From positions 1 to 64,000 of the forward strand of contig NZ_LT629793.1 of NCBI RefSeq assembly GCF_900105735.1: a stretch of DNA of 64,000 nucleotides, in the 5' to 3' direction. The stretch is from Pseudomonas yamanorum. Lineage in GTDB: Bacteria > Pseudomonadota > Gammaproteobacteria > Pseudomonadales > Pseudomonadaceae. Positions 1-64,000 of the stretch are shown here, piece by piece; position 1 is the first letter of the stretch; the number at the start of each line of letters is the position of its first letter. The notes below the pieces were generated by a model. The model was not told the origin of the DNA, ran no database searches, and worked only from the letters and a program-made list of their open reading frames with translations. Both the position numbers and the translations under genes were made by a program.

Positions 1-243
1 TAGGCACTCATTACCACAGAAATCCCAAAGGGAATTTGAAAGATACTAAGGAAATACCATACTGACGAATCAATACCGCCAAAAAGCTCACCAGCACTTG
101 TGATTAGGCCTACGATGAAACTAGCGCTAATCAGATCCAAAAGAGCCTGATATAACCAGTCTGCAATAGCAACAGGAATATTAATTATGAATTGAATTAT
201 TTCTTGAAATATGGATAAAAGCCAGTCACCAAAAAGCTGTCAT
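1..243 (-). pseudogene. Inovirus pVI-like/DUF2523 minor coat protein, cut by window edge and frameshifted
   Basis: Read leftwards from the ATG at 243, the frame stops after five codons. One fewer base in the A5 run at 231-235 gives a continuous protein that starts MTAFGDWLLSIFQEI and stays open to the window edge (about 80 residues). It has two long hydrophobic stretches. Small size, hydropathy and position after the adsorption gene fit the pVI-like (DUF2523) proteins that cap the virion together with pIII and normally precede the zot/pI assembly ATPase gene, which would lie off the window. Family is inferred from context. The break may be a base-calling error rather than real decay. Confidence 0.6.
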
Positions 244-279
244 TTCGACCTCAACTATAAAAATAGTAAATATCTAAGA

Positions 280-427
280 TTAGAAGGCCAAAAAAGTCTG
301 GGAGCCCAATGCAAGTTCAAAGTAATGCAAAACAAGTACTTCAACAATAAAAGCAGCTAACAAGCCAAAAAAACCCCAGCTAATAAAATATAAAAGTTCG
401 AAATAATTTAAGGGTGCGATTTTTCAT
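280..427 (-). pseudogene. Small phage membrane protein (about 48 aa), frameshifted at its start
   Basis: The ATG at 425-427 is out of frame with a clean 45-codon hydrophobic reading frame that ends in TAA at 280-282. Removing one base from the T5 run at 420-424 joins them into a protein beginning MKIAPLNYFELLYF with one strong membrane segment (ISWGFFGLLAAFIVEVLVL). It lies between the adsorption and pVI-like genes of the prophage. I do not recognise a family. It could be a minor structural or membrane accessory protein of the phage. That the frame is coding rests on its hydrophobic pattern and tight packing. Confidence 0.45.
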
Positions 428-452
428 TAGCTTCTCAAATCTTAATATGGGA

Positions 453-1481
453 TCACGCAGATAGGAATACACGAAGTGCGATAAGCGACCAAGCTGCAAG
501 AAACACAGCGCTTAGCAATGGTGAAATTTCAGCAAATAACACGCAATGAGCATCAAATGAAACAATAGTTCCTAAAATAGCAACATCAGCAGTTGGGCAC
601 TGACCACCGGAACCAGCAGCTGCAATTTTCCTTAAATTCAGTCATCGCTTGACCAAAACCAGATTCGTTAAGATCAACTTCCATGCCACGAACAAAAACA
701 CCGTAGTGAACAGAATTAACCCCATTATCTATTACGGCATCCGCATTCAACGATCCAGGGTTAGAGAAAGACAGCTCACCATCAAAACCGGAATCACCAT
801 CCCCACCGTTACCACCATGCCATCACCGCCGTCATCCCCTCCACCAGGATTGGAGCCATCGCCGCCGCCGTCGCCAGGTCAATAGAGGGAGTGAGAGGAT
901 CGCCAACGACGGAGCCGTATACCCGCTTCAGCACCACATGAAGGACTCGCGGAATTGAGATCCACAGAGAAGTTACAAAAACCAGTATCTGTAAGGCCTG
1001 GAGCGAGATAGCAGGTACCACCTTTGCGAACTTGCAAGGTAAGAGCAAGAGTTATGGCAAATGTCAGAAGTAACAGTACGAACCGACCAAATAACAAAAT
1101 ATTTATCTCCTGTCTTGCTGGTACTGGCATTCGGGCCACGAGCCTCAACAGTTGGAGGGCAAACGGCGGCCTCTTTAACGGTGCCAATACTATTATTAAT
1201 GACGTTTCCGAAAGACGTGTACGAGAAAGCACAATTGGCATTGGTCGAGCCAATCAATGTGCAAGCGCCGGCCTTGTAGTCTTTTCGGTTAACGTTTGTA
1301 TTAGAGCTAATGACAGAGCTTACAAAGGCGCTAACCAAGGCCTCTGGAGTTTTCTGAACTCCAGCAGTAGCGCAATCATTAGCATACGAAGTAGCAGTGG
1401 ATCCACTGCACTTCCACCCAGCAGAAGCAGAGGAAGAAAACGCAGCCAAAATAGAAAAGGCAATAAGTAAATGGCTTTCAT
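453..1481 (-). pseudogene. Inovirus adsorption (pIII/CoaA-like) protein, multiply frameshifted
   Basis: Six single-base breaks (near 1476-1478, 1023-1025, 922-924, 877-878, 816-820 and 626-629) separate segments that together read as one protein of about 340 residues. Its parts in order: a signal peptide (MKSHLLIAFSILAAFSSSASA), a cysteine-rich N-terminal domain, a second Cys-containing domain (TCYLAPGLTDTGFC), a long Gly/Asp/Asn-rich linker (GDGGGDGSNPGGGDDGG), a third domain, and a C-terminal membrane anchor (LLSAVFLAAWSLIALRVFL). This is the layout of filamentous-phage pIII receptor-binding proteins. No nonsense codon remains once frames are joined, so either the gene broke recently or the sequence has indel errors here. 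Confidence 0.7.
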
Positions 1482-1482
1482 A

Positions 1483-1557
1483 TCACCACCCCGAAAAGAC
1501 AGCGAACGAACAGCCGGAACCAATGACGAACATGGCGAAGTAATAGAGCTGATCCAT
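1483..1557 (-). CDS. Tiny phage membrane ORF (24 aa), pIX/pVII-like candidate
   Basis: An ATG-started frame between the coat-gene terminator and the adsorption gene encodes MDQLYYFAMFVIGSGCSFAVF plus three residues, one short hydrophobic helix. Its TGA lies only one base from the ATG of the adsorption gene (TGATATG), a spacing typical of coupled phage genes. Xanthomonas-type filamentous phages place a very small minor coat gene between gVIII and gIII, and this ORF sits in that slot. The call rests on position and hydropathy only; 24 codons could be open by chance. Confidence 0.35.
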   Translation of the reverse strand: MDQLYYFAMFVIGSGCSFAVFSGW

Positions 1558-1577
1558 GCAGCGGCCTCATTTTTTAT

Positions 1578-1603
1578 AAAAAAAGGGCGCCCGAAGACGC
1601 CCA
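1578..1603 (-). terminator. Rho-independent terminator after the major coat gene
   Basis: On the minus strand a seven-pair stem (GGGCGTC / GGCGCCC, one U-G pair) closes a UUCG tetraloop and is followed directly by a run of seven T. It sits about 20 bases after the coat gene stop. Filamentous phages commonly have a terminator here, so coat mRNA is made in excess over the adsorption and assembly genes. Confidence 0.85.
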
Positions 1604-1623
1604 GGTCACGCAGAGAAAGCGAC

Positions 1624-1851
1624 TTAACCGCGCAAGAAACCGACAACGATTTTCGCGCCTTTGATACCGGCATAAACACCAGCGAGGATGCCAGCGACAG
1701 CCAGGACACCAACGGAAATGGTGCTGAAGTCGATAGACGAAGTTAGGCCCGTATAGTCCCAGCCACCGGCAGGGTCAGCTGCAAAAACCGAAGGTGCAAC
1801 AACAGCCAGGGCAACAGCGGATACAGCTACAGCAGCAGTCTTTTTGAACAT
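1624..1851 (-). CDS. Inovirus major coat protein (pVIII-like)
   Basis: The 75-residue product has a signal peptide ending VFA, followed by a mature part starting ADPAGGWDY. The mature part has an acidic/polar N-terminus, one transmembrane helix (ISVGVLAVAGILAGVYAGI) and a basic C-terminus (KGAKIVVGFLRG). This is the classic pVIII plan: helices tile the virion, with the basic tail facing the DNA. The gene is intact, unlike its downstream neighbours, and is followed by a strong terminator. Confidence 0.92.
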   Translation of the reverse strand: MFKKTAAVAVSAVALAVVAPSVFAADPAGGWDYTGLTSSIDFSTISVGVLAVAGILAGVYAGIKGAKIVVGFLRG

Positions 1852-1860
1852 GGTGAATCC

Positions 1861-2085
1861 TCAGGATTGTTTAATGAAGTTTAGAAACGCACGAATTCCC
1901 ATCGACATAACCATAAAGCTGGCTACCAATGTGAACCCGGCGCCAAAAGCTTGAGCCAAAATAACTGGATCAAGTTGTGAAGGGTCAAAAGGGACAATGT
2001 AAGGAACAGAAACCCAATCGACCGAACACGAGGGAACACCGCCCTGAATAATTAATTCACCAGGGCAATGCAATAAACCGGTCAT
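1861..2085 (-). CDS. Small inovirus membrane protein (minor coat candidate)
   Basis: This 74-residue protein has a polar N-terminal half with two Cys (CPGELIIQGGVPSC) and a C-terminal membrane segment (ILAQAFGAGFTLVASFMVMSM) ending in a short basic tail. Its ATG overlaps the stop of the ssDNA-binding gene (TAATG), and the coat gene follows after 9 bases. Position between ssDNA-binding and major coat genes matches the pVII slot of Xanthomonas-type inoviruses. I recognise no specific family, so 'minor coat' is an inference. Confidence 0.65.
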   Translation of the reverse strand: MTGLLHCPGELIIQGGVPSCSVDWVSVPYIVPFDPSQLDPVILAQAFGAGFTLVASFMVMSMGIRAFLNFIKQS

Positions 2086-2382
2086 TACGCAGGCTTCTGC
2101 GGTGTCGAAGAACCAGGAGCGCCGGAACTCACGCGACGCCCTTGACGAGGATCGACTTCAAAAATAAGCCGATCATCACGAACTTGTGCAATCACATCAC
2201 ACTCATACTTTCCGGGTTGAGGAACCTGCTGCGGAGTCTCAGCGTAAAAAAGTACACTTCTGCGGATACGGAATATTTGGCAAATGTGCATATGCTTCAA
2301 ACATGCAATAGGGCTTGCCAGACTTTGCAGCAGTACCACTGCGGTGATTGCCAGTTACTTCAACTACGATAACGTTAGACAT
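2085..2382 (-). pseudogene. Inovirus ssDNA-binding protein (pV-like), frameshifted
   Basis: The ATG frame reads MSNVIVVEVTGNHRSGTAAK and on to PYPQKCTFLR before a stop. One fewer base in the A6 run at 2246-2251 restores CTFYAETPQQVPQPGKYECD and an open frame to the TAA at 2085, giving about 98 residues. The pattern of an N-terminal beta strand, a GTAAKSGKPY loop, QKCTFYAE and a flexible Ser/Pro-rich tail resembles the small OB-like proteins that coat phage single strands. The stop overlaps the next ATG (TAATG). If the indel is real, the truncated protein would lack half its fold and the phage could not make virions. Confidence 0.65.
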
Positions 2383-2392
2383 GTTGATGCCC

Positions 2393-2650
2393 TTATCTCA
2401 GTGTTGGAAACCCAGGAACAGTGCCGGGTTTACGATATGCCCAACTGGGCGCAATAGCTTCAGGGTTGCGCCTGAAGGTTAGAAATTGACGTTTATTCCG
2501 TTGACGAGCTACAGCTTGGTTTGAAAAGTCAGCCAGCACCGTTCGCATTACATCATTTGCGATACTCTTTACTAGCGACTCATCTGTGACGTGATTACGA
2601 ATATCTGCTTCAATATTCCAGCGCAGAACTTGAAATTGCTTCTTATCCAT
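2393..2650 (-). CDS. Phage protein of unknown function (85 aa)
   Basis: I chose the ATG that overlaps the preceding stop (TAATG), giving MDKKQFQVLRWNIEADIRNH. The protein is basic, predicted helical in its first two thirds (TDESLVKSIANDVMRTVLADF), with a run of basic residues (ARQRNKRQFLTFRR) and a Pro-rich tail. There is no membrane segment or signal peptide. It lies in the rep-to-ssDNA-binding interval, so a role in DNA replication or its control is possible but unproven. Confidence 0.55.
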   Translation of the reverse strand: MDKKQFQVLRWNIEADIRNHVTDESLVKSIANDVMRTVLADFSNQAVARQRNKRQFLTFRRNPEAIAPSWAYRKPGTVPGFPTLR

Positions 2651-2883
2651 TAGAACCCCATCCATTCGGCTACACAGGTTGTCCCTTTTTCTTGACGCTC
2701 TACTAACCAAATACGCTCAGGTTTAACGCCCTGCTCTTTTCGTGCCTCAACAGCTTTGAATGTCTGCTCGACCTGCTGAGCAAGAACAGGGTTAATGAAA
2801 GCACCTAGTACTCGTTGTTGTTCAGCCAAACGCCGTTGTTGGCCACTTGTAAGCTGAATACCTTGAAAACTTACAGTTCTCAC
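2650..2883 (-). CDS. Phage protein of unknown function (77 aa)
   Basis: It starts at a GTG that overlaps the rep stop codon (GTGA), so translation is probably coupled to rep. The product is highly charged and mostly helical (LTSGQQRRLAEQQRVLGAFI, then QTFKAVEARKEQG), soluble, with no signal peptide. Its stop overlaps the next gene's ATG. Neither family nor role is recognised. Overlaps at both ends strongly support it as a real gene of the phage replication operon. Confidence 0.6.
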   Translation of the reverse strand: MRTVSFQGIQLTSGQQRRLAEQQRVLGAFINPVLAQQVEQTFKAVEARKEQGVKPERIWLVERQEKGTTCVAEWMGF

Positions 2884-4010
2884 GCTGCAACCTGGTGCAG
2901 GTGATTAGGACGCTGATACCAAGTTGGCACAGACAAAGTGCTTTTCGTCACCTCGCGGCACTGCCGAACGAAGACCGGGGCAAAACGACTGGTATCGCAA
3001 GCATTACGAATATTAATGCCGATTTTATTAAGCCGAGCCGCATGAGTTTCAAAAGCACGCTGAGACAAACCGTGATGATGACCGCTCATCCAAAGAATGG
3101 CGTAAGAAGAAGTAGCATTTGCAGAAGCCCTCCCCTTACAAATGCCTTGTTCAATCAGTTTGTCAGCAATACTCTGAAGGTCCATTGCGGTCACCTTTAA
3201 CTTTTCATCTATTTTAAGAAACTCACTATGGAGTTCGGCCAGACGCCTTTCATCAAATAAGCCCCAATAACAAAGGGTCTCACGCTGTAAATATTCGCTC
3301 TTAAGCTCTTGTTCCATGCGAACTACGCCTTCTTGTGCGCAGTAGTTTTTAACTCGCTGAACATATTTGTATTCTTCTGAGTCCTCACCAAAGACACGCT
3401 TAATCTTTGGAAGACAGTTCTGATCCATTTCAAAGGCCTTGTCATACGCCTTTCGATATTGAAGGCGACCGCCTTTACCATTTCCTTTGGAAGTCCAAGC
3501 AACAGTGCGCCCGTTGGGATACAGAAAGCCGATGGAATGACCGATTCGCTGGCTAGAAACGCCGCGCAGATAGGCAAGAACATTGCCCTCCCCCAATGAA
3601 ACGTTGGTGGTCAAATCTATCCGTTCAATCTTTGCCCCATCGGCGATACGGTCGCCGCACTTTGCTCCTGACTCACCTTGGCGAATATCAATGCGAGTAC
3701 AGCGGGTAAAACCAGGAAGGCCGTATTCACGCAACAGCGCGTTGTAAACCGAGACGCATTGCTCGATAGAAGTAAAACCAAACAAGTTGTCGAGCCGCCC
3801 TACCCGGCTGGGATTTCCTTCAACGCGGATCTTGCGACCCTGAACATGAATCGTGACCGATGTCGAAAAGCTGGCCTCATGCTTGAAACGAGGCTGGCGA
3901 GTGCTAAGGACTTCGTTTGTATTGGCATCTATCGTCAAGGTAAACACGTCGCACACGACAGGTAGATCGTGGTCGTGCTCCTGCGAAATGGTTAGCCAAT
4001 CTATGAACAT
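2880..4010 (-). CDS. Phage replication initiation protein (gene II/X family, RstA-like)
   Basis: The 376-residue protein starts MFIDWLTISQEHDHDLPVV, the signature opening of inovirus replication initiators (a short 'DWLT-S' strand). It contains FTRCTRIDIRQGE, an R-x-D strand typical of the N-terminal catalytic fold, and a C-terminal region like Phage_X. Such proteins nick the plus-strand origin and start rolling-circle replication. The gene is intact, transcribed away from the repressor, and the first of the phage structural/replication operon. A nick-site Tyr cannot be assigned by eye. Confidence 0.85.
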   Translation of the reverse strand: MFIDWLTISQEHDHDLPVVCDVFTLTIDANTNEVLSTRQPRFKHEASFSTSVTIHVQGRKIRVEGNPSRVGRLDNLFGFTSIEQCVSVYNALLREYGLPGFTRCTRIDIRQGESGAKCGDRIADGAKIERIDLTTNVSLGEGNVLAYLRGVSSQRIGHSIGFLYPNGRTVAWTSKGNGKGGRLQYRKAYDKAFEMDQNCLPKIKRVFGEDSEEYKYVQRVKNYCAQEGVVRMEQELKSEYLQRETLCYWGLFDERRLAELHSEFLKIDEKLKVTAMDLQSIADKLIEQGICKGRASANATSSYAILWMSGHHHGLSQRAFETHAARLNKIGINIRNACDTSRFAPVFVRQCREVTKSTLSVPTWYQRPNHLHQVAA

Positions 4011-4059
4011 CCGAGCGCCTTACTGACAAGTCAAAAGCGGTTAACTGCATCCAAAAGGA

Positions 4060-4150
4060 CGGTATTCCGCAATCATAGGCGGTCTTCCGTTTGAGTCAAG
4101 AGAAAAGAACGGTTTTTAGCCGATACTTGTCCGATAGAAACGGTAAACCG
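4060..4150. promoter_or_regulatory. Three operator-like repeats between rep and the repressor gene
   Basis: The divergent promoter region holds CGGTATTCCG (4060), CGGTCTTCCG (4080) and CGGTAAACCG (4141), all fitting CGGT-N3-CCG; the last is a perfect palindrome. A looser copy (CGGTTTTTAGCCG) lies at 4110. The first two are exactly 20 bp apart, about two helical turns, on the rep side; the third is just upstream of the repressor start. This arrangement fits binding by the XRE repressor to control rep and its own gene. Confidence 0.6.
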
Positions 4151-4166
4151 CATTCGGAGACGCAAA

Positions 4167-4589
4167 ATGGGCATCGGCACCAGGATCAGGCAAGAGCGGC
4201 TCAAGCAAGGTCTTGAGCTGAAGGAGCTAGCAAAATTGAGCGGTATCCCGGAGCGGACGCTTGCAGACATCGAGCGGGAGGTTTCGAGCCCTCGAGCAGA
4301 AAACCTCAAAAAGGTAATCATCTCTTTGGGCTGTTCAGCTGATCAGATCATGTTCGACGACGACGAGCTGACTGAGGACGGAGACCTAGCACTACTGGTG
4401 CGCGAATTAGGGAAAACCGAGGAAGACACGCGACAGACAGTGAAGCGAGTCATCCGAGCAATGCTGGTTCAGGAGCGCGTTTTTGAGCTAGAGAAAATTC
4501 GCAATTTCGACGACGCTCACAAGGAAGAAAACAAGCAGCGACAGAACCTGGCTTTGCCATTGAAACGCTATGAAAAAGCGAGCAAGTGA
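4167..4589 (+). CDS. XRE-family phage repressor
   Basis: Residues 4-58 form a Cro/C1-type helix-turn-helix (RIRQERLKQGLELKELAKLS, then GIPERTLADIEREVSSPRAENL). The rest of the 140 residues is a charged helical extension suited to dimerisation (DGDLALLVRELGKTEEDTRQ). A good ribosome site (GGAG, seven bases before ATG) supports the start. It is divergent from rep, like the repressor C genes of filamentous prophages, and should hold rep silent by binding the CGGT-N3-CCG sites. No peptidase domain is visible, so induction would not work by LexA-type self-cleavage. Confidence 0.8.
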   Translation: MGIGTRIRQERLKQGLELKELAKLSGIPERTLADIEREVSSPRAENLKKVIISLGCSADQIMFDDDELTEDGDLALLVRELGKTEEDTRQTVKRVIRAMLVQERVFELEKIRNFDDAHKEENKQRQNLALPLKRYEKASK

Positions 4590-4597
4590 AGTCGGAA

Positions 4598-4694
4598 ACC
4601 GAAGAAGTCTTCGGTAAAGTGGGGGTGTAACAGCACCCCCACCCAGGCCGTTCCGGCCTGCCCTCATGTGAGCATTTTCGCGGACGCGAAAAAT
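4598..4694. other. Five tandem hairpins: candidate inovirus replication origin/packaging region
   Basis: After the repressor gene come consecutive inverted repeats: 4598-4615 (ACCGAAG / CTTCGGT), 4619-4642 (GTGGGGGTG / CACCCCCAC), 4644-4660 (CAGGCCG / CGGCCTG), a short one at 4663-4672, and 4674-4694 (TTTTCGCG / CGCGAAAA). Four have perfect stems of 7-9 bp, separated by only 1-4 bases. None is followed by a T run, so they are poor terminators. Filamentous-phage intergenic regions carry just such hairpins, which act as packaging signal and minus- and plus-strand origins. The assignment is by structure, not by homology. Confidence 0.6.
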
Positions 4695-4730
4695 CAGCAT
4701 AAAAATCCAACCCTCCCGAGAGATCTAGCA

Positions 4731-5102
4731 ATGCCTGATCGAGGAAAAATCGCAGCTACTGCGCGTTATGACCTGAGCACGGATCTCATTGTTGTCCAGC
4801 TTTTGACGGGTGCAGAACTGTGTTTCAAGCCGGCGATTTGCATTGACCTGCTAGGCCTATCACCGCAAGGGCTGGCAACTATCCAGGTCAGCGAGGACGG
4901 TGCTGGGATCGAGTTTCTCAATGGGGATGTCTGGGCGTATTTGCCGGAGTTGATGGAGGGGCAAAGAACTGGTCTTTCAGGCGTGCACGATAGGCTATTA
5001 GCGATCACTGCACAGATTGATTTGGTGATTGGAAGCGACCAGAAACACCCTTTATGGCACTCCCTTCAAGACCTCAAAAGTTGCTTAGGTTCAGACTACT
5101 AG
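4731..5102 (+). CDS. DUF2442-like protein
   Basis: The 123-residue product starting MPDRGKIAATARYDLS has the DUF2442 look: a strand reading out 'L-TGAELCFKPAICIDL', the LSPQGLATIQVSEDGAGIEF core and a final W-x-YLPELM strand pair, followed by a short helical tail. DUF2442 proteins are small and often found on mobile elements or near toxin-antitoxin pairs; their function is not established. An upstream GTG inside the hairpin region was set aside because the ATG fits the domain start better. The gene lies between the phage hairpin region and the dif-like border, so it may be prophage cargo. Confidence 0.6.
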   Translation: MPDRGKIAATARYDLSTDLIVVQLLTGAELCFKPAICIDLLGLSPQGLATIQVSEDGAGIEFLNGDVWAYLPELMEGQRTGLSGVHDRLLAITAQIDLVIGSDQKHPLWHSLQDLKSCLGSDY

Positions 5103-5245
5103 ATTGGACCTGCCGGGACCTATCCGATGATAGCGCGGCACGTCACGGGACCGCGCAGGCTTCGCACAAAACCCGGGGCAATGCCTTGGGGTAATCAGGG
5201 CGCGAAGTGACACCGCCTCAACTACAGGCAATTTGAACGCGACAA

Positions 5246-5282
5246 AAAAAACCAGGGCTCTCAGGAACGCTGGGGTTTTTCT
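5246..5282. terminator. Terminator-like hairpin in the 5103-5430 gap
   Basis: A short CCAG/CTGG stem with an A8 run on its left and T5 on its right could terminate transcription from either side, for example the DUF2442 gene on the plus strand. The stem is weak (4 bp plus A-T extension). The remainder of this 328-base gap shows GC-rich imperfect repeats (around 5299-5358) but no convincing gene. Confidence 0.45.
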
Positions 5283-5430
5283 TTGGACGATAGACCGGCC
5301 GGCTTTGCCGGGTATCGGCGCCGGTGTTGCAACGCACTAGCGAAGATCTGCGCGGCGCCTAATGCCCTTCAGGCAGGTCGAGGTATGGCATAAAATGCTA
5401 TCGGGCGCAAAACTGAGATAACCAAACAAA

Positions 5431-6168
5431 ATGGAATTGGAAATGACTGAAAAAAAGGACAAAAAGCCAGGCTATCAGCTCACAAAAAAACAGCATTTCC
5501 ATATGAAAGCTTTGCTTGAACGGTTCGTAAATAGCTCACAAAAAGTACGTGTAGTACGTAAACCGTTCGGAACGACAAGCTTTCTAGGAGTAAGAAATCA
5601 GATCTTTATCGGAAAGAGAAGCTGGTCTCAAGAGACCGAGCAGGCAATAAGCTGGCCGATCGAAACCGCCTTCTTAGCGGAAGTCACACGTGTCGAAGCT
5701 GGAGAGGTCATTCAGAGTCACGAGGCCGTATCCCAATATCACCTGCTTTGGACGCTGCGGCACCATTTCGCGAAAAACCCCAATGAGGACAGAGTGCTGT
5801 ATCCGGGGATGGATTGCCATATGAGCGAAGAGCTTGAAGAGTGGGGAGATGCTAATTACAAGGTGCCAATAAGAAATGGCGGGATAATTCCGGGACGGTT
5901 CGCCACAACGCTGGATATCAAAGAGTTGCTCGCATCTCCTGAGAATGTGGCCCTATATGAGGGTGTTTTTTGGCGTGTTATCAAATCTGAAACTGATCGA
6001 TTCATCTCTCCGGACCAGTACCGTCACAAGCTTTTGATCGTTATCAATCCGTATACCGTGCTTCAGGGCGGCTACCAGGAAGAGCCTCCCTACATAGCTT
6101 CACCGGAAGAAGTTCGCATGTACAACGAAGTCGCTGAAAAGGAAGCCGTGAGCTTTACCTTTGGATAA
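5431..6168 (+). CDS. Protein of unknown function near the prophage border
   Basis: This 245-residue soluble protein is not recognised. It begins with a Lys-rich stretch (MTEKKDKKPGYQLTKKQHFH) and is otherwise mixed alpha/beta with many aromatic and acidic residues; there is no signal peptide or membrane segment. A second ATG four codons in (at 5443) has a better-placed GGAA and may be the true start. Lower GC and unusual codons (AGA, ATA) set it apart from the flanking chromosome, suggesting acquired DNA. It ends 15 bases before the dif-like site, so it may be the last gene of the integrated element. Confidence 0.65.
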   Translation: MELEMTEKKDKKPGYQLTKKQHFHMKALLERFVNSSQKVRVVRKPFGTTSFLGVRNQIFIGKRSWSQETEQAISWPIETAFLAEVTRVEAGEVIQSHEAVSQYHLLWTLRHHFAKNPNEDRVLYPGMDCHMSEELEEWGDANYKVPIRNGGIIPGRFATTLDIKELLASPENVALYEGVFWRVIKSETDRFISPDQYRHKLLIVINPYTVLQGGYQEEPPYIASPEEVRMYNEVAEKEAVSFTFG

Positions 6169-6183
6169 TCCGGCACTATTTTG

Positions 6184-6211
6184 GCCTCGCATAATAGACG
6201 TTATGGGTAAA
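6184..6211 (+). other. dif-like XerC/XerD site, putative prophage attachment site
   Basis: GCCTCGCATAA (XerC-type arm), TAGACG (6-base centre) and TTATGGGTAAA (XerD-type arm) match the dif plan. As I recall the Pseudomonas/E. coli dif, the left arm agrees at 9 of 11 positions through TCGCATAA, and the right arm keeps TTATG and the A-rich end. Several filamentous phages without their own integrase insert at dif using host XerC/D. The site falls exactly where low-GC phage-like DNA gives way to ordinary chromosomal genes. The partner copy should lie left of the window. Confidence 0.55.
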
Positions 6212-6403
6212 TCCTCGCCGGGGCTTCGCGATTTTCCCGCCGTCGGATTCTGCCCTCTCGGGCGACAAGTACCATAACGTCAACCCCATTATGCGCAATC
6301 ATATGATTCATTATCAGGGGCAGTGCCAACCAGATTTCAACCAGCGCACCACGCTCCTCATCGGCCAAACCCAACCCATCTCGATTTGGCCGATGACCCT
6401 GAA

Positions 6404-7153
6404 TCACACCTGAGCGAAACCACCATCCACAAACATCTCGCTGCCTGTCATGAAGCTGCTTTCATCCGACGCCAGGAACAATGCCGCATTCGCCACTTCA
6501 TCTGGCAAACCCATACGACCCAACGGCACGCGCGTCACCATCGAGTCGACAATCGCATCCTTCTGGCCGGTTCCCGAAAGCGCTCGGTCCAAACCAGGCG
6601 TCGTCGTTGGCCCAGGTGAAAGCACGTTGACCCGAATACCCGTGCCTTGCAGATCCAACGTCCAGCTTCTGGCAAAGTTTCGCAGTGCACCTTTCGAGGC
6701 GCTGTACACGCTGAACGCTGCGGTGCCCATCGAAGCGGTCGTCGAACCTGTCAGCACAATCGAGCCGCCGGCGCTCATCAATGGCAACGCGTTTTGAACG
6801 GTAAACAGCGTGCCTTTCACGTTCACGCCAAATGTGCGATCAAATGATTCCTCGGTGATCGATCCGATGGGTTCCAGATCCCCCAAGCCTGCATTGGCAA
6901 ACAACACATCAATGTGGCCTTTGTCTGTTTTGATCTGCGCGAATACCCGCTCCAGATCCTGCAGATTTGAAATGTCGCCCTGGATTGCAACGGCGTCATG
7001 CCCGATCAGGACCAACGCTTTGTCCAGTTCCTCTTGGCGACGTCCGACGATAACGACCTGTGCGCCTTCGGCCGCAAAACGTATGGCACTGGCCAAGCCA
7101 ATCCCGCTGTTGCCACCGGTGACGACTGCGATTTTTCCGTTGAGTCTGTTCAT
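6404..7153 (-). CDS. Short-chain dehydrogenase/reductase, NAD(P)-dependent
   Basis: This classical SDR has 249 residues. TGGNSGIG near the N-terminus binds the dinucleotide, NAG follows beta-4, a serine lies in the LTGST stretch, and YSASK supplies the catalytic Tyr and Lys. GRR after beta-2 hints at NADP preference. Substrate is unknown. It is divergent from an HxlR regulator that probably controls it; such pairs often respond to quinones, aldehydes or other electrophiles. Confidence 0.85.
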   Translation of the reverse strand: MNRLNGKIAVVTGGNSGIGLASAIRFAAEGAQVVIVGRRQEELDKALVLIGHDAVAIQGDISNLQDLERVFAQIKTDKGHIDVLFANAGLGDLEPIGSITEESFDRTFGVNVKGTLFTVQNALPLMSAGGSIVLTGSTTASMGTAAFSVYSASKGALRNFARSWTLDLQGTGIRVNVLSPGPTTTPGLDRALSGTGQKDAIVDSMVTRVPLGRMGLPDEVANAALFLASDESSFMTGSEMFVDGGFAQV

Positions 7154-7209
7154 GAGTGTTTCCCATAAATGTTGAGGCTCAAGCGTAGATCCGCGCTATT
7201 GTTTTGAAT

Positions 7210-7233
7210 AGTATGCACCTTTTGGTAAGTACT
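7210..7233. promoter_or_regulatory. Dyad operator in the SDR/HxlR divergent promoter
   Basis: AGTA-N3-ACC-TTTT-GGT-N3-TACT is a perfect dyad of seven fixed pairs. AGTA/TACT ends are common in HxlR-family operators. It lies between the two divergent start codons and upstream of the ATG at 7252, which argues against the earlier possible start at 7204. Confidence 0.5.
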
Positions 7234-7251
7234 CAGCCTGAGGGCACAAAC

Positions 7252-7611
7252 ATGTCGAATAGCACCTTTAATTGCGGGCTCGACGCCGCCCTGGCGGTGA
7301 TTGGCGGGAAATGGAAACCGTTGGTCCTGTTCCACCTGGCCCATGAAGTTCACCGTTATGGCGAACTGCGGCGTGCAGTTGGCGGCGTGACGGATAAGGT
7401 GCTGATCCAGCAGTTGAAAGAGCTGGAACGCGATGAAATCATCGATCGCATCGACTTCAAGGAAATCCCGCCGAAGGTCGAATACTCCCTGACCCCATTC
7501 GGGCGTTCGCTGGCCAAGGCCTTGGGGCCTCTTTGCCAATGGGGCACCGAGCATATGTTGGCGGTTGAACGCATCAGCGAACGCCGAACAGGCGCCCTCG
7601 CCCAGCCTTGA
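7252..7611 (+). CDS. HxlR-family transcriptional regulator
   Basis: The 119-residue protein has the HxlR order: an N-terminal Cys (FNCGLDAALAVIGGKWKPLV), the invariant GGKW, then a winged helix (HRYGELRRAVGGVTDKVLIQ, QLKELERDEIIDR) and the wing motif KVEYSLTPFG. In several HxlR proteins that Cys senses electrophiles or oxidants. GAGGG seven bases before the ATG supports this start over one 16 codons earlier. It probably controls the divergent SDR gene and itself. Confidence 0.85.
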   Translation: MSNSTFNCGLDAALAVIGGKWKPLVLFHLAHEVHRYGELRRAVGGVTDKVLIQQLKELERDEIIDRIDFKEIPPKVEYSLTPFGRSLAKALGPLCQWGTEHMLAVERISERRTGALAQP

Positions 7612-7623
7612 ACTCACAAAATG

Positions 7624-7659
7624 TTTAACTCGACTAAATGGATATTTAGTTGAGTTAAA
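7624..7659. repeat. Inverted repeat 'site A' resembling the recombinase-associated palindrome
   Basis: TTTAACTCGACTAAAT and ATTTAGTTGAGTTAAA are 16-bp arms with one mismatch around GGAT. Read as arms around an 8-bp centre it is TCGACTAA-ATGGATAT-TTAGTTGA, sharing its left inner 8 bp exactly with the palindrome at 28787-28826. It follows the HxlR stop by 12 bases. No T run follows, so a simple terminator is less likely, though not excluded. Confidence 0.6.
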
Positions 7660-7809
7660 TCAATAGGTTACGCGCTTATGTGCTGATCAAGGGTCATCCG
7701 CGACACCCAGCCCCTCATAACTATGTAGTGAGTCTGTAAACACCGGCTTGTATGCACCGAGGGTGATCACTAAGCTGGCCGCTCTTTTTTACCGCCGTCC
7801 GGAATCACC

Positions 7810-9015
7810 ATGTCTCGAAGTATCGCCCACCTCGCCCTGCTGCTGGGCTTGATCACCGCCGTCGGCCCGTTTGCCATCGACATCTACCTGCCGGCTTTGC
7901 CAACGCTGGGCGCCAGCCTGCAAGCCTCTCCCGCTGCGGTGCAGATGAGCCTGACGGTGTTCTTCATGATCATCGGTGTGTGCCAGCTGTTCTACGGCCC
8001 GATCAGCGATGTGTTCGGGCGCAAACCGCCGATCTATGCCGGCCTGGTGATTTTTATCGTGGGCAGCATTGGCTGCGCCCTCGCCCCCTCCATCGAAGCG
8101 CTGATCGGCTTCCGGGCGTTGCAGGCCTTTGGCGCCTGCGCCGGGATGGTGATTCCCCGGGCAATTGTCCGTGACTTGTACACCGGCCATGAAGCTGCAC
8201 GTTTGATGGCGTTGTTGATGCTGGTGGTGAGTATTTCACCGATCCTCGCGCCATTGGCCGGCAGCCTGATCATCGCGGTGTGGAGCTGGCGCGAAGTGTT
8301 TCTGGTGCTGGGTGTGGCCGCAGTGTTGTGCCTGATCATGACCGCCGTGCAGTTGCCGGAAACCCACCCCGCCGAACGCCGCCTGGGCAAGACCCTGGGC
8401 AATGCGTTCGGCAGCTACGGCGCGTTGCTGCGCGATCCAGTGTTTACCGGGTTGTCGGTGGTGGGCGGCTTTGGCCTGGCGACGTTCTTCGTGTTCATCG
8501 GCAGCGCGCCGTTCGTGTACATCGAGTACTACGGGCTCACGCCGACGCAATTCAGCCTGTGCTTTGCCCTCAACGCAGCGTCGTTTTTTGCCCTTAGCCA
8601 ACTGACGGCGCGCTTGAGTGCCCGCTTCGGTTTGGCCCCTCTGATTCGTTGGTCGGTGGCCGGCGTGGCGACCGTCATGACCTTGCTCGCCCTTACCACA
8701 CTGTGGGGTAACAGCCTGCCGTTGATGATGGCGCTGCTGTTTATCGGCTTTGGTTTCCTCGGCCTGCTATTGCCGGCGGCCGGGGTGTTGTCCCTGGAAG
8801 ATCACGGCGCCGTAGCGGGTTCTGCATCGGCATTGTTGGGCGCGATCCAGATGATCACCGCGGCCGTGGCCATGTCCCTGGCCGGCCTGTTCGCCGACCA
8901 CACACCGGCACCGATGTTGATCGGCATCGCACTCAGCGCTGTGGCGGCGATGCTCACCGTGTGGTGGACGCTGCGCCGCCTGCCGGCGCACCTGCAACCT
9001 CAGCCGCGTACCTGA
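7810..9015 (+). CDS. Bcr/CflA-family drug-resistance MFS exporter
   Basis: This protein has 401 residues and 12 predicted membrane segments, opening ITAVGPFAIDIYLPALPTLG as in Bcr/CflA proteins (DHA1 family). It has the MFS loop motif GPISDVFGRKPPIYAG between helices 2 and 3 and the R-A-x-VRDLYTG stretch of Bcr homologues in the helix 4-5 region. Members export bicyclomycin, sulfonamides, chloramphenicol or cysteine-type compounds using proton flow; the substrate cannot be read here. Its 3' end overlaps the convergent DUF971 gene by 16 bases. Confidence 0.9.
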   Translation: MSRSIAHLALLLGLITAVGPFAIDIYLPALPTLGASLQASPAAVQMSLTVFFMIIGVCQLFYGPISDVFGRKPPIYAGLVIFIVGSIGCALAPSIEALIGFRALQAFGACAGMVIPRAIVRDLYTGHEAARLMALLMLVVSISPILAPLAGSLIIAVWSWREVFLVLGVAAVLCLIMTAVQLPETHPAERRLGKTLGNAFGSYGALLRDPVFTGLSVVGGFGLATFFVFIGSAPFVYIEYYGLTPTQFSLCFALNAASFFALSQLTARLSARFGLAPLIRWSVAGVATVMTLLALTTLWGNSLPLMMALLFIGFGFLGLLLPAAGVLSLEDHGAVAGSASALLGAIQMITAAVAMSLAGLFADHTPAPMLIGIALSAVAAMLTVWWTLRRLPAHLQPQPRT

Positions 9016-9317
9016 CCAGTGGAAATTGGGGCCTCAGCCTGAAGCCCCATGCCCGCCAAATAGGCCCACGGGTAAATCCCCCGCTGATGCCCATCGCTGA
9101 AGATCAACTGCACGCCATACCCCTGGGGATGCACTTCCAGTACCCGAACACGGTCCGATACCAGTGGCAGCATGCCTCTCAACCGAAAGGCCCTGCACTG
9201 TGAACATGGGCATTCACGGCGCAGACGGGCATGGTCGATCCATTGCACGCCTTCATGCCATTCCAGCCTCAAGCGTCCTTCATCATCGCGTCCAATGCTT
9301 TTCGGTGCGCTGTTCAT
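9000..9317 (-). CDS. DUF971 protein (last gene of the AprA-like operon)
   Basis: This 105-residue protein shows the DUF971 signatures: LEWHEGVQWIDHARLRRECP, CPCSQC (a Cys trio suited to metal binding), and near the end FSDGHQRGIYPWAYL. The domain is shared with the N-terminus of gamma-butyrobetaine hydroxylases and occurs alone near Fe-S proteins, where a role in Fe-S carriage or assembly has been suggested. Its ATG overlaps the HEAT-gene stop (ATGA), so it belongs to the operon that contains the ferredoxin. Confidence 0.85.
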   Translation of the reverse strand: MNSAPKSIGRDDEGRLRLEWHEGVQWIDHARLRRECPCSQCRAFRLRGMLPLVSDRVRVLEVHPQGYGVQLIFSDGHQRGIYPWAYLAGMGLQAEAPISTGQVRG

Positions 9318-10267
9318 TGCAGTTGCGCCAGGGCAATGCGGACCGCCTTGCGCACTTCCGGGTCGCCATCGTCGGCGGCATCACGCAACGGAGCCAGGGC
9401 TTGGCGATCGCCCAATTCGCCCAGAGCCAGAGCGGCCTCCTTGCGCAGATTGCTGATGCTATGGCCCAAGGTCAGGACCAGCCCGTGCAACGCCGGGGCA
9501 TAGCGCAAGCGACCCAGGCTGCGGGTGGCGCGCAGGCGGACTTGCCAGTAGTCATCGGCCAGCGCCTTGATCAAGGCGTCGCCTGCACTGGCACTACCGA
9601 CTTTGCCCAGGGTGGTCGCCGCCTCCTCCCGCACTTGCCAAGTGGCGTCCTGCAACGCTTCAAACAGCGCGGGTAGCACCCGCTCATCACTGGCAAGACC
9701 CAGGGCGCCGGTGGCGGCGCGCCGGACTTCGGTGTCCGGGTCGCTGCTGGCTAATATCGCCAAGGCCTCCAGTGCCGGCAGGTGCTTTAGCCAGCCGAGC
9801 ACGCCGACCGCTTCGCGGCGTACGCCAGCATCGGCATCCTTCAGCGCCAACAGTGCCGACGGCGCCGCAGCTTCAAGGCGCAACTCGCGCAAGGCACGAA
9901 ATATAGCCGTGCGCACACTGACGTCGGCGTGGGTGGTCCAGGGCAATAACAATCCACCCGCCCGTGTTGTCTTGAGCACGCTCAAGCTCTGGGCGGCTGC
10001 GTCACGCACCGATACCTCGGTGTCGGTCAGCGCCTGGCACAGCGCCTCGACCACTTCGTCTTCCTCCCAGGCTTCCAGCAGGCTGGCGGCCTGGGCGCGC
10101 ACTTCGGTGGCCGGGTCGTGGCGTAGGCTGTCCACCAGCCATACCAGTCCGTCGGGGTCTTCCAGGTCTGCCAGATCAATCAGGGCGATCCGGCGCATGC
10201 CAGCATCCGGCGCTTGCAGCCGGGGGCGCAGGGCTTCAATGTCGGGGTTTTCGGTTTCATAGGTCAT
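9314..10267 (-). CDS. HEAT-repeat protein, PBS-lyase type
   Basis: About ten tandem helical repeats of roughly 31 residues fill the 317 residues, e.g. DPATEVRAQAASLLEAWEED, TEVSVRDAAAQSLSVLK, DAGVRREAVGVLGWLKHLPA and DPEVRKAVRIALAQL. These are PBS-lyase-type HEAT repeats that form a scaffold for protein contacts; no catalytic residues are evident. The gene overlaps the ABC ATPase upstream and DUF971 downstream by four bases each. Related proteins help handle bilin or Fe-S cofactors, so a chaperone role for the redox enzymes of this operon is possible. Confidence 0.8.
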   Translation of the reverse strand: MTYETENPDIEALRPRLQAPDAGMRRIALIDLADLEDPDGLVWLVDSLRHDPATEVRAQAASLLEAWEEDEVVEALCQALTDTEVSVRDAAAQSLSVLKTTRAGGLLLPWTTHADVSVRTAIFRALRELRLEAAAPSALLALKDADAGVRREAVGVLGWLKHLPALEALAILASSDPDTEVRRAATGALGLASDERVLPALFEALQDATWQVREEAATTLGKVGSASAGDALIKALADDYWQVRLRATRSLGRLRYAPALHGLVLTLGHSISNLRKEAALALGELGDRQALAPLRDAADDGDPEVRKAVRIALAQLQ

Positions 10268-11103
10268 ATGGCAAATCGCGGTCTTGGGTGATCGTTGGGG
10301 AGCCCGAGTGGGTTCAGCCGTGGCAACTGGCGCCCTTCTTCGTGGTGCAACAGCTCAAGGCAATGGCGCTTGAGGTGGGTAAATTCCGGCGAGGTCATCA
10401 ATTCGGTGCTGCGCGGCCTTGGGAAGGTCAGCAGGAAGTCTTCGATGATGCGCCCGGGCCGTGGGCTCATGACCAGGATGCGGTCGGCCAGGAACAACGC
10501 TTCGTCGATGTCATGGGTGACAAACACCACGGTGGTGCGGATACGCGTCCAGATGTCCAGCAGCAACGCCTGCATCTTCATGCGGGTCAAGGCATCCAGC
10601 GCGCCGAAGGGTTCGTCCATCAGCAGCAGGCCGGGGCGATTGATCAACACCCGGGCGATTTCCACCCGCTGCTGCATGCCGCCAGACAGCTGGTTCGGCC
10701 AGCGCTCGGCAAAATCTTCCAGGCCCACCAGTTGAAGAATGTCATCGGCGGCAGCAAGACGCTCGGCCTTGCCCACGCCGCGCATCTTCAGGCCGAAGGC
10801 GACGTTTTCGCGCACCGAGCGCCATGGGAACAGTGTGTGTTGCTGAAACACCATGCCCCGCTGCTGGGACGGCCCGGCAACCGGCTCGCCGTCCATTTCC
10901 AGGGTGCCCTGGCTCGGCGTGAGGTGCCCGGCCAGCGCGCCGAGCAAGGTCGACTTGCCACACCCGGACGGCCCGAGGATACACACAAACTGGCCCGGCT
11001 CGATCCTGCAATCCAACGCTTTCACCGCCTCGAATGCCTGCTGCTTTTCGCCCAATACAATAGACAAGCCGCGAATCTCGACACGCCCTTCAAGTTGACT
11101 CAT
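10264..11103 (-). CDS. ABC importer ATPase, NitT/TauT (SsuB/TauB) type
   Basis: The 279-residue ATPase has Walker A GPSGCGKST, a Q-loop (MVFQQHTLFPW), signature LSGGMQQRVEIARVL, Walker B LLLMDEPF, a D-loop (ALDALTR) and H-loop VFVTHDIDEAL. The FPWRSVRENVAFGLKMRGV stretch is typical of nitrate/sulfonate/taurine importers. It overlaps both the permease before and the HEAT gene after it. It would energise uptake of the operon's substrate. Confidence 0.92.
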   Translation of the reverse strand: MSQLEGRVEIRGLSIVLGEKQQAFEAVKALDCRIEPGQFVCILGPSGCGKSTLLGALAGHLTPSQGTLEMDGEPVAGPSQQRGMVFQQHTLFPWRSVRENVAFGLKMRGVGKAERLAAADDILQLVGLEDFAERWPNQLSGGMQQRVEIARVLINRPGLLLMDEPFGALDALTRMKMQALLLDIWTRIRTTVVFVTHDIDEALFLADRILVMSPRPGRIIEDFLLTFPRPRSTELMTSPEFTHLKRHCLELLHHEEGRQLPRLNPLGLPNDHPRPRFAI

Positions 11104-11891
11104 CAGGCTTTACCTCGTGGTCGATGCCAGGGGGTGAACAGTGCACCGAGGCGCTTGACCAACAGGCTGCTGCCCATGCCCAGCACCCCGATCAACAGCA
11201 TGCCGACGACAATGTCGGCATAGTTCTGGATGGTGTAGGACTCCCAGGTGTAATAGCCGATGCCGTATTGGCCGGAGATCATTTCCGCCGTCACCAGGCA
11301 GAACCAGGAAGTGCCCATGCCGATGGCCAGGCCGGTGATGATGCTCGGCGCGGCGCCTGGCAGGATCACTTCCAGCAGGATCGCCCGGCGCCCTGCCCCT
11401 AGGCTGCGCGCCGAAGCGATCAGCCGTGGGTCGACGCCCTCCACGCCATGCACGGTGTTGAGCAGCACCGGAAACAGCGCGCCGGTGAAGGTAATGAAGA
11501 TCATCGACAGCTCCGACGACGGGAACATCAGGATCGCCAGCGGAATCCAGGCCACCGCCGGGATCGGCCGGATCACCTCCAATGGCGGCAACAGCAGGTC
11601 TTCCGCCCACTTCGAGCGGCCAATCGCAATGCCCAGCCCGATGCCCACCACTGCTGCCGCCAGGTAGCCTTCAAACACCCGGGTCAAACTCGCACTCAGG
11701 TGCCTGGCGAGCTTGCCCGAGTCCGCCAGCCCAAGGGCGGCCTGCACCACGGAGCCCGGCGTGGGCACATTGGCAAAGGTCACCAGCCACAGGTTCCAGT
11801 GCTGGCTGGCCGCCAACTGCCAGAACAGCAGGCACAACAGCAATGAAGCGGCCTTGGGCAGCCAGCGCCATGGGGTGCTTGTCATGAACAC
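11103..11891 (-). CDS. ABC importer permease, NitT/TauT (SsuC/TauC) type
   Basis: The 262-residue permease has six predicted helices and the BPD_transp_1 coupling loop (ARSLGAGRRAILLEVILPGAAPSI, where A-x3-G is the EAA-type motif). GLAIGMGTSWFCLVTAEM matches the sulfonate/nitrate permease family. It overlaps the ATPase gene by one base and lies six bases after the binding-protein gene. Confidence 0.9.
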   Translation of the reverse strand: MFMTSTPWRWLPKAASLLLCLLFWQLAASQHWNLWLVTFANVPTPGSVVQAALGLADSGKLARHLSASLTRVFEGYLAAAVVGIGLGIAIGRSKWAEDLLLPPLEVIRPIPAVAWIPLAILMFPSSELSMIFITFTGALFPVLLNTVHGVEGVDPRLIASARSLGAGRRAILLEVILPGAAPSIITGLAIGMGTSWFCLVTAEMISGQYGIGYYTWESYTIQNYADIVVGMLLIGVLGMGSSLLVKRLGALFTPWHRPRGKA

Positions 11892-11897
11892 GCTCCC

Positions 11898-13304
11898 TCA
11901 GCGACCGGCAACGGCCTGCGCGCCGGCGTCGGTAAAGTTGAACACCTTGCCGCCCTGAGCCTGGGCGAACTGCTGCGCCTGCCCCTTGAGCAGGAACGCG
12001 CTGAGTTGGCCTTGCTGATTGCTCGCAAACCACGCCTGGCTGGCCAACAGCTTGATGCCGCTGTCCTGGGCCTGGGCATAGACCGCGCGCACCGCTTTGC
12101 CTTGTTTGTTCAGACTGTCCAGGGCGGTGAACGCCGCCTCGGCCGATGCGTAATCGCGCACCTTGGGCTCGCCCTTGACCCAGATTTGCGCCACATGCTT
12201 CCAGTCGGTGATCGGTTTGCCGGTCAGGGCATCGTTGGCCTTCAGCGGGGATTGGGTGTAATTGCCCAATTGCGCCTCATAGTCCAGTCCAGATGCCTTG
12301 AACGCGGCACGGATGTACTGGTCATCGATAAAGGTATTGAGGTCCAGGCCACGGTCGGCCTTTTTCAGCAGCTTGAGGGTGTCGATCGCGGTACCCACCG
12401 CCTGGCGGTATTCGGGTTTCCAGCTCAGGTCGCGGGTCTGCACGCCCAGCGGGCCATGGAACAGATAGTTGACCTCGGCTTCGACGCCGGTGACTTTTTC
12501 GATCAGCTCGCTGTACTTCTCCGGTTCTGCGGCCAGCAACTGATTGGCCTCGATACTTGCGCGCAGGTAGGCGATGACCACTTCCGGGTACTGTTTGGCA
12601 TAACGCTGGTCCACCAGCGCGCCGTGGAACGTCGGGGTGTCGGATTGCGAGCCGTCGTAGATTTTGCGGGCGAAACCCCGGTTGGGGAACAGTTCGCCAA
12701 ACGGCACAAAGTCGGCATGGGCGTCGATCTTGTTGGCCTGCAACGCCGAGCCCGCCACTTCGGGCGCCTGGGCAATGATGTTGACGTCCTTGAGCGGGTC
12801 CCACCCCTGGGCCGCAACAGCGCGCAACAACATGCCATGGGCCGTCGAGGCGAATGGCACGGAGATGGTCTTGCCTTTCAGGTCGGCCAGGGACTGGGCG
12901 CTGGAAGCGATCGGCACCACAATGCCGTTGCCGCTGCCCTTGATGTTGCCCGACAACACGCTGATAAACAGGCTGTGCTTACCCGCCGCTTCGAACGCAA
13001 CGCCATTGAAGGCGCCGGGGAAGTCGGCCATCGCGCCAAAGTCCAGTTTGCCGGCGACCATTTCATTGGTCAGCGGCGCGCCACTGGTGAAGTTTTTCCA
13101 CTGCACGTCGTAGGTAGCGTCCTTGTACTTGCCGTCGTGTGGCAGGTACTTGTCCAACAGCCCCAGCTCGCGGATCAGCAAGCCGCCCGCCGCACAGTTG
13201 ATGGTGGTGTCCTGGGTGCCGATGGCTACCCGGATCGTTTGGGCCTGAGCCGACAGGCTCAAGGAAGCCAGCACCAGGCCGGCCAAGGTTGCGCGCAATA
13301 ACAT
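11898..13304 (-). CDS. ABC importer periplasmic substrate-binding protein, NitT/TauT type
   Basis: A signal peptide (MLLRATLAGLVLASLSLSAQA) precedes an SsuA/NrtA-like binding domain that begins IRVAIGTQDTTINCAAGGLL. It includes the LADLKGKTISVPFASTAHGM hinge and the ALQANKIDAHADF pattern. At 468 residues it is well over the usual 320-340; the surplus is a C-terminal extension from about residue 340 (TGKPITDWKHVAQIWVKGEP onward), whose role I do not know. The ligand cannot be read from sequence; operon context points to an organic sulfur or nitrogen compound. Confidence 0.85.
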   Translation of the reverse strand: MLLRATLAGLVLASLSLSAQAQTIRVAIGTQDTTINCAAGGLLIRELGLLDKYLPHDGKYKDATYDVQWKNFTSGAPLTNEMVAGKLDFGAMADFPGAFNGVAFEAAGKHSLFISVLSGNIKGSGNGIVVPIASSAQSLADLKGKTISVPFASTAHGMLLRAVAAQGWDPLKDVNIIAQAPEVAGSALQANKIDAHADFVPFGELFPNRGFARKIYDGSQSDTPTFHGALVDQRYAKQYPEVVIAYLRASIEANQLLAAEPEKYSELIEKVTGVEAEVNYLFHGPLGVQTRDLSWKPEYRQAVGTAIDTLKLLKKADRGLDLNTFIDDQYIRAAFKASGLDYEAQLGNYTQSPLKANDALTGKPITDWKHVAQIWVKGEPKVRDYASAEAAFTALDSLNKQGKAVRAVYAQAQDSGIKLLASQAWFASNQQGQLSAFLLKGQAQQFAQAQGGKVFNFTDAGAQAVAGR

Positions 13305-13426
13305 TGGGTAGTTCCCCTCGAATCATGGTTGAAAGAGTCGTCTCCGCCACGGTCTGGCGTGGTGGGAAACGAGGGGGTGTCACTCGGATGGCGTCCGGGG
13401 TTGGCGGATGGCGTTTGCGGCAGATC

Positions 13427-13672
13427 TCAGCGCAGCAGGTACGGGATCTCGACCTTGACTGCGCCGGTGGGGCAATCTTTTTCACAGGGCATGCAGTACC
13501 AGCATTCATCGAACGCCATATACGCCTTCTGCGTTGCCGGATTGATCGCCAACAGGTCCATCGGGCACACGTCGACACAGACCGTGCAGCCTTTTTCGGC
13601 GATGCACTTGTCTTCATCCACCGTCACCGGGGCGTTGGAGCGGAAGAATATTTCCTGGGGCTGATAGGCCAT
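13427..13672 (-). CDS. Two-cluster 4Fe-4S ferredoxin, AprB-like
   Basis: The 81-residue protein has eight cysteines in two sets: CIAEKGCTVCVDVCP and CWYCMPCEKDCP, so two 4Fe-4S clusters are expected. A short N-terminal extension (MAYQPQEIFFRSNAPVTVDE) leads in. This resembles the ferredoxin core of adenylylsulfate reductase beta subunit (AprB) without its long tail. It directly follows the AprA-like gene, so it is the likely electron partner of that flavoprotein. I chose the ATG at 13672; a longer in-frame extension upstream is not ferredoxin-like. Confidence 0.88.
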   Translation of the reverse strand: MAYQPQEIFFRSNAPVTVDEDKCIAEKGCTVCVDVCPMDLLAINPATQKAYMAFDECWYCMPCEKDCPTGAVKVEIPYLLR

Positions 13673-13727
13673 TTCACTGTGTCCTTGGCGCTTTTGCGCT
13701 CTCTGGCTGTAGCGGTGCAACGCAGGT

Positions 13728-15461
13728 TCAGGCAGCCGCGTGGGCGCCGACCCGCAGGCGGTCGTAGGCCTGCAGCTCTTCGGCATCCAACGGAATTACA
13801 TACGGCTCGACGGGTTTCTTGAAGCTGACCATCTGCCCGTCGTCGCCCTTTTTCAGGTGGCAATGGCAGAACCAGTCGGCGTCGTTGCGTTGCGGGTGGT
13901 CGACCCGGTAGTGGTACAGGCCCCAGCGGCTTTCGGCGCGGTACAGCGAGGCGCGAGCGGCCATTTCGGCGCAATCGCGAATCACGCTGGTTTCCATCGC
14001 GCGCATCAATTCATGGGGGTTGTGTGCCTTCATCTGGTCCAGGTCGCGCTCGATATCGGCAAAGCGTTGCAAGCCGATTTCCATCTTGCGGGTGACCTTG
14101 GGCGGTTGCAGGTAATCGTTGACGAAACGCCGCAGCTTGTACTCGACCTGGGCTGGCGGCAGGCCGGCTTCGCGGTCCAGCGGCGCGTAGATCCGTGCCT
14201 GCTCGGTGGCTACTTGCTGGGCATCCACTGCGCTGAATTCGCGCCCGGCCACAAAGCTTGCAGCGTTGGTGCCGGCGAACCAGCCATAGGTGAACGCACC
14301 GAGCATGTAGTTGTGGGGCACGGCCGCCATGTCGCCCGCCGAATACAGGCCCTTGACCGACGTCTCGGCGCGCTCGTTGACCCACACTCCCGACGCCGAG
14401 TGCCCGCTGCAAAAGCCGATCTCGGAGATATGCATCTCGACCATCTGGCTGCGGTAGTCAGTGCCCCGGTTGGCGTGAAACTGACCCCGGCTGGGACGCT
14501 CGTTGCTGTGCAGGATCTGTTCGATGTTCTGAATGGTTTCCTCGGCCAGGTGATCGAGCTTGAGAAACACCGGGCCGTTGCCGCTTTCGAGCTCCTGGTG
14601 GAACTCCCACATCATCTGCCCGCTCCAGTAGTCGCATTCGATGAAGCGTTCACCCTTGTTGTTGGCGGTGTAGCCACCCAAGGGCCCGGTGACATAAGCG
14701 CAGGCCGGACCGTTGTAGTCCTTGATCAGCGGGTTGATCTGGAAGCACTCCAGGTTCGCCAGCTCGGCGCCAGCATGGTAGGCCATGGCGTAGCCGTCGC
14801 CGGCGTTGGTCGGGTTTTCATAGGTGCCCATCAGGTAACCCGACGACGGCAAGCCCAGGCGGCCGGCCGCGCCGCAGCACAGGATGACCGCCTTGGCCTT
14901 GATCACCTGGAAATCGGCCGTACGGCAGTCAAACCCCATCACGCCGTTTACTGCGCCTTCGCTGTCGGTCAGCAAACGGGTGCAGACCAGCCGGTTGGTG
15001 ATGTTGACCCGCGCCCGCTTGAGCTGGCGATACAGTACCTTCTTGATGTCGTGCCCTTCAGGCATCGGCAGCACGTAAGCGCCCATGTGATGGACTTTTT
15101 TCACCGCATAATCGCCGGTTTCGTCTTTCTCGAACTTCACGCCCCAGCGGTCCAACTGCTCGATGGTTTCAAAGCTGTGGGTCGCGTAGGCATACACCGC
15201 CGCCTGGTTGACGATGCCGTCGTTGGCGATCGTGATTTCCTTGGTGTACTGCTCCGGCGTGGAGTGGCCTGGAATAATCGCGTTGTTCAGCCCATCCATG
15301 CCCATGCTGATGGCGCCGCTGCGCTTGACGTTGGCCTTGTCGATCAACAGAACGCGTAAATCGCGGTTGGCCTCCTTGGCCTTGATCGCTGCCATGGGGC
15401 CAGCGGTGCCGCCGCCGATCACCACGATGTCGTATTCCAGTTCCAGGGTTTTGCGGCTCAC
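13728..15461 (-). CDS. AprA-like FAD-dependent oxidoreductase (fumarate reductase/adenylylsulfate reductase family)
   Basis: The 577-residue flavoprotein opens with the FAD motif YDIVVIGGGTAGPMAAIKA and keeps NAGDGYAMAYHAGAELANLE, SGVWVNERAETSVKGLYSAGDMA and YGWFAGTNAASF, the pattern of fumarate reductase/AprA alpha subunits. The C-terminal Trp/Tyr-rich part (ESRWGLYHYRVDHPQRND) also occurs in AprA proteins. It starts with a GTG overlapping the regulator stop (GTGA). Paired with a two-cluster ferredoxin and a sulfonate-type importer, it probably oxidises or reduces an imported organic compound. True sulfate-reducer chemistry is not implied. No signal peptide, so cytoplasmic. Confidence 0.85.
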   Translation of the reverse strand: MSRKTLELEYDIVVIGGGTAGPMAAIKAKEANRDLRVLLIDKANVKRSGAISMGMDGLNNAIIPGHSTPEQYTKEITIANDGIVNQAAVYAYATHSFETIEQLDRWGVKFEKDETGDYAVKKVHHMGAYVLPMPEGHDIKKVLYRQLKRARVNITNRLVCTRLLTDSEGAVNGVMGFDCRTADFQVIKAKAVILCCGAAGRLGLPSSGYLMGTYENPTNAGDGYAMAYHAGAELANLECFQINPLIKDYNGPACAYVTGPLGGYTANNKGERFIECDYWSGQMMWEFHQELESGNGPVFLKLDHLAEETIQNIEQILHSNERPSRGQFHANRGTDYRSQMVEMHISEIGFCSGHSASGVWVNERAETSVKGLYSAGDMAAVPHNYMLGAFTYGWFAGTNAASFVAGREFSAVDAQQVATEQARIYAPLDREAGLPPAQVEYKLRRFVNDYLQPPKVTRKMEIGLQRFADIERDLDQMKAHNPHELMRAMETSVIRDCAEMAARASLYRAESRWGLYHYRVDHPQRNDADWFCHCHLKKGDDGQMVSFKKPVEPYVIPLDAEELQAYDRLRVGAHAAA

Positions 15462-16219
15462 GGGCGGCTACCTCGCTGACGGTCGATGCGCAGGCGGTAC
15501 TGAAACGCATCGCCGCGGTAATACAGGTGTTCAAAGTCCACCGGCTGTCCGTCGGCGGTGTGGGTCAGGCGCTCGATGCGCATGATCGGCGAACCCGCCT
15601 CCACGTTCAGCGCCTGGGTCAGTTCGCTGTCGGCGAGCACCGCGTCAATCGCCACGTCGGCGTGACCCAGTTGCAGGCCGCAGTCGTTCTCCAGGATCAG
15701 AAAGATGTCGCGGGTCACCAGGTCGGCGTTTTCCAGGCGTTCGCCCAGGGCCTGGCTGAGGTAGGTGATTTCCAGCGACACCGGCTCGCGGTTGATCAGC
15801 CGTACGCGCTTGATCTGCGTGACAGTGGTGCCCTCCTCCACGCCCAGGCGCTCGGCCACCAACTTGTCAGCGGGCACAAAGCGGTAGCTGCGCAGACGGT
15901 TGATCACTTCATAGCCGCGCTCGGTCATGGACTCGCCCAACCCTTGCAGGGTGCTGACGTTCTGATAAGCCTTGGGCTTGAAAACGAAGGTGCCTTTGCC
16001 GTGGATCTTGTAGATCAGGCCTTCCTTTTGCAGATCACCCAGGGCCTGACGCACGGTGATGCGGCTGACTTTGAAGCGCGCTCCCAGCTCGCTTTCGGAA
16101 GGCATCTGGGTATTCGGCGCGTATTCACCATCGAGGATGCGGCTGCGCAGCAAATCCCGCAGTTGGGCATGCAGCGGAACGCTGGACAGAGGAGATAAGG
16201 CGACGGTTGATTCGTTCAT
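15458..16219 (-). CDS. GntR/HutC-family transcriptional regulator
   Basis: The N-terminal GntR winged helix is clear (LHAQLRDLLRSRILDGEYAP, ELGARFKVSRITVRQALGDL, KIHGKGTFV). A UTRA ligand domain follows from about residue 95, including RLINREPVSLEITYL and the terminal RIERLTHTADGQPVDFEHLY. I chose the ATG at 16219; a GTG three codons earlier is possible. It is the first gene of the operon and overlaps the AprA-like gene, so it should control the whole set and itself through the palindrome just upstream, relieved by a small-molecule inducer. Confidence 0.9.
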   Translation of the reverse strand: MNESTVALSPLSSVPLHAQLRDLLRSRILDGEYAPNTQMPSESELGARFKVSRITVRQALGDLQKEGLIYKIHGKGTFVFKPKAYQNVSTLQGLGESMTERGYEVINRLRSYRFVPADKLVAERLGVEEGTTVTQIKRVRLINREPVSLEITYLSQALGERLENADLVTRDIFLILENDCGLQLGHADVAIDAVLADSELTQALNVEAGSPIMRIERLTHTADGQPVDFEHLYYRGDAFQYRLRIDRQRGSRP

Positions 16220-16230
16220 CAGGACCACTT

Positions 16231-16248
16231 GTCATAACGAGTTATGAC
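16231..16248. promoter_or_regulatory. GntR/HutC operator upstream of the regulator gene
   Basis: GTCATAAC-GA-GTTATGAC is a perfect 8-bp inverted repeat with a 2-base centre, 11 bases before the regulator ATG. HutC-type GntR proteins bind short symmetric sites of this size at their own promoters. A related half-site, GATCATAAG, follows at 16251. Confidence 0.75.
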
Positions 16249-16319
16249 GTGATCATAAGGAGTCTTATGAAAAGCGCGGAAATACCGTTTTGGAATAAGG
16301 TTATGGACAGGAGAATGAC

Positions 16320-16344
16320 GCTGCACCTAGGAAGTAGGTGCAGC
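16320..16344. terminator. Strong hairpin after the TonB receptor gene
   Basis: GCTGCACCTA and TAGGTGCAGC form a perfect 10-bp stem around GGAAG, about 45 bases past the receptor stop codon. No T run follows on either strand, so it is either a non-canonical terminator or an mRNA 3'-end stabiliser separating the receptor transcript from the GntR operon. Confidence 0.5.
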
Positions 16345-16388
16345 GGACCAGCCTAATTTATAGAGCAGCGTCCAGACCTGATGAAAAA

Positions 16389-19310
16389 TCAGAAGTTGTA
16401 ACTGACTCGGGTATAGAGGATCCGCCCAAACGGGTCGGCGTACTTGGGGTCGTACCCGCTCTGGAACGCGTAGGTCTGGTTGCTGAACGGCGGCGCGCGG
16501 TCGAACAGGTTCTTCGCGCCCAATGTGACGGCCAGAGACTTGCTCCAGTTGTAGGTACCCGCCAGGTCCCAGACGTTGTAGGAGCCTACGGAATCATGGG
16601 TTTCCGGGTCCGAGTCGTGATAGCCACTGGTGTAGCGGTTGGTCAGGCTGACGCCCAGCGGTCCGCGGGCCCAAGTGCCGGTCAGGCTGTGGCGCCAGCG
16701 TGCAACGGCGCCAGCGGTGGAGAATTCGCCGCCACGAAAATCACCGAGTTTGTCGATGTAGTCGCCCTTGAGCTCCTGTTGGTATTTGTATTCGTTGACG
16801 TAGGTGCCTTGCAGGCCGATGCCGAAGTCACCGATGGCGGTGCTCGGGAAGCGGTAGTCGAAACTCACATCCACGCCGTTGGTCTTGGTTTTCCCGAGGT
16901 TGGCCAGGCCGGTAACGATGTGATCGATGGAGCCGTCAGCCTTGCGAATCAGGCGGTCGCCGTAGGCATCCGGGTCGTCGAACACTGACGACTCAGGGAA
17001 TTCGGCGATCTGGTTGGCGATGGTGATCCACCAGAAATCCAGGCCAGCACTGAGGCGCTCAATGGGTTGGAACACGAAGCCAAAGGTAACGTTACGTGCG
17101 GTTTCCGGGCTCAAGCTGCCATTGCCGCCCGTTTGCCGGCGGAACTGTTGGGCGCAGTCGCGGTTACCGATCCCGCCATTGGCCGGTGTACCGCCCGGGC
17201 ACAGGCGCGGGTCGTTGTAGTTGGCCACGGTGTAGCTGGTGTAGGTCGGGTTGTACAACTCATACAGCGACGGCGCACGGAACCCTTCGCTGTAGGCGCC
17301 GCGAACCACCAGTTCTTTGAATGGCTGAAAACGGAACGAGTATTTCGGGTTGGTGGTGCTGCCGAAGTCGCTGTATTTGTCATGACGCACCGCCGCGGAC
17401 AGTTCCAGGCTGTCGAGCACCGGCACATTGACCTCGGCGTACTCGGCCGAGACGCTGCGATTGCCACGCACCGCGCCATTGGGGTCTACGCCGAGGCTCT
17501 GCACGGTCTCGGCGAATTGGGCGAAGTCCTGATGAAAATCTTCCTTGCGGTATTCACCCCCCAGCGCCAGGCCTGTGGGACCTGCGCCAAACCAGTCGCC
17601 GATTTCACGGCTGACGCGACCGTCGATGGATTTGACCCGGCCAACGGCGGTGGCGTAATCGCCGTCGACGCGGCTGGAGGCGAGCAACGCCCTGCCCGCT
17701 TCGCTCTGCGGCCCGAACGGGTTGATCACGCCATTGGCGATACCCTGGCTGATGGTCTGGTCGTTCACATAACCGTCGAGAATGGTTTGCACCACTTTGT
17801 TCTGGTTGTAGGACGCACCGACGTTGTAGTCCCAGTTCGCCACGGTGCCTTCGAAGCTCAGCAGCAGGCGCTGACTGGTGTTGTCATCTTCGTGCTTGCG
17901 CGCCCCGGCGTCGGTTTCGCGCCAGTTCACATCCACCGGCTGTGTCGGGTCCAGGGCAAAACCCGTCGGACCCGGCGTGATGCCGTTGCCCGGATAGAAC
18001 GCCGTACCCGGATTGACCTGGGCGCCCATCAAGGTGCCCGGGCCAATCTGCGTGCGGTTTTCGTTGCGCGCCCAGAAGTACTCAAGGCTCACGGTGTGGT
18101 CATCGGCCAGCTTGCCGGTGGCTTTGGCAAAGGCCGAGGTTTTTTCGGTTTCCGGCACCAGGTCCAGGTAACTCCACAGGCTTTGGCGGCAGATGCCATT
18201 GCGCGACAGCAACCCGGGGGAATTGCAGCCGGAGCCAGCCAGCGGGTTGGTCGCGTTGCTACCCTGGCTCCAGTTTGCCGGGGCGGCGGTGCCCGAGGTG
18301 AAATCCAGGCCGCGACCGGGCTGGTAGTTGTAGGTGTAGTCGCGGTCTTTGGCCGCCAGGCGCGTCTGCTTGTCGTAGCTGACCACGCCAAATACGTTGA
18401 AGCGGTCGTCTGCCAGGTCGCCAAACCCATAACTGCCGCTGAAGTTATGGCTGTCACCACCGCCTGAGCGCGTCGGCGAATCGTAATTGGTGGAGAGCTG
18501 GCCGCCGGTCAGGCTGGTCTTGGTGATGAAGTTGATCACCCCGCCGATCGCGTCGGTGCCGTACAGCGCCGACGCGCCATCGCGCAGCACTTCCACACGG
18601 TCGATGGCGGCGAACGGGATGGTGTTCAAGTCCACCCCGGAGCCGTTAGTGGTGTTGACGGCGTTGTTGCTCAGGCGCCGGCCGTTGAGCAGCACCAGGG
18701 TTTTGTTCGCGCCAATCCCGCGCAAGTCGGCAAACGCTGCACCACCGCTGCTGGAACCCACCGAACGCCCGGAGCCAACGGAAGACTGATTGGCCGAGAT
18801 ACGGTTGATCAACTCCTCGGTAGTGCTCACACCCTGCTCGCGCAATTGCTCGACCCGCAGGATGGTCACCGGCACGGCCGTTTCCGCGTCCACTCGACGA
18901 ATCGCCGTGCCGGTCACGGTGACTTTTTCCAGACGGTAGTCAGTACTTTTTCCCGCAGCCGGGACAGCGTTGGTGGAGGTCGCGGCCGCTGCGTGCACCG
19001 TCAGCCCCTGCTCGCTATCGCTGACTTGCAGGCCGCTGCCCTGTAACGCTTTGTCCACCGCTTGCAGGCTGCCCAAATCTCCGCGAATGGGGGCACTGCG
19101 CTTGCCCTGAACCAACTGCTGATTGAAGGAAATCATCACGCCGGTCTGCCGGGAGATATCCAGCAGCACCGAATCGAGCGGGCCGCCGGCGATATCAAAG
19201 CTGAACACCTGGCTGGCCGCTTCCTGGGCCATTACGCAGTTGCTGCAGACGCCCATCGCCAACGCCGCCGCCAGCGTCAGTCGAGGTAATTGTTGTTTGA
19301 ATAAGAACAT
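16389..19310 (-). CDS. TonB-dependent outer-membrane receptor with STN signalling domain
   Basis: A signal peptide (ending CVMAQ) leads to an STN domain at about residues 33-85 (FSFDIAGGPLDSVLLDISRQ), the part that talks to a FecR anti-sigma factor. A TonB box-like stretch (LEKVTVTGTAIRRVD), a plug (FADLRGIGANKTLVLLNGRRL, VEVLRDGASALYGTDAIGGV) and a long beta-barrel ending in Phe (TRVSYNF) follow. At 973 residues it is longer than typical siderophore receptors. The plug type (LRGIGANKTLVLLNGRR) is common in receptors for non-siderophore ligands, so the substrate is open. fecR/fecI-like genes lie just upstream on the same strand. Confidence 0.92.
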   Translation of the reverse strand: MFLFKQQLPRLTLAAALAMGVCSNCVMAQEAASQVFSFDIAGGPLDSVLLDISRQTGVMISFNQQLVQGKRSAPIRGDLGSLQAVDKALQGSGLQVSDSEQGLTVHAAAATSTNAVPAAGKSTDYRLEKVTVTGTAIRRVDAETAVPVTILRVEQLREQGVSTTEELINRISANQSSVGSGRSVGSSSGGAAFADLRGIGANKTLVLLNGRRLSNNAVNTTNGSGVDLNTIPFAAIDRVEVLRDGASALYGTDAIGGVINFITKTSLTGGQLSTNYDSPTRSGGGDSHNFSGSYGFGDLADDRFNVFGVVSYDKQTRLAAKDRDYTYNYQPGRGLDFTSGTAAPANWSQGSNATNPLAGSGCNSPGLLSRNGICRQSLWSYLDLVPETEKTSAFAKATGKLADDHTVSLEYFWARNENRTQIGPGTLMGAQVNPGTAFYPGNGITPGPTGFALDPTQPVDVNWRETDAGARKHEDDNTSQRLLLSFEGTVANWDYNVGASYNQNKVVQTILDGYVNDQTISQGIANGVINPFGPQSEAGRALLASSRVDGDYATAVGRVKSIDGRVSREIGDWFGAGPTGLALGGEYRKEDFHQDFAQFAETVQSLGVDPNGAVRGNRSVSAEYAEVNVPVLDSLELSAAVRHDKYSDFGSTTNPKYSFRFQPFKELVVRGAYSEGFRAPSLYELYNPTYTSYTVANYNDPRLCPGGTPANGGIGNRDCAQQFRRQTGGNGSLSPETARNVTFGFVFQPIERLSAGLDFWWITIANQIAEFPESSVFDDPDAYGDRLIRKADGSIDHIVTGLANLGKTKTNGVDVSFDYRFPSTAIGDFGIGLQGTYVNEYKYQQELKGDYIDKLGDFRGGEFSTAGAVARWRHSLTGTWARGPLGVSLTNRYTSGYHDSDPETHDSVGSYNVWDLAGTYNWSKSLAVTLGAKNLFDRAPPFSNQTYAFQSGYDPKYADPFGRILYTRVSYNF

Positions 19311-19411
19311 CGAGGATCTCCCTGTTGAATGTGTCTACAGGGGTTGAGCAGCGGCAGACGCGTTTTTATAGGGCGGTGTTTAGGCGAAGATGCTATGAGT
19401 TTATAACCGGT

Positions 19412-20359
19412 TTAACGGGCCTCAATACTTACCCAATAGGCGCTGTGATACGTCACGCGAATCGGTAATGAATTCTCCAGCAGCTGCAGGGTGCGGTCCG
19501 TATCGTCCAGGGGATAGATGCCGCTCAGGCGCAGCTGCGCCACATTGGGATTCAGGCGCAGAATCCCGTGGCGATAGCTGCGCAGGCTGTCGATCACCTC
19601 CCTTAACGACCGGTCGTGGATTTCAAGGCGTCCTTGGCTCCAACCGGCTTCATCGCCCTTGAGCGGGCCAAGGCCGAAGGTGTGTTGCTCATCAAACCGC
19701 ATGCTCTGCCCCGCCTCCACGATTTGGCGCGCGCCGTCCTGAGTGACCACTTCCACTCGCGAATGCAGCATCACCAGACGGGTGGACGCTTCGTCACGCT
19801 GCACCAGGAGTCGGGTACCCAACGCGCGAATCTGGCCATGCCGGGTTTGCACCACGAAGGGCCGCGCCGGGTCCTTGGCCACGTCCACCAGCAACTCCCC
19901 CTCCCGTAACTCCAGCACACGCTGGTGTGCGTCGAAACGCGCAATCGCCCGGCTCTGTGCGTTCAGCGTCAGCAAGCTGCCGTCGTCCAGCGTGAAGTGT
20001 TTACGCTCCCCAGTGCCAGTGGACAGCTCGCCGGTATCCACCAACCAGCCCTGGCGACGACCGAGAAACAGCGCTGCCAACGCGACGACACCCAGGCTGC
20101 CAGCGACAAAGCGTCGACGGCTGGACGGTGCTTTCAGGCTATGCAAAAGGTGCTCGCTGGGCACTCCGCGCAATGCATGATTGCGCAACAGCCCCATGCC
20201 ACCGCTCATTTGATCAATTACCTGGCGGTGACGAATGTCAGCCGCGCACCACGTCTCGAATGCCTGCCGTTCCTGAGTGCTGGCGTGCTCCGATTGCAGC
20301 AGGGCCATCCACCGCGCGGCCTCCTCCACCACGGCCTCTTCCGGGCGCAAAAGGCTCAT
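19412..20359 (-). CDS. FecR-family anti-sigma factor/signal transducer
   Basis: The 315-residue protein has an N-terminal cytoplasmic DUF4880 domain (EEAARWMALLQSEHASTQER, FETWCAADIRHRQVIDQM) that binds the sigma factor. One membrane helix follows (FVAGSLGVVALAALFLG, near residue 88), then a periplasmic FecR domain (GERKHFTLDDGSLLTLNAQS) and a C-terminal STN-like segment that contacts the receptor. Its start overlaps the sigma stop (ATGA). With the adjacent STN receptor it forms a cell-surface signalling trio. Confidence 0.92.
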   Translation of the reverse strand: MSLLRPEEAVVEEAARWMALLQSEHASTQERQAFETWCAADIRHRQVIDQMSGGMGLLRNHALRGVPSEHLLHSLKAPSSRRRFVAGSLGVVALAALFLGRRQGWLVDTGELSTGTGERKHFTLDDGSLLTLNAQSRAIARFDAHQRVLELREGELLVDVAKDPARPFVVQTRHGQIRALGTRLLVQRDEASTRLVMLHSRVEVVTQDGARQIVEAGQSMRFDEQHTFGLGPLKGDEAGWSQGRLEIHDRSLREVIDSLRSYRHGILRLNPNVAQLRLSGIYPLDDTDRTLQLLENSLPIRVTYHSAYWVSIEAR

Positions 20360-20868
20360 GGCTGGGCCATCACCAGGTAGCAGCGCTTGAAGGCATCGGC
20401 CATGTATTGCTGTACACGGCTGGTGGAGACCTGCAAGCGCTCGCCGATCTGGCTGTAGGTCAGACCGTCCAGTTGATGGTAAAGAAACGCGGCCTTGGCT
20501 TTGGCAGACAGCCCGTCCAGCAGGCGATCCACGGCCAGCAAAGCCTCGATTACCAACGCCCGCTCTTCGGGTGACGGGTGCACCGGCACGGGCGCATGGG
20601 CCAGGCTTTCAAGGTAGGCACGTTCCAGGTCCTGCCGACGCCAGCCTTCGTAGACCAGGCGCCGGGCGATGGTGGTCAACAGCGCGCGAGGTTCGCGAAT
20701 AGCGGCGGGGTCCGGAAGCGACAACACCCGCAGGAAGGTTTCCGAGGCAATGTCCTGCGCGCTGTGATGACATCCCAAGGTTCGCCTGACTGAACTGCAC
20801 AACCACTGGTAATCCTTTTGGAACATCTGCCCAATCAATGGGTAACCGAGGGGCTGACTGACACCCAT
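20356..20868 (-). CDS. FecI-type ECF sigma factor
   Basis: Region 2 is seen in GYPLIGQMFQKDYQWLCSSV and HHSAQDIASETFLRVLSLPD; region 4 in LDGLTYSQIGERLQVSTSRV, a standard sigma-70 region 4 helix-turn-helix. The chosen ATG has GGGAG six bases upstream; an earlier in-frame start adds 13 unlike residues. It should transcribe the TonB receptor gene when FecR signals ligand arrival. No Fur-box-like sequence stood out upstream, so iron control is not evident. Confidence 0.88.
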   Translation of the reverse strand: MGVSQPLGYPLIGQMFQKDYQWLCSSVRRTLGCHHSAQDIASETFLRVLSLPDPAAIREPRALLTTIARRLVYEGWRRQDLERAYLESLAHAPVPVHPSPEERALVIEALLAVDRLLDGLSAKAKAAFLYHQLDGLTYSQIGERLQVSTSRVQQYMADAFKRCYLVMAQP

Positions 20869-21145
20869 GCCTTGCTCCCTTACGAGACCTATCGCCCGTC
20901 TCAACAATCATCCGCCAACGCCCCCTGAGTCGGGGCCTGGAATAAAGGGAGCGACTGTGCCGCAGAGGTATCGAGCTTTGGAAGTAATAAAAAATCAGCT
21001 GTAGCTCTCAAATGAATATAAGCCCCTGCGCACATCGATTTGGCTGATGTCTGCTATTGGCCCGCAGGCGTTCATCCCTGCGGCGAGCGCTTTGTAAAAT
21101 GGGCCCCACAGTCAAGCCACCATCTTCGTGGTGTCGGAGGTTCTC

Positions 21146-21418
21146 ATGCGTTATCTGCTTATCGCCGTGCTGGGCCTGTTCAGCACACTGGCCGTCGCTC
21201 AAGGCGAAACCCCGGCGCCCACTGTGAGTGCCAGCGCACCCGCCAGCGAGGCGTACGATTATTCCCAGGACCTGGATATTGCCAAGGTGGTGCGCGTCAG
21301 CACCCAATCATCCACCGAGTGCGGTCCGGTGAAAGGCCACATGGTCTACATCGACAGCCACGGCGTGCGCCATGAGCTGGACTACATGCGCCTGGGCGAT
21401 GCCTGCCAGCACGGTTGA
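21146..21418 (+). CDS. Small periplasmic DUF2790 protein
   Basis: The 90-residue protein has a signal peptide (MRYLLIAVLGLFSTLAVAQ) and a mature DUF2790 domain (YDYSQDLDIAKVVRVSTQSS, then GPVKGHMVYIDSHGVRHELD). DUF2790 proteins are short, secreted and nearly restricted to pseudomonads; several are metal- or stress-induced but unassigned. GGAGG five bases before the ATG at 21146 fixes the start. Confidence 0.8.
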   Translation: MRYLLIAVLGLFSTLAVAQGETPAPTVSASAPASEAYDYSQDLDIAKVVRVSTQSSTECGPVKGHMVYIDSHGVRHELDYMRLGDACQHG

Positions 21419-21517
21419 TCACAAACCATTCGTCGGGCTCGGCCAGCATCGATTACAACTATCGCGCCGCTGAAAATCACTAATCCATAGAACCCGTTGT
21501 GATCTATGGAGATTGAG

Positions 21518-22375
21518 ATGACTGACTACCCACGCCCACCTTTCGCCAGCCAGGCCCAATCCGTTCCCGGTTCGCAGAAGAAGATGGACCCGTACCCCGA
21601 CTGCGGCGAGAAGAGCTACGCCGGCTCCGGCCGCCTGGCCAACAAGATTGCCCTGATCACCGGCGCCGACAGCGGCATCGGCCGCGCCGTGGCGATTGCC
21701 TTTGCCCGGGAAGGTGCTGACGTGGCCATCGCCTACCTGGATGAACACGAGGACGCGAAGGAAACCGCACGCTGGGTGGAAGAAGCCGGTCGCCAGTGTC
21801 TGCTGTTGCCTGGGGATCTCGCGCAAAAGGCCAACTGCCAGGCCATTGTCGACCAGACCGTCGAGCAGTTCGGGCGTATCGATGTGCTGGTGAATAACGC
21901 AGCGTTTCAAATGACCCACGAGACCCTGGAAAAGATTCCCGACGAGGAATGGGTCAAGACCTTCGATATCAACATCACCGCGATGTTTCGCATCTGCAAG
22001 GCAGCGCTGCCACACATGAAGGCTGGCGGGTCGATCATCAATACCAGTTCGGTGAACTCCGATATGCCCAAGCCCACGTTGCTGGCGTATGCCGCCACCA
22101 AGGGCGCGATTGCCAACTTTACCGGTGGCCTGGCGCAACTGCTGGGGAGCAAGGGCATTCGAGTGAACAGTGTGGCACCGGGGCCGATCTGGACGCCGTT
22201 GATTGTCTCGACCATGCCCGATGAGGACGTGAACAGCTTTGGCAGCGAGACGCCACTGGGCCGCCCGGGGCAGCCGGTGGAAGTGGCGCCGATCTATGTG
22301 CTGCTGGCGTCGGATGAGGCGAGCTACATCTCGGGCTCGCGGTATGCGGTGACCGGCGGCAAGCCGATTCTCTAA
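21518..22375 (+). CDS. SDR oxidoreductase, YghA/glucose-dehydrogenase-like
   Basis: The 285-residue SDR carries an N-terminal extension of about 40 residues (PRPPFASQAQSVPGSQKKMD) before the Rossmann start LITGADSGIGRAVAIAF. NNAAF, a serine in INTSSVNS and YAATKGAI (Tyr, Lys) complete the active site. This extended form is typical of general stress proteins such as YghA and Bacillus GsiB-neighbour dehydrogenases. The start is set by GGAG six bases before ATG. Physiological substrate unknown. Confidence 0.85.
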   Translation: MTDYPRPPFASQAQSVPGSQKKMDPYPDCGEKSYAGSGRLANKIALITGADSGIGRAVAIAFAREGADVAIAYLDEHEDAKETARWVEEAGRQCLLLPGDLAQKANCQAIVDQTVEQFGRIDVLVNNAAFQMTHETLEKIPDEEWVKTFDINITAMFRICKAALPHMKAGGSIINTSSVNSDMPKPTLLAYAATKGAIANFTGGLAQLLGSKGIRVNSVAPGPIWTPLIVSTMPDEDVNSFGSETPLGRPGQPVEVAPIYVLLASDEASYISGSRYAVTGGKPIL

Positions 22376-22393
22376 GGCAGGACGTCAATCCAG

Positions 22394-22480
22394 TGTGGGA
22401 GCGGGCTTGCTCGCGAAAGCGGAGTGTCAGGCAATGCATGTGTGACTGATCCACCATTTTCGCGAGCAAGCCCGCACACA
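22394..22480. repeat. REPIN (paired REP palindromes)
   Basis: TGTGGGAGCGGGCTTGCTCG and its near-complement CGAGCAAGCCCGCACACA flank about 40 bases, the Pseudomonas REPIN layout. The right arm has lost the CTCC part of the consensus (GCACACA for GCTCCCACA), so this copy is degraded relative to the one at 43441. Confidence 0.85.
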
Positions 22481-22492
22481 TTTGGTTCTCGG

Positions 22493-22717
22493 TTAACCTG
22501 GAGATCGCGTCGGATCAGCTTTGCGCGGGTACGTGCGCTCCTCCTGAATCCGCCCGTCCATGCTGTGAATCCTCAGCGACGCCGTTTTGTCGCTGAGAAA
22601 CTCCTTCGCCAACTCAACGATCGCCTCTTTGGTCTCCGCCGTTTTCGACGGCCGCGCAGAACCCTGCTTGGTCAGTGCCCAACCGGTGCCGGTCTTGTTG
22701 ATGTTGTAGGTATCCAT
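22493..22717 (-). CDS. DUF2188 protein
   Basis: The 74-residue product (MDTYNINKTGTGWALTKQGS, then SKTAETKEAIVELAKEFL and SLRIHSMDGRIQEERTYP) matches the DUF2188 pattern of a W-x-L strand, a central helix and an I-H-x2-DG-x-IQEERTYP end. Function is not known; members are small, soluble and often near stress genes. GGGAG six bases before the ATG at 22717 decides the start. Confidence 0.85.
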   Translation of the reverse strand: MDTYNINKTGTGWALTKQGSARPSKTAETKEAIVELAKEFLSDKTASLRIHSMDGRIQEERTYPRKADPTRSPG

Positions 22718-22855
22718 GGTCTGCTCCCTTGACTGAATGAACACGGCACGCGGTAAAACCCGCGCCCTACTTATTGCGAGCGCGGGTGCCGGGCAGAGTT
22801 CAAGGCAGTTGGCGGATCAGGTTACGGGCGGCCCTACCGATCAAACCGATCCGGT

Positions 22856-23539
22856 TCAATAACCGCTCGCGGCCGTCATCACGCCGCCCACAATCGCAAT
22901 CCCCGAACTGCTGCCCAAACGTGTTGCGCCGGCATTGATCATCTTGATCGCCGTCTCGTAATCGCGCACGCCACCGGACGCCTTGACCCCAACCCCGGCA
23001 CCTACGGTCTTGCGCATCAGTGCCACGTCCTCAACCGTTGCGCCGCTTCGACTGAACCCCGTTGACGTCTTGACGAATGCCACGCCCAAGTCCCGGCAGA
23101 TTTCGCACGCCTGGACTTTCTGCTCGTCGTTGAGCAGGCAGGTTTCCAGGATCACTTTCAACGGCACGGCGCCGCAGGCCTTGTGGACCAGGGCAATGTC
23201 ATCGCGCACCGCGTCCAGCAAACCTTCCTTCAACCAACCGATATTGAGCACCATGTCGATCTCCCCTGCCCCGGCGGCAATTGCTCGTTGGGCTTCAAAT
23301 GCCTTGGTGTCGCTCAGGCCGGCACCCAGCGGGAAGCCCACCACCGCACAAATCACCACGCTATCGTCGGTCAGGCACGACGCGGCGTAAGGGACCTGGC
23401 CTGAATTGACGCACACCGAATAAAAGCCATGCTCCCGGGCTTCCTCGCACAAGGTACGGATCTGCTCACGGGAGGCATCGGGAGCCAGCAAGGTGTGATC
23501 GATGTACTTCGCCAATGCTGCAGGTTGAAGAGTGTTCAT
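22856..23539 (-). CDS. deoC: Deoxyribose-phosphate aldolase
   Basis: DeoC splits 2-deoxyribose 5-phosphate into glyceraldehyde 3-phosphate and acetaldehyde. The 227 residues carry the class I aldolase signatures: [12 protein letters not shown] (proton-relay Asp), [20 protein letters not shown] (Schiff-base Lys) and [14 protein letters not shown] (second Lys). It is divergent from a DeoR-type regulator whose operator lies between them, and it completes the kinase/permease set encoded 1-4 kb to the right. Confidence 0.95.
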
Positions 23540-23627
23540 TTAACGAGTCCTTGCCTGTATGTTGCCAATGTTCGTGTACCGCTTGTCACAGCGCTCACAT
23601 AAAATACGTTACAATACTCACACTTAA

Positions 23628-23643
23628 TGTTACTTGTTTAACA
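23628..23643. promoter_or_regulatory. DeoR-type operator between deoC and the regulator gene
   Basis: TGTTACTTGTTTAACA has the arms TGTTA/TAACA spaced by six bases, the same arms and spacing as the well-known E. coli DeoR 16-mer (TGTTAGAATTCTAACA). It partly overlaps TCACACTTAATGTTACTT (23618-23635), which recurs with two changes at the deoK promoter. It lies 26 bases before the regulator start. Confidence 0.75.
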
Positions 23644-23668
23644 CAAACAATCAAGCCCTGGAATACTC

Positions 23669-24427
23669 GTGGACAGTAGAAAAGCCGAGCGACTCAAGCT
23701 TATCCAACAAGCCTTGCAGGACCAGAACGCCATTCACCTGAGGGAAATGGCTGCGCTGCTGGACGTGTCCGAGATGACGCTGCGCCGCGACCTCAGCCAT
23801 TTCACCGACCACTTGCGCCTGCTCGGTGGCCATATCACCCGGGTCAGCAGTGAGGCCAGCGATTACCGGGTAGCCGACCAGGACACCCGCCACGTCGAGG
23901 AAAAGCGCCGCATCGGCAAACTCGCCGCCCGGTTGATACAACCCGGTGACACGGTATTTTTCGACTGCGGCACCACCTCGCCCTTTGTCATTGATTTCAT
24001 CCCGGATGAGCTGGAGTTCACCGCGGTGTGCAGCTCGTTGAACGTGCTGCTCAGGCTGCAGAACAAGCCCAACTGCCACATCGTGTTATGCGGCGGCACC
24101 TTTCACCGCAAGAACCAGGTGTTCGAAAGCAGTGCCGAAAGCAGCATTCTCGACAGCGTGCGCCTGACGTGGGCCTTCGTGACTGCCGCGGGCGTCAGCC
24201 AGGAATTCGGTGTGACCTGCTTCAACTTCAATGAAGTCGAGGTCAAGCAAAAGGTCCTGCGCCAGGCCCAGCAACGCGTGCTGCTCGCCGACTTCAGCAA
24301 GTTCGACACGGTGCGCACCGCGCACTTCGCGACCCTGGGGGACTTTCAGTACGTGGTCAGCGACAAGAAAATCCCCCGCGCCTACAAGGACGCCATTCAG
24401 GCCAGCGGCGCGCAATTGCTGGTTTAA
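23669..24427 (+). CDS. DeoR-family transcriptional repressor of the deo genes
   Basis: The N-terminal helix-turn-helix (HLREMAALLDVSEMTLRRDLS) and the sugar-phosphate-binding DeoRC domain (DTVFFDCGTTSPFVIDFIP, NVLLRLQNKPNCHIVLCGGT, RVLLADFSKFDTV) are complete in 252 residues. It starts with GTG. Operators of the DeoR type lie before it and before the kinase gene, so it probably represses both units until deoxyribose 5-phosphate builds up. It corresponds by position to deoQ/deoR of enteric clusters. Confidence 0.9.
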   Translation: MDSRKAERLKLIQQALQDQNAIHLREMAALLDVSEMTLRRDLSHFTDHLRLLGGHITRVSSEASDYRVADQDTRHVEEKRRIGKLAARLIQPGDTVFFDCGTTSPFVIDFIPDELEFTAVCSSLNVLLRLQNKPNCHIVLCGGTFHRKNQVFESSAESSILDSVRLTWAFVTAAGVSQEFGVTCFNFNEVEVKQKVLRQAQQRVLLADFSKFDTVRTAHFATLGDFQYVVSDKKIPRAYKDAIQASGAQLLV

Positions 24428-25470
24428 CCCAGCAACCTCTGCCGCTCCTGCGCATTCAAGTAGCCGGTGGTCACGCTGAACGAAGCGCTGGCCCCGGCTG
24501 CCAGCTGACGCACGTGCCCTTTGGCTTTCTCGGCGTTATAGCCTTCGGGCTCGCAGGTTGAAGGGAGCACGAACGCCGCCACTTGCTGATCCGGCGTGTG
24601 CAGAATCCAGCGTGCCGCGTGCTCGAACTGTTCGGGACGGTAACGGGTATAGAACGCCGCACCATCGCTATGCTCCAGCAGAAAGTGCGCGTGGCCCGTG
24701 GCGTCAGTACCCACGTCGTCGAAGAAAAATACAATCTCAGGGTCGTACAGGGCTGGCTGATCGAGGCAGGCCACCTGGGCTGGATGTTCGGCCAGCTGCG
24801 CCATGTAGGCAGTCCAGTCAGGCGTCGGCTTGACGTGGTCCGGCACGCTGGTACGCAGGCGCAAGCGCTGCATCCCCAGCGGCTCGACGAACCGGCCTCC
24901 GGCCACATAGGCGTAGTTCATGTGGGCCATGTACATCAGGTCCATCGGTTTGCCAGCCAGGTTGGTCACGTCCATGTCGATGTCGAACACGGCCGAATCG
25001 GCGTGCAGTGTCACGCTGGGGCACGCCCGGTAACGATCACCGAACCCCTTGGCGTATTGGTACGAGCCGCCCAGGCGCACAAAACCCTCGCCTATTTCCA
25101 GCCAGCCCGTGTCCATGGGCGCACAAGGCATTTCGCCGTGCAAAGCATGGGTATCATCCGGCGCCGGGCAACCATTACGCAGCAGGCCACTGTGAAACAT
25201 GAAGCAGCCGTAGGTATCGATGATCGTCGGGCTGGGACGGGGCTGTTCGAACAGGTTGCTCATGGTCAGGTCGCAGCCGTCGAACACGGCCGACCAGATC
25301 ATCTGCCCCTGATAAGGCAATACCACCAGTCGCCCACGGCTGTTCTCCAGGCTCACCGCCAGCACGCCGGACGGATACGTCCAGGCGCTGACCTTGAAAT
25401 CTCCAGACTGCAACAGGATCTTTTCCTGCTCGGTAAATACCGCGCGATACAGCGGGATATGCGTGTTCAT
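24424..25470 (-). CDS. DUF4432/aldose-1-epimerase-like protein of deoxyribose catabolism (DeoX/DeoM-like)
   Basis: This 348-residue beta-sandwich protein belongs to the galactose-mutarotase-like superfamily: GRLVVLPYQGQMIWSAVFDG near the start, HSGLLRNGCPAPDDTHALHG with likely catalytic His, and DLMYMAHMNYAYVAGGRFVEP. Enteric deoxyribose operons contain such a protein, thought to interconvert sugar anomers. The ATG at 25470 overlaps the permease stop (ATGA); earlier in-frame starts run into the permease gene. Its 3' end overlaps the convergent regulator gene by four bases. Confidence 0.8.
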   Translation of the reverse strand: MNTHIPLYRAVFTEQEKILLQSGDFKVSAWTYPSGVLAVSLENSRGRLVVLPYQGQMIWSAVFDGCDLTMSNLFEQPRPSPTIIDTYGCFMFHSGLLRNGCPAPDDTHALHGEMPCAPMDTGWLEIGEGFVRLGGSYQYAKGFGDRYRACPSVTLHADSAVFDIDMDVTNLAGKPMDLMYMAHMNYAYVAGGRFVEPLGMQRLRLRTSVPDHVKPTPDWTAYMAQLAEHPAQVACLDQPALYDPEIVFFFDDVGTDATGHAHFLLEHSDGAAFYTRYRPEQFEHAARWILHTPDQQVAAFVLPSTCEPEGYNAEKAKGHVRQLAAGASASFSVTTGYLNAQERQRLLG

Positions 25471-26798
25471 GAGGCCACCACCGCTGCCGCACCCAACGGG
25501 GCTGTGTCTGACTGGCGCAGGCATTTGACCGCATAGATTACGATCACGATAAAGCACAGCAACGGCACGCTGTAGGCCAACTGCATGTTGCCCCCGCTGG
25601 CGTCGGACAACAGGCCCTGGAAGATCGGAATCACCCCGCCGCCGACAATACTCATCACCAGCAAGGAACCACCGACGCCGGTGTCTTCACCCAGGCCATC
25701 GATGGTCAGCCCGTAAATGGTCGGCCAGCAAGGGCCGAGGAAAATGCTCACGCCCACCGCTGCGTACACTGCCGAAATATTCGGCACCAGAATGGTGTAG
25801 GCCAGCAGCACGATGCACAGCACGCCGTAAATCGCCAGGACCCTGGCCGGGTGTAGTCGGCGCATCAGCAAGTTGGCGATCATCTTGCCGACAAAGTACG
25901 CGGCAAAAGTGGTCAGCAGAAACCATGAAGCACTGCGTTCATTCATGCCACCCATTTGCATGGCCAGGCGGATGGTGAAGCTCCACACACCTACCTGCGC
26001 GCCCACATAGAGAAACTGCGCGAGCACGCCAAAGGTAAAGCGCGGGTTGCGCCACAACCGTCCCAGGCTTTGACGCAGGCTCCCGGGCTTGCTGTCGGCC
26101 GGCTTATTGCCCTTGCAGGCCGGGAACCTGGTAATGGCGATCAGGATAAACATCAGCACCAACACAGCGATCATCCACTTGTAGGGCAACAAGGTGGACT
26201 GAATCATCTGCAGCTGCTGCACCGCCGCCTCGGAGACGCTCATCTGTTTCAGTTGTTGAGTGGTGGCGTCGGTGTCCTTGAACATCACAAAGCTGCCCAC
26301 GTACACCCCGGCCATCGCGCCGAACGGGTGAAAGGTCTGGGAGATGTTCAGGCGCCGGGTCCCGGTTTCCCGTGGGCCCATCAGCGTCGAGTAGGTGTTG
26401 CACGCCGTCTCCAGGAACGACAGGCCGGCGGCAATCACGAACAGCGCCAGCAAAAACATCCCGTACTTGGCCGTGGACGCCGCCGGGAAAAACAGCAGGC
26501 AGCCGAACATGTACAGCATCAGGCCAATCAGGATCGTGGTCTTGTAGCTGAACCGACGAACCACCATCGCCGCCGGAATCGCAACAAAGAAGTAACCGAG
26601 GTAAAACGCCGACTGCACAAAGGCGGTCTGGAAATCACTGAGCAAAAACGCCTTCTTGAAGTGGGCGATCAGCACGTCATTCATGCTCGCCGCAGCCGCC
26701 CACAAGGCAAAGATGCTGCACAGCAGGATAAAGGCGAACCAGGGCGTGCGGTTCAGGTAGAAACCATCGGGCGTCTGTTGCAGCGCAGGTTTGTTCAT
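25467..26798 (-). CDS. deoP: FucP-family sugar:proton symporter, probable deoxyribose permease
   Basis: The 443-residue MFS transporter has 12 predicted helices and the FucP-like features FALWAAAASMNDVLIAHFKK, AFVQSAFYLGYFFVAIPAAM and ETACNTYSTLMGPRETGTRR. It lies between the mutarotase-like gene (overlap) and the kinase (28-base gap), an order equal to the enteric deoK-deoP-deoX set. Deoxyribose is therefore the likely substrate. The family also moves fucose and glucose, so specificity is inferred from context. Confidence 0.85.
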   Translation of the reverse strand: MNKPALQQTPDGFYLNRTPWFAFILLCSIFALWAAAASMNDVLIAHFKKAFLLSDFQTAFVQSAFYLGYFFVAIPAAMVVRRFSYKTTILIGLMLYMFGCLLFFPAASTAKYGMFLLALFVIAAGLSFLETACNTYSTLMGPRETGTRRLNISQTFHPFGAMAGVYVGSFVMFKDTDATTQQLKQMSVSEAAVQQLQMIQSTLLPYKWMIAVLVLMFILIAITRFPACKGNKPADSKPGSLRQSLGRLWRNPRFTFGVLAQFLYVGAQVGVWSFTIRLAMQMGGMNERSASWFLLTTFAAYFVGKMIANLLMRRLHPARVLAIYGVLCIVLLAYTILVPNISAVYAAVGVSIFLGPCWPTIYGLTIDGLGEDTGVGGSLLVMSIVGGGVIPIFQGLLSDASGGNMQLAYSVPLLCFIVIVIYAVKCLRQSDTAPLGAAAVVAS

Positions 26799-26826
26799 TA
26801 TTGTTCTCCGGGCTGGGTAGAGGGTG

Positions 26827-27747
26827 TTAGCGCTGTTGCTGGAAGCGGGCGAATGCTTCGCTGTCGGGATAAGAGGTCTGGGTACCCAGCGCCGTCACCG
26901 AACACGCCGAATACGCCACCGCCTGCTCCATGGCATAACGGATCTGGCCGTCGCGGCTCCAGTGCTGAACGAAGCAACCGATAAAAGCGTCACCAGCGCC
27001 GGTGGTGTCACGGGCGTCGACCCGCTGGCCCGGCACCTCGAATTCACCCTCCTCGCCCACGTACAACGCACCGTGTTCGCCGAGGGTGACGATCACGTGG
27101 CGAATGCCGCTGGCGACCAGGGTGCGTGCAGCGATGCGGGCCGAGTCCGGCGAATCCACGACTTGGCCGGTAATCAACGCCAGTTCGGATTCGTTGGGGA
27201 TCAGGAAATCCAGCTGCGCCAAGTGCTCAGCGCTCAACCCGGCCAACGCCGGCGCCGGGTTGAGCAGCACGGCGATGCCGTGGCGGTGAGCGAATTCGAT
27301 GGCGTAGTAGACCGTCGGCAGATTGATCTCCAGTTGCAGCACGATCAGCGTGCACTCGCGCAGGTCGGCGGCCGCCGCGTCGATATCCGCCGGTAGCAAA
27401 TGCGCATTGGCGCCCTTGACGATCAAAATGCTGTTGTGGGAGTCGGCCCGCACGAAAATCGGCGCCACGCCGCTGGACACGCCGGGCACCCGCTGTACGT
27501 AACGGGTGTCGATACCAAAACGCTGGAAGTTGGCCAGTGTGTTGTCGGCAAACATGTCGTCACCGACTTTGCTGAGCATCAACACATCCGCCCCAAGCTT
27601 GGCTGCCGCCACCGCCTGGTTGGCCCCTTTGCCGCCGCAACCCAGGGCAAAGCCCGGCGCTTCCAGGGTTTCGCCCTGGACCGGCATGCGGTCGATATAG
27701 GTAATCAAATCCACCATATTGCTGCCGATGACTGCGATCTTGCCCAT
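26827..27747 (-). CDS. deoK: Deoxyribokinase (PfkB/ribokinase family)
   Basis: The 306-residue kinase has the ribokinase motifs GCGGKGANQAVAAAKLGADV near the start and DTTGAGDAFIGCF (anion hole and catalytic Asp) near the end, with LNPAPA and PNESELALITG between. By context it phosphorylates 2-deoxyribose at O5 to feed DeoC. It is the first gene of kinase-permease-mutarotase, with a DeoR-type operator about 50 bases upstream. Sequence alone would also allow ribokinase; the permease type and deoC decide. Confidence 0.85.
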   Translation of the reverse strand: MGKIAVIGSNMVDLITYIDRMPVQGETLEAPGFALGCGGKGANQAVAAAKLGADVLMLSKVGDDMFADNTLANFQRFGIDTRYVQRVPGVSSGVAPIFVRADSHNSILIVKGANAHLLPADIDAAAADLRECTLIVLQLEINLPTVYYAIEFAHRHGIAVLLNPAPALAGLSAEHLAQLDFLIPNESELALITGQVVDSPDSARIAARTLVASGIRHVIVTLGEHGALYVGEEGEFEVPGQRVDARDTTGAGDAFIGCFVQHWSRDGQIRYAMEQAVAYSACSVTALGTQTSYPDSEAFARFQQQR

Positions 27748-27798
27748 TGCTATTCCACCTTGTTACGGCACGGCCAGGCAGGTCGTGGCGCTCTTGTT

Positions 27799-27814
27799 TT
27801 GTTATTTAAATAAC
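27799..27814. promoter_or_regulatory. DeoR-type operator upstream of deoK
   Basis: TGTTATTTAAATAACA is a perfect 16-bp palindrome of the TGTTA-N6-TAACA type. The adjoining AAATAACATTAGGTGTGA (27807-27824), read on the minus strand, matches the region beside the deoC/regulator operator at 16 of 18 positions, which links the two promoters in one regulon. Confidence 0.8.
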
Positions 27815-27852
27815 ATTAGGTGTGAATATTCAATCTTTTTTTTGCGAGGACG

Positions 27853-28767
27853 CTACAAATCAAATCGATCCACTGCCCGCCGGCGTTCGTTGTCGTCACG
27901 CACGTCATAGTTGGCGGTGGTCTGGATATTGGTGTGGTGCGCCAGCTTCTGGGCGATGGACAGGTCGTACTCTTCGATCACTCGGGTGATGAACGAACGG
28001 CGGAAATCATGGGGCATGATTTTCACGCCGACTTGTTCCCCGCGCTGACGGGCGATGTAGTAAATCGCGTGCTTGGTAATGCGCTCGCGGGTGATGTGGC
28101 TGCCTCGGCGAATGCGGTTGAACAGGAACTTGTCGTCCTGCTCACCGGGTTTCAACTGGCTGCGACGGAACTCCAGCCACGCCTCCAGCTTGGCGAAGGC
28201 CCAGGCCGGCGCGTACTTGATCAGTTGTTTGTTGCCCTTGCCGGTGACGTGCAGGCTGCGCTCGTCAAAATTGACCTGGCCCAACTCTATATTCACCGAC
28301 TCCGACTTGCGCATGCCCGAGCCATACAGGATCCCGATCACCGCTGCGTCCCGCAGGCCCTGGGGACGCGGGTCGGCGGCGCAGACCTCCATCAACTCAC
28401 GAATCAGCGTACGCCGCAGGTTGCGGCCCTGGCTCAGCCGCGTGCCGGCCATGGCCTTGACCGAACGCATCTTCAACAGGTGATCCTGGCTGATCAGGCT
28501 CATGCGCCAGGCCTCGTTCATCACCCCACGCACGGCGTTGACGTACAGCGATGAGGTGTTCGGCGCATAACCGTCTTCCCGCAACGCCGCCACCAGGGCC
28601 ATGACGTGTTCAGGCTGCAGCAGGTGCCAGTCGATGTCTTCGAGGTTGATGTCTTCAAAGCCCAGGCGGTCGGCGGCGTCTTGCAGTACGTAGCGCATGG
28701 TCAGCTGGCTGGAGGGTGCCAGGCGGGTGAGGTAAAGGGTCAGCGGGTTGCGGGTAGACTCAGTCAA
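27853..28767 (-). CDS. Solitary tyrosine recombinase (XerC/integrase family)
   Basis: The 304-residue protein has an N-terminal SAM-like DNA-binding domain (NPLTLYLTRLAPSSQLTMRY) and a full catalytic set: Arg in GSGMRKSE, Lys in VTGKGNKQ, His-x2-Arg in MPHDFRRSF, His in LAHHTNIQTT and the nucleophile Tyr in ANYDVRDD. It appears active. The start is a TTG; no ATG precedes the N-terminal domain. No phage or transposon genes flank it, and it is not next to the usual xerC neighbours, so it is an orphan recombinase. A large lox-like palindrome sits 20 bases upstream. Confidence 0.88.
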   Translation of the reverse strand: MTESTRNPLTLYLTRLAPSSQLTMRYVLQDAADRLGFEDINLEDIDWHLLQPEHVMALVAALREDGYAPNTSSLYVNAVRGVMNEAWRMSLISQDHLLKMRSVKAMAGTRLSQGRNLRRTLIRELMEVCAADPRPQGLRDAAVIGILYGSGMRKSESVNIELGQVNFDERSLHVTGKGNKQLIKYAPAWAFAKLEAWLEFRRSQLKPGEQDDKFLFNRIRRGSHITRERITKHAIYYIARQRGEQVGVKIMPHDFRRSFITRVIEEYDLSIAQKLAHHTNIQTTANYDVRDDNERRRAVDRFDL

Positions 28768-28786
28768 GGGAGATCAGCCTTTGGAT

Positions 28787-28826
28787 TAAATATGTCGACT
28801 AACCATTTGTTTAATCGACATATTTA
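28787..28826. repeat. Lox-like palindrome 'site B' upstream of the tyrosine recombinase
   Basis: TAAATATGTCGACTAA, an 8-base centre CCATTTGT, and TTAATCGACATATTTA form 16-bp arms with a single mismatch. This is the plan of tyrosine-recombinase crossover sites (Cre/lox has 13-8-13, Xer/dif 11-6-11). It is also placed to overlap the recombinase promoter, so it could be an operator bound by the recombinase. Its inner arms resemble site A at 7624-7659. Confidence 0.65.
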
Positions 28827-28871
28827 GTGAATTGGCGAGCACCGAGTCTAGCGCAGGTCAATCCCCAGGGG

Positions 28872-29660
28872 CTATTCCTGATCGTCTTCCGCCGGGGCGG
28901 GTGTCTGCTGCTGGCTCCAGTCGGTGTCCTGCTTCTGCATCAAGGCAAACCAGTGCTGGCGCATGAACTCCAGGTACGGTTTGGGCGCCTTGGCAAAGTC
29001 TTCCTCGTCGCCATAACAGCCCGGAAGTGGCAGCTCGGTGCCTTGCTCCTTGTACTGGCTGACCAGCGCTTGCTGGGCGGCGATGCTGCAATCCTTGGGC
29101 AACGGCATGCCTTGCAGGGCGCCGGCATCTTCATCCCACCAGCTGGCACCATAGCGGTCGATGCCACGCAGGCGGTACTTCTGCGACTTGCCGATGTGCA
29201 TGATCAGCTTGAAATCATTGGGGCTGACATCGCTGGTGCAGGTGCGGCTATACCCCACCGTGACCTGACTGATGCCGTCACCCAGCAGGTCGGTGACCTT
29301 GGTGGCGTCGGTGTTGTAGTGCGCCCCGGCGTCGAACTCGCAATGCTGCACGTCGTCGTAGAGCATCCACAGGCGCTTGGGCCGGTCACCGTCGAGCAGG
29401 TACTGGGCCGCATAGACAAAGGCGGACTGCGCGCCGTCGTCGTCGCGTTCGCTGACTTGCTCAGCGAGCACCAACAGATTCTTGCCCTGTTTATCGCTCC
29501 AGGTGAAGGCGCCGACCTGTTTACCCCGCACTTCTACGCCATCGGGCACCTGGTCGATGGCCGTCAGTGCCACGCCGTCATCGGCCCGCACACTCGTGGC
29601 CCAGGCCACCGTCATCAACAACACCATCAACATTGGCCGTAAACGCTGCACGCTATTCAT
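28872..29660 (-). CDS. Conserved-looking periplasmic protein of unknown function
   Basis: A signal peptide (LMVLLMTVAWATSVRA) precedes about 235 residues that look soluble and beta-rich, with four Cys in the mature part (HCEFD, RTCTS, KDCSI, PGCYG) that could form disulfides. KQGKNLLVLAEQVSERDDDG and FKLIMHIGKSQKYRLRG suggest a domain acting on or sensing surface material, but I cannot name a family with confidence. The C-terminus is Gln/Pro/acid-rich and probably flexible. It is transcribed alone, towards the recombinase. Confidence 0.7.
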   Translation of the reverse strand: MNSVQRLRPMLMVLLMTVAWATSVRADDGVALTAIDQVPDGVEVRGKQVGAFTWSDKQGKNLLVLAEQVSERDDDGAQSAFVYAAQYLLDGDRPKRLWMLYDDVQHCEFDAGAHYNTDATKVTDLLGDGISQVTVGYSRTCTSDVSPNDFKLIMHIGKSQKYRLRGIDRYGASWWDEDAGALQGMPLPKDCSIAAQQALVSQYKEQGTELPLPGCYGDEEDFAKAPKPYLEFMRQHWFALMQKQDTDWSQQQTPAPAEDDQE

Positions 29661-30131
29661 CCGACTGCCCTGGCAAGAGATGGCTTACTTTACCGGCACT
29701 TGCACGGCATTGCAGAGAAGATTCTTCAGGAATGAACCCGCGCGCAGGAAAAGGCCACTATCCAGTCTGCAGGGGCCAACGACGGCGTTGTCCATGGTTC
29801 TGTTGTTTACCTGAACCCTAGCTGTCTACCTGCCAAAAAAACGACTTTTTCATCTGCGTTTCATATTCGTTGAACATTTTTGCGCTTAATCTTGGCGGCA
29901 CGACTTGAGAACGAACCGTACTTTGCAGGTTAACTCGTTGATTCCGCTTTACCTTTGAGCGTTTTGGTCTTTACTCACATAACCCATGGAAGACCCACTG
30001 TGACCTGTCAGGACTGTCGAATGAATGCCACAAATCAACGCTATCTTTGACCGGATGCCTGGCATCCAAGGCTGACGATAACTGCTGTCTTTACGCTTCA
30101 AGTTGCTCTAAACCCCCGAGGTAATGAATCT
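29661..30131. promoter_or_regulatory. Arn operon upstream region (471-base gap)
   Basis: No convincing gene is seen. As the only sizeable gap before arnC, it should hold the arn promoter. CGTTTC-ATATT-CGTTGA around 29857 has the direct-repeat spacing of a PhoP box (TGTTTA-N5-TGTTTA) but matches it poorly, and CTTAAT occurs once near 29886 without a second PmrA half-site. A GAGG precedes the TTG start of arnC. No arnB lies here. Confidence 0.4.
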
Positions 30132-31166
30132 TTGAAACCCTATCCAATTCATTGCGTGTCGATCGTTATCCCGGTCTACAACGAACAAGAAAGCCTGCCT
30201 GAGCTGCTGCGCCGCACCATGGCCGCCTGCAAACAGCTGGCTTACGAATACGAAATCATCCTGGTGGATGACGGCAGCCGCGACAATTCTGCGCAATTGC
30301 TGGAAGACGCCGCCGCCCTCGAAGGCAGCAACGTGGTGGCGGTGATCCTCAACCGCAACTACGGCCAGCACGCCGCGATCATGGCCGGCTTCGAGCATTG
30401 CCGGGGCGACGTCGTGATCACCCTGGACGCCGACCTGCAAAACCCGCCGGAAGAAATCCCGCGTCTAGTCGAACAAGCCGCCCTGGGCTACGACGTAGTT
30501 GCCACCGTGCGCAACAATCGCCAGGACTCGGCTTTCCGCCGCTGGCCGTCGCGCCTGATCAACCTCGCCGTGCAGCGCTCCACCGGCGTGGCCATGAGCG
30601 ACTACGGCTGCATGCTGCGCGCTTACCGTCGCACCATCGTCGACGCGATGCTGGCCTGCCGCGAACGCAGCACTTTTATCCCGATCCTGGCCAACAGCTT
30701 CGCGCGGCACACCACGGAAATCCTGGTGCATCACGCCGAGCGTGAACACGGCGAATCCAAATACAGCCCGATGCGCCTGATCAGCCTGATGTTCGACCTG
30801 CTGACCTGCATGACCACCACGCCATTGCGCCTGTTGAGCATCGTCGGCTTCAGCATGGCGGCGCTGGGCATGCTCTTCGCCTTTGCGCTGATCATTCTGC
30901 GCCTGGCCTTTGGCGCAGGCTGGGCCGGCGACGGTACCTTCGTCCTGTTCGCCGTACTGTTTGTATTTACCGGCGGCCAGTTCATCGGCATGGGCCTATT
31001 GGGTGAATACCTGGGCCGCATGTACAGTGACGTCCGGGCCCGCCCACGGTTCTTTATTGAAAAAGTGCTGCGCAACCAACCGGCAGCACCGGCCGAGACC
31101 TTTACGGTCGATGGCCTGACCTCCTCCCACACTTCTACTTCTCCTTCCGATCAGGTTTCGTCATGA
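30132..31166 (+). CDS. arnC: Undecaprenyl-phosphate 4-deoxy-4-formamido-L-arabinose transferase
   Basis: ArnC moves formylated aminoarabinose from UDP onto undecaprenyl phosphate on the inner membrane. The 344 residues hold a GT2 domain ([47 protein letters not shown] as the Asp motif) and two C-terminal membrane helices ([40 protein letters not shown]). It starts with TTG, GAGG lying nine bases upstream. arnA overlaps its end (ATGA). It heads a seven- to eight-gene run. Confidence 0.95.
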
Positions 31167-33154
31167 ATTCAAAAGCTGTTGTCTTCGCTTACCACGATAT
31201 TGGCTGTGCTGGTATCGAAGCCCTGCTCAATGCGGGTTACGAAATTGCTGCCGTGTTCACCCATGCCGATGATCCCAAGGAAAACAATTTCTACGATTCC
31301 GTCGCCCAACTGTGCGCCCGCAACGGTATCCCGGTGCACGCCCCGGAAGACGCCAACCACCCGCTGTGGATCGAGCGCATCGCCAAGCTGAACCCGGACT
31401 ACATCTTCTCGTTCTACTACCGCAACCTGCTGAGCGAAGCCCTGCTGGCCACCGCCAAGAAAGGCGCGTTCAACCTGCACGGCTCCCTGCTGCCACAATA
31501 CCGTGGCCGCGCACCGGCCAACTGGGTACTGGTCAACGGCGAAACCGAAACCGGCGTGACCCTGCACCGCATGGTCAAGCGTGCCGATGCCGGCGCGATC
31601 CTGGCCCAGCAGAAAGTCGTGATCGACCGCACCGACACCGGCCTGACCCTGCACGCCAAACTGCGTGACGCGGCCACCAGCCTGCTGCGTGACGCCCTGC
31701 CGCAGCTGGCTCAAGGCAAGCTGACCGAAACCGCCCAAGACGAAAGCAAAGCCACCTACTTCGGTCGTCGCACCGCAGCTGACGGCAAGCTGGACTGGAA
31801 AAAACCGGCTGAAGAGCTGTTCAACCTGGTTCGCGCCGTTACCCAACCGTACCCGGGCGCCTTCTGCGCCGTGGGCGAGCACAAGCTGATCGTCTGGAGC
31901 GCTGAAGTCGTCAAAGGCAACGAAGGCCTGGCACCAGGCCGCGTGATCAGCGTCAACCCGCTGCGCATCGCCTGCGGTGAAGACTCCCTGGTGGTCAAGT
32001 TCGGCCAGCGCAACGAAAACGGCCTGTACCTGGCCGGCCCGTCCCTGGCTGATGAACTGGGCCTGGTGGACGGTTCCGTCCTGCGCGGCGCCGAGTCCGG
32101 CCGCAAGCCACGCCGTACCCGCGTGCTGATCCTGGGTGTAAACGGTTTCATCGGTAACCACCTGTCCGAGCGCCTGCTGCGTGACGACCGCTACGAAATC
32201 TACGGCCTGGACATCGGCTCCGACGCCATCGAGCGCCTGCGCAGCCACCCGAACTTCCACTACGTGGAAGGCGACATCAGCATTCACTCCGAGTGGATCG
32301 AGTACCACATCAAGAAGTGCGACGTGGTCCTGCCACTGGTGGCCATCGCCACTCCGATCGAATACACCCGCAACCCGCTGCGCGTCTTTGAGCTGGACTT
32401 CGAAGAGAACCTGAAACTGGTTCGCTACTGCGTGAAGTACAACAAGCGCGTGATCTTCCCGTCGACATCCGAAGTGTATGGCATGTGCCAGGACCAGTAC
32501 TTCGACGAAGACACCTCCAACCTGGTGGTGGGCCCGGTCAACAAGCAACGCTGGATCTACTCGGTCTCCAAGCAACTGCTGGACCGCGTGATCTGGGCCT
32601 ACGGCGACAAAGGCCTGAAGTTCACCCTGTTCCGTCCATTCAACTGGATGGGCCCGCGCCTCGACCGCCTGGACTCGGCCCGCATCGGCAGCTCCCGCGC
32701 CATCACCCAGCTGATCCTGAACCTGGTGGAAGGCACGCCGATCCGTCTGTTCGACGGTGGCGAGCAGAAGCGTTGCTTCACTGACATCGCTGACGGTATC
32801 GAAGCCCTGGCCCGCATCATCGATAACGACAACGATAACTGCAACGGCCAGATCATCAACATCGGCAACCCGGAAAACGAAGCCAGCATCCGTCAGTTGG
32901 GCGAAGAACTGCTGCGTCAGTTCGAAGCTCACCCACTGCGCAGCAACTTCCCTCCGTTTGCCGGTTTCCGCGACGTAGAGAGCAAGGCGTTCTACGGCAC
33001 CGGTTACCAGGACGTGGCTCACCGTAAGCCAAGCATCGAGAACGCCAAGCGCCTGCTGAACTGGGAGCCTACCGTCGAGATGAGCGAAACCATCGGCAAC
33101 ACTCTGGATTTCTTCCTGCGTGAAGCCATGCTCGAAATCGCGGACAAGCGCTGA
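31163..33154 (+). CDS. arnA: Bifunctional UDP-4-amino-L-arabinose formyltransferase/UDP-glucuronate decarboxylase
   Basis: The N-terminal half (to about 300) is a formyltransferase of the Fmt type with [20 protein letters not shown] (catalytic His, preceded by FNL). The C-terminal half is an NAD-dependent decarboxylase: [29 protein letters not shown] and [12 protein letters not shown] (Tyr, Lys). Length (663) is that of full ArnA. It makes the UDP-4-keto sugar that ArnB must aminate, then formylates the product. Codon use is strongly biased to C-ending codons, suggesting high expression. Confidence 0.97.
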
Positions 33155-34038
33155 TGCAGGCAGGTCTACGCATCGACGTCGACACCTACCGAGGCACCCG
33201 TGAAGGGGTGCCACGGTTATTGGAGTCGCTGGATGAAGCCGGGGTCAAGGCGACCTTTTTCTTCAGCGTCGGGCCGGACAACATGGGGCGCCACTTGTGG
33301 CGCCTGATCCGCCCGCAATTCCTGTGGAAGATGCTGCGCTCCAACGCTGCCGGCTTGTACGGCTGGGACATTTTGCTGGCCGGCACCGCCTGGCCGGGCA
33401 AACCCATCGGTCGCGACCTGGGGCACTTGATGCGCCAGGCCAAGGCCGCCGGGCATGAAGTCGGGCTGCACGCCTGGGACCACCATGGTTGGCAAGCCAA
33501 CACCGGGCGCTGGAGCGATGCACAGCTGATCGAGCAGATTCGCCGTGGCGTCGACACCTTGAACGACATCCTCGGTGAGCCCATCGACTGCTCAGCCGCC
33601 GCCGGTTGGCGTGCCGATGAGCGCGTGGTGCAAGCCAAGCAACAGTTCAACTTCCGCTACAACAGCGATTGCCGTGGTACCAGCCTGTTCCGGCCAACTT
33701 TGGCGGATGGCAGTGCCGGCACGCCCCAAATTCCGGTGGACATGCCGACCTTCGACGAAGTCGTGGGCCCGGTGGTGGCCGCCAAGGATTTCAATAGTTA
33801 CATCCTCGACCGCTTCAAGCCGTCGAAGCTCAACGTCTATACGATCCACGCAGAAGTAGAAGGGATTCTGATGGCCAATGATTTTCGCCAGTTGCTCGCC
33901 CAGGCAGGGCAGCGCGGCATCGAGTTCAAACCGTTGGGCGACCTGTTGCCCGCCGACCTGACCACCCTGCCCCGGCAACAACTGGTGCGCGGCGTGCTGA
34001 GCGGCCGTGAAGGCTGGCTCGGAGTGCAAAAGGCATGA
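33154..34038 (+). CDS. arnD: 4-deoxy-4-formamido-L-arabinose-phosphoundecaprenol deformylase
   Basis: ArnD removes the formyl group after ArnC transfer. The 294-residue protein is a NodB-type polysaccharide deacetylase with [20 protein letters not shown] (metal Asp) and [20 protein letters not shown] (metal His). It overlaps arnA by one base (TGATG) and arnT by four, so translation is coupled. No signal peptide is evident. Confidence 0.95.
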
Positions 34039-35690
34039 TCCGGCGCTGGGCCCTGCCCCTGCTCCTGCTGGCTTTCGGGGTGTTCTACCTGATCCCGTTG
34101 ACCACCCATGGACTGTGGATCCCCGACGAAACCCGTTATGCGCAGATCAGCCAGGAAATGCTGCTGACCGGCAAATGGGCCTCGCCGCACTTCATGGGGA
34201 TTCGCTACTTCGAAAAACCGGCGGCCGGCTACTGGATGATCGCGCTGGGCCAGGCGATTTTCGGGCAGAACCTGTTCGGCGTGCGTTTCGCCTCGGCCTT
34301 GAGCACCGGCTTGAGCATCCTGCTGGTGTACGGCGTGGCCCGGCGGTTGTGGAACGACCCGGGCAAGAGCCTGGTCAGCGCCGTGCTGTACATGAGTTTC
34401 GTCAGCGTCGCCTTCCTGGCGGGCTACGCCAACCTCGACCCGCAGTTCACCTTCTGGGTCAACCTGACCGGCGCTGCGCTGTGGTTCTGCTTCGACAGCA
34501 GCACCCCCCGTGGCCGCTTGGGGTCGTGGGCCCTGCTCGGGTTCGCCTGCGGCATGGGCTTCATGACCAAGGGGTTCCTCGCCTGGCTGCTGCCAGTACT
34601 GATCGCCCTGCCCTACATGATCTGGCAAAAACGCTTTCGTGAACTGCTCACCTATGGCCTGGTGGCCGTGGCAGTGGCGATTGTCGTAAGCCTGCCTTGG
34701 GCGCTGATGGTGCATGCCCAGGAGGCGGACTACTGGAACTTCTTCTTCTGGCACGAGCACATCCAGCGCTTTGCCGGCGAAGACGCCCAGCACTCCGAGC
34801 CCTTCTGGTACTACCTGCCGCTGATGGTGGCGTTCAGCCTGCCATGGATGGCGTTACTGCCTTCCACCGCCAAACAGGCCTGGCTGGAAAAGCGCAGCGG
34901 CAAAATCGCCTTCCTGCTGCTGTGGTTGCTGATGCCTTTGGCGTTCTTCAGCCTGGCCAAGGGCAAGCTGCCGTCCTACATCATGCCGTGCCTGCTGCCT
35001 CTCGCTTTGCTGATGGGGCACACCCTGGCCGACAAACTGGCCCAGGCCCGTGGCCGCGTACTGCGCATCAATGGCTGGCTGAACCTGGTCATTGGCGTGC
35101 TGGGGCTGCTGGCCCTGACCTGGTTCCAATTGAAGAAGCCGGTGTATGAGCACGGCCAGGAAACCTTAAGCCTGGTGCTGGTGTTCGTCTTCCTGTTCGG
35201 CTGGATCATCGCCAACCTGCTGCAGGCCGCCCGCCCATTGCAGATGTGGGCCGCACCGGTGATTGGCAGTTGGTTGCTGGTGGCGCTGGTGCCGGCCGCG
35301 TTGCCGCACTCGGTGGTTTATAACAAGACCCCGGACCAGTTCATCATTGATCACCTCCAGGAGTTGCAGCCGACCACCGCACTGCTGAGCAACGACCTCG
35401 GTGCCGCATCGGCCTTGTCGTGGCGTCTGCAGCGGCCTGAAGTGATGCTTTACAACACCGTTGGCGAAGTGAAATACGGCATTGCCTTCCCGGACACCGC
35501 TTACCGCAAGATCGATGCCGCCAGCGTCCAGCAATGGATGAGCGATGCGCGCAAACAAGGTTCGGTGGGCGTGGTGATGCGGGTCAAGGGTGACGACGAG
35601 CGTCAGGAAGTGGACCTGCTGCCCAAAGACGGCAAGCGCTACGAGCAGGGCAATATCGTGATCCTGATCTTCCCGCAGAGTACGCCATGA
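34035..35690 (+). CDS. arnT: Undecaprenyl phosphate-aminoarabinose:lipid A transferase
   Basis: ArnT (GT-C, PMT/GT39) attaches aminoarabinose to lipid A phosphates on the periplasmic face, lowering polymyxin binding. The 551 residues show about 12 helices and the first-loop acidic motif [53 protein letters not shown] and [20 protein letters not shown] are ArnT landmarks. The C-terminal periplasmic part is complete. It overlaps arnD and arnE. Confidence 0.96.
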
Positions 35691-36034
35691 CCACGTTGCT
35701 GCTGTTGTTGGGCGCTTGCCTGTTGACCTGCATGGGCCAGGTGTCCCAGAAGTTTGCAGTTGAAGGCTGGCGTGACCAGCCGGATGGCTGGGCCTTGAAG
35801 CTGCGTTCGCCGTGGCTGTGGTCGGCGCTGGTGTGCCTGGGTTTGGGTTTGTTGGTGTGGCTGCTGGTGCTGCAACGCCTGGAAGTCGGCATCGCCTACC
35901 CGATGCTCAGCCTCAACTTTGTATTGGTCACCCTGGTGGCGCGCTTTGTGTTCCACGAACACATCGATGGCCGCCACTGGTTCGGTGTGCTGCTGGTGAT
36001 TGCCGGTGTAGTGCTGCTGGGACGCCAGGTATGA
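35687..36034 (+). CDS. arnE: Aminoarabinose-phosphoundecaprenol flippase subunit ArnE
   Basis: The 115-residue protein has four membrane helices of the EmrE/SMR type ([19 protein letters not shown] at the start; [39 protein letters not shown] at the end). With ArnF it flips the lipid-linked sugar across the inner membrane. Stop and next ATG overlap (ATGA). Confidence 0.92.
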
Positions 36035-36444
36035 GTCGCGCTCGCGGTTTTGCTCTGGCCCTGGGCAGCGTTGCACTGGTCAGCGGTGCCCAGTTGGGCA
36101 TGCGCTGGAGCATGACGCGCCTGCCGCTGCCCACTGAATGGCTGACAGCACTCAACACCGGCGCCATCGACCTCGGCGCGCTGGGCGTGGTGATCCTGGC
36201 GATCATCGCCTATGCCCTGTCGATGCTCTGCTGGCTCGGCGCACTGAAAGATTTACCGCTGGGGCGGGCCTACTCGCTGCTCAGCATCAGTTACGCGCTG
36301 GTGTACCTGCTGGCTGCCAGCCTGCCGGTCTTCAACGAACATTTTTCCGTTTCAAAAACTGCGGGTGTGGCCTTGGTCATTCTCGGAGTCCTGACTATCA
36401 ACTCTCGTCGTGCTAGCACCACAAGTCCCAGGAATGCCCCATGA
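36031..36444 (+). CDS. arnF: Aminoarabinose-phosphoundecaprenol flippase subunit ArnF
   Basis: The start was chosen at the ATG overlapping the arnE stop; longer readings in this frame run antisense-like through arnE. The 137-residue product has four helices ([75 protein letters not shown]) as in the SMR fold. It is the heterodimer partner of ArnE. Confidence 0.9.
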
Positions 36445-37820
36445 AAATCAGTGTATTTGGTAGCGGTTACGTCGGTCTGGTACAGGCCACCGTGTTGGCC
36501 GAAGTCGGCCACGATGTCATCTGCATGGACGTTGACGAGAAAAAGGTCAAGTTGCTGCAACAAGGCCACGTAAGCATCTTCGAGCCGGGCCTGGCGGCCA
36601 TGGTCAAGGAAAACCTCGAAGGCGGTCGCCTGACGTTTACCTATGACGAAAAACTCGCCGTTGAACACGGTGAAGTGCTTTTTATCGCCGTGGGCACCCC
36701 TTCGGACGAAGACGGCTCGGCCGACTTGAAATACGTGCTGTCCGTAGGCGATGCCGTGGCGCGCCACCGGATCAACCCGGTGATCCTGGTGGAAAAATCC
36801 ACCGTACCCGTCGGCACCGGCGACACCTTGCGCGCGCACATGGAAAAAGCCCTGCACCTTGCCGGCCGTCATCTGGAATTCGATATCGTCTCCAACCCGG
36901 AATTCCTCAAGGAAGGCTCGGCCGTTGCCGACTGCCGCCGTCCGGACCGCATCGTCATCGGCTGCGAGCGTGAAGAAGTGCGCGACGTGATGCGCGAACT
37001 GTATGCACCGTTCAACCGCAACCACGACCGCATCATCTTCATGGACCTGCGCAGCGCCGAGCTGACCAAGTACGCCGCCAACTGCATGCTGGCCACCAAG
37101 ATCAGCTTTATCAACCAGATCGCCGAACTGGCCGAACACTTGGGCGCCGACATCGAAGCTGTGCGTCTGGGCATTGGTGCCGACTCGCGGATCGGCTACC
37201 ACTTTATCTACCCGGGCTGCGGTTATGGCGGCTCGTGCTTCCCCAAGGACATGCGCGCCCTGATCCACAGCGCCAAGGCTGCCAACTGCTCCAGCGACCT
37301 GCTGGAAGCCGTGGAAGCCATCAACCAGCGCCAGAAGAGCAAGCTGTTCGAACGTGCCAATGCGTTCTTCAAGGGCGACCTCAAGGGCAAGACCTTCGCG
37401 TTGTGGGGTCTGGCGTTCAAGCCCAACACCGACGACATGCGCGATGCCCCCAGCCGGGTACTGATGGAAGCCTTGTGGGCCGCCGGCGCCAATGTGCGCG
37501 CGTTTGACCCTGAAGCCATGCAGGAAACCCAACGCATCTACGGCGATGACCCGCGCCTGATGCTGATGGGCACCCCGGAATCCACCTTGAGCGGCTCCGA
37601 CGCCCTGATCATTTGCACCGAATGGCAGCAGTTCAAGGCACCGGACTTCGACTTGATCCAGCAGCGCCTGAAAACCCCGGTGATCTTCGACGGTCGCAAC
37701 CTGTACGACGGCGAACGCCTGGCGCGCAAAGGCATCCAGTACTTCCCGATGGGCCGCGGCGACTCCTGCAACTTGCCGATCCCCCAGCAAAACTGGGTGC
37801 CTCAGGCCGAGGAAGCCTAA
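36441..37820 (+). CDS. ugd: UDP-glucose 6-dehydrogenase
   Basis: Ugd oxidises UDP-glucose to UDP-glucuronate, the input of ArnA. The 459 residues have the NAD motif [20 protein letters not shown], the catalytic Cys in [16 protein letters not shown], and the C-terminal UDP-binding domain ([20 protein letters not shown]). It overlaps arnF by four bases, so precursor supply is co-expressed with aminoarabinose transfer. Confidence 0.96.
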
Positions 37821-37823
37821 GAC

Positions 37824-39446
37824 GTGGACAAAGCCCATCCGCCCCTGCTCAGCCCGACGATCCGCCGACACTCTTGGGTGCTGGGGCTCCTGGCACTGGT
37901 CCTGTTTATCGCAGGCAACTGGAACCAGGCCATCATCGGTTTTGATTCGCGCTTCGTGCTGTTCGCCCAGGAGATGCTGCGCCATGGGCCGGGGTTCTTC
38001 CCGACAACGTACGGGCAACCTTATGCCGATTACCTGGCCACCTCGACGCTGATGACCTGGCTGCTGTCCCTGCCCCTTGGGCAGGTCACCAGCCTGACGG
38101 CCTGGCTGCCAACGGCCATTGCTTCGGCGCTGATCGTGGTGCTGATCTACCGGCTGACCGCGCCCTACTCCCGGCGCTGGGCGTTGCTGAGCATTGCGGT
38201 GCTGCTGCTCAGCAGTACCTTCATCAGCGAAACCCGCGCGGTGTCCCTCGACCAGATGCTGGCCGCCGTGGCCTTGGCGGTGTTTTACCTGGGTTATGCC
38301 CATGACCACTTCGGCGCCGGCAAACGCCTGCACTGGCTGTTCCTGCTGCTGATCCTGGGGTTCGCGATCCGTGGGCCGATCGGCCTGGTGATTCCCACCG
38401 GCATGCTGTGCAGCTATTACCTGATCAATCGTCAATGGCGGCAGCTGTTCAGTTTTGGCCTGTTGGCGCTGGCGTTGCTGGCGGCGTGTGTCGGCCTGTT
38501 GTTGCTGCTGGCCAAGCTCAGTGGCGGAGAGGCATTCATGCAGGACGTGATCCGCATGCAGTTCCTCGGCCGCATGGACGGTACCGAAGGCTCCAGCAGC
38601 AAGCTGTATTACTTCGCCAGCTCAATGGGCAATTACGCGCCTGCCTATCCATTGGCCATACTGGCGCTGATTGCGATTGTTGCCGGCGGTCGCGACGACA
38701 AGGGTCCGGCACTGAAACTTGTGCTGTATTGCCTGGCCGCCGGCTTGATCGTGATGATCGGCCTTTCGGTGCCCCAGGCGAAAAAGGCCCGCTATGTACT
38801 GCCGATGCTGCCCATGGCGGCGATCATTGCCGCGTATCCATTCCAGGTATCCCGCGGAAAACTGTTCGCCGGGTTGCGCTGGCTGATGCTGGCGCTGTGG
38901 ACGGTCATTCCGGGTCTGCTGATCGCAGGGTTGTTCGTGGCGCGTCATCGCTTCCCTGAGCAGATGGGTAGTCTCAATCCGGTGTTCGGGCTGCTGATCG
39001 CGCTCCAGACTCTGGCGCTGGGACTGCTGTTCAACCGACGCCTTCGCTACCTGGGGCCGGCTTTCTCTGCCGTACTCGCGGTATGGCTCGCCTATATCGT
39101 GATGGTCGAGCCCCTGGAGCGCCGTCTGTATGACACGCGCACCTTTACCCTCCAGGCCCACACGCTCATCCAGCAAGAACGAGCACCGCTGGTGCTGCAC
39201 GCACTGGGCAAGGACGCGAAAGCCATCAAGTTCATGGTCAACCTCGATTGCGACCAGGTGCCGTTGTTTACCCAGTTGCCCGCCGAACTGGCGCCGATCC
39301 AGGCGCCTGCCTGGCTGATCATGAGCCAGGCGGACTACGAGGCCTTGAGCGATCCGCGTATCCGCTCACTGGAACCGGTGCTGACCGGCCAGTTCGACAA
39401 GAACCCCTATGTGCTGCTGCATTTGACCAAACCCGCGCAACCTTGA
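37824..39446 (+). CDS. Second GT39/PMT-family glycosyltransferase of the arn cluster
   Basis: The 540-residue membrane protein starts with GTG three bases after ugd. It has about 11-12 helices and a first periplasmic loop with GFDSRFVLFAQEMLRHGPGF, where the acidic Asp-x-Arg matches GT-C transferases such as ArnT ([13 protein letters not shown]). GNYAPAYPLAILALIAIVAG and PQAKKARYVLPMLPMAAIIA parallel ArnT landmarks. It is a divergent ArnT relative; its acceptor is unknown. It may add a sugar to lipid A or another lipid using the same carrier pool. Confidence 0.8.
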   Translation: MDKAHPPLLSPTIRRHSWVLGLLALVLFIAGNWNQAIIGFDSRFVLFAQEMLRHGPGFFPTTYGQPYADYLATSTLMTWLLSLPLGQVTSLTAWLPTAIASALIVVLIYRLTAPYSRRWALLSIAVLLLSSTFISETRAVSLDQMLAAVALAVFYLGYAHDHFGAGKRLHWLFLLLILGFAIRGPIGLVIPTGMLCSYYLINRQWRQLFSFGLLALALLAACVGLLLLLAKLSGGEAFMQDVIRMQFLGRMDGTEGSSSKLYYFASSMGNYAPAYPLAILALIAIVAGGRDDKGPALKLVLYCLAAGLIVMIGLSVPQAKKARYVLPMLPMAAIIAAYPFQVSRGKLFAGLRWLMLALWTVIPGLLIAGLFVARHRFPEQMGSLNPVFGLLIALQTLALGLLFNRRLRYLGPAFSAVLAVWLAYIVMVEPLERRLYDTRTFTLQAHTLIQQERAPLVLHALGKDAKAIKFMVNLDCDQVPLFTQLPAELAPIQAPAWLIMSQADYEALSDPRIRSLEPVLTGQFDKNPYVLLHLTKPAQP

Positions 39447-39456
39447 TACTTGCTAA

Positions 39457-39486
39457 CGGGATAAGCGGCACAGGCTGCTTATCCCG
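39457..39486 (+). terminator. Hairpin ending the arn/ugd transcript
   Basis: CGGGATAAGC and GCTTATCCCG make a perfect 10-bp stem with a 10-base loop, 11 bases after the last stop codon. No T run follows, so termination may need Rho, or the hairpin may protect the mRNA end. Position after the last gene of a long operon supports an end-of-transcript role. Confidence 0.6.
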
Positions 39487-39870
39487 TGCCAGTACAATCC
39501 GTAGTTATAAATCCAAGTGCATGTAAGAAACTTCTTTACCCATAAAACTTCGAAACTTTTCGGTTTGTAACTATCGGGAAAAATCCTACGCATCTATCCG
39601 CATGCGCCGATGCACGCCCCCTTCCCGCTCCAAGTCACCAACTGTAGACTCGCCTGCAAAGTGAGTTATTTATTTAATACCTTCTAACTATTCTCAGAAG
39701 TGCCAAAGGTGCGGTGCAGGGCCGCCCTGTTACTGTCGTACGAAATTCGGCGACCGTAATAGCAAGCCATCTATCGTGAAGTACCCGATTAAAGAAACAG
39801 CCGCGATAACAATAAATACGTTTTAAACAGCACTTAGCGCTGCCGTTTATTTCATTTAGAGGAATGTTCT
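39487..39870. other. Intergenic region before a small gene
   Basis: About 380 AT-richer bases show no convincing gene. A GAGG near 39859 serves the GTG start at 39871. I see no recognisable RNA gene or operator. The sequence is likely the promoter and leader of the small gene that follows. Confidence 0.4.
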
Positions 39871-40146
39871 GTGTCCGACCATCGATTGCCCGCCCCCTCC
39901 CTCTCTGACACTGCTATGCCGTTATCTCGCGACACGGTAAATGTGAGTTACATCCTCCAACCAAAACTGGATAGGCTCATGGAACTGCGCGATGCACTGG
40001 TAGTACTCAAGGGGCCTCTGGCCAACGATCCCTCACTGCGGGAAAACGTACAGAACCTGCTGATCAATGAGGAAACCAATGATCGGGTACTGGGCAAGAT
40101 CGGCAGCCCCCTGCCGCCCCCAATCCGCCTGATACCGGCTGGCTGA
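39871..40146 (+). CDS. Small protein of unknown function (91 aa)
   Basis: A GTG with GAGGA about nine bases upstream starts MSDHRLPAPSLSDTAMPLSR; the core VNVSYILQPKLDRLMELRDA and NDPSLRENVQNLLINEETND is helical, with a Pro-rich tail (GSPLPPPIRLIPAG). Soluble, no signal peptide, no family recognised. It is followed by a gap containing a terminator, so it is probably transcribed on its own. Confidence 0.5.
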   Translation: MSDHRLPAPSLSDTAMPLSRDTVNVSYILQPKLDRLMELRDALVVLKGPLANDPSLRENVQNLLINEETNDRVLGKIGSPLPPPIRLIPAG

Positions 40147-40258
40147 GACGCTTTACTGCAAAAATACTGCACTTGACCTGCATTAATATGCATTGGCGGC
40201 AACCTTGTCCGATTGGCACACTGCGCAGGTTCCTCCCCCAAATGCAGGAACTGTTTTG

Positions 40259-40295
40259 AAAGGCTTTTCCGGGAAACCAGACAAGCCTTTTTTTT
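40259..40295 (+). terminator. Rho-independent terminator just upstream of the HPP gene
   Basis: AAAGGCTT and AAGCCTTT form a perfect 8-bp stem around a 16-base loop, followed by a run of eight T. It could end the small upstream gene or act as an attenuator, because the HPP start codon lies only 12 bases further on. The preceding CAGGTTCCT / AGGAACTG pair (40226-40254) could fold as a second stem in the leader. Confidence 0.75.
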
Positions 40296-40306
40296 GCCCG
40301 TTTTTT

Positions 40307-41020
40307 ATGGATCGCCCGTCAATGCTCGCTCGCTGGTTACCCGCTGCCATCAATACCCGCCCCGCCGAATGGAGTCGTGCCGCCATCGGCATGGCGTTAG
40401 GCACCCTGTTCAGTGTCTGGGTGTGCGCCCAGGTGTTTGGTATGGAGGTCGCCTTGCACCTTATAGGTCCGCTGGGGGCCTCGGCGGTGCTGCTGTTTGC
40501 CGTGTCTTCCGGCGCGTTGGCCCAGCCCTGGTCGATCATTGGCAGCTACCTGTGTGCCGGGGTCGTTGCACTGCTGGTGGCGCGGGTGTTGGGACGCACA
40601 TTGGGCAGCGCATGCCTGGCCGCCGGGATGACCGTCATCCTGATCTGCTGGCTGCGCTGCCTGCACCCACCTGCGGGCGGGTTGGCGATGAGCCTGGTGC
40701 TGGCTGATCCCGCGTCCATTGCCATCGGCTGGCACGAACTGGGCGCAGTGATGCTGGGCGCCGCTGCCTTGCTGGCCTGCGCACTGGCCTATAACAACGC
40801 AACCCGCACGCGTTATCCCAAGGGAGCCAGCGAGCCCGCTGCGCCGAACTTCATGCCAACGGCCATCGAAAACCCAGGCATCAGCGCCGAAGACCTCAAG
40901 CAGGCCCTGGCCGAGCGCGAGCAGTTCCTGGACGTGACACCGCAGGAACTGGAAGAACTGATCCAGGCCAGCGAACGCTATGCCCGGCGACGGACGATCG
41001 GCGCGGTTTTCCAACGCTAG
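40307..41020 (+). CDS. HPP-family integral membrane protein
   Basis: The family motif lies in CWLRCLHPPAGGLAMSLVLA (His-Pro-Pro), within about five or six helices (MALGTLFSVWVCAQVFGMEV, LIGPLGASAVLLFAVSSGAL, SYLCAGVVALLVARVLG). A charged soluble tail follows (EDLKQALAEREQFLDVTPQE). Some HPP proteins transport nitrite in chloroplasts; bacterial roles are open. I chose the ATG at 40307; another at 40322 is possible, and a TTG at 40193 would put the terminator hairpin inside the coding region. No strong ribosome site is visible before any of them. Confidence 0.75.
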   Translation: MDRPSMLARWLPAAINTRPAEWSRAAIGMALGTLFSVWVCAQVFGMEVALHLIGPLGASAVLLFAVSSGALAQPWSIIGSYLCAGVVALLVARVLGRTLGSACLAAGMTVILICWLRCLHPPAGGLAMSLVLADPASIAIGWHELGAVMLGAAALLACALAYNNATRTRYPKGASEPAAPNFMPTAIENPGISAEDLKQALAEREQFLDVTPQELEELIQASERYARRRTIGAVFQR

Positions 41021-41162
41021 GGCCGGCATCATCCCTAGGGCAAAAATGCAAAAACGACCTGCATGATTCCGACTTGTACTGGGCAAATTTGCACTGGTAC
41101 GATCGCGAGATGGTTCGCCTACGAATATCTTGATAAAGAACAATAAAAGCAGGGAGTTAGAG

Positions 41163-42266
41163 ATGACTGCTCAGGTTTCATCCGAAGCAAGCAGCGCCGG
41201 GGTCGTGCACGACGAGGTCCTGGCGCACGTACGCAACCACATAGGCCACCTGACCCTCAATCGCCCCGCCGGCCTTAACGCCATTACCCTGGACATGGTC
41301 CGCAGCCTCAGCCGGCATCTGCAGGCCTGGGCCAACGACCCCGAGGTGTACGCCGTGGTGTTGCGCGGTGCCGGTGAAAAAGCCTTCTGCGCCGGGGGCG
41401 ACATTCGCTCGCTGTACGACAGCTTCAAGAACGGCAACACCCTGCACGAAGACTTCTTCGTCGAGGAATACGCCCTCGACCTCGCTATTCACCGCTACCG
41501 CAAGCCGGTCCTGGCGCTGATGGACGGCTTCGTCCTCGGCGGCGGTATGGGCCTGGTACAAGGCGCCGACCTGCGGGTGGTCACCGAACGCAGCCGCCTG
41601 GCAATGCCTGAAGTCGCCATCGGTTATTTCCCGGATGTGGGCGGCAGCTATTTCCTGCCGCGTATTCCCGGGGAACTGGGGGTCTACCTCGGGGTGACCG
41701 GCGTGCAGATTCGCGCCGCCGATGCCCTGTATTGCGGGCTGGCAGACTGGTACCTCGACAGCGCCAGGCTTGCCGACCTCGACCAGCGCCTGGACCGCCT
41801 GAAATGGCACGACTCACCGCTCAAGGACCTGCAAGGCCTGCTGGCCGGCCTGGCGGTGCAACAATTGCCCGACGCGCCACTGGCGGCGCTGCGCCCGGCC
41901 ATCGACCACTTCTTTGCCTTGCCGGATGTGCCGAGCATCGTCGAGCAATTGCAGCAAGTCACCGTCGCCGACAGCCATGACTGGGCTCTGACCACCGCCA
42001 GCCTGATGCAAACCCGCTCGCCCCTGGCCATGGCTGTGACCCTGCAGATGCTGCGCCGCGGACGCCACCTGCCCCTGGAGCAGTGCTTTGCCCTGGAGTT
42101 GCACCTGGATCGCCAATGGTTCGCCCGTGGCGACTTGATCGAAGGCGTGCGCGCGCTGTTGATCGACAAGGACAAAACCCCTCGCTGGAACCCTCCCACC
42201 CTCCAGGCGTTGGAGGCTGATCATGTCGAGAGCTTCTTCCGCGACTTCGACAAGAACGGGAACTAA
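41163..42266 (+). CDS. 3-hydroxyisobutyryl-CoA hydrolase (ECH_2 family)
   Basis: The 367-residue crotonase-fold enzyme has the oxyanion-hole motif AFCAGGDIRSLYDSFKNGN, LMDGFVLGGGMGLVQGADLR and EVAIGYFPDVGGSYFLPRIP (catalytic Glu), followed by the C-terminal domain specific to HIBYL-CoA hydrolases (VTLQMLRRGRHLPLEQCFAL). It frees 3-hydroxyisobutyrate in valine breakdown. GGGAG six bases before ATG supports the start. An acyl-CoA dehydrogenase gene follows after three bases. Confidence 0.88.
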   Translation: MTAQVSSEASSAGVVHDEVLAHVRNHIGHLTLNRPAGLNAITLDMVRSLSRHLQAWANDPEVYAVVLRGAGEKAFCAGGDIRSLYDSFKNGNTLHEDFFVEEYALDLAIHRYRKPVLALMDGFVLGGGMGLVQGADLRVVTERSRLAMPEVAIGYFPDVGGSYFLPRIPGELGVYLGVTGVQIRAADALYCGLADWYLDSARLADLDQRLDRLKWHDSPLKDLQGLLAGLAVQQLPDAPLAALRPAIDHFFALPDVPSIVEQLQQVTVADSHDWALTTASLMQTRSPLAMAVTLQMLRRGRHLPLEQCFALELHLDRQWFARGDLIEGVRALLIDKDKTPRWNPPTLQALEADHVESFFRDFDKNGN

Positions 42267-42269
42267 GCC

Positions 42270-43421
42270 ATGCAAGATATTGAATTTACTGAAGAACAGG
42301 TAATGATCCGCGACATGGCCAGGGACTTTGCCCGTGGCGAAATCGCGCCCCACGCCCAAGCCTGGGAAAAGGCCGGCTGGATCGACGACGCCCTCGTCGC
42401 CAAGATGGGCGAGTTAGGCTTGCTGGGCATGGTCGTGCCCGAAGAATGGGGCGGCACCTACGTCGATTACGTGGCCTATGCCCTGGCGGTGGAAGAGATT
42501 TCCGCCGGCGACGGCGCCACCGGCGCGCTGATGAGTATCCATAATTCAGTCGGTTGCGGGCCAATCCTCAACTACGGCTCACAGGAACAAAAGGAAACCT
42601 GGCTGGCGGAACTGGCCAGCGGCCAGGCCATCGGGTGCTTCTGCCTGACCGAACCCCAGGCCGGTTCCGAAGCTCACAACCTGCGTACCCGCGCCGAACT
42701 GCGGGAAGGCCAGTGGGTGATCAACGGCGCCAAGCAGTTTGTCAGCAACGGCAAGCGCGCCAAACTGGCGATCGTGTTTGCGGTGACCGACCCGGACCTG
42801 GGCAAGAAGGGCATCTCGGCGTTCCTGGTGCCCACCAATACCCCAGGCTTCGTGGTGGACCGTACCGAGCACAAAATGGGCATTCGTGCCTCGGACACCT
42901 GCGCCGTTACCCTCAACCAATGCACGGTGCCGGAAGCCAACCTGCTGGGCGAACGCGGCAAAGGCCTGGCCATCGCCCTGTCCAACCTCGAAGGCGGGCG
43001 CATCGGGATTGCCGCCCAGGCGCTGGGTATCGCCCGTGCCGCCTTTGAAGCGGCGCTGGCCTACGCCCGTGACCGCGTGCAGTTCGACAAGGCGATCATT
43101 GAGCATCAGAGCGTGGCGAATATGCTGGCCGACATGCAAACCCGCCTGAATGCAGCGCGCCTGCTGATCCTGCATGCCGCGCGGTTGCGCAGTGCGGGCA
43201 AGCCGTGCCTGTCGGAAGCGTCCCAGGCCAAACTGTTCGCCTCGGAAATGGCCGAGAAGGTCTGCTCTTCAGCGATGCAGATTCATGGGGGTTACGGCTA
43301 TCTGGAGGATTACCCGGTGGAGCGTTACTACCGGGATGCGCGGATTACCCAGATTTACGAGGGCACCAGCGAGATTCAGCGAATGGTGATCGCTAGAGAG
43401 TTGAAAAACTACCAGCTGTAG
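42270..43421 (+). CDS. Acyl-CoA dehydrogenase, probably isobutyryl-CoA
   Basis: The 383-residue enzyme has the family signatures [40 protein letters not shown] and [19 protein letters not shown], the last carrying the likely base Glu. FAD binding and substrate domains are full length. Its pairing with the HIBYL-CoA hydrolase suggests it oxidises isobutyryl-CoA (valine route); the specific acyl chain cannot be proved from sequence. Confidence 0.88.
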
Positions 43422-43440
43422 CAGGTATTCGCAGAACCCA

Positions 43441-43530
43441 TGTGGGAGCGGGCTTGCTCGCGAAGGCGGTGGATCAGTCGATACATCTGGTGACTGTAAT
43501 ACCGCCTTCGCGAGCAAGCCCGCTCCCACA
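43441..43530. repeat. REPIN with perfect 30-bp arms
   Basis: Bases 43441-43470 and 43501-43530 are exact reverse complements (TGTGGGAGCGGGCTTGCTCG at the outer end), around a 30-base centre. It lies between two convergent operons, the usual REPIN position. It is a full-length version of the degraded copy at 22394. Confidence 0.92.
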
Positions 43531-43560
43531 TTTTTGATCCTCAGCGTTTCAGGACAGTGT

Positions 43561-44334
43561 TTATTTGTCCTTGAACTCCGGCGCACGCTTGGCCACAAAG
43601 GCCGCCATGCCTTCCTTCTGATCCAGTGTGGCAAACGCCGCATGGAACACCCGGCGCTCGAAGCGCACGCCTTCGGACAGGCTCACTTCAAACGCGCGGT
43701 TGACGCTTTCCTTGACCATCATGCTGATGGGCACCGATTTGCTGGCAATCAGGGTCGCGACTTTCAATGCTTCGTCCAACAGCTCATCCGCCGGCACGAT
43801 CCGCGCGACAATCCCGCAGCGCTCCGCTTCCACCGCATCGATAAAGCGCCCGGTCAGGCACATTTCCATCGCCTTGGCCTTACCTACGGCGCGGGTCAGG
43901 CGCTGGGTGCCACCCATGCCCGGCAGTACGCCGAGGTTGATTTCCGGCTGGCCAAACTTGGCGTTGTCACCGGCCAGGATGAAGTCGCACATCAAGGCCA
44001 GTTCACAACCGCCGCCCAGGGCGAAACCGTTGACTGCGGCGATGATCGGCTTGCGGCGGTTGGCCACGCGGTCGCTGTCGCTGAACAGGTCGTCGAGGTA
44101 GATCTGCGGGTAGGTCAGCTCAGCCATTTCCTTGATGTCGGCGCCGGCGGCAAAGGCTTTTTTCGAGCCGGTGAGCACGATACAGCCGATTTCCGGATTG
44201 GCCTCCAGGCTGTCCAACGCTTGGTTCAGCTCACTGACCAGCTGTGCGTTCAAAGCGTTCAGCGCTTGCGGGCGATTGAGAGTGATCAGTCCGACACGGC
44301 CCTGGACGTCCAGCAAAATGGTTTCGTAACTCAT
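43561..44334 (-). CDS. Enoyl-CoA hydratase (FadB1x-like)
   Basis: The 257-residue crotonase has [20 protein letters not shown] and [20 protein letters not shown] for the oxyanion hole, and [20 protein letters not shown] with the two catalytic Glu region. It is the last gene of a five-gene minus-strand run (synthetase, dehydrogenase, thiolase, acyl-CoA dehydrogenase, hydratase) that equals the fadx cluster of P. putida in order. It would hydrate tiglyl-CoA or similar enoyl-CoA esters. Confidence 0.9.
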
Positions 44335-44343
44335 AGATACTCC

Positions 44344-45471
44344 TCAGAGATTGCGTGAAATGACCATGCGTTGAATATCGCTGGTGCCTTCGTAAATCTG
44401 GCAGACCCGCACATCGCGGTAGATCCGCTCCAGGGGAAAGTCGCTCAGGTAACCGTAACCGCCGAGGGTTTGCAAGGCTGCCGAACAGACCTTTTCGGCC
44501 ATTTCCGAAGCAAACAACTTGGCCATGGACGCCTCCACCAGCGCCGGCTTGCCGCTGTCACGCAGGGCGGCGGCGTAATGCACCATCTGCCGCGCCACGG
44601 CGATTTGCGTCGCCATGTCCGCCAGGCGGAAGGCCACGGCCTGGTGCTCGATGATCGGCTTGCCAAAGCTTTCCCGCTCGCGGGCGTAGTCCCGGGCCGC
44701 CTCAAACGCCGCCCGGGCCATGCCCACTGCTTGCGACGCAATGCCGACGCGCCCGCCTTCGAGGTTGGCCAGGGCGATCCGATAGCCTTCACCCTCCTCG
44801 CCCAAACGGTTGGCCACCGGCACTTTCAAGTCCTCAAACAAGATCTGGCAGGTGTCGGAGGCATGCTGGCCGAGTTTGTCCTCGACCCGCGCCACGCTGT
44901 AGCCCGGCGAGTCGGTAGGCACGATAAAGGCGCTGATACCGCGCTTGCCGGCAGCCGGATCAGTGACCGCAAACACAATCACGATCCCGGCGTTTTGCCC
45001 AGAAGTGATGAACTGCTTGCAGCCATTGAGCACGTAGTGATCGCCCTCCAGCCGGGCGCGGGTTTTCAGGCCGCTGGCGTCGGAACCCGCCTGGGGCTCG
45101 GTCAAGGCAAAAGCGCCGAGCATCGCGCCGCTGGCCAGGGGCTTGAGGAACTGTTCTCGCTGTGGGTCGTTGCCGAACTTGAGGATCGGCACACAGCCCA
45201 CCGAGTTGTGCACGCTCATGATGGTCGAGCAGGCACCGTCGCCGGCGGCGATCTCTTCCAGGGCCATGGCGTAGGCCAGGTAGCCGGTGTCGCAACCACC
45301 CCATTGCTCCGGGACCAGCATGCCGAAAAAGCCCAGCTCGGCCATTTCGCCAATGGCTTCCTTGGGAAAGCGATGCTCGCGGTCCCATTCGGCGGCGAAC
45401 GGTTTGAGCCGCTCCTGGGCGAACTGCCGGGCGGCTTCGCTGATTTGCAGTTGTTCGTCATTCGGGAGCAT
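44344..45471 (-). CDS. Short/branched-chain acyl-CoA dehydrogenase
   Basis: The 375-residue enzyme carries [40 protein letters not shown] and [18 protein letters not shown] (base Glu). It is about as long as short-chain enzymes, and the neighbouring genes point to 2-methylbutyryl-CoA or another branched acyl-CoA as substrate. Nine bases separate it from the hydratase gene. Confidence 0.9.
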
Positions 45472-45480
45472 AGAAATTCC

Positions 45481-46665
45481 TTAGTACAGACATTCAACAG
45501 CCATGGCCGTGGCCTCACCGCCGCCGATGCAGATGGCCGCAACGCCGCGCTTGAGGCCTTTCTGGCGCAGGGCCGAGAGCAGGGTCACCAGGATCCGCGC
45601 GCCGGACGCGCCGATCGGATGGCCCAGGGCACAGGCGCCGCCGTGGATATTGACCTTGCTGTGGGGAATCTCCAGCTTGCTCATGGTCACCAGGCTGACC
45701 ACGGCAAAGGCTTCGTTGATTTCAAACAGGTCGACTTCGTCGAGGTTCCAGCCAGTCTTGCTCATCAGCTTACGGATCGCCCCCACCGGCGCGACCGGGA
45801 ACAGGCCAGGCTCATCGGCAAACGCCGCGTGGCCATGGATCACCGCCAGCGGCTTGAGCCCGCGCTTCTGCGCTTCAGACTCGCGCATCAGCAGCAATGC
45901 CGCCGCGCCATCGGAAATCGAACTGGAGTTGGCCGCCGTCACCGTGCCGCCTTCGCGGAAGGCCGGCTTCAAGGTGGCGATCTTGTCCAGCTTGGCTTTT
46001 GGCGGCTGTTCGTCGTGGGTGATGGTTTTCTGCTCCTTGCCCACGGTGACCTGCACCGGGACGATTTCGGCGATGAAGTTGCCATCGGTGATCGCCTGTT
46101 GCGCACGGGTCAGGGAAGCAATGGCAAACGCGTCCTGGGCTTCACGGGAAAAGCCGTTGTGCTCGGCGCAGTCCTCGGCAAAGGTGCCCATCAGGCGGCC
46201 CTTGTCGTAGGCGTCTTCAAGCCCGTCGAGGAACATATGGTCGAGCACCCGGCCGTGGCCCATGCGGTAGCCGCTGCGGGCGCGGTCCAGCAGGTACGGC
46301 GCGTTGGACATGCTCTCCATGCCACCGGCGATGACCACTTCCACGCTGCCCGCCAGTAACGAGTCATGGGCCAGGATCGTGGCTTCCATGCCCGAACCAC
46401 ACATCTTGTTGAGGGTAGTGCAGCGGGTCGATTTATCCAGGCCTGCGCCTAGAGCAGCCTGACGTGCAGGTGCCTGGCCGAGGCCGGCGGGCAGCACGCA
46501 ACCGAACAGCACTTCATCCACGGCATCGGTGGCAATACCGGCACGCTCGACCGCTGCACGAATCGCCGCAGCCCCCAGTTGCGGGGCGGTCAGGCCCTTG
46601 AGGTCGCCCTGGAACCCGCCCATTGGGGTGCGTACTGCGCTGACAATAACGATGGGATCAGTCAT
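45481..46665 (-). CDS. fadAx: Acetyl-CoA C-acyltransferase (thiolase, FadAx-like)
   Basis: The 394-residue thiolase has the nucleophile Cys in LNKMCGSGMEATILAHDSLL, the His in GGACALGHPIGASGARILVT and the second Cys in AICIGGGEATAMAVE. The ATG at 46665 has AAGGAG at a proper distance; a longer reading adds 12 unlike residues. In this cluster it would cleave 2-methylacetoacetyl-CoA to propionyl-CoA and acetyl-CoA. The symbol follows the P. putida cluster of the same order. Confidence 0.88.
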   Translation of the reverse strand: MTDPIVIVSAVRTPMGGFQGDLKGLTAPQLGAAAIRAAVERAGIATDAVDEVLFGCVLPAGLGQAPARQAALGAGLDKSTRCTTLNKMCGSGMEATILAHDSLLAGSVEVVIAGGMESMSNAPYLLDRARSGYRMGHGRVLDHMFLDGLEDAYDKGRLMGTFAEDCAEHNGFSREAQDAFAIASLTRAQQAITDGNFIAEIVPVQVTVGKEQKTITHDEQPPKAKLDKIATLKPAFREGGTVTAANSSSISDGAAALLLMRESEAQKRGLKPLAVIHGHAAFADEPGLFPVAPVGAIRKLMSKTGWNLDEVDLFEINEAFAVVSLVTMSKLEIPHSKVNIHGGACALGHPIGASGARILVTLLSALRQKGLKRGVAAICIGGGEATAMAVECLY

Positions 46666-46675
46666 GAAAATCTCC

Positions 46676-47443
46676 TTATTTGGCCGCCATGCGCAAGGCA
46701 CCGTCGAGACGGATCACCTCGCCGTTGAGCATGCTGTTTTCAATGATATGCCGCACCAGTGCGGCGTACTCGCCTGGCTTGCCCAAGCGCGGCGGGAATG
46801 GCACACCGGCGGCGAGGGACTCCCGCACTTCCGGGGTCATGCCAGCCATCATCGGGGTTTCGAAAATGCCGGGGGCGATGGTCATCACCCGAATCCCGTA
46901 GCGCGCCAGCTCACGGGCGGCAGGCAGGGTCAGGCTGGCGATCGCACCCTTGGAGGCGGCATAGGCCGCCTGGCCGATCTGCCCGTCAAACGCCGCCACC
47001 GAAGCGGTGTTGATGATCACACCGCGCTCGCCATCGGCATTTGCCTCGGTTTCAGCGATAGCCGCCGCCGCCAGGCGCAGCAGGTTGAAACTGCCGATCA
47101 GGTTGACGTTGATCACCTGGGCGAAGTTGGCCAGAACGTGGGGGCCGTTTTTGCCAAGGATTTTCTCGCCGCGAACCACACCGGCGCAGTTGACCAATCC
47201 GTGCAAACCACCAAAGGCCGCAACCGTGGCCTGCACCGCCGCTTCGGCGGCGGCTTCCTGGCTGATATCCGCGACCACGCTGCGGGCCTGCTCGCCGAGC
47301 TTTTGCGCCTGGGCCGCCACTGCGTCAGCGTTCAAATCCACCAGCATCACCTTGGCACCGGCCGCTACGAGCATCTCGGCCGTGGCCGCGCCGAGGCCTG
47401 AAGCGCCGCCGCTGACCAGAAAAACCTTGTTCTCAATCTGCAT
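46676..47443 (-). CDS. SDR 3-hydroxyacyl-CoA dehydrogenase (type II, FadB2x-like)
   Basis: The 255-residue SDR starts [20 protein letters not shown] (dinucleotide motif) and has [24 protein letters not shown] and the catalytic [14 protein letters not shown] after beta-2 indicates NAD. It resembles 17-beta-HSD type 10/2-methyl-3-hydroxybutyryl-CoA dehydrogenase, the isoleucine-pathway step before thiolysis, and lies 10 bases before the thiolase. AAGGA upstream of the ATG at 47443 fixes the start. Confidence 0.88.
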
Positions 47444-47465
47444 CACTGTTTCCTTGAAGAATGGG

Positions 47466-49115
47466 TCACGCCGTGGCCGCCTGGGCCTTGGCAATTTCCT
47501 GATTACGCAAAATGAAGCGTTGCAGCTTGCCGCTCGGGGTCTTGGGCAGCTCGCTGACAAATTCGATTTCCCGTGGGTACGAGTGCGCCGCCAGGCGCTT
47601 GCGTACGTGCAGGCGCAGCTCCTCGGCCAGGGCCGGCTCGGCGCGGTATTGCTCGCTGAGCACCACAAAGGCTTTGACGATCTCCGTTCGCTCCGGGCAT
47701 GGCTTGCCCACCACCGCGGCCTCCACCACTGCCGGATGCTCGATCAATGCACTTTCCACATCGAACGGCCCTACTCGGTAGCCGGAGGTGGTGATCACAT
47801 CGTCGCTGCGCCCGACAAAGCTGATGCTGCCGTCGGGGTTCAGCTCCACCGTATCGCCGCTGAGGTAGTACTTGCCGACGAAGGCTTTGGTCTTGACCCC
47901 GTCGTAGCCGGTGAACCAGCACATCGGCGATTGTTCGCGGTCGATGGCGAGGATGCCCGGCTGGCCGGCGGGCAGTTCCTGGTGGTTGTCGTCCAGTACC
48001 ACGATGCGGTGGCCTGGCGAGGCAAAACCGGCGGAACCCACGTGCACCGGGTGTTCCAGGCCGTGGTGGTTGCACAGCACCATGCCCAATTCAGTCTGGC
48101 CATAATGGTCGTGGATGGTCACGCCGAGGTTGTCGGCGAACCAGCGGATCACTTCCGGGTTCAAGGGCTCGCCGGCGCTGCTGACAATGCGTAGCTTGCC
48201 CTTGATCGACTTGGCGAACTGCTCGCCGCCGGCAATCAGCAGGCGATAGGCCGTGGGGGAACCGGTGAGGTTGGTGATCCCGTATTTGTTGATGACGCGG
48301 CAGGTGCTTTCGAGGGTGAACGGGCCGTCGTAGAAGGTGATCGGATGGCCCATGGACAAGGGGCCGGTCACGCCGAAATAGATGCCGTAGGCCCAACCCG
48401 GGTCGGCGACGTTCCAGAATGCGTCTTCGGGGCGCAGGTCGACGGCATCGCGGGTGTAGCTCTGGAACGCCACGATTGCCTTGAGCGGTACTGCCAGGGC
48501 TTTCGACGGGCCGGTGGTACCGGAGGTGAACATCAGCAGGAACGGGTCGTCGGCGCCCAGCAATACGGGTTCGCAGAGGCTGGAGTAGTTGGGCAGTTCG
48601 GCCCAGAAGCTGAAATCGCCGCGCACGATGCCTTCGCCGTTGGGGCCGGCGACGGTGACGATGGTTGGGCAGTCGGCCACTTCATTGAGTTTGGGACGGT
48701 TCACGGCGTCAGTGACCACCAATGCTGCGCCAGAGCTGTTCAGGCGGTGTTCGATGGCCTTGGGGCCGAAGGCGGTGAACAGCGGCTGATAGACCGCGCC
48801 GATGCGCCAGGTGGCGAGTACCACTATCAGTAACTCGGCGGTGCGTGGCAGGAGGCCTGCTACCTTGTCGCCGCGATTGACGCCCTGGGCCAGGAGGAAG
48901 TTGGCGAAGCGGGCGGCCTGGTCTTGTAATTGGGTGAAGGTGGACGTGGCGCTGCGGCCGTCCTTGCCCTCCCAGAACAGCGCGATGCGGCCGGGTAAGG
49001 CGTGGCGGTCGCAGCATTCGACGCAGGCGTTGAGGGCCTGCAGAGTGCCCGACAGGGCGGCGTCAACGGTGTGCTGGTAGTTGAACTGGGTGGTGGTGGC
49101 CGAGTAATCACGCAT
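47466..49115 (-). CDS. AMP-forming acyl-CoA synthetase (FadDx-like)
   Basis: The 549-residue adenylate-forming enzyme has [20 protein letters not shown] (P-loop-like motif), [20 protein letters not shown], the hinge region [20 protein letters not shown] and the C-terminal catalytic Lys in [19 protein letters not shown]. It resembles medium/branched-chain acyl-CoA and acetyl-CoA synthetase-like enzymes. As the first gene of the run it would activate a free branched or short acid for the four enzymes encoded downstream. Confidence 0.9.
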
Positions 49116-49257
49116 CGCTTCAAATCCCTGTGTGTTTTTTTGTTTTCAGGATGGGTACGTAGACCGGTGAAATAGTCGCTCTAGAGCGGTGGGTGGGCAA
49201 TGGTCAAAGCTTTCAACTTGGTTGACTGGTTTGGCCAATGGGGGGCTTTTTTTGGGT

Positions 49258-50095
49258 TGTGTGTGTATATCCGTTATTTGGGTAACGGCCGCCTAGGGTT
49301 CCGCTCTTACAGCGGCTCACTTTTGAACAGCGCAAAAGTAAGCAAAACGCTCTTGCCCCACCACTCGGCACCTCGCCTAGGCTCGGTGTGCCCTCACTCC
49401 GGCTTTGGACCGTGGGCCGCCGCGATGGGCCATCCTTGGCCCAGCGCGGCTAACCTGGCGTCCTGCCAGGTTACCCACGCTCCAAAGCCTGCGTTCGGCC
49501 AGCGTGGTTTAACGGGGCGCCTAAGATCAAGATCAAGATCAACAGCAAGAGCACAGCGGCCTACCGGCCGGCTTGAGTGTTTAGAAGCAAAATCAAAAGC
49601 TAAAGCGGGCACGGTCAAATGTGGGAGCTGGCTTGCCTGCGATGGCATCAACTGGGTGTACCTGATGCACCGAGGTGTCTGCATCGCAGGCAAGCCAGCT
49701 CCCACAGAAAAGCAGAGCTGCATCAGCTTCAGATTTGGCTTTCGCTTTGGTCTTTGCCTTTGCTTTTAACACTCAAGCCGGCCGGGAGGCCGCTGTGCTC
49801 TTGCTTTTGATCTTGATCTGCGGGCCCCGTCAACCACGATGGCCGCAAGTAGGCACGGTGGAGCGGGTAAACCGGCAGGACGCCGGTTTAGCCGCGCCGG
49901 GCCATGGATGGCCCGTCGCGGCGGCCCGCGGAACCGGGCCGGAGTGCGGGCATGCCGAGCCTAGGCGAGGCACCGAGTGGTGGGGCAAAGACCTTTTGGT
50001 TACTTTTGGGGCGTTTGCCAAAAGTGACCCGCTGTAAGAGCGGAACCATAGGCGGCCGTTACCTAAATAACGGATATGTACACCCAAAGCCCCAA
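49258..50095. repeat. Non-coding palindrome of about 0.84 kb with a REPIN at its centre
   Basis: The left arm (about 49258-49610) and the reverse complement of the right arm (about 49745-50095) align throughout: TATCCGTTATTTGGGTAACG against TATCCGTTATTTAGGTAACG, CCGCTCTTACAGCGG in both, CCACTCGG in both, and an inner AGCAAGAGCACAGCGGCC in both. Each arm also holds smaller hairpins and a GATCAAGATCAA run. It fills most of the 1.08-kb gap between convergent-to-divergent gene sets. Open frames inside it (for example one of 189 codons) follow the repeat, not protein constraints. It appears to be a dispersed Pseudomonas intergenic repeat. Confidence 0.8.
49620..49706. repeat. REPIN of a second sequence type inside the large palindrome
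   Basis: TGTGGGAGCTGGCTTGCCTG and, inverted, CAGGCAAGCCAGCTCCCACA flank about 35 bases. The REP arm differs from the other two REPINs here (GCTGGCTTGCCTGCGATG for GCGGGCTTGCTCGCGAA), so it belongs to another subfamily. It sits at the symmetry centre of the large palindrome. Confidence 0.85.
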
Positions 50096-50192
50096 CGATA
50101 GACCCCACCAATCACCCAGTCAGCCCAAGCAATTGGACGCAACGCAAACATGCTTCTAACCTGACAGCCTGCGCCACCCAAGAAGCCCGCCC

Positions 50193-51083
50193 ATGATCGT
50201 CCGCCCCAAACCCAACCTGCTCGGCATCCTGTTCTCCCTCAAGGGCTCAATCGCCAAGCGCATCGCCCTGCGCAGCCTGCTGGTCACCTTGCTGGCCTCA
50301 GTCATCGTGCTGGTAGAAACCCTGCACCCGGCCTACTTCTCCAAGGTCAACGCCACCCCCTTCACGCTCCTCGGCCTGTCCCTGTCGATCTTCATGAGCT
50401 TCCGCAACAACGCCTGCTACGACCGCTGGTGGGAAGGCCGCAAACAACTGGGCCAGATGATCATCGAAATACGCTCACTGATCCGCGAAACCCAAATCCT
50501 CACCCCCACCGACCGAGAAGCCGTACTACGCGCCCTGTGCGGTTTCGCCCACGGCCTGATTGCCCGCCTGCGCCTGGAAGATGAAGCCCAAGCAATCAGA
50601 CCGTGGGTCAGCCCAAAGGCCAGCCACCCCAACCTCCCCGACAGCATCCTGCAAGACCTCGGCGCCCGCTGCTCGAACCTCGCCGAACAAGGCCACATCA
50701 GCGACTGGCGCTACACCCAACTGGAAACCCGGCTATACGGCCTGAGCCAGGTCCAGGCCTCGTGCGAGCGCATCAAGCACACGCCGCTGCCCTTCCCCTA
50801 TACCCTGCTGCTGCACCGCACCATCTACCTGTTTTGCATTCTGCTGCCCTTCGCCATGGCCGAGCCGCTGGGCTGGCTGACGCCGGTGTTTACCGCGATC
50901 GTCAGCTACACCTTCTTCGGCCTGGATGAAATCGGCGACGACCTCGAAGACCCCTTCGGCTTTGACGAAAATGACCTGCCCTGCAACGCCATCCTCCGCA
51001 CCCTGGAGCGCGAGATTCTCGCGGCCCTCGGCGAAACCGAGCTGCCGCCGGCCCTTGAGCCCATTGAATTCGTGCTGACGTGA
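50193..51083 (+). CDS. Bestrophin-like (UPF0187/RFP-TM) anion channel
   Basis: The 296-residue membrane protein shows bestrophin-family features: PFTLLGLSLSIFMSFRNNAC followed by YDRWWEGRKQLGQMIIEIRS in the N-terminal part, and PLPFPYTLLLHRTIYLFCIL near the third quarter. LDEIGDDLEDPFGFDENDLP resembles the acidic 'calcium clasp' region. Bacterial members form pentameric channels, some cation- and some anion-selective. It is preceded by the repeat region, so its promoter must be close to the start codon. Confidence 0.85.
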   Translation: MIVRPKPNLLGILFSLKGSIAKRIALRSLLVTLLASVIVLVETLHPAYFSKVNATPFTLLGLSLSIFMSFRNNACYDRWWEGRKQLGQMIIEIRSLIRETQILTPTDREAVLRALCGFAHGLIARLRLEDEAQAIRPWVSPKASHPNLPDSILQDLGARCSNLAEQGHISDWRYTQLETRLYGLSQVQASCERIKHTPLPFPYTLLLHRTIYLFCILLPFAMAEPLGWLTPVFTAIVSYTFFGLDEIGDDLEDPFGFDENDLPCNAILRTLEREILAALGETELPPALEPIEFVLT

Positions 51084-51158
51084 TGCGGGTTTGACACTCG
51101 CGGTGACCTGACCGAAGCTGGTGACTTTGCACTAGCTGCCAAGCTTTCGGACGCCTGC

Positions 51159-52217
51159 ATGTCAAAGTCACGCCGTTACTCCATCATCGGCCTGTGCGCC
51201 CTGTTGTTTATTGTGCTGATCACCTGGTATTTCACCCGTACGCCCCCGGTGGTGGTGCCCCCGGCCATCGCCCACGGTTACGCCAAGGCCTTGAAACAGG
51301 CACATAACGGCGAACCCGGCGCCGCCCGTGTGCTGTACCAACAGCTGGGCCGTCCGGACCTCTCCGATGTGCGCCGCGCCGCCCTGCATGCCGAACTGCC
51401 TAACTACCCCAGCCCCCAGGCCCTGAAGCTGGCGGACAAGGACCTTACCCATGACGCGCCCATGGTGCGTGAGGCGGCGATTCACAGCATTGTCGGCCTG
51501 GTGCCCAGCGGCCAGCGCACGCTGTTACTCGGGCCGTTGCTGGATGACCCGGAGCAAAGCGTCCGGTTTGCGGCGGCCAATGCCTTGCTGGGGCTGTCTC
51601 CCGACACCCTGGGCCTGTACTTCGGCCCGTTGCAGCAGGTACTCGACGAATACGTGAAGTTGCTCAAGGGCCAACCCGAAAGCCCCGAAGGCTGGATTCA
51701 GCTGGCACGCCTGTACATTCACAGTGCGCTGCTGCCCGATGCCCAAAATGCCCTGGAACAGGCGATGCGTCTGCAACCGGACAACCTGCAAGCCGTCGTC
51801 GCGCAAATTGAACTGCTGGACAAGCAGGGCAAGGTCGACGAATCCCGCCAGCTCCTGGCCAAGCAGTTGCAGGCTCACCCCGATTCGGCCTACCTGCAAC
51901 ATGCCCTGGGCATGTGGCTGCTGCACCATGGCGAGCGCGCGTTTGCCCTGCTCAGCCTGTCCCGGGCAGTGGAGCTGGAGCCGAACAATCAGGATTACCG
52001 CTACGACCTGGCGACCACCCTCCACGCCCAGGAGGAACTGGAGGCCGCCCAGCGCCAGTTGGAAGAAATCGTCCAGCGCAACCCGGCCAATCGCAAGGCG
52101 CGGGTCTTGCTGGTCAATTACTGGAAGGAAACCGGCCAGTTGCAGAATGTGCAGGTGCTGCTGGCGCAGCTTGAACAGCAGAACCCGGACGACCCGGCGC
52201 TGCAACAAGGCCTGTAA
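51159..52217 (+). CDS. Membrane-anchored HEAT/TPR-repeat protein
   Basis: An N-terminal signal anchor (YSIIGLCALLFIVLITWYF) is followed by two HEAT-like repeats (DLSDVRRAALHAELPNYPSP, EQSVRFAAANALLGLSPDT) and at least four TPRs from about residue 170 (PEGWIQLARLYIHSALLPDA, SAYLQHALGMWLLHHGERAF, NQDYRYDLATTLHAQEELEA). Its repeat region should face the periplasm and bind a protein partner. No enzyme motif is seen. HEAT plus TPR architecture is typical of cytochrome c-552/maturation-related helpers, but that is only an analogy. Confidence 0.75.
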   Translation: MSKSRRYSIIGLCALLFIVLITWYFTRTPPVVVPPAIAHGYAKALKQAHNGEPGAARVLYQQLGRPDLSDVRRAALHAELPNYPSPQALKLADKDLTHDAPMVREAAIHSIVGLVPSGQRTLLLGPLLDDPEQSVRFAAANALLGLSPDTLGLYFGPLQQVLDEYVKLLKGQPESPEGWIQLARLYIHSALLPDAQNALEQAMRLQPDNLQAVVAQIELLDKQGKVDESRQLLAKQLQAHPDSAYLQHALGMWLLHHGERAFALLSLSRAVELEPNNQDYRYDLATTLHAQEELEAAQRQLEEIVQRNPANRKARVLLVNYWKETGQLQNVQVLLAQLEQQNPDDPALQQGL

Positions 52218-52328
52218 ACGCTGCAATTGATACAAAACGTTGAACCGCCACACACCGCTACGGTCAAGTAAATATGGCGCGCCCCAGACGGCGCTGCCGA
52301 CTACTTATTTGTGACCCGAGGGCACTTC

Positions 52329-53831
52329 TTGTCTACATCCAAAGAGCTGTTCACAGCAAAGGCGGCCACCGGTATTGAAGGTCTGGACGACATTCTTGCC
52401 GGGGGGCTTTCCCGTAGCCACTTGTTCCTGCTGGAAGGTGAACCCGGCACCGGTAAAACCACCGTGGCCCTGCATTTCCTCCAGTCTGGGGCAAAAAACG
52501 GCGAACGATCGCTGTACATCACCCTGTCGGAAACCGAGCGCGAGTTGCGTCAGGGTGCCAAGTCCCATGGCTGGGACCTGGACGAACACATTCACATCTT
52601 TGAACTGACCCCGCCGGAAAGCCTGCTCAACGCCGAGCACCAGCAAAGCCTCCTGTATTCCTCGGACCTTGAGCTGGGCGAAGCCACTCGCCAGATCTTC
52701 GAAGTGGTGGAACGGGTCAAACCGACCCGCGTCGTCATCGATAGCCTTTCTGAGATCCGCCTGCTGGCGCAAAGCTCTCTGCGCTATCGCCGGCAGATCC
52801 TGGCCATCAAGCACTACTTCGTGCGCTACGACGCCACCGTATTGCTGCTGGATGACCTGACCACCGAGTCCCTCGACAAAACCGTACACAGCGTGGCCCA
52901 CGGTGTGATTCGCCTGGAAGAACTGACCCCCAACTACGGCGCCGAGCGCCGTCGCGTGCGAATCGTGAAGTACCGTGGCCAGAAGTACCGTGGCGGTTTT
53001 CACGACTTCACCATCATGGAAGACGGCGTACATGTATTCCCACGCCTGGTGGCGGCCGAACACCGTGGCGGCTACAACCGCCAGACCCTCACCAGCGGCA
53101 TCCGTGAAATGGATGCATTGCTCGGTGGCGGTATCGAAACCGGTTCCAGCACCTTGATCCTGGGCCCGGCCGGTACCGGCAAATCGCTGATCTCGATGAT
53201 CTTCGCCGCAGCGGCCGTCGCCCGCGGCGAAAAAGCCGCGCTGTTCATTTTTGATGAAGAGCTGGGCCTGCTGTTCGAGCGCATGCGCAACATGGGCATC
53301 GACCTGGAAGCGCTGCAAGCCACCGGCAATCTGCTGATCGAACAAGTGGACGCCGCCGAGCTGTCTCCCGGCGAGTTCTCCCACCGGGTGCGGCGTTGCG
53401 TGGACGAGCGCGGGATCAAGACCGTGGTGATCGACAGCGTCAACGGCTACCAGGCCGCGATGCCGGAAGAGAACGCGCTGATCCTGCACATGCACGAGCT
53501 CCTGCTTTACCTCAACCGCCGTGGCGCCGCGACCTTCATGACCGTCGCCCAGCACGGCCTGGTGGGTGACATGCAGGCGCCGGTGGACATCACTTATCTG
53601 GCCGACACCGTAATCCTGCTGCGCTACTTCGAAGCCTTGGGCAAGGTGCGGCGCGCGATTTCGATCATCAAGAAACGCACCGGCAGCCATGAATCGACGA
53701 TTCGCGAATACCGTATCGGCAGCAAGGGCATGACCATCGGTGAACCTCTGGATACGTTCCAGGGTGTATTGCGCGGCGTGCCGACCTATATGGGCACCGA
53801 TAACCCGCTGCTCAAGGATGAAAGTTCATGA
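52329..53831 (+). CDS. KaiC-family double-domain ATPase
   Basis: Two RecA-like KaiC domains: first with GLDDILAGGLSRSHLFLLEG, Walker A GEPGTGKTT and Walker B RVVIDSL; second with Walker A GPAGTGKS and TVVIDSVNGY. In the first domain the usual Glu-Glu pair after strand 2 reads SETE, whereas the second keeps DEE. The stretch equal to cyanobacterial KaiC phosphosites (Ser-Thr) reads ITYLAD, giving Thr-Tyr. No kaiA or kaiB is nearby. I chose a TTG with GAGGG upstream; a GTG six codons earlier also fits. It overlaps the histidine kinase gene, so it likely works as a signalling partner. Confidence 0.85.
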   Translation: MSTSKELFTAKAATGIEGLDDILAGGLSRSHLFLLEGEPGTGKTTVALHFLQSGAKNGERSLYITLSETERELRQGAKSHGWDLDEHIHIFELTPPESLLNAEHQQSLLYSSDLELGEATRQIFEVVERVKPTRVVIDSLSEIRLLAQSSLRYRRQILAIKHYFVRYDATVLLLDDLTTESLDKTVHSVAHGVIRLEELTPNYGAERRRVRIVKYRGQKYRGGFHDFTIMEDGVHVFPRLVAAEHRGGYNRQTLTSGIREMDALLGGGIETGSSTLILGPAGTGKSLISMIFAAAAVARGEKAALFIFDEELGLLFERMRNMGIDLEALQATGNLLIEQVDAAELSPGEFSHRVRRCVDERGIKTVVIDSVNGYQAAMPEENALILHMHELLLYLNRRGAATFMTVAQHGLVGDMQAPVDITYLADTVILLRYFEALGKVRRAISIIKKRTGSHESTIREYRIGSKGMTIGEPLDTFQGVLRGVPTYMGTDNPLLKDESS

Positions 53832-55498
53832 GTGGATCGTCGGCCATTTCCGAACGGGCGATCATTCTGGCGCCCCTGGGCCGCGACAGCTCCCTGGCAT
53901 TGATGATGCTCAATGAGGCCGGATTCAACGGCATCATCGCCAGCCATTTGCAGATGCTGTGCGAGGAACTGGAACAGGGCGCCGGCTTGCTGATTGTGGC
54001 CGCCGAAGCCATGCACGGTGTCGATCTGGAACCGCTGCTGAGCTACCTGCACCAACAGCCGGCCTGGTCGGACCTGCCTATCGTGCTGATGACTCATCAT
54101 GGCGGCAGCGAACAGAACGGCTCATCACGCTTGAGTACGCTGCTGGGCAACGTGACGTTCCTGGAGCGGCCGTTCCATCCGATCACCCTGATCAGCCTCG
54201 TGACCACGGCCCTGCGCGGACGCCGCCGACAATACGAGGCACGCGACCGGTTGATCGACCTGAGCCAGAGCGAACAGCGCCTGCAAAGCACCCTGGAAAC
54301 CCTTGAGCAACAGGTGGAAGAACGCACGGCTCAACTGCGCAACAACGAAGAAGCGTTGCGCCAGTCACAAAAAATGGAAGCCGTCGGCCAATTGACCGGC
54401 GGTATCGCCCATGACTTCAACAATATGCTGACCGGGATTATCGGCAGCCTTGAGCTGCTGCGAAGGCGCGTAGCCCGGGGCCGCACTGAAGACCTCGACA
54501 GCCTGATCGACCTGGGTGTCACTTCAGCCAACCGCGCGGCCGCCCTGACCCACCGTTTGCTGGCGTTTTCCCGTCGCCAGTCGCTGGATTCAAAACCGGT
54601 ACAGATCAATCAATTGGTGAGTTCGATGGGTGAGCTGCTGCAACGCAGCCTCAACGAAAGCATCACCCTGGACATCCGCCTGACCGAACAGTTATGGACC
54701 GCCGAAGTCGACCCCAATCAACTGGAAAGCGCCCTGCTCAACCTGGCCATCAATGCCCGGGATGCAATGCCCAACGGCGGCAAACTGGTGGTGGAAACCA
54801 CCAACCGCCACTTGGACAGTGTGTTTACCGCAGCCTATGGCACCCTCACCCCTGGCGACTATGTGGAACTGAGCGTCAGCGACACTGGCTGCGGCATGCC
54901 CGAGAGCGTGATCAGCCGCGCCTTTGACCCGTTCTTTACCACCAAACCCATCGGCCAGGGCACCGGGCTGGGGTTGTCGATGATCTACGGGTTTGCGCGC
55001 CAGTCCCACGGGCATGTGTCGATCCACAGCGTGGTGGGCCAAGGCACCACCGTCAGCCTGTTCCTGCCGAGGTATGTCGGCGAGGTCATTGCAGATGAAC
55101 CTCTCAACCCGGCATTGCTGCCGTTCGCCAACGCTGGCGAGACGGTGCTGATCGTCGAAGACGACCCGGCCGTGCGGGTGCTGGTCAGCGCCGTGTTGAG
55201 TGAACTGGGTTATGCCTTCGTCGAAGCCGGTGATGCCGACAGTGCCATGCCGATCATCGAGTCCAGCCAGCGGATTGACCTGCTGATCAGCGACGTTGGC
55301 CTGCCCGGTATGAACGGCCGGCAACTGGCGGAAATCGGGCGGCAGGTGCGACCGGACTTAAAGGTGTTGTTTATCACGGGCTATGCAGAGCATGCAGCGG
55401 TGCGGGGCGGCTTTCTGGACCCGGGCATGCAGATGATCACCAAGCCCTTCACCTTTGATTTGTTGACGGCAACGGTGAGGGAGATGATCAAGGCTTGA
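53828..55498 (+). CDS. Hybrid histidine kinase with N-terminal receiver-like domain
   Basis: In order: a receiver-like fold (residues 8-125) that lacks the normal acidic phosphosite, a short coiled coil (QRLQSTLETLEQQVEERTAQ), HisKA with the His in GGIAHDFNNMLTGIIGSLEL, an HATPase with NLAINARDAMPNGGKL and GQGTGLGLSMIYGF, then a C-terminal receiver with Asp in LLISDVGLPGMNG. No membrane helix, so cytoplasmic. It overlaps the KaiC-like gene (ATGA); cytoplasmic input may come from KaiC. The C-terminal receiver could be a phosphate sink or a relay to the response regulator encoded next. Confidence 0.88.
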   Translation: MSGSSAISERAIILAPLGRDSSLALMMLNEAGFNGIIASHLQMLCEELEQGAGLLIVAAEAMHGVDLEPLLSYLHQQPAWSDLPIVLMTHHGGSEQNGSSRLSTLLGNVTFLERPFHPITLISLVTTALRGRRRQYEARDRLIDLSQSEQRLQSTLETLEQQVEERTAQLRNNEEALRQSQKMEAVGQLTGGIAHDFNNMLTGIIGSLELLRRRVARGRTEDLDSLIDLGVTSANRAAALTHRLLAFSRRQSLDSKPVQINQLVSSMGELLQRSLNESITLDIRLTEQLWTAEVDPNQLESALLNLAINARDAMPNGGKLVVETTNRHLDSVFTAAYGTLTPGDYVELSVSDTGCGMPESVISRAFDPFFTTKPIGQGTGLGLSMIYGFARQSHGHVSIHSVVGQGTTVSLFLPRYVGEVIADEPLNPALLPFANAGETVLIVEDDPAVRVLVSAVLSELGYAFVEAGDADSAMPIIESSQRIDLLISDVGLPGMNGRQLAEIGRQVRPDLKVLFITGYAEHAAVRGGFLDPGMQMITKPFTFDLLTATVREMIKA

Positions 55499-55528
55499 AG
55501 AGGGAGTGCGCTCCCTCTTCGCAAGGCG

Positions 55529-55906
55529 TTAAGCCAGCAAGCGCTGGATATGTTCCTGCAACGTATCCAGGTCAAACGGCTTGGCCAGGATCGGCGCATT
55601 GCGCGTGATCGGGCTGTTGCAGTCGAGGATCTCCTGCGGGTAACCGCTGATAAAGATCACCTTCAATTCCGGTCGCAGCTTGATCGCAGGCTCGGCGATC
55701 TGCACGCCGGAAATACCGCCTGGCAGACGATAGTCGGTGACCATCAGGTCTAGGTGCGGCTTGGTGGCGAGGATTTCGAACGCCTGCTCACCGTCAATCG
55801 CCTTCAACACCCGGTACCCAAGCCCCGACAGGTACTCGCCCAACACAAACATAATCGATTCGTCATCTTCGACGATCAGTACAACATCTTGTGCATCTTC
55901 ACTCAT
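55529..55906 (-). CDS. Stand-alone response regulator receiver
   Basis: The 125-residue protein is a receiver only: acidic pocket in VVLIVEDDESIMFVLGEYL, phosphosite Asp in LMVTDYRLPGGISG, Ser/Thr and Lys in VIFISGYPQEIL and ILAKPFDLDTL. The ATG at 55906 starts MSEDAQDVV; a longer reading adds unlike residues. With no output domain it must act through a protein partner, most likely one of the neighbouring kinases. Its gene faces the KaiC-kinase pair convergently. Confidence 0.85.
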   Translation of the reverse strand: MSEDAQDVVLIVEDDESIMFVLGEYLSGLGYRVLKAIDGEQAFEILATKPHLDLMVTDYRLPGGISGVQIAEPAIKLRPELKVIFISGYPQEILDCNSPITRNAPILAKPFDLDTLQEHIQRLLA

Positions 55907-55972
55907 GGGAAGCCTTTGTCCGGTCAATTGCTGCTGATACGACCATAGGGTCACGCAGAGGTTGCGTCGGAT

Positions 55973-57178
55973 TCACGATTGATTTCCTGGCGCGGGCGCC
56001 AACGGCAGGCAAACGCGGAACAAGGCGCCCTCGCCTATCCGGCTTTCGACTTCGATAGTACCGCCATGGGCCGCGATAATCTGCTCGGAGATAAACAGCC
56101 CCAGGCCGAGGCCCGCGACAGCGTGGTTGGCCGACACCCGTTCAAACTGCTGGAAAATCCGCTTCTGGTTGTCTTCGCTGATGCCGATACCGTGGTCACG
56201 CACTTCCACTCGTGCTTCGCCATGCTCGGCATAAACCCGCACCTCCACCGGGCTCTTGGCCCCGTATCGCAAGGCGTTGGTCAGCAGGTTGGACACCACC
56301 TGTTCGATACGGAACTCGTCCCAGTTGCCCTCCACCGGCCCTTCCTGCACCCACTTCACCGAGGACTCGGCCGCCGCCACTTGCGGGGCGAAATTCTCCA
56401 GCAGGTTGTGCACCAGTTGCGTCAGGTCAAAGCGCCCGGGGCGAATCGACAGCTTGCCGGTGCGAATACGCGATACATCAAGCATGTCTTCGATCAAGCG
56501 GATCAGGCTCTGGATCTGCCGCTCGTCGCGGTCGACCATGGCGTGCATCTTGTCCATGGTAAAGGCGGCGGCGTTATCCCGGGCCAGGTGCATCTTGCGC
56601 AACTGGGTTTCCAGGATCAGCCCGTTGAGGGGCGTACGCACCTCATGAGCAACGATCGACATGAAGTCATCACGCATGCGCACGGCTTGCTCCAGTTCGG
56701 CCTGGGTGGCCTGCAAGCGCGTGAGCAAGGCTTCCTGCTCGCGGCGGCTTTGCTCCAGGGCTTCAACCTGCTGTTTCATCGCCTTGCTCTGGCGATACAG
56801 GTCGACGAAGACATTGACCTTGCTCTTGACCGCATGGATATCCAGCGGCTTGTGCAGGAAGTCCACGGCGCCGCTTTCGTAGCCCTTGAACGCGTAGTTG
56901 AGCTCACGACCGGCGGCGCTGACAAACACGATCGGGATGTTCTTGGTCTTTTCGGTGCCGCGCATCAGCTCGGCCAGCTCAAAGCCGTTCATGCCGGGCA
57001 TCTGCACGTCGAGAATGGCCATCGCGAACTCGTGCTCCAACAGCAGCGACAACGCCTCGTCGGCGCTCAATGCCTTGTAGACCTGGCGGTCCTCGCGCTT
57101 GATCAGCGCTTCAAGGGCCAGCAGGTTTTCCGGCAGATCGTCGACGATCAGCAGTTTGGCCTGGACAGTACTTAACAT
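55973..57178 (-). CDS. Receiver-histidine kinase (REC-HisKA-HATPase)
   Basis: The N-terminal receiver has acidic residues in LLIVDDLPENLLALEALI, Asp in AMAILDVQMPGMNGFELAEL and the KP motif in DFLHKPLDI. A coiled coil (AMKQQVEALEQSRREQEALL) leads to HisKA with the His in MSIVAHEVRTPLNGLIL and a full ATPase domain (NLLTNALRYGAKS, AVAGLGLGLFISEQII). Cytoplasmic; 401 residues. It overlaps the CheB-like gene by seven bases. It is probably activated through phosphorylation of its own receiver by the large kinase of the cluster. Confidence 0.9.
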   Translation of the reverse strand: MLSTVQAKLLIVDDLPENLLALEALIKREDRQVYKALSADEALSLLLEHEFAMAILDVQMPGMNGFELAELMRGTEKTKNIPIVFVSAAGRELNYAFKGYESGAVDFLHKPLDIHAVKSKVNVFVDLYRQSKAMKQQVEALEQSRREQEALLTRLQATQAELEQAVRMRDDFMSIVAHEVRTPLNGLILETQLRKMHLARDNAAAFTMDKMHAMVDRDERQIQSLIRLIEDMLDVSRIRTGKLSIRPGRFDLTQLVHNLLENFAPQVAAAESSVKWVQEGPVEGNWDEFRIEQVVSNLLTNALRYGAKSPVEVRVYAEHGEARVEVRDHGIGISEDNQKRIFQQFERVSANHAVAGLGLGLFISEQIIAAHGGTIEVESRIGEGALFRVCLPLAPAPGNQS

Positions 57179-57771
57179 GGGGAGGATTCCAGGGAAGCCA
57201 GCAAGGTGCCGATGCGGCTCAAGGGAAGAATATGGTCAGGTGTATGCAGCGCCAGGGCGGCGCGGGGCATGATGGCTACCCGCGCCTCGTCGGGATCCTG
57301 GACCACCGTCATACCACCGCACTGTTTGACATGGGCCAGGCCACGGGCGCCGTCTTGGTTGGCGCCCGTCAGCAGGATCGCCATCAGGCCGGCGCCGTAA
57401 GCATCGGCCGCCGACGCGAACAGGTAGTCAATGGCTGGCCTGGAATGGTGCACGCGGTCCTCCTGGCTCAGTGACAGGCTACGGTCGTGCTCTACCGACA
57501 GGTGATAACCGGGGCCGGCAAAATACAGGGTACCGGGCTGGATCACTTCCTTGTCCCGCGCTTCCACCACCTTCATCGATACGCGACGGTCAAACACTTC
57601 CGCCAACTGGCTGCGGCGCTCGTCGGGCAGGTGCAGCACCGTGATGATCGGCAGGCCGAAGCTCGCCGGCAATTCACCAAAAATGCCCAGCAACGCCTCG
57701 ACGCCGCCTGCGGAAGCGCCGATCACAATAGCTTCGATCCCGGATACCGGGCTGGCAGCAGCTTCATTCAT
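57172..57771 (-). CDS. CheB-type methylesterase domain protein without receiver
   Basis: The 199-residue protein is the CheB catalytic domain alone: Ser in IVIGASAGGVEALLGI, His in ITVLHLPDERRSQLAEVFDR and Asp in AILLTGANQDGARGLAHVKQ. The normal N-terminal receiver is missing, and the ATG overlaps the CheR-like stop (ATGA). No chemoreceptor gene lies nearby, so the target glutamyl esters are probably in a coiled-coil region of a cluster kinase rather than an MCP. Confidence 0.85.
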   Translation of the reverse strand: MNEAAASPVSGIEAIVIGASAGGVEALLGIFGELPASFGLPIITVLHLPDERRSQLAEVFDRRVSMKVVEARDKEVIQPGTLYFAGPGYHLSVEHDRSLSLSQEDRVHHSRPAIDYLFASAADAYGAGLMAILLTGANQDGARGLAHVKQCGGMTVVQDPDEARVAIMPRAALALHTPDHILPLSRIGTLLASLESSPC

Positions 57772-58583
57772 AATTTTCGGTAGATCCGTTCTTGCTTGAC
57801 CAAGGGTTCGAACTGTTTGCTGTAGCCGGAGAAATCCAGGGTTTCCTTGCTGCCCAGCACCAGGAAGCCGCGATGACACAGCGACTCATGAAACAATCCA
57901 AACGCCCTATCCTGCAACTTTTTATTGAAGTAAATCAGTACATTACGACACGAAATTAATTGAGTTTCTGAGAATACGCTATCCGTCGCCAGGCTGTGAT
58001 CGGCAAACGTCACGTTCTCTCGCAGGGTCTTGTCGAAGATCGCATGATCGTAAGCCGCGGTGTAGTAATCGGCAAACGAACGCTGGCCACCGGCCTGCTG
58101 GTAGTTGTGGGTATAAGCGCGGATGTTCTCAAGGGAAAAAATCCCCTGCTTGGCTTTTTCCAGGGACCGGGGATTGATGTCGGTAGCGTAGATGATGGTG
58201 CGCTCCAGCAAGCCTTCCTCACGCAACAGGATGGCCATGGAATACACCTCTTCCCCGGTGCTGCAGCCGGCGATCCAGATCTTGATCGACGGGTAGGTCT
58301 TGAGCAGCGGCACCACTTCCTGGCGAATCGCCAGAAAGTGCGAGGGATCGCGAAACATCTCACTGACGGGAATCGTCAGGAACTGCAGCAACTGCATGAA
58401 CGCCGTCGGGTCATGCAGCACCCGCTCCTGCAAGGCCGAGATGGTGGCGCAGTCGAACTGACGCAGCGCATGGGCCACGCGGCGCTTGACCGAGGCCCCG
58501 GAGTAATCACGAAAGTCATAGCTGTACTTGAGGTAAATCGCCTCAATCAACAAGCGCAGTTCGATGTCAGTGCTTCTTTCCAA
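57768..58583 (-). CDS. CheR-type methyltransferase
   Basis: The 271-residue protein has the CheR N-terminal helical domain (FRDYSGASVKRRVAHALRQF) and SAM-binding domain (IKIWIAGCSTGEEVYSMAIL, TIIYATDINPRSLEKAKQGI), with FSETQLISCRNVLIYFNKKL near the end. It would methylate glutamates using S-adenosylmethionine. It sits between the CheB-like gene and the large hybrid kinase (start directly after its stop), which suggests that kinase as substrate. Confidence 0.9.
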   Translation of the reverse strand: MERSTDIELRLLIEAIYLKYSYDFRDYSGASVKRRVAHALRQFDCATISALQERVLHDPTAFMQLLQFLTIPVSEMFRDPSHFLAIRQEVVPLLKTYPSIKIWIAGCSTGEEVYSMAILLREEGLLERTIIYATDINPRSLEKAKQGIFSLENIRAYTHNYQQAGGQRSFADYYTAAYDHAIFDKTLRENVTFADHSLATDSVFSETQLISCRNVLIYFNKKLQDRAFGLFHESLCHRGFLVLGSKETLDFSGYSKQFEPLVKQERIYRKL

Positions 58584-61500
58584 TTAAATCCGTTCCATCT
58601 TGGGTAGCCACACGCGAATCAATGAAAACAACCGGTCCAGGTCGATAGGCTTGGCCAGGTAATCGTTGGAGCCTGCCGCCAGGCAACGCTCCTGATCGTC
58701 CTTCATGGCCTTGGCCGTCACTGCGATGATCGGCAGCTTGCGCCAGCGCGGGTCCTGGCGGATCAAGGCCGTGGCCTCGTAACCGTCCATCTCCGGCATC
58801 ATCACATCCATCAGCACCAGGTCGATGTCATCGACTTCATTGAGTTTCTCGATCGCCTCGCGGCCGTTACGGCCGATCACGACAATCGCGCCCTTGTGCT
58901 CCAGGGCACTGGTCAGGGCGAAGATATTGCGCACATCGTCATCCACCAGCAGGATCTTGCGCCCTTCGAAGACCTTGTCGCGGCTGCGAGCGGTCCTGAG
59001 CATTGTCTGGCGTTCATGGGACAGCTGGGATTCGACTTTGTGCAGAAAGAGTGTGACTTCGTCCAGCAGGCGCTCGGGGGAACGCGCACCCTTGATGATG
59101 ATCGAGCGCGAATACTTGCGCAGTTCGGCCTCTTCGTCCCGGGTCAGGTTGCGCCCGGTGTAGACGATCACCGGCGGGAACGAGCAGATATCCTCGGTGG
59201 ACATGCGCTTGAGCAACTCATTACCGAGCATGTCCGGCAGCTTGAGGTCGATGATCATGCAGTCATAGATGTGGGTGCGCAGCAGGTCCAGTGCCTCTTG
59301 GGCGAAGCCTACGGCGGTGATCTCGATGTCATCGTCGCCGATCAGGCGGGCAATGCTGTCTCGCTGAAGGTCATCGTCTTCCACCAGCAGCACACGCTTG
59401 ACCTTCTGCGTCAGCTTGGCTTCCAGGCGGGCGAACACATCCTTGAGCTCTTCACGGGTGGTCGGCTTGACCGCATAGCCCACGGCGCCCATGTGCATGG
59501 CGGCTTCGACGCGGTCTTCCACGGAAATCACGTGCACCGGGATATGGCGGGTCCCGGCATGTTCCTTGAGGCGTTGCAGCACGGTCAGGCCGGAATGGTC
59601 CGGCAGGCGCATGTCCAGCAGGATCGCGTCGGGAATGTACTGCTCAGCCAGGGCGTAGCCTTCGTCTGCGCCATGGGCCACCAGGCAGTGGTAACCCAGT
59701 TCATGGGCGAGATCGAAGAGGATGCGGGCGAAGTTGGGCTCATCTTCCACCACCAGGATGCAACGCGTGGCGAACGGAGCCTTGTCGCGGTCATCGATAA
59801 AGCGCGGGATCTGCGCTTCGTGGGCGATCGGCATCGGCGACACCTTGATCGGCGCCGGTGCAGGCACAGGGACTACCGCGCGCGGCTGTTCCAGCGCCGG
59901 GGTGTCTTCGTCACGCTCTACATAGTGCTCGGGCACCACCAGGGTAAAGATACTGCCCTGACCAGGTTCGCTGGTGACGCTGATATAGCCGCCCAGCAGG
60001 TTCGCCAGGTCCCGGGAAATCGACAGGCCCAGGCCGGTGCCGCCGTAACGACGGTTGGTGGTGCCATCGGCCTGGCGGAAGGCCTCGAAGATGCTTTCCT
60101 GCTGGTCCGGGGCGATGCCAATCCCCGAGTCGCGCACGGTAAAGGCGATGCCTTCCCCCGGCGCCCGGGATACCGACAGGCTGACCTCACCTTTCTCGGT
60201 GAACTTGATGGCGTTGGACAGCAGGTTCTTCAGAATCTGCTCCAGGCGCTGGCGGTCGGTGAACAGCATGTGCGGCGAGCCTTCCTGCACCTCCACCTGG
60301 AACCCGAGCTTGCGGTCGGCTGCCAGCGGCTCGAACATGCCGCGCAGCCCATCCACCAGGCGCGCAACGCTGGTATTCTCCGGGCGCATTTCCAGCTTAC
60401 CGGCTTCGACCTTGGAGATATCGAGGATGTCATTGATCAGGTTGAGCAAATCGTTGCCGGCCGAGTAGATCGACTCGGCGAACTTGACCTGTTCGGCGCT
60501 GAGGTTTTCCTGGGGGTTCTCCGCCAGCAACTTGGCAAGGATCAACGAGCTGTTCAGCGGTGTGCGCAGCTCGTGGGACATGTTGGCAAGGAACTCGGAC
60601 TTGTACTTGCTGGAGCGCTGCAACTCATCAGCGCGCTCTTCCAGCTCGATCTGTACGCGATTGAGTTCAACGTTTTTCTGATCCATGGCATCGCGCTGCT
60701 CGGCCAGGGTCTGGGTCTGTTCGGCCAACTGTTCGTTGGTCTGTTCCAGCTCCGCCTGTTGGGTTTCCAGGTGGGCCTGGGACTCCTTGAGGATGCGCGA
60801 CTGTTCTTCCAGCTCTTCGTTGGCGGTCTTGAGCTCTTCCTGCTGCACTTGCAGTTCTTCATTAAGCTGTTGGGTTTCGGCCAGCACTTCCTGCAGGCGC
60901 TGACGATAACGGGCAGCTTCGATGGAGGTGCCGATATTGCCGGCAATCAACTCCAGCAGTTCGACATCACGGTCTTCCAGTACACGCAGGAACCCCAGCT
61001 CGATCACCCCGTTGACCCGGCCATCGTCGCTGGTCGGTACCACCATCACACTGCGGGTCGAGCCTTCGCCGAGGCCGGAACTGACCTTGAAGTAGTCCAC
61101 CGGCACATCGTCCAGGCGAATCAGGCGATCCTGACGGGCAGACTGGCCGACGATGCCTTCATCGTTATAGATCGACTGTTCCTGCTGCTCTTGCTCGCGG
61201 GAGAAGCCATAAGTGGCCACGCGTGTAAGGCCGCCGTGCTCTTCACGCACGTACAGCGCCGCCACCGCCGACCCCATGTACTGGGCGAAGAACTGCAAAA
61301 TGTTACGACCCAGCAGGCTCAACGTCAGTTGGCCAAGGACCTGCTCGGCCAGTTCGGTCTGGCCGTTGCGCAGCCAGGCTTGCTGCTCCAGGCGCTTGGC
61401 AATCCTCTGCTGCGACATGAGGTTTTCGCTGTAACTATTTGAAAGCTCAAGCAAATTCTTTCGACCGACATACGCGAGAAAGCCGCTCAGGCCGAGTACA

Positions 61501-61985
61501 AACACCAGGTACAGGGTGACGCTGATGATCGTGGTGCGGGTAACGTCTTCATTCCGGGTGATGCGGAATTGTTGCTCCATCGCCACCGCCCGGTCGTACT
61601 CCTTGCGAATTTCGTCCGTCAGGCTTTTGCCACGCCCGGCTTTCACGGCGGTGCGAAAATCACCGCTTTGGCGCTGCATATCAATCATCGACTGGGCATA
61701 GGTGTTCCATGCCTGTTGCAACGACTCCAGACGCTTGAGCCGGTCCACCTGCTCTGGATTGTCCGCCACCAGTGCCTGCAAATTGCGCAAGTCCGAAATG
61801 ATCCGCGGCTTGGCCACTTCATACGGGTCGAGGAAATGCTCGTCCCCCGTGATCAGGAAGCCGCGCATGCCGGTTTCCAGGTCCACCGTCAGTTTCGAGG
61901 TTTCGTTGAGATTGTTGATCACCCGGTCGGTGTGCTCGACCCACTGAATCACCGACAACAGGTATTTGAGGCAATTCGCCATCAT
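58584..61985 (-). CDS. Large hybrid histidine kinase: CHASE3-TM-GAF-coiled coil-HisKA-HATPase-3xREC
   Basis: The 1133 residues hold a CHASE3 domain (IQWVEHTDRVINNLNETSKL, LETGMRGFLITGDEHFLDPY), a membrane helix near 150-172, a GAF domain, a long Glu/Gln-rich coiled coil, HisKA with His near residue 472 (NMSHELRTPLN), an HATPase, and three receivers with Asp in ILLDMRLPDHSG, MIIDLKLPDMLG and VLMDVMMPEMDG. The first membrane helix that should precede CHASE3 is absent: the protein starts MMANCLKYLLSVIQWVEHT and a stop lies just upstream. Either the true start was lost or topology is unusual. The coiled coil is a plausible CheR/CheB target. Confidence 0.9.
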   Translation of the reverse strand: MMANCLKYLLSVIQWVEHTDRVINNLNETSKLTVDLETGMRGFLITGDEHFLDPYEVAKPRIISDLRNLQALVADNPEQVDRLKRLESLQQAWNTYAQSMIDMQRQSGDFRTAVKAGRGKSLTDEIRKEYDRAVAMEQQFRITRNEDVTRTTIISVTLYLVFVLGLSGFLAYVGRKNLLELSNSYSENLMSQQRIAKRLEQQAWLRNGQTELAEQVLGQLTLSLLGRNILQFFAQYMGSAVAALYVREEHGGLTRVATYGFSREQEQQEQSIYNDEGIVGQSARQDRLIRLDDVPVDYFKVSSGLGEGSTRSVMVVPTSDDGRVNGVIELGFLRVLEDRDVELLELIAGNIGTSIEAARYRQRLQEVLAETQQLNEELQVQQEELKTANEELEEQSRILKESQAHLETQQAELEQTNEQLAEQTQTLAEQRDAMDQKNVELNRVQIELEERADELQRSSKYKSEFLANMSHELRTPLNSSLILAKLLAENPQENLSAEQVKFAESIYSAGNDLLNLINDILDISKVEAGKLEMRPENTSVARLVDGLRGMFEPLAADRKLGFQVEVQEGSPHMLFTDRQRLEQILKNLLSNAIKFTEKGEVSLSVSRAPGEGIAFTVRDSGIGIAPDQQESIFEAFRQADGTTNRRYGGTGLGLSISRDLANLLGGYISVTSEPGQGSIFTLVVPEHYVERDEDTPALEQPRAVVPVPAPAPIKVSPMPIAHEAQIPRFIDDRDKAPFATRCILVVEDEPNFARILFDLAHELGYHCLVAHGADEGYALAEQYIPDAILLDMRLPDHSGLTVLQRLKEHAGTRHIPVHVISVEDRVEAAMHMGAVGYAVKPTTREELKDVFARLEAKLTQKVKRVLLVEDDDLQRDSIARLIGDDDIEITAVGFAQEALDLLRTHIYDCMIIDLKLPDMLGNELLKRMSTEDICSFPPVIVYTGRNLTRDEEAELRKYSRSIIIKGARSPERLLDEVTLFLHKVESQLSHERQTMLRTARSRDKVFEGRKILLVDDDVRNIFALTSALEHKGAIVVIGRNGREAIEKLNEVDDIDLVLMDVMMPEMDGYEATALIRQDPRWRKLPIIAVTAKAMKDDQERCLAAGSNDYLAKPIDLDRLFSLIRVWLPKMERI

Positions 61986-62161
61986 TCATGGCGTTCGTGA
62001 TGCCCCCTCAACAAACAACTAATTCTTTCGATTGACTAGCGAGTCCTAAATTTACTGCTAGCTTCAAACGACATGTCCTACACGTAATAGTGAATAAGGA
62101 CAGCCCCCTAGCCTTCACAAACGCGCTATCGGGAACATCACCAGGGAATTGGGGAGTGGTC

Positions 62162-62953
62162 ATGCTTAAGTCATCGTATATTCCGGCCGTTGTGCTGGCG
62201 GCTTCAGTGTTGCCTGCAATTTCGGCCCAGGCCGACAACGCCGATACCGCCAACAAGAGTAACAACCCGTTGAACCTCGCACCGGGTGCAAACCTGCAGG
62301 ACTATTACACCCCGAAGTTATTCGACACTAACGCCCATACCAACGACATGCTCTTGCGCGGCACGCTGCCCGTTGCGCCCTCGGACTTCATTGGGGTGCC
62401 ACAGCTGTTGCGCGCGACGTTGCCCATCAGCACACGTCCCGACCCCCACAGTGGCTACACCACCGGGATCGGCGACTTGAACCTGTTCGATATTTTCCTG
62501 CTCAAGACCGAAGGCGTGCAGTTGGGCATCGGCCCGCAGATCACCGCGCCTACCGCCGAGCACGATGAACTGGGCACCGGCAAGTGGCAGGCCGGCCTGG
62601 CGGCGGTGGCCATCGATGCCTCGCCCCGTGGCCTGCTCGGTGCTTTGGTGCAATACCAAAGCTCCTTCGCCGGCGACAGCGACCGCGCCCATGTGGAAAG
62701 TGCCACTTTCCAACCGTTCATCATTCATAACCTGCCCAAGGGCTGGTACCTGCGCTCCACCGGCACCTGGACGTTTGACCTGAAAAACGACACCCGTTAC
62801 ATCCCTATCGGTTTCGGTGCCGGCAAGGCCTGGAAATCCGGCAGCAATATCCTCAACGCCTATATCGAACCGCAGTGGACGGTCGCCCGCAAAGGCGATG
62901 GCCTGCCGCAGTTCACTTTGTTTGCCGGGATCAACGTCACGTTCGGGAAATAA
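62162..62953 (+). CDS. Outer-membrane beta-barrel-like protein
   Basis: After a signal peptide (MLKSSYIPAVVLAASVLPAISAQA), the 263-residue product has alternating strands with short turns (GVQLGIGPQITAPTAEHDEL, GLLGALVQYQSSFAGDSDRA) and ends with an aromatic-rich strand pattern (FTLFAGINVTFGK). This resembles the transporter/phenol-degradation MetA-like outer-membrane family. Start at ATG 62162; an earlier ATG lacks the signal peptide in place. It is followed after nine bases by a DUF1254 gene, so the pair may act together in the envelope. Confidence 0.75.
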   Translation: MLKSSYIPAVVLAASVLPAISAQADNADTANKSNNPLNLAPGANLQDYYTPKLFDTNAHTNDMLLRGTLPVAPSDFIGVPQLLRATLPISTRPDPHSGYTTGIGDLNLFDIFLLKTEGVQLGIGPQITAPTAEHDELGTGKWQAGLAAVAIDASPRGLLGALVQYQSSFAGDSDRAHVESATFQPFIIHNLPKGWYLRSTGTWTFDLKNDTRYIPIGFGAGKAWKSGSNILNAYIEPQWTVARKGDGLPQFTLFAGINVTFGK

Positions 62954-62962
62954 GGATATTTT

Positions 62963-64000
62963 ATGCAGGCACTGCTTCGTAGCGCCGGTTTCAGCCTGCT
63001 GGCCCTCGCCGCCAGCGCACAGGCGCAAACCCTGGATACGCGCATCGGTCCGATCACCATGGAAGGCGAGCTGCCGGCCCACAGCGAAATCGCCAAACTG
63101 TATGGCGAGCTGGATTTCCAGCAGGCCACCCAGAGTTTCCTGTGGGCCTTGCCACTGGTGTCCTATGCACAATGGCAGGACGAATTCAGCACCAAGCTCG
63201 GCGCCCGCAGTGGCGACCTGATGGTGCTGACCACCTACGAAGACAAGCTCGGCGTGATCACCGCCAACGCCACCACGCCGTACATTCTCGGTTTCGTCGA
63301 CCTCAACGAAACCGGGCCGCTGGTGATCGAACTGCCGCCCGGCCCCACCGCAGGCGGGATTGGTGACTTCTGGCAACGGGCAATCATCGACATGGGCCAG
63401 ACCGGCCCTGATCAGGGCAAGGGCGGCAAGTACCTGGTGCTGCCACCCGGCCAGGAGCCACCCGCCGATGCGGGCCAGTACTACGTGGCCAAGTCGGAAA
63501 CCATGAACGTGCTGGTGGGTTTTCGCGTACTCGACCCCGACCCCGCCAAGGGCAAGGCGCTGGTCGAGCAATTCAAGATGTACCCCTACGCCCAACGTGC
63601 CAACCCCACGAAAACCCGCTTGCTGTCACCCGGCGGCAAGCCCTGGTCCGGCACCCAGCCACGGGGCATGGCTTACTGGCAGCGCCTCCACGGGATTATC
63701 CAGAAAGAACCGGTTAACGAACGTGACCGTTTCTACATGGCCATGCTGTCCAGCCTGGGCATCGAAAAGGACAAACCGTTCAACCCCAACGAACGTCAGC
63801 GCCAGGCCCTTGAACAAGGCGCGCAAATGGGTGAATTGATCGCCAAGGCCAATGCCTTCGCCAAACGCTTCCCCCAGGCCCAGTACTGGAAAGACCGGCA
63901 GTGGGACACCGTGCTCAACATCGCCGAGCCGTCCCAGCGCGTTACCTACTATGACCAGCTCTGGGAACGCAGCGCCTGGTTCTATGAAGCGGTCACCAAC
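62963..64000 (+). CDS. DUF1254 protein, 3' end off window
   Basis: A signal peptide (MQALLRSAGFSLLALAASAQA) leads to a DUF1254-like region: QATQSFLWALPLVSYAQWQD, SGDLMVLTTYEDKLGVITAN and TTPYILGFVDLNETGPLVIE. The middle part (GIIQKEPVNERDRFYMAMLS, SLGIEKDKPFNP) is as in DUF1254/DUF1214 proteins, whose C-terminal DUF1214 part would lie beyond the window. These are periplasmic proteins of unknown role. AAGGA six bases before ATG sets the start; 346 codons are visible. Confidence 0.82.
   Translation, partial: MQALLRSAGFSLLALAASAQAQTLDTRIGPITMEGELPAHSEIAKLYGELDFQQATQSFLWALPLVSYAQWQDEFSTKLGARSGDLMVLTTYEDKLGVITANATTPYILGFVDLNETGPLVIELPPGPTAGGIGDFWQRAIIDMGQTGPDQGKGGKYLVLPPGQEPPADAGQYYVAKSETMNVLVGFRVLDPDPAKGKALVEQFKMYPYAQRANPTKTRLLSPGGKPWSGTQPRGMAYWQRLHGIIQKEPVNERDRFYMAMLSSLGIEKDKPFNPNERQRQALEQGAQMGELIAKANAFAKRFPQAQYWKDRQWDTVLNIAEPSQRVTYYDQLWERSAWFYEAVTN

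Follow-up and report, generated by a model that had tools for sequence, protein, structure and literature searches.

A tyrosine recombinase gene (here REC) lies behind a 40-bp palindrome (palindrome B) in the 64,000-bp stretch of Pseudomonas yamanorum DNA analysed here, referred to as the window. Which site this enzyme recombines, and for what purpose, is the question raised by the locus. A preliminary description of the window proposed palindrome B as a lox-like crossover site with an 8-bp spacer, and pointed to a similar sequence some 21 kb away (site A). Comparison with 249 Pseudomonas genomes drew attention to site A rather than to the palindrome; the features concerned are listed in Table 1.

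Table 1. Features of the window discussed in the text
Feature	Position	Strand	Remarks
Distal of two tandem inovirus prophages at dif (partly in the window)	1-6298		Replication protein at 2883-4010 (minus); orf245 at 5431-6168 (plus)
Left junction of the prophage array	6187-6298		Two inverted dif-like half-sites, CTXphi type
Host cargo cassette	6299-7623		SDR oxidoreductase and HxlR regulator; bounded by SITE and the old dif half-site
SDR-family oxidoreductase gene	6404-7153	minus	Homologue L188:17583-18374 = PF13561
HxlR-family regulator gene	7204-7611	plus	Homologue L170:13137-13544 = PF01638
SITE, host copy (site A)	7624-7659	plus	Proposed core site of REC, 12-6-12
MFS transporter gene	7810-9015	plus	Host gene beside SITE; near SITE in several close relatives too
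REC	27853-28767	minus	Tyrosine recombinase, 304 aa, TTG start at 28767; putative third Xer-type, distinct from XerC/XerD
Palindrome B	28787-28826	minus	Covarying inverted repeat/hairpin upstream of REC

The recombinase

The reading frame of REC was intact and displayed a PF00589 domain (2.9e-24). Its scores against the XerC and XerD equivalog models (113.5 and 99.9 bits) were far under the respective cut-offs of 335.15 and 329.6, which place it outside both equivalogs. The catalytic R-K-H-R-H-Y set (R153, K177/K180, H253, R256, H278 and Y287) was invariant in an alignment of 12 sequences, which leaves out rows L366 and L354. The best solved relative was XerD (1a0p, 1e-17). REC was present as a single copy in 171 of the 249 genomes and was not found in the other 78 (E<=1e-60). 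Among the matches listed, 18 of 28 genomes had REC no farther than 50 kb from dif (0.45 expected), the median distance being 32.5 kb and the largest 381 kb. The phage records of INPHARED yielded 51 matches, all below 60 % identity (25-29 % for the 10 listed).

Site A and its family

The resemblance of site A to palindrome B, already pointed out in the preliminary description, was confirmed: site A displayed an exact copy of TCGACTAA and matched TTARTYGA, with 8 bp between them. When up to three mismatches were allowed, TCGACTAA-N8-TTARTYGA was encountered in the window only at these two places, each time on both strands (four matches versus 0.34 expected; none of 100 shuffles reached four). 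The pattern TCRAYTAA-N8-TTARTYGA (at most one mismatch) had no third place in the whole 7.09-Mb genome, and its reversed control had no match. The 8-base spacing held between the shared inner arms of site A but not for the family, whose variable centre measured 6 bp across genomes (12-6-12), and the lox-like 8-bp spacer was dropped for this reason. The family is described as AACTcAACTAAA-N6-TTTAGTTgAGTT, hereafter SITE, with conserved 12-bp arms and a free 6-bp centre.

With at most one mismatch, SITE was found in 157 of the 249 genomes, while the reversed control matched none of them. These comprised 153 of the 171 REC-positive and 4 of the 78 REC-negative genomes (Fisher 1.6e-40, kinship ignored). 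A relaxed pattern (three mismatches) recovered SITE in 17 of the 18 remaining REC-positive genomes, always 585-978 bp from a dif-like match of 23-26 out of 28 bases; the reversed control also matches genomes at three mismatches, so that it is the proximity of dif that gives these relaxed matches credibility. The only REC-positive genome devoid of SITE under the relaxed pattern was G072, which displayed a REC of 76 % identity beside two weaker matches at 29-30 %. Among the REC-negative genomes, seven of 78 matched the relaxed pattern, five of them near dif (including G216). Each of these five yielded no more than two matches to REC, whose 29-31 % identity is what XerC and XerD would give. Altogether, all but one of the 171 REC-positive genomes (170) contained SITE, against five of the 78 REC-negative ones with SITE near dif, the genomes not being phylogenetically independent. 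Two expectations from the preliminary description were thereby borne out, namely that sites co-occur with the recombinase and that they cluster in one chromosome region, which proved to be the dif region.

Among 293 genomes of the order searched for REC homologues (E<=1e-40), three from outside the genus had one, 34-38 % identical to REC. Each of the three stretches examined around them (18-20 kb) contained a single 13-6-13 palindrome bordered by AAA/TTT and paired at 10 or more of 13 positions, situated 0.2-1.0 kb upstream of REC and displaying [CT]TACTT arms. Only 0.12 such palindromes were expected in the three stretches together, by a criterion that was set after seeing them although its borders are those of SITE. 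No dif was seen in these stretches. A palindrome at each of these distant recombinases is a link between REC and sites of this plan that depends neither on dif nor on phages.

REC is most likely a third, dedicated Xer-type tyrosine recombinase acting at SITE. That it catalyses recombination there is inferred from the co-occurrence, the position of SITE and the palindromes near distant homologues. The suspicion that the recombinase and its site form an undescribed system also held, in that no description was found in the published literature searched, preprints aside, which included PMC8138268, PMC2731167, PMC6390507 and PMC7549136, each in excerpt.

The slot between SITE and dif

The genome carrying the window possesses a dif site. 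In all 29 intervals selected because REC and dif were within 24 kb on one contig, SITE was 578-2167 bp from dif. In a larger set, 72 out of 75 loci displayed SITE 85-3460 bp from dif (median 798 bp), although many of these loci were chosen by their SITE and dif positions and the search between the two was limited to 4 kb. The three loci left out were G230a, which is without dif, and G052 and G142, which offered no SITE-dif pair that could be used; in G052, SITE was about 23 kb from dif. Stretches L199, L200, L221 and L237-L239 stand outside all counts. In the P. yamanorum genome the host SITE is now 20 kb from dif, displaced by prophages. G106 was peculiar in that REC itself sat between SITE and dif, its frame ending 59 bp before dif.

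One group of Pseudomonas genomes displayed a variant dif (mostly TNCGTGTAATGTATATTATGTTAAA) that is missed by the standard pattern (loci L228-L233, L328, L331, L333-L335, L337-L340, L342-L344 and L346). In G194, a second dif-like match was located on another contig (G194:C2:94802-94826) and is possibly a plasmid-borne dif.

The DNA between SITE and dif, here called the cassette, was short and differed between genomes. The 72 loci contained 90 ORFs of at least 85 aa, which fell into 49 clusters, and 16 of 29 cassette ORFs compared with Pfam gave a match. The families encountered were SDR, HxlR, Cupin_5, DUF4019, LysR, OprD porin, DUF4238 and GNAT, as well as hydrolase, LprI, RES, beta-lactamase-fold, methyltransferase, DUF2251 and two transposition proteins. 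Homologues of the two genes of the host cassette matched PF13561/PF00106 and PF01638. A homologous SDR gene was located between SITE and dif in nine of the 72 loci (G004, G017, G048, G088, G117, G119, G172, G206 and G240), accompanied by HxlR in eight of the nine according to ORF clustering, and in G048 according to tblastn.

Breakpoints

The 72 loci form 2556 pairs, which are not independent of each other. In 41 pairs the left flank was shared while the cassette was not; in 105, some cassette sequence was shared while the left flank was not, the sharing extending over at least half of the shorter cassette in 63 of them. Flank and cassette were both shared in 21 pairs and neither was shared in 2389. 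In aligned loci, identity dropped at the edge of SITE, and on the other side homology broke at dif, the latter by inspection of aligned flanks. Loci G117, G119, G165 and G185 shared both outer flanks and displayed different cassettes (five pairs). Cargo thus varied between conserved flanks, with breakpoints at SITE and (by inspection) at dif, as in two-site cassette exchange.

The left half of SITE followed the left flank in 25 of the 41 pairs of the first kind, with nine against and seven equal. The corresponding idea that its right half travels with the cassette was not borne out (20 for, 31 against and 12 equal among the 63 pairs).

Filamentous prophages and viral contigs

The recombinase gene had been described as having no phage neighbours, which fails for the wider locus: the window begins, up to about position 6298, in an inovirus prophage. 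Prophage DNA spanned positions 7074953-7087425 of the genome in addition to window positions 1-6298, as two tandem copies at dif. The copies were 99.8 % identical and differed through 17 gap openings without a single mismatch; the split reading frames of the distal copy are maybe assembly errors. At the left junction of the array, the outer half-site, GATTGCGCATAAT, is taken to be the old host XerC arm.

Each of the two prophages displayed a SITE after its secretin gene, so that three copies of SITE flank the prophages. Integration at SITE was considered for this reason and rejected, since relatives showed integration at dif, with SITE inside the prophage. The elements are of the type of CTXphi and related IMEX: inoviruses without an integrase (as judged from the prophage ORFs of at least 120 aa in this genome and their Pfam matches), with paired inverted dif-like attachment sites, integrated at dif. 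Integration of CTXphi-type IMEX at dif is reported to be irreversible (PMC4246890, in excerpt).

Inovirus genes were present in eight of the 72 loci, within the stretch examined. The phage replication protein was detected in 12 of the 249 genomes (E<=1e-30), of which 11 were REC-positive; the twelfth, G014, was without REC and SITE. Loci were examined in eight of these 11 REC-positive genomes and all eight contained SITE.

In IMG/VR, the exact SITE pattern retrieved nine contigs, eight of which were inoviruses of this family. The other one, the 20-kb contig L242, displayed no phage marker in the 3.7 kb examined. Among 79 contigs encoding the replication protein, SITE was found in 21 when at least 19 of 24 arm matches were demanded, and in 23 at 18 or more. 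SITE-bearing viral contigs were longer (median 9260 versus 7188 bp). A dif-like arm followed SITE at 64 bp in eight of the 23 contigs and at 656-1048 bp in 12, one of which (L274) was measured from the host-side SITE; none was found after SITE in the remaining three. SITE was missing from four phages whose replication proteins are related, three of P. aeruginosa and one from a bird swab. Paired inverted dif-like attachment sites resembling those of CTXphi were observed in the Pseudomonas-type inoviruses L241, L245 and L249.

Cargo common to phages and chromosomes

Cassettes carried by phages also occurred on chromosomes. The 656-bp cassette of the prophage in G168 was 92 % identical to that of G103 and 87 % identical to that of G210 over its full length, and no inovirus genes were found in the 3.5-3.7 kb to the left of these two. 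In G140, 569 bp of the same cassette (92 % identity) were found; the SITE in front of them is of phage type in its centre and right arm, and its left arm is unlike. Viral contig L266 matched the cassette of G005 (L225) at 93 % over 693 bp, the G005 cassette being interrupted by an IS21-type element. Altogether, a phage-borne cassette matched over at least half of the shorter one in seven of 64 loci without inovirus genes, including G007, for which only 171 bp of left flank were compared. No phage copy of the cassette was found for the other 57.

From the computed sites, their co-occurrence with REC, their positions, the breakpoints and the common cargo, the following exchange and the order of its steps may be pictured. 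The core site of REC would be SITE, in which a free 6-bp overlap separates two 12-bp arms (AACTcAACTAAA and its mirror), and SITE and dif would bound a small cargo slot, usually of 0.1-3.5 kb. A CTXphi-type filamentous phage would enter by XerC-type recombination of its folded attachment site with dif, bringing its own SITE, often followed by its own cargo, beside that attachment site. REC would then bind and recombine the host SITE with the phage SITE, so that the phage body and the old cargo would be lost and the phage cargo would stay in the slot; the excised circle would consist of the phage and the old host cargo. Taken as a whole, this would be a natural recombinase-mediated cassette exchange carried out by two different Xer-type systems. 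As far as can be judged from sequence, such a two-site exchange between chromosome and filamentous phages, with REC acting at SITE and XerCD at dif, is the probable explanation, if only by a modest degree.

The centres of SITE differed between copies in six of the eight prophage-bearing genomes, and exchange would consequently be blocked in these six. As a general reason for the persistence of prophages, differing centres nevertheless fail in G197 and G024, where the prophages persist although the centres agree.

Palindrome B

The palindrome before the recombinase gene is real: its 16-bp arms are complementary at 15 of 16 positions around an 8-bp centre, 19 bases from the TTG start of REC. Its supposed conservation upstream of REC orthologues held in 55 of 80 loci (L003-L057), all from one Pseudomonas clade, but not in the other 25 (L058-L082), where it was missing from the 120 bp upstream of REC. 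A covariance model matched 40 of the 249 genomes (E<=0.01), in all 40 directly upstream of REC, and revealed no second copy in any of the 249; the filters used in this search were stricter and lose weak matches. The proposal that the 40-mer is itself the crossover site was consequently not supported, the palindrome being restricted to a clade and single-copy, whereas the family of site A is the general one. A palindrome was also present upstream of REC in G106 and, as mentioned above, in the three loci outside the genus.

The arms of palindrome B covary, with 46 both-side changes versus 12.2 in shuffles. On the REC-gene tree, 17 compensatory branch changes were counted; 200 random re-pairings gave 1.9 on average and never more than 10. 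Such paired changes in the middle of the arms fit base pairing or the upkeep of symmetry better than a fixed recognition sequence, and are compatible with RNA pairing, symmetric protein recognition and template-switch repair alike. The predicted folding energy was -16.8 kcal/mol (z -6.75). Compared with the arms of SITE, palindrome B displayed 15-18 matches out of 24 in the eight loci scored (L003-L008, L348 and L351), while the best chance matches per 7 kb reached 13-17 out of 24 in 25 loci without it. This likeness is weak against chance, so that descent from SITE is possible. Palindrome B may control REC, be it as a diverged SITE or as an operator or leader hairpin; autoregulation at this putative operator is plausible, and in the exchange pictured above the palindrome could, as a diverged SITE or leader hairpin, limit REC expression.

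The gene across palindrome B from REC (window positions 28872-29660) matched NF046077, a surface polysaccharide biosynthesis family. In the clade without palindrome B, an element near ACAAATTCATATTAATGC...TTTCAGTGCATTTATA recurred 0.2-2.5 kb upstream of REC in loci L058, L061, L076 and L081.

Alternative explanations

The main rival holds that REC and SITE are primarily a second system for resolving chromosome or phage multimers beside XerCD/dif, akin to XerS/difSL or XerH/difH, cassette change being a by-product of phage traffic. A mostly single-copy site in the dif region with conserved arms and a free centre, a single-copy recombinase and tandem prophages whose identical SITE copies could be resolved would all suit such a role. 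It is nevertheless considered unlikely: REC was not found in 78 of 249 genomes (E<=1e-60), and six REC-negative genomes searched more loosely gave two weak matches each, at the level of XerC and XerD. The variable contents of the slot and the phage-borne SITE beside cargo would also be left unexplained, and a role in chromosome resolution is not needed by the data. Of phase variation, likewise suggested in the preliminary description, no sign was seen. A clearly smaller chance is given to SITE being a phage element, such as a terminator, an origin-region hairpin or a packaging signal after the secretin gene, with host copies as prophage relics and the link with REC as a clade effect. SITE does follow pIV in the phages, and the host SITE folds as a hairpin and could be a relic; yet 58 of the 79 viral contigs with this family of replication protein, partial contigs among them, were without SITE (at 19 or more of 24 matches), as were the three P. 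aeruginosa phages and one more phage of the family. Palindromes of the same plan at REC homologues outside the genus also speak against a phage element, as does the contrast between REC-positive and REC-negative genomes (170 of 171 versus five of 78).

Two further explanations appear very improbable. Palindrome B adjoins REC and has symmetric arms in a site-like geometry, which speaks for it as the crossover site of REC, but its absence from 25 of 80 loci, the lack of a second copy in the 249 genomes (E<=0.01, stricter filters) and the variation of its mid-arm in pairs (17 compensatory changes versus at most 10 in 200 re-pairings) argue against it. Equally improbable is the view that homologous recombination in the flanks, or a different recombinase at SITE, exchanges the cassettes. 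Close relatives do have similar flanks, but breakpoints at SITE and (by inspection) at dif were also seen between genomes with unlike flanks, and GCATAA, the core of the XerC/D arms, is not part of SITE. Cassette exchange by REC at SITE and XerCD at dif is retained as the preferred reading.

Relation to known systems

The single-recombinase modules XerS/difSL and XerH/difH are described as alternatives to XerCD/dif (PMC5357621, in excerpt). As in these modules, one Xer-type recombinase is accompanied by its own linked site in the terminus region. Unlike them, REC coexists with dif and with proteins at the level of XerC and XerD, and SITE bounds exchangeable cargo; it does not stand in place of XerCD/dif, since dif lay 0.1-3.5 kb from it in 72 of 75 loci. 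In Legionella, a single recombinase (XerL) and its terminus site likewise came to notice through a mobile element, LME-1, with a mimic of that site, but LME-1 integrates at the site, while the Pseudomonas phages integrate at dif and SITE is a second site (PMC9765430, in excerpt). With CTXphi-type IMEX, as far as described in excerpts of PMC4246890, the phages share two inverted dif-like half-sites and tandem prophages at dif; a second site for another host recombinase finds no mention there, and here REC/SITE could offer an exit that leaves cargo behind.

The pdif modules of Acinetobacter plasmids and integron cassettes are small cargo units between recombinase sites. The slot resembles them in this respect and differs in that each end is the site of another recombination system, and in that there is usually one slot per chromosome, shared with filamentous phages.

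If true, the exchange pictured here would mean that the terminus, in a genus studied at length, possesses a second special site and a third recombinase, and would explain the change of the DNA beside dif from strain to strain. Filamentous phages devoid of an integrase would gain an exit route while donating cargo, and REC and SITE could serve as a site-specific tool working beside dif. In its widest form the proposal is more tentative, its chances being put slightly short of even: the Pseudomonas terminus may be a one-slot cargo locus that trades genes with filamentous phages through XerCD at dif and a third Xer-type recombinase at a dedicated site, the phages delivering new cargo and removing the old.
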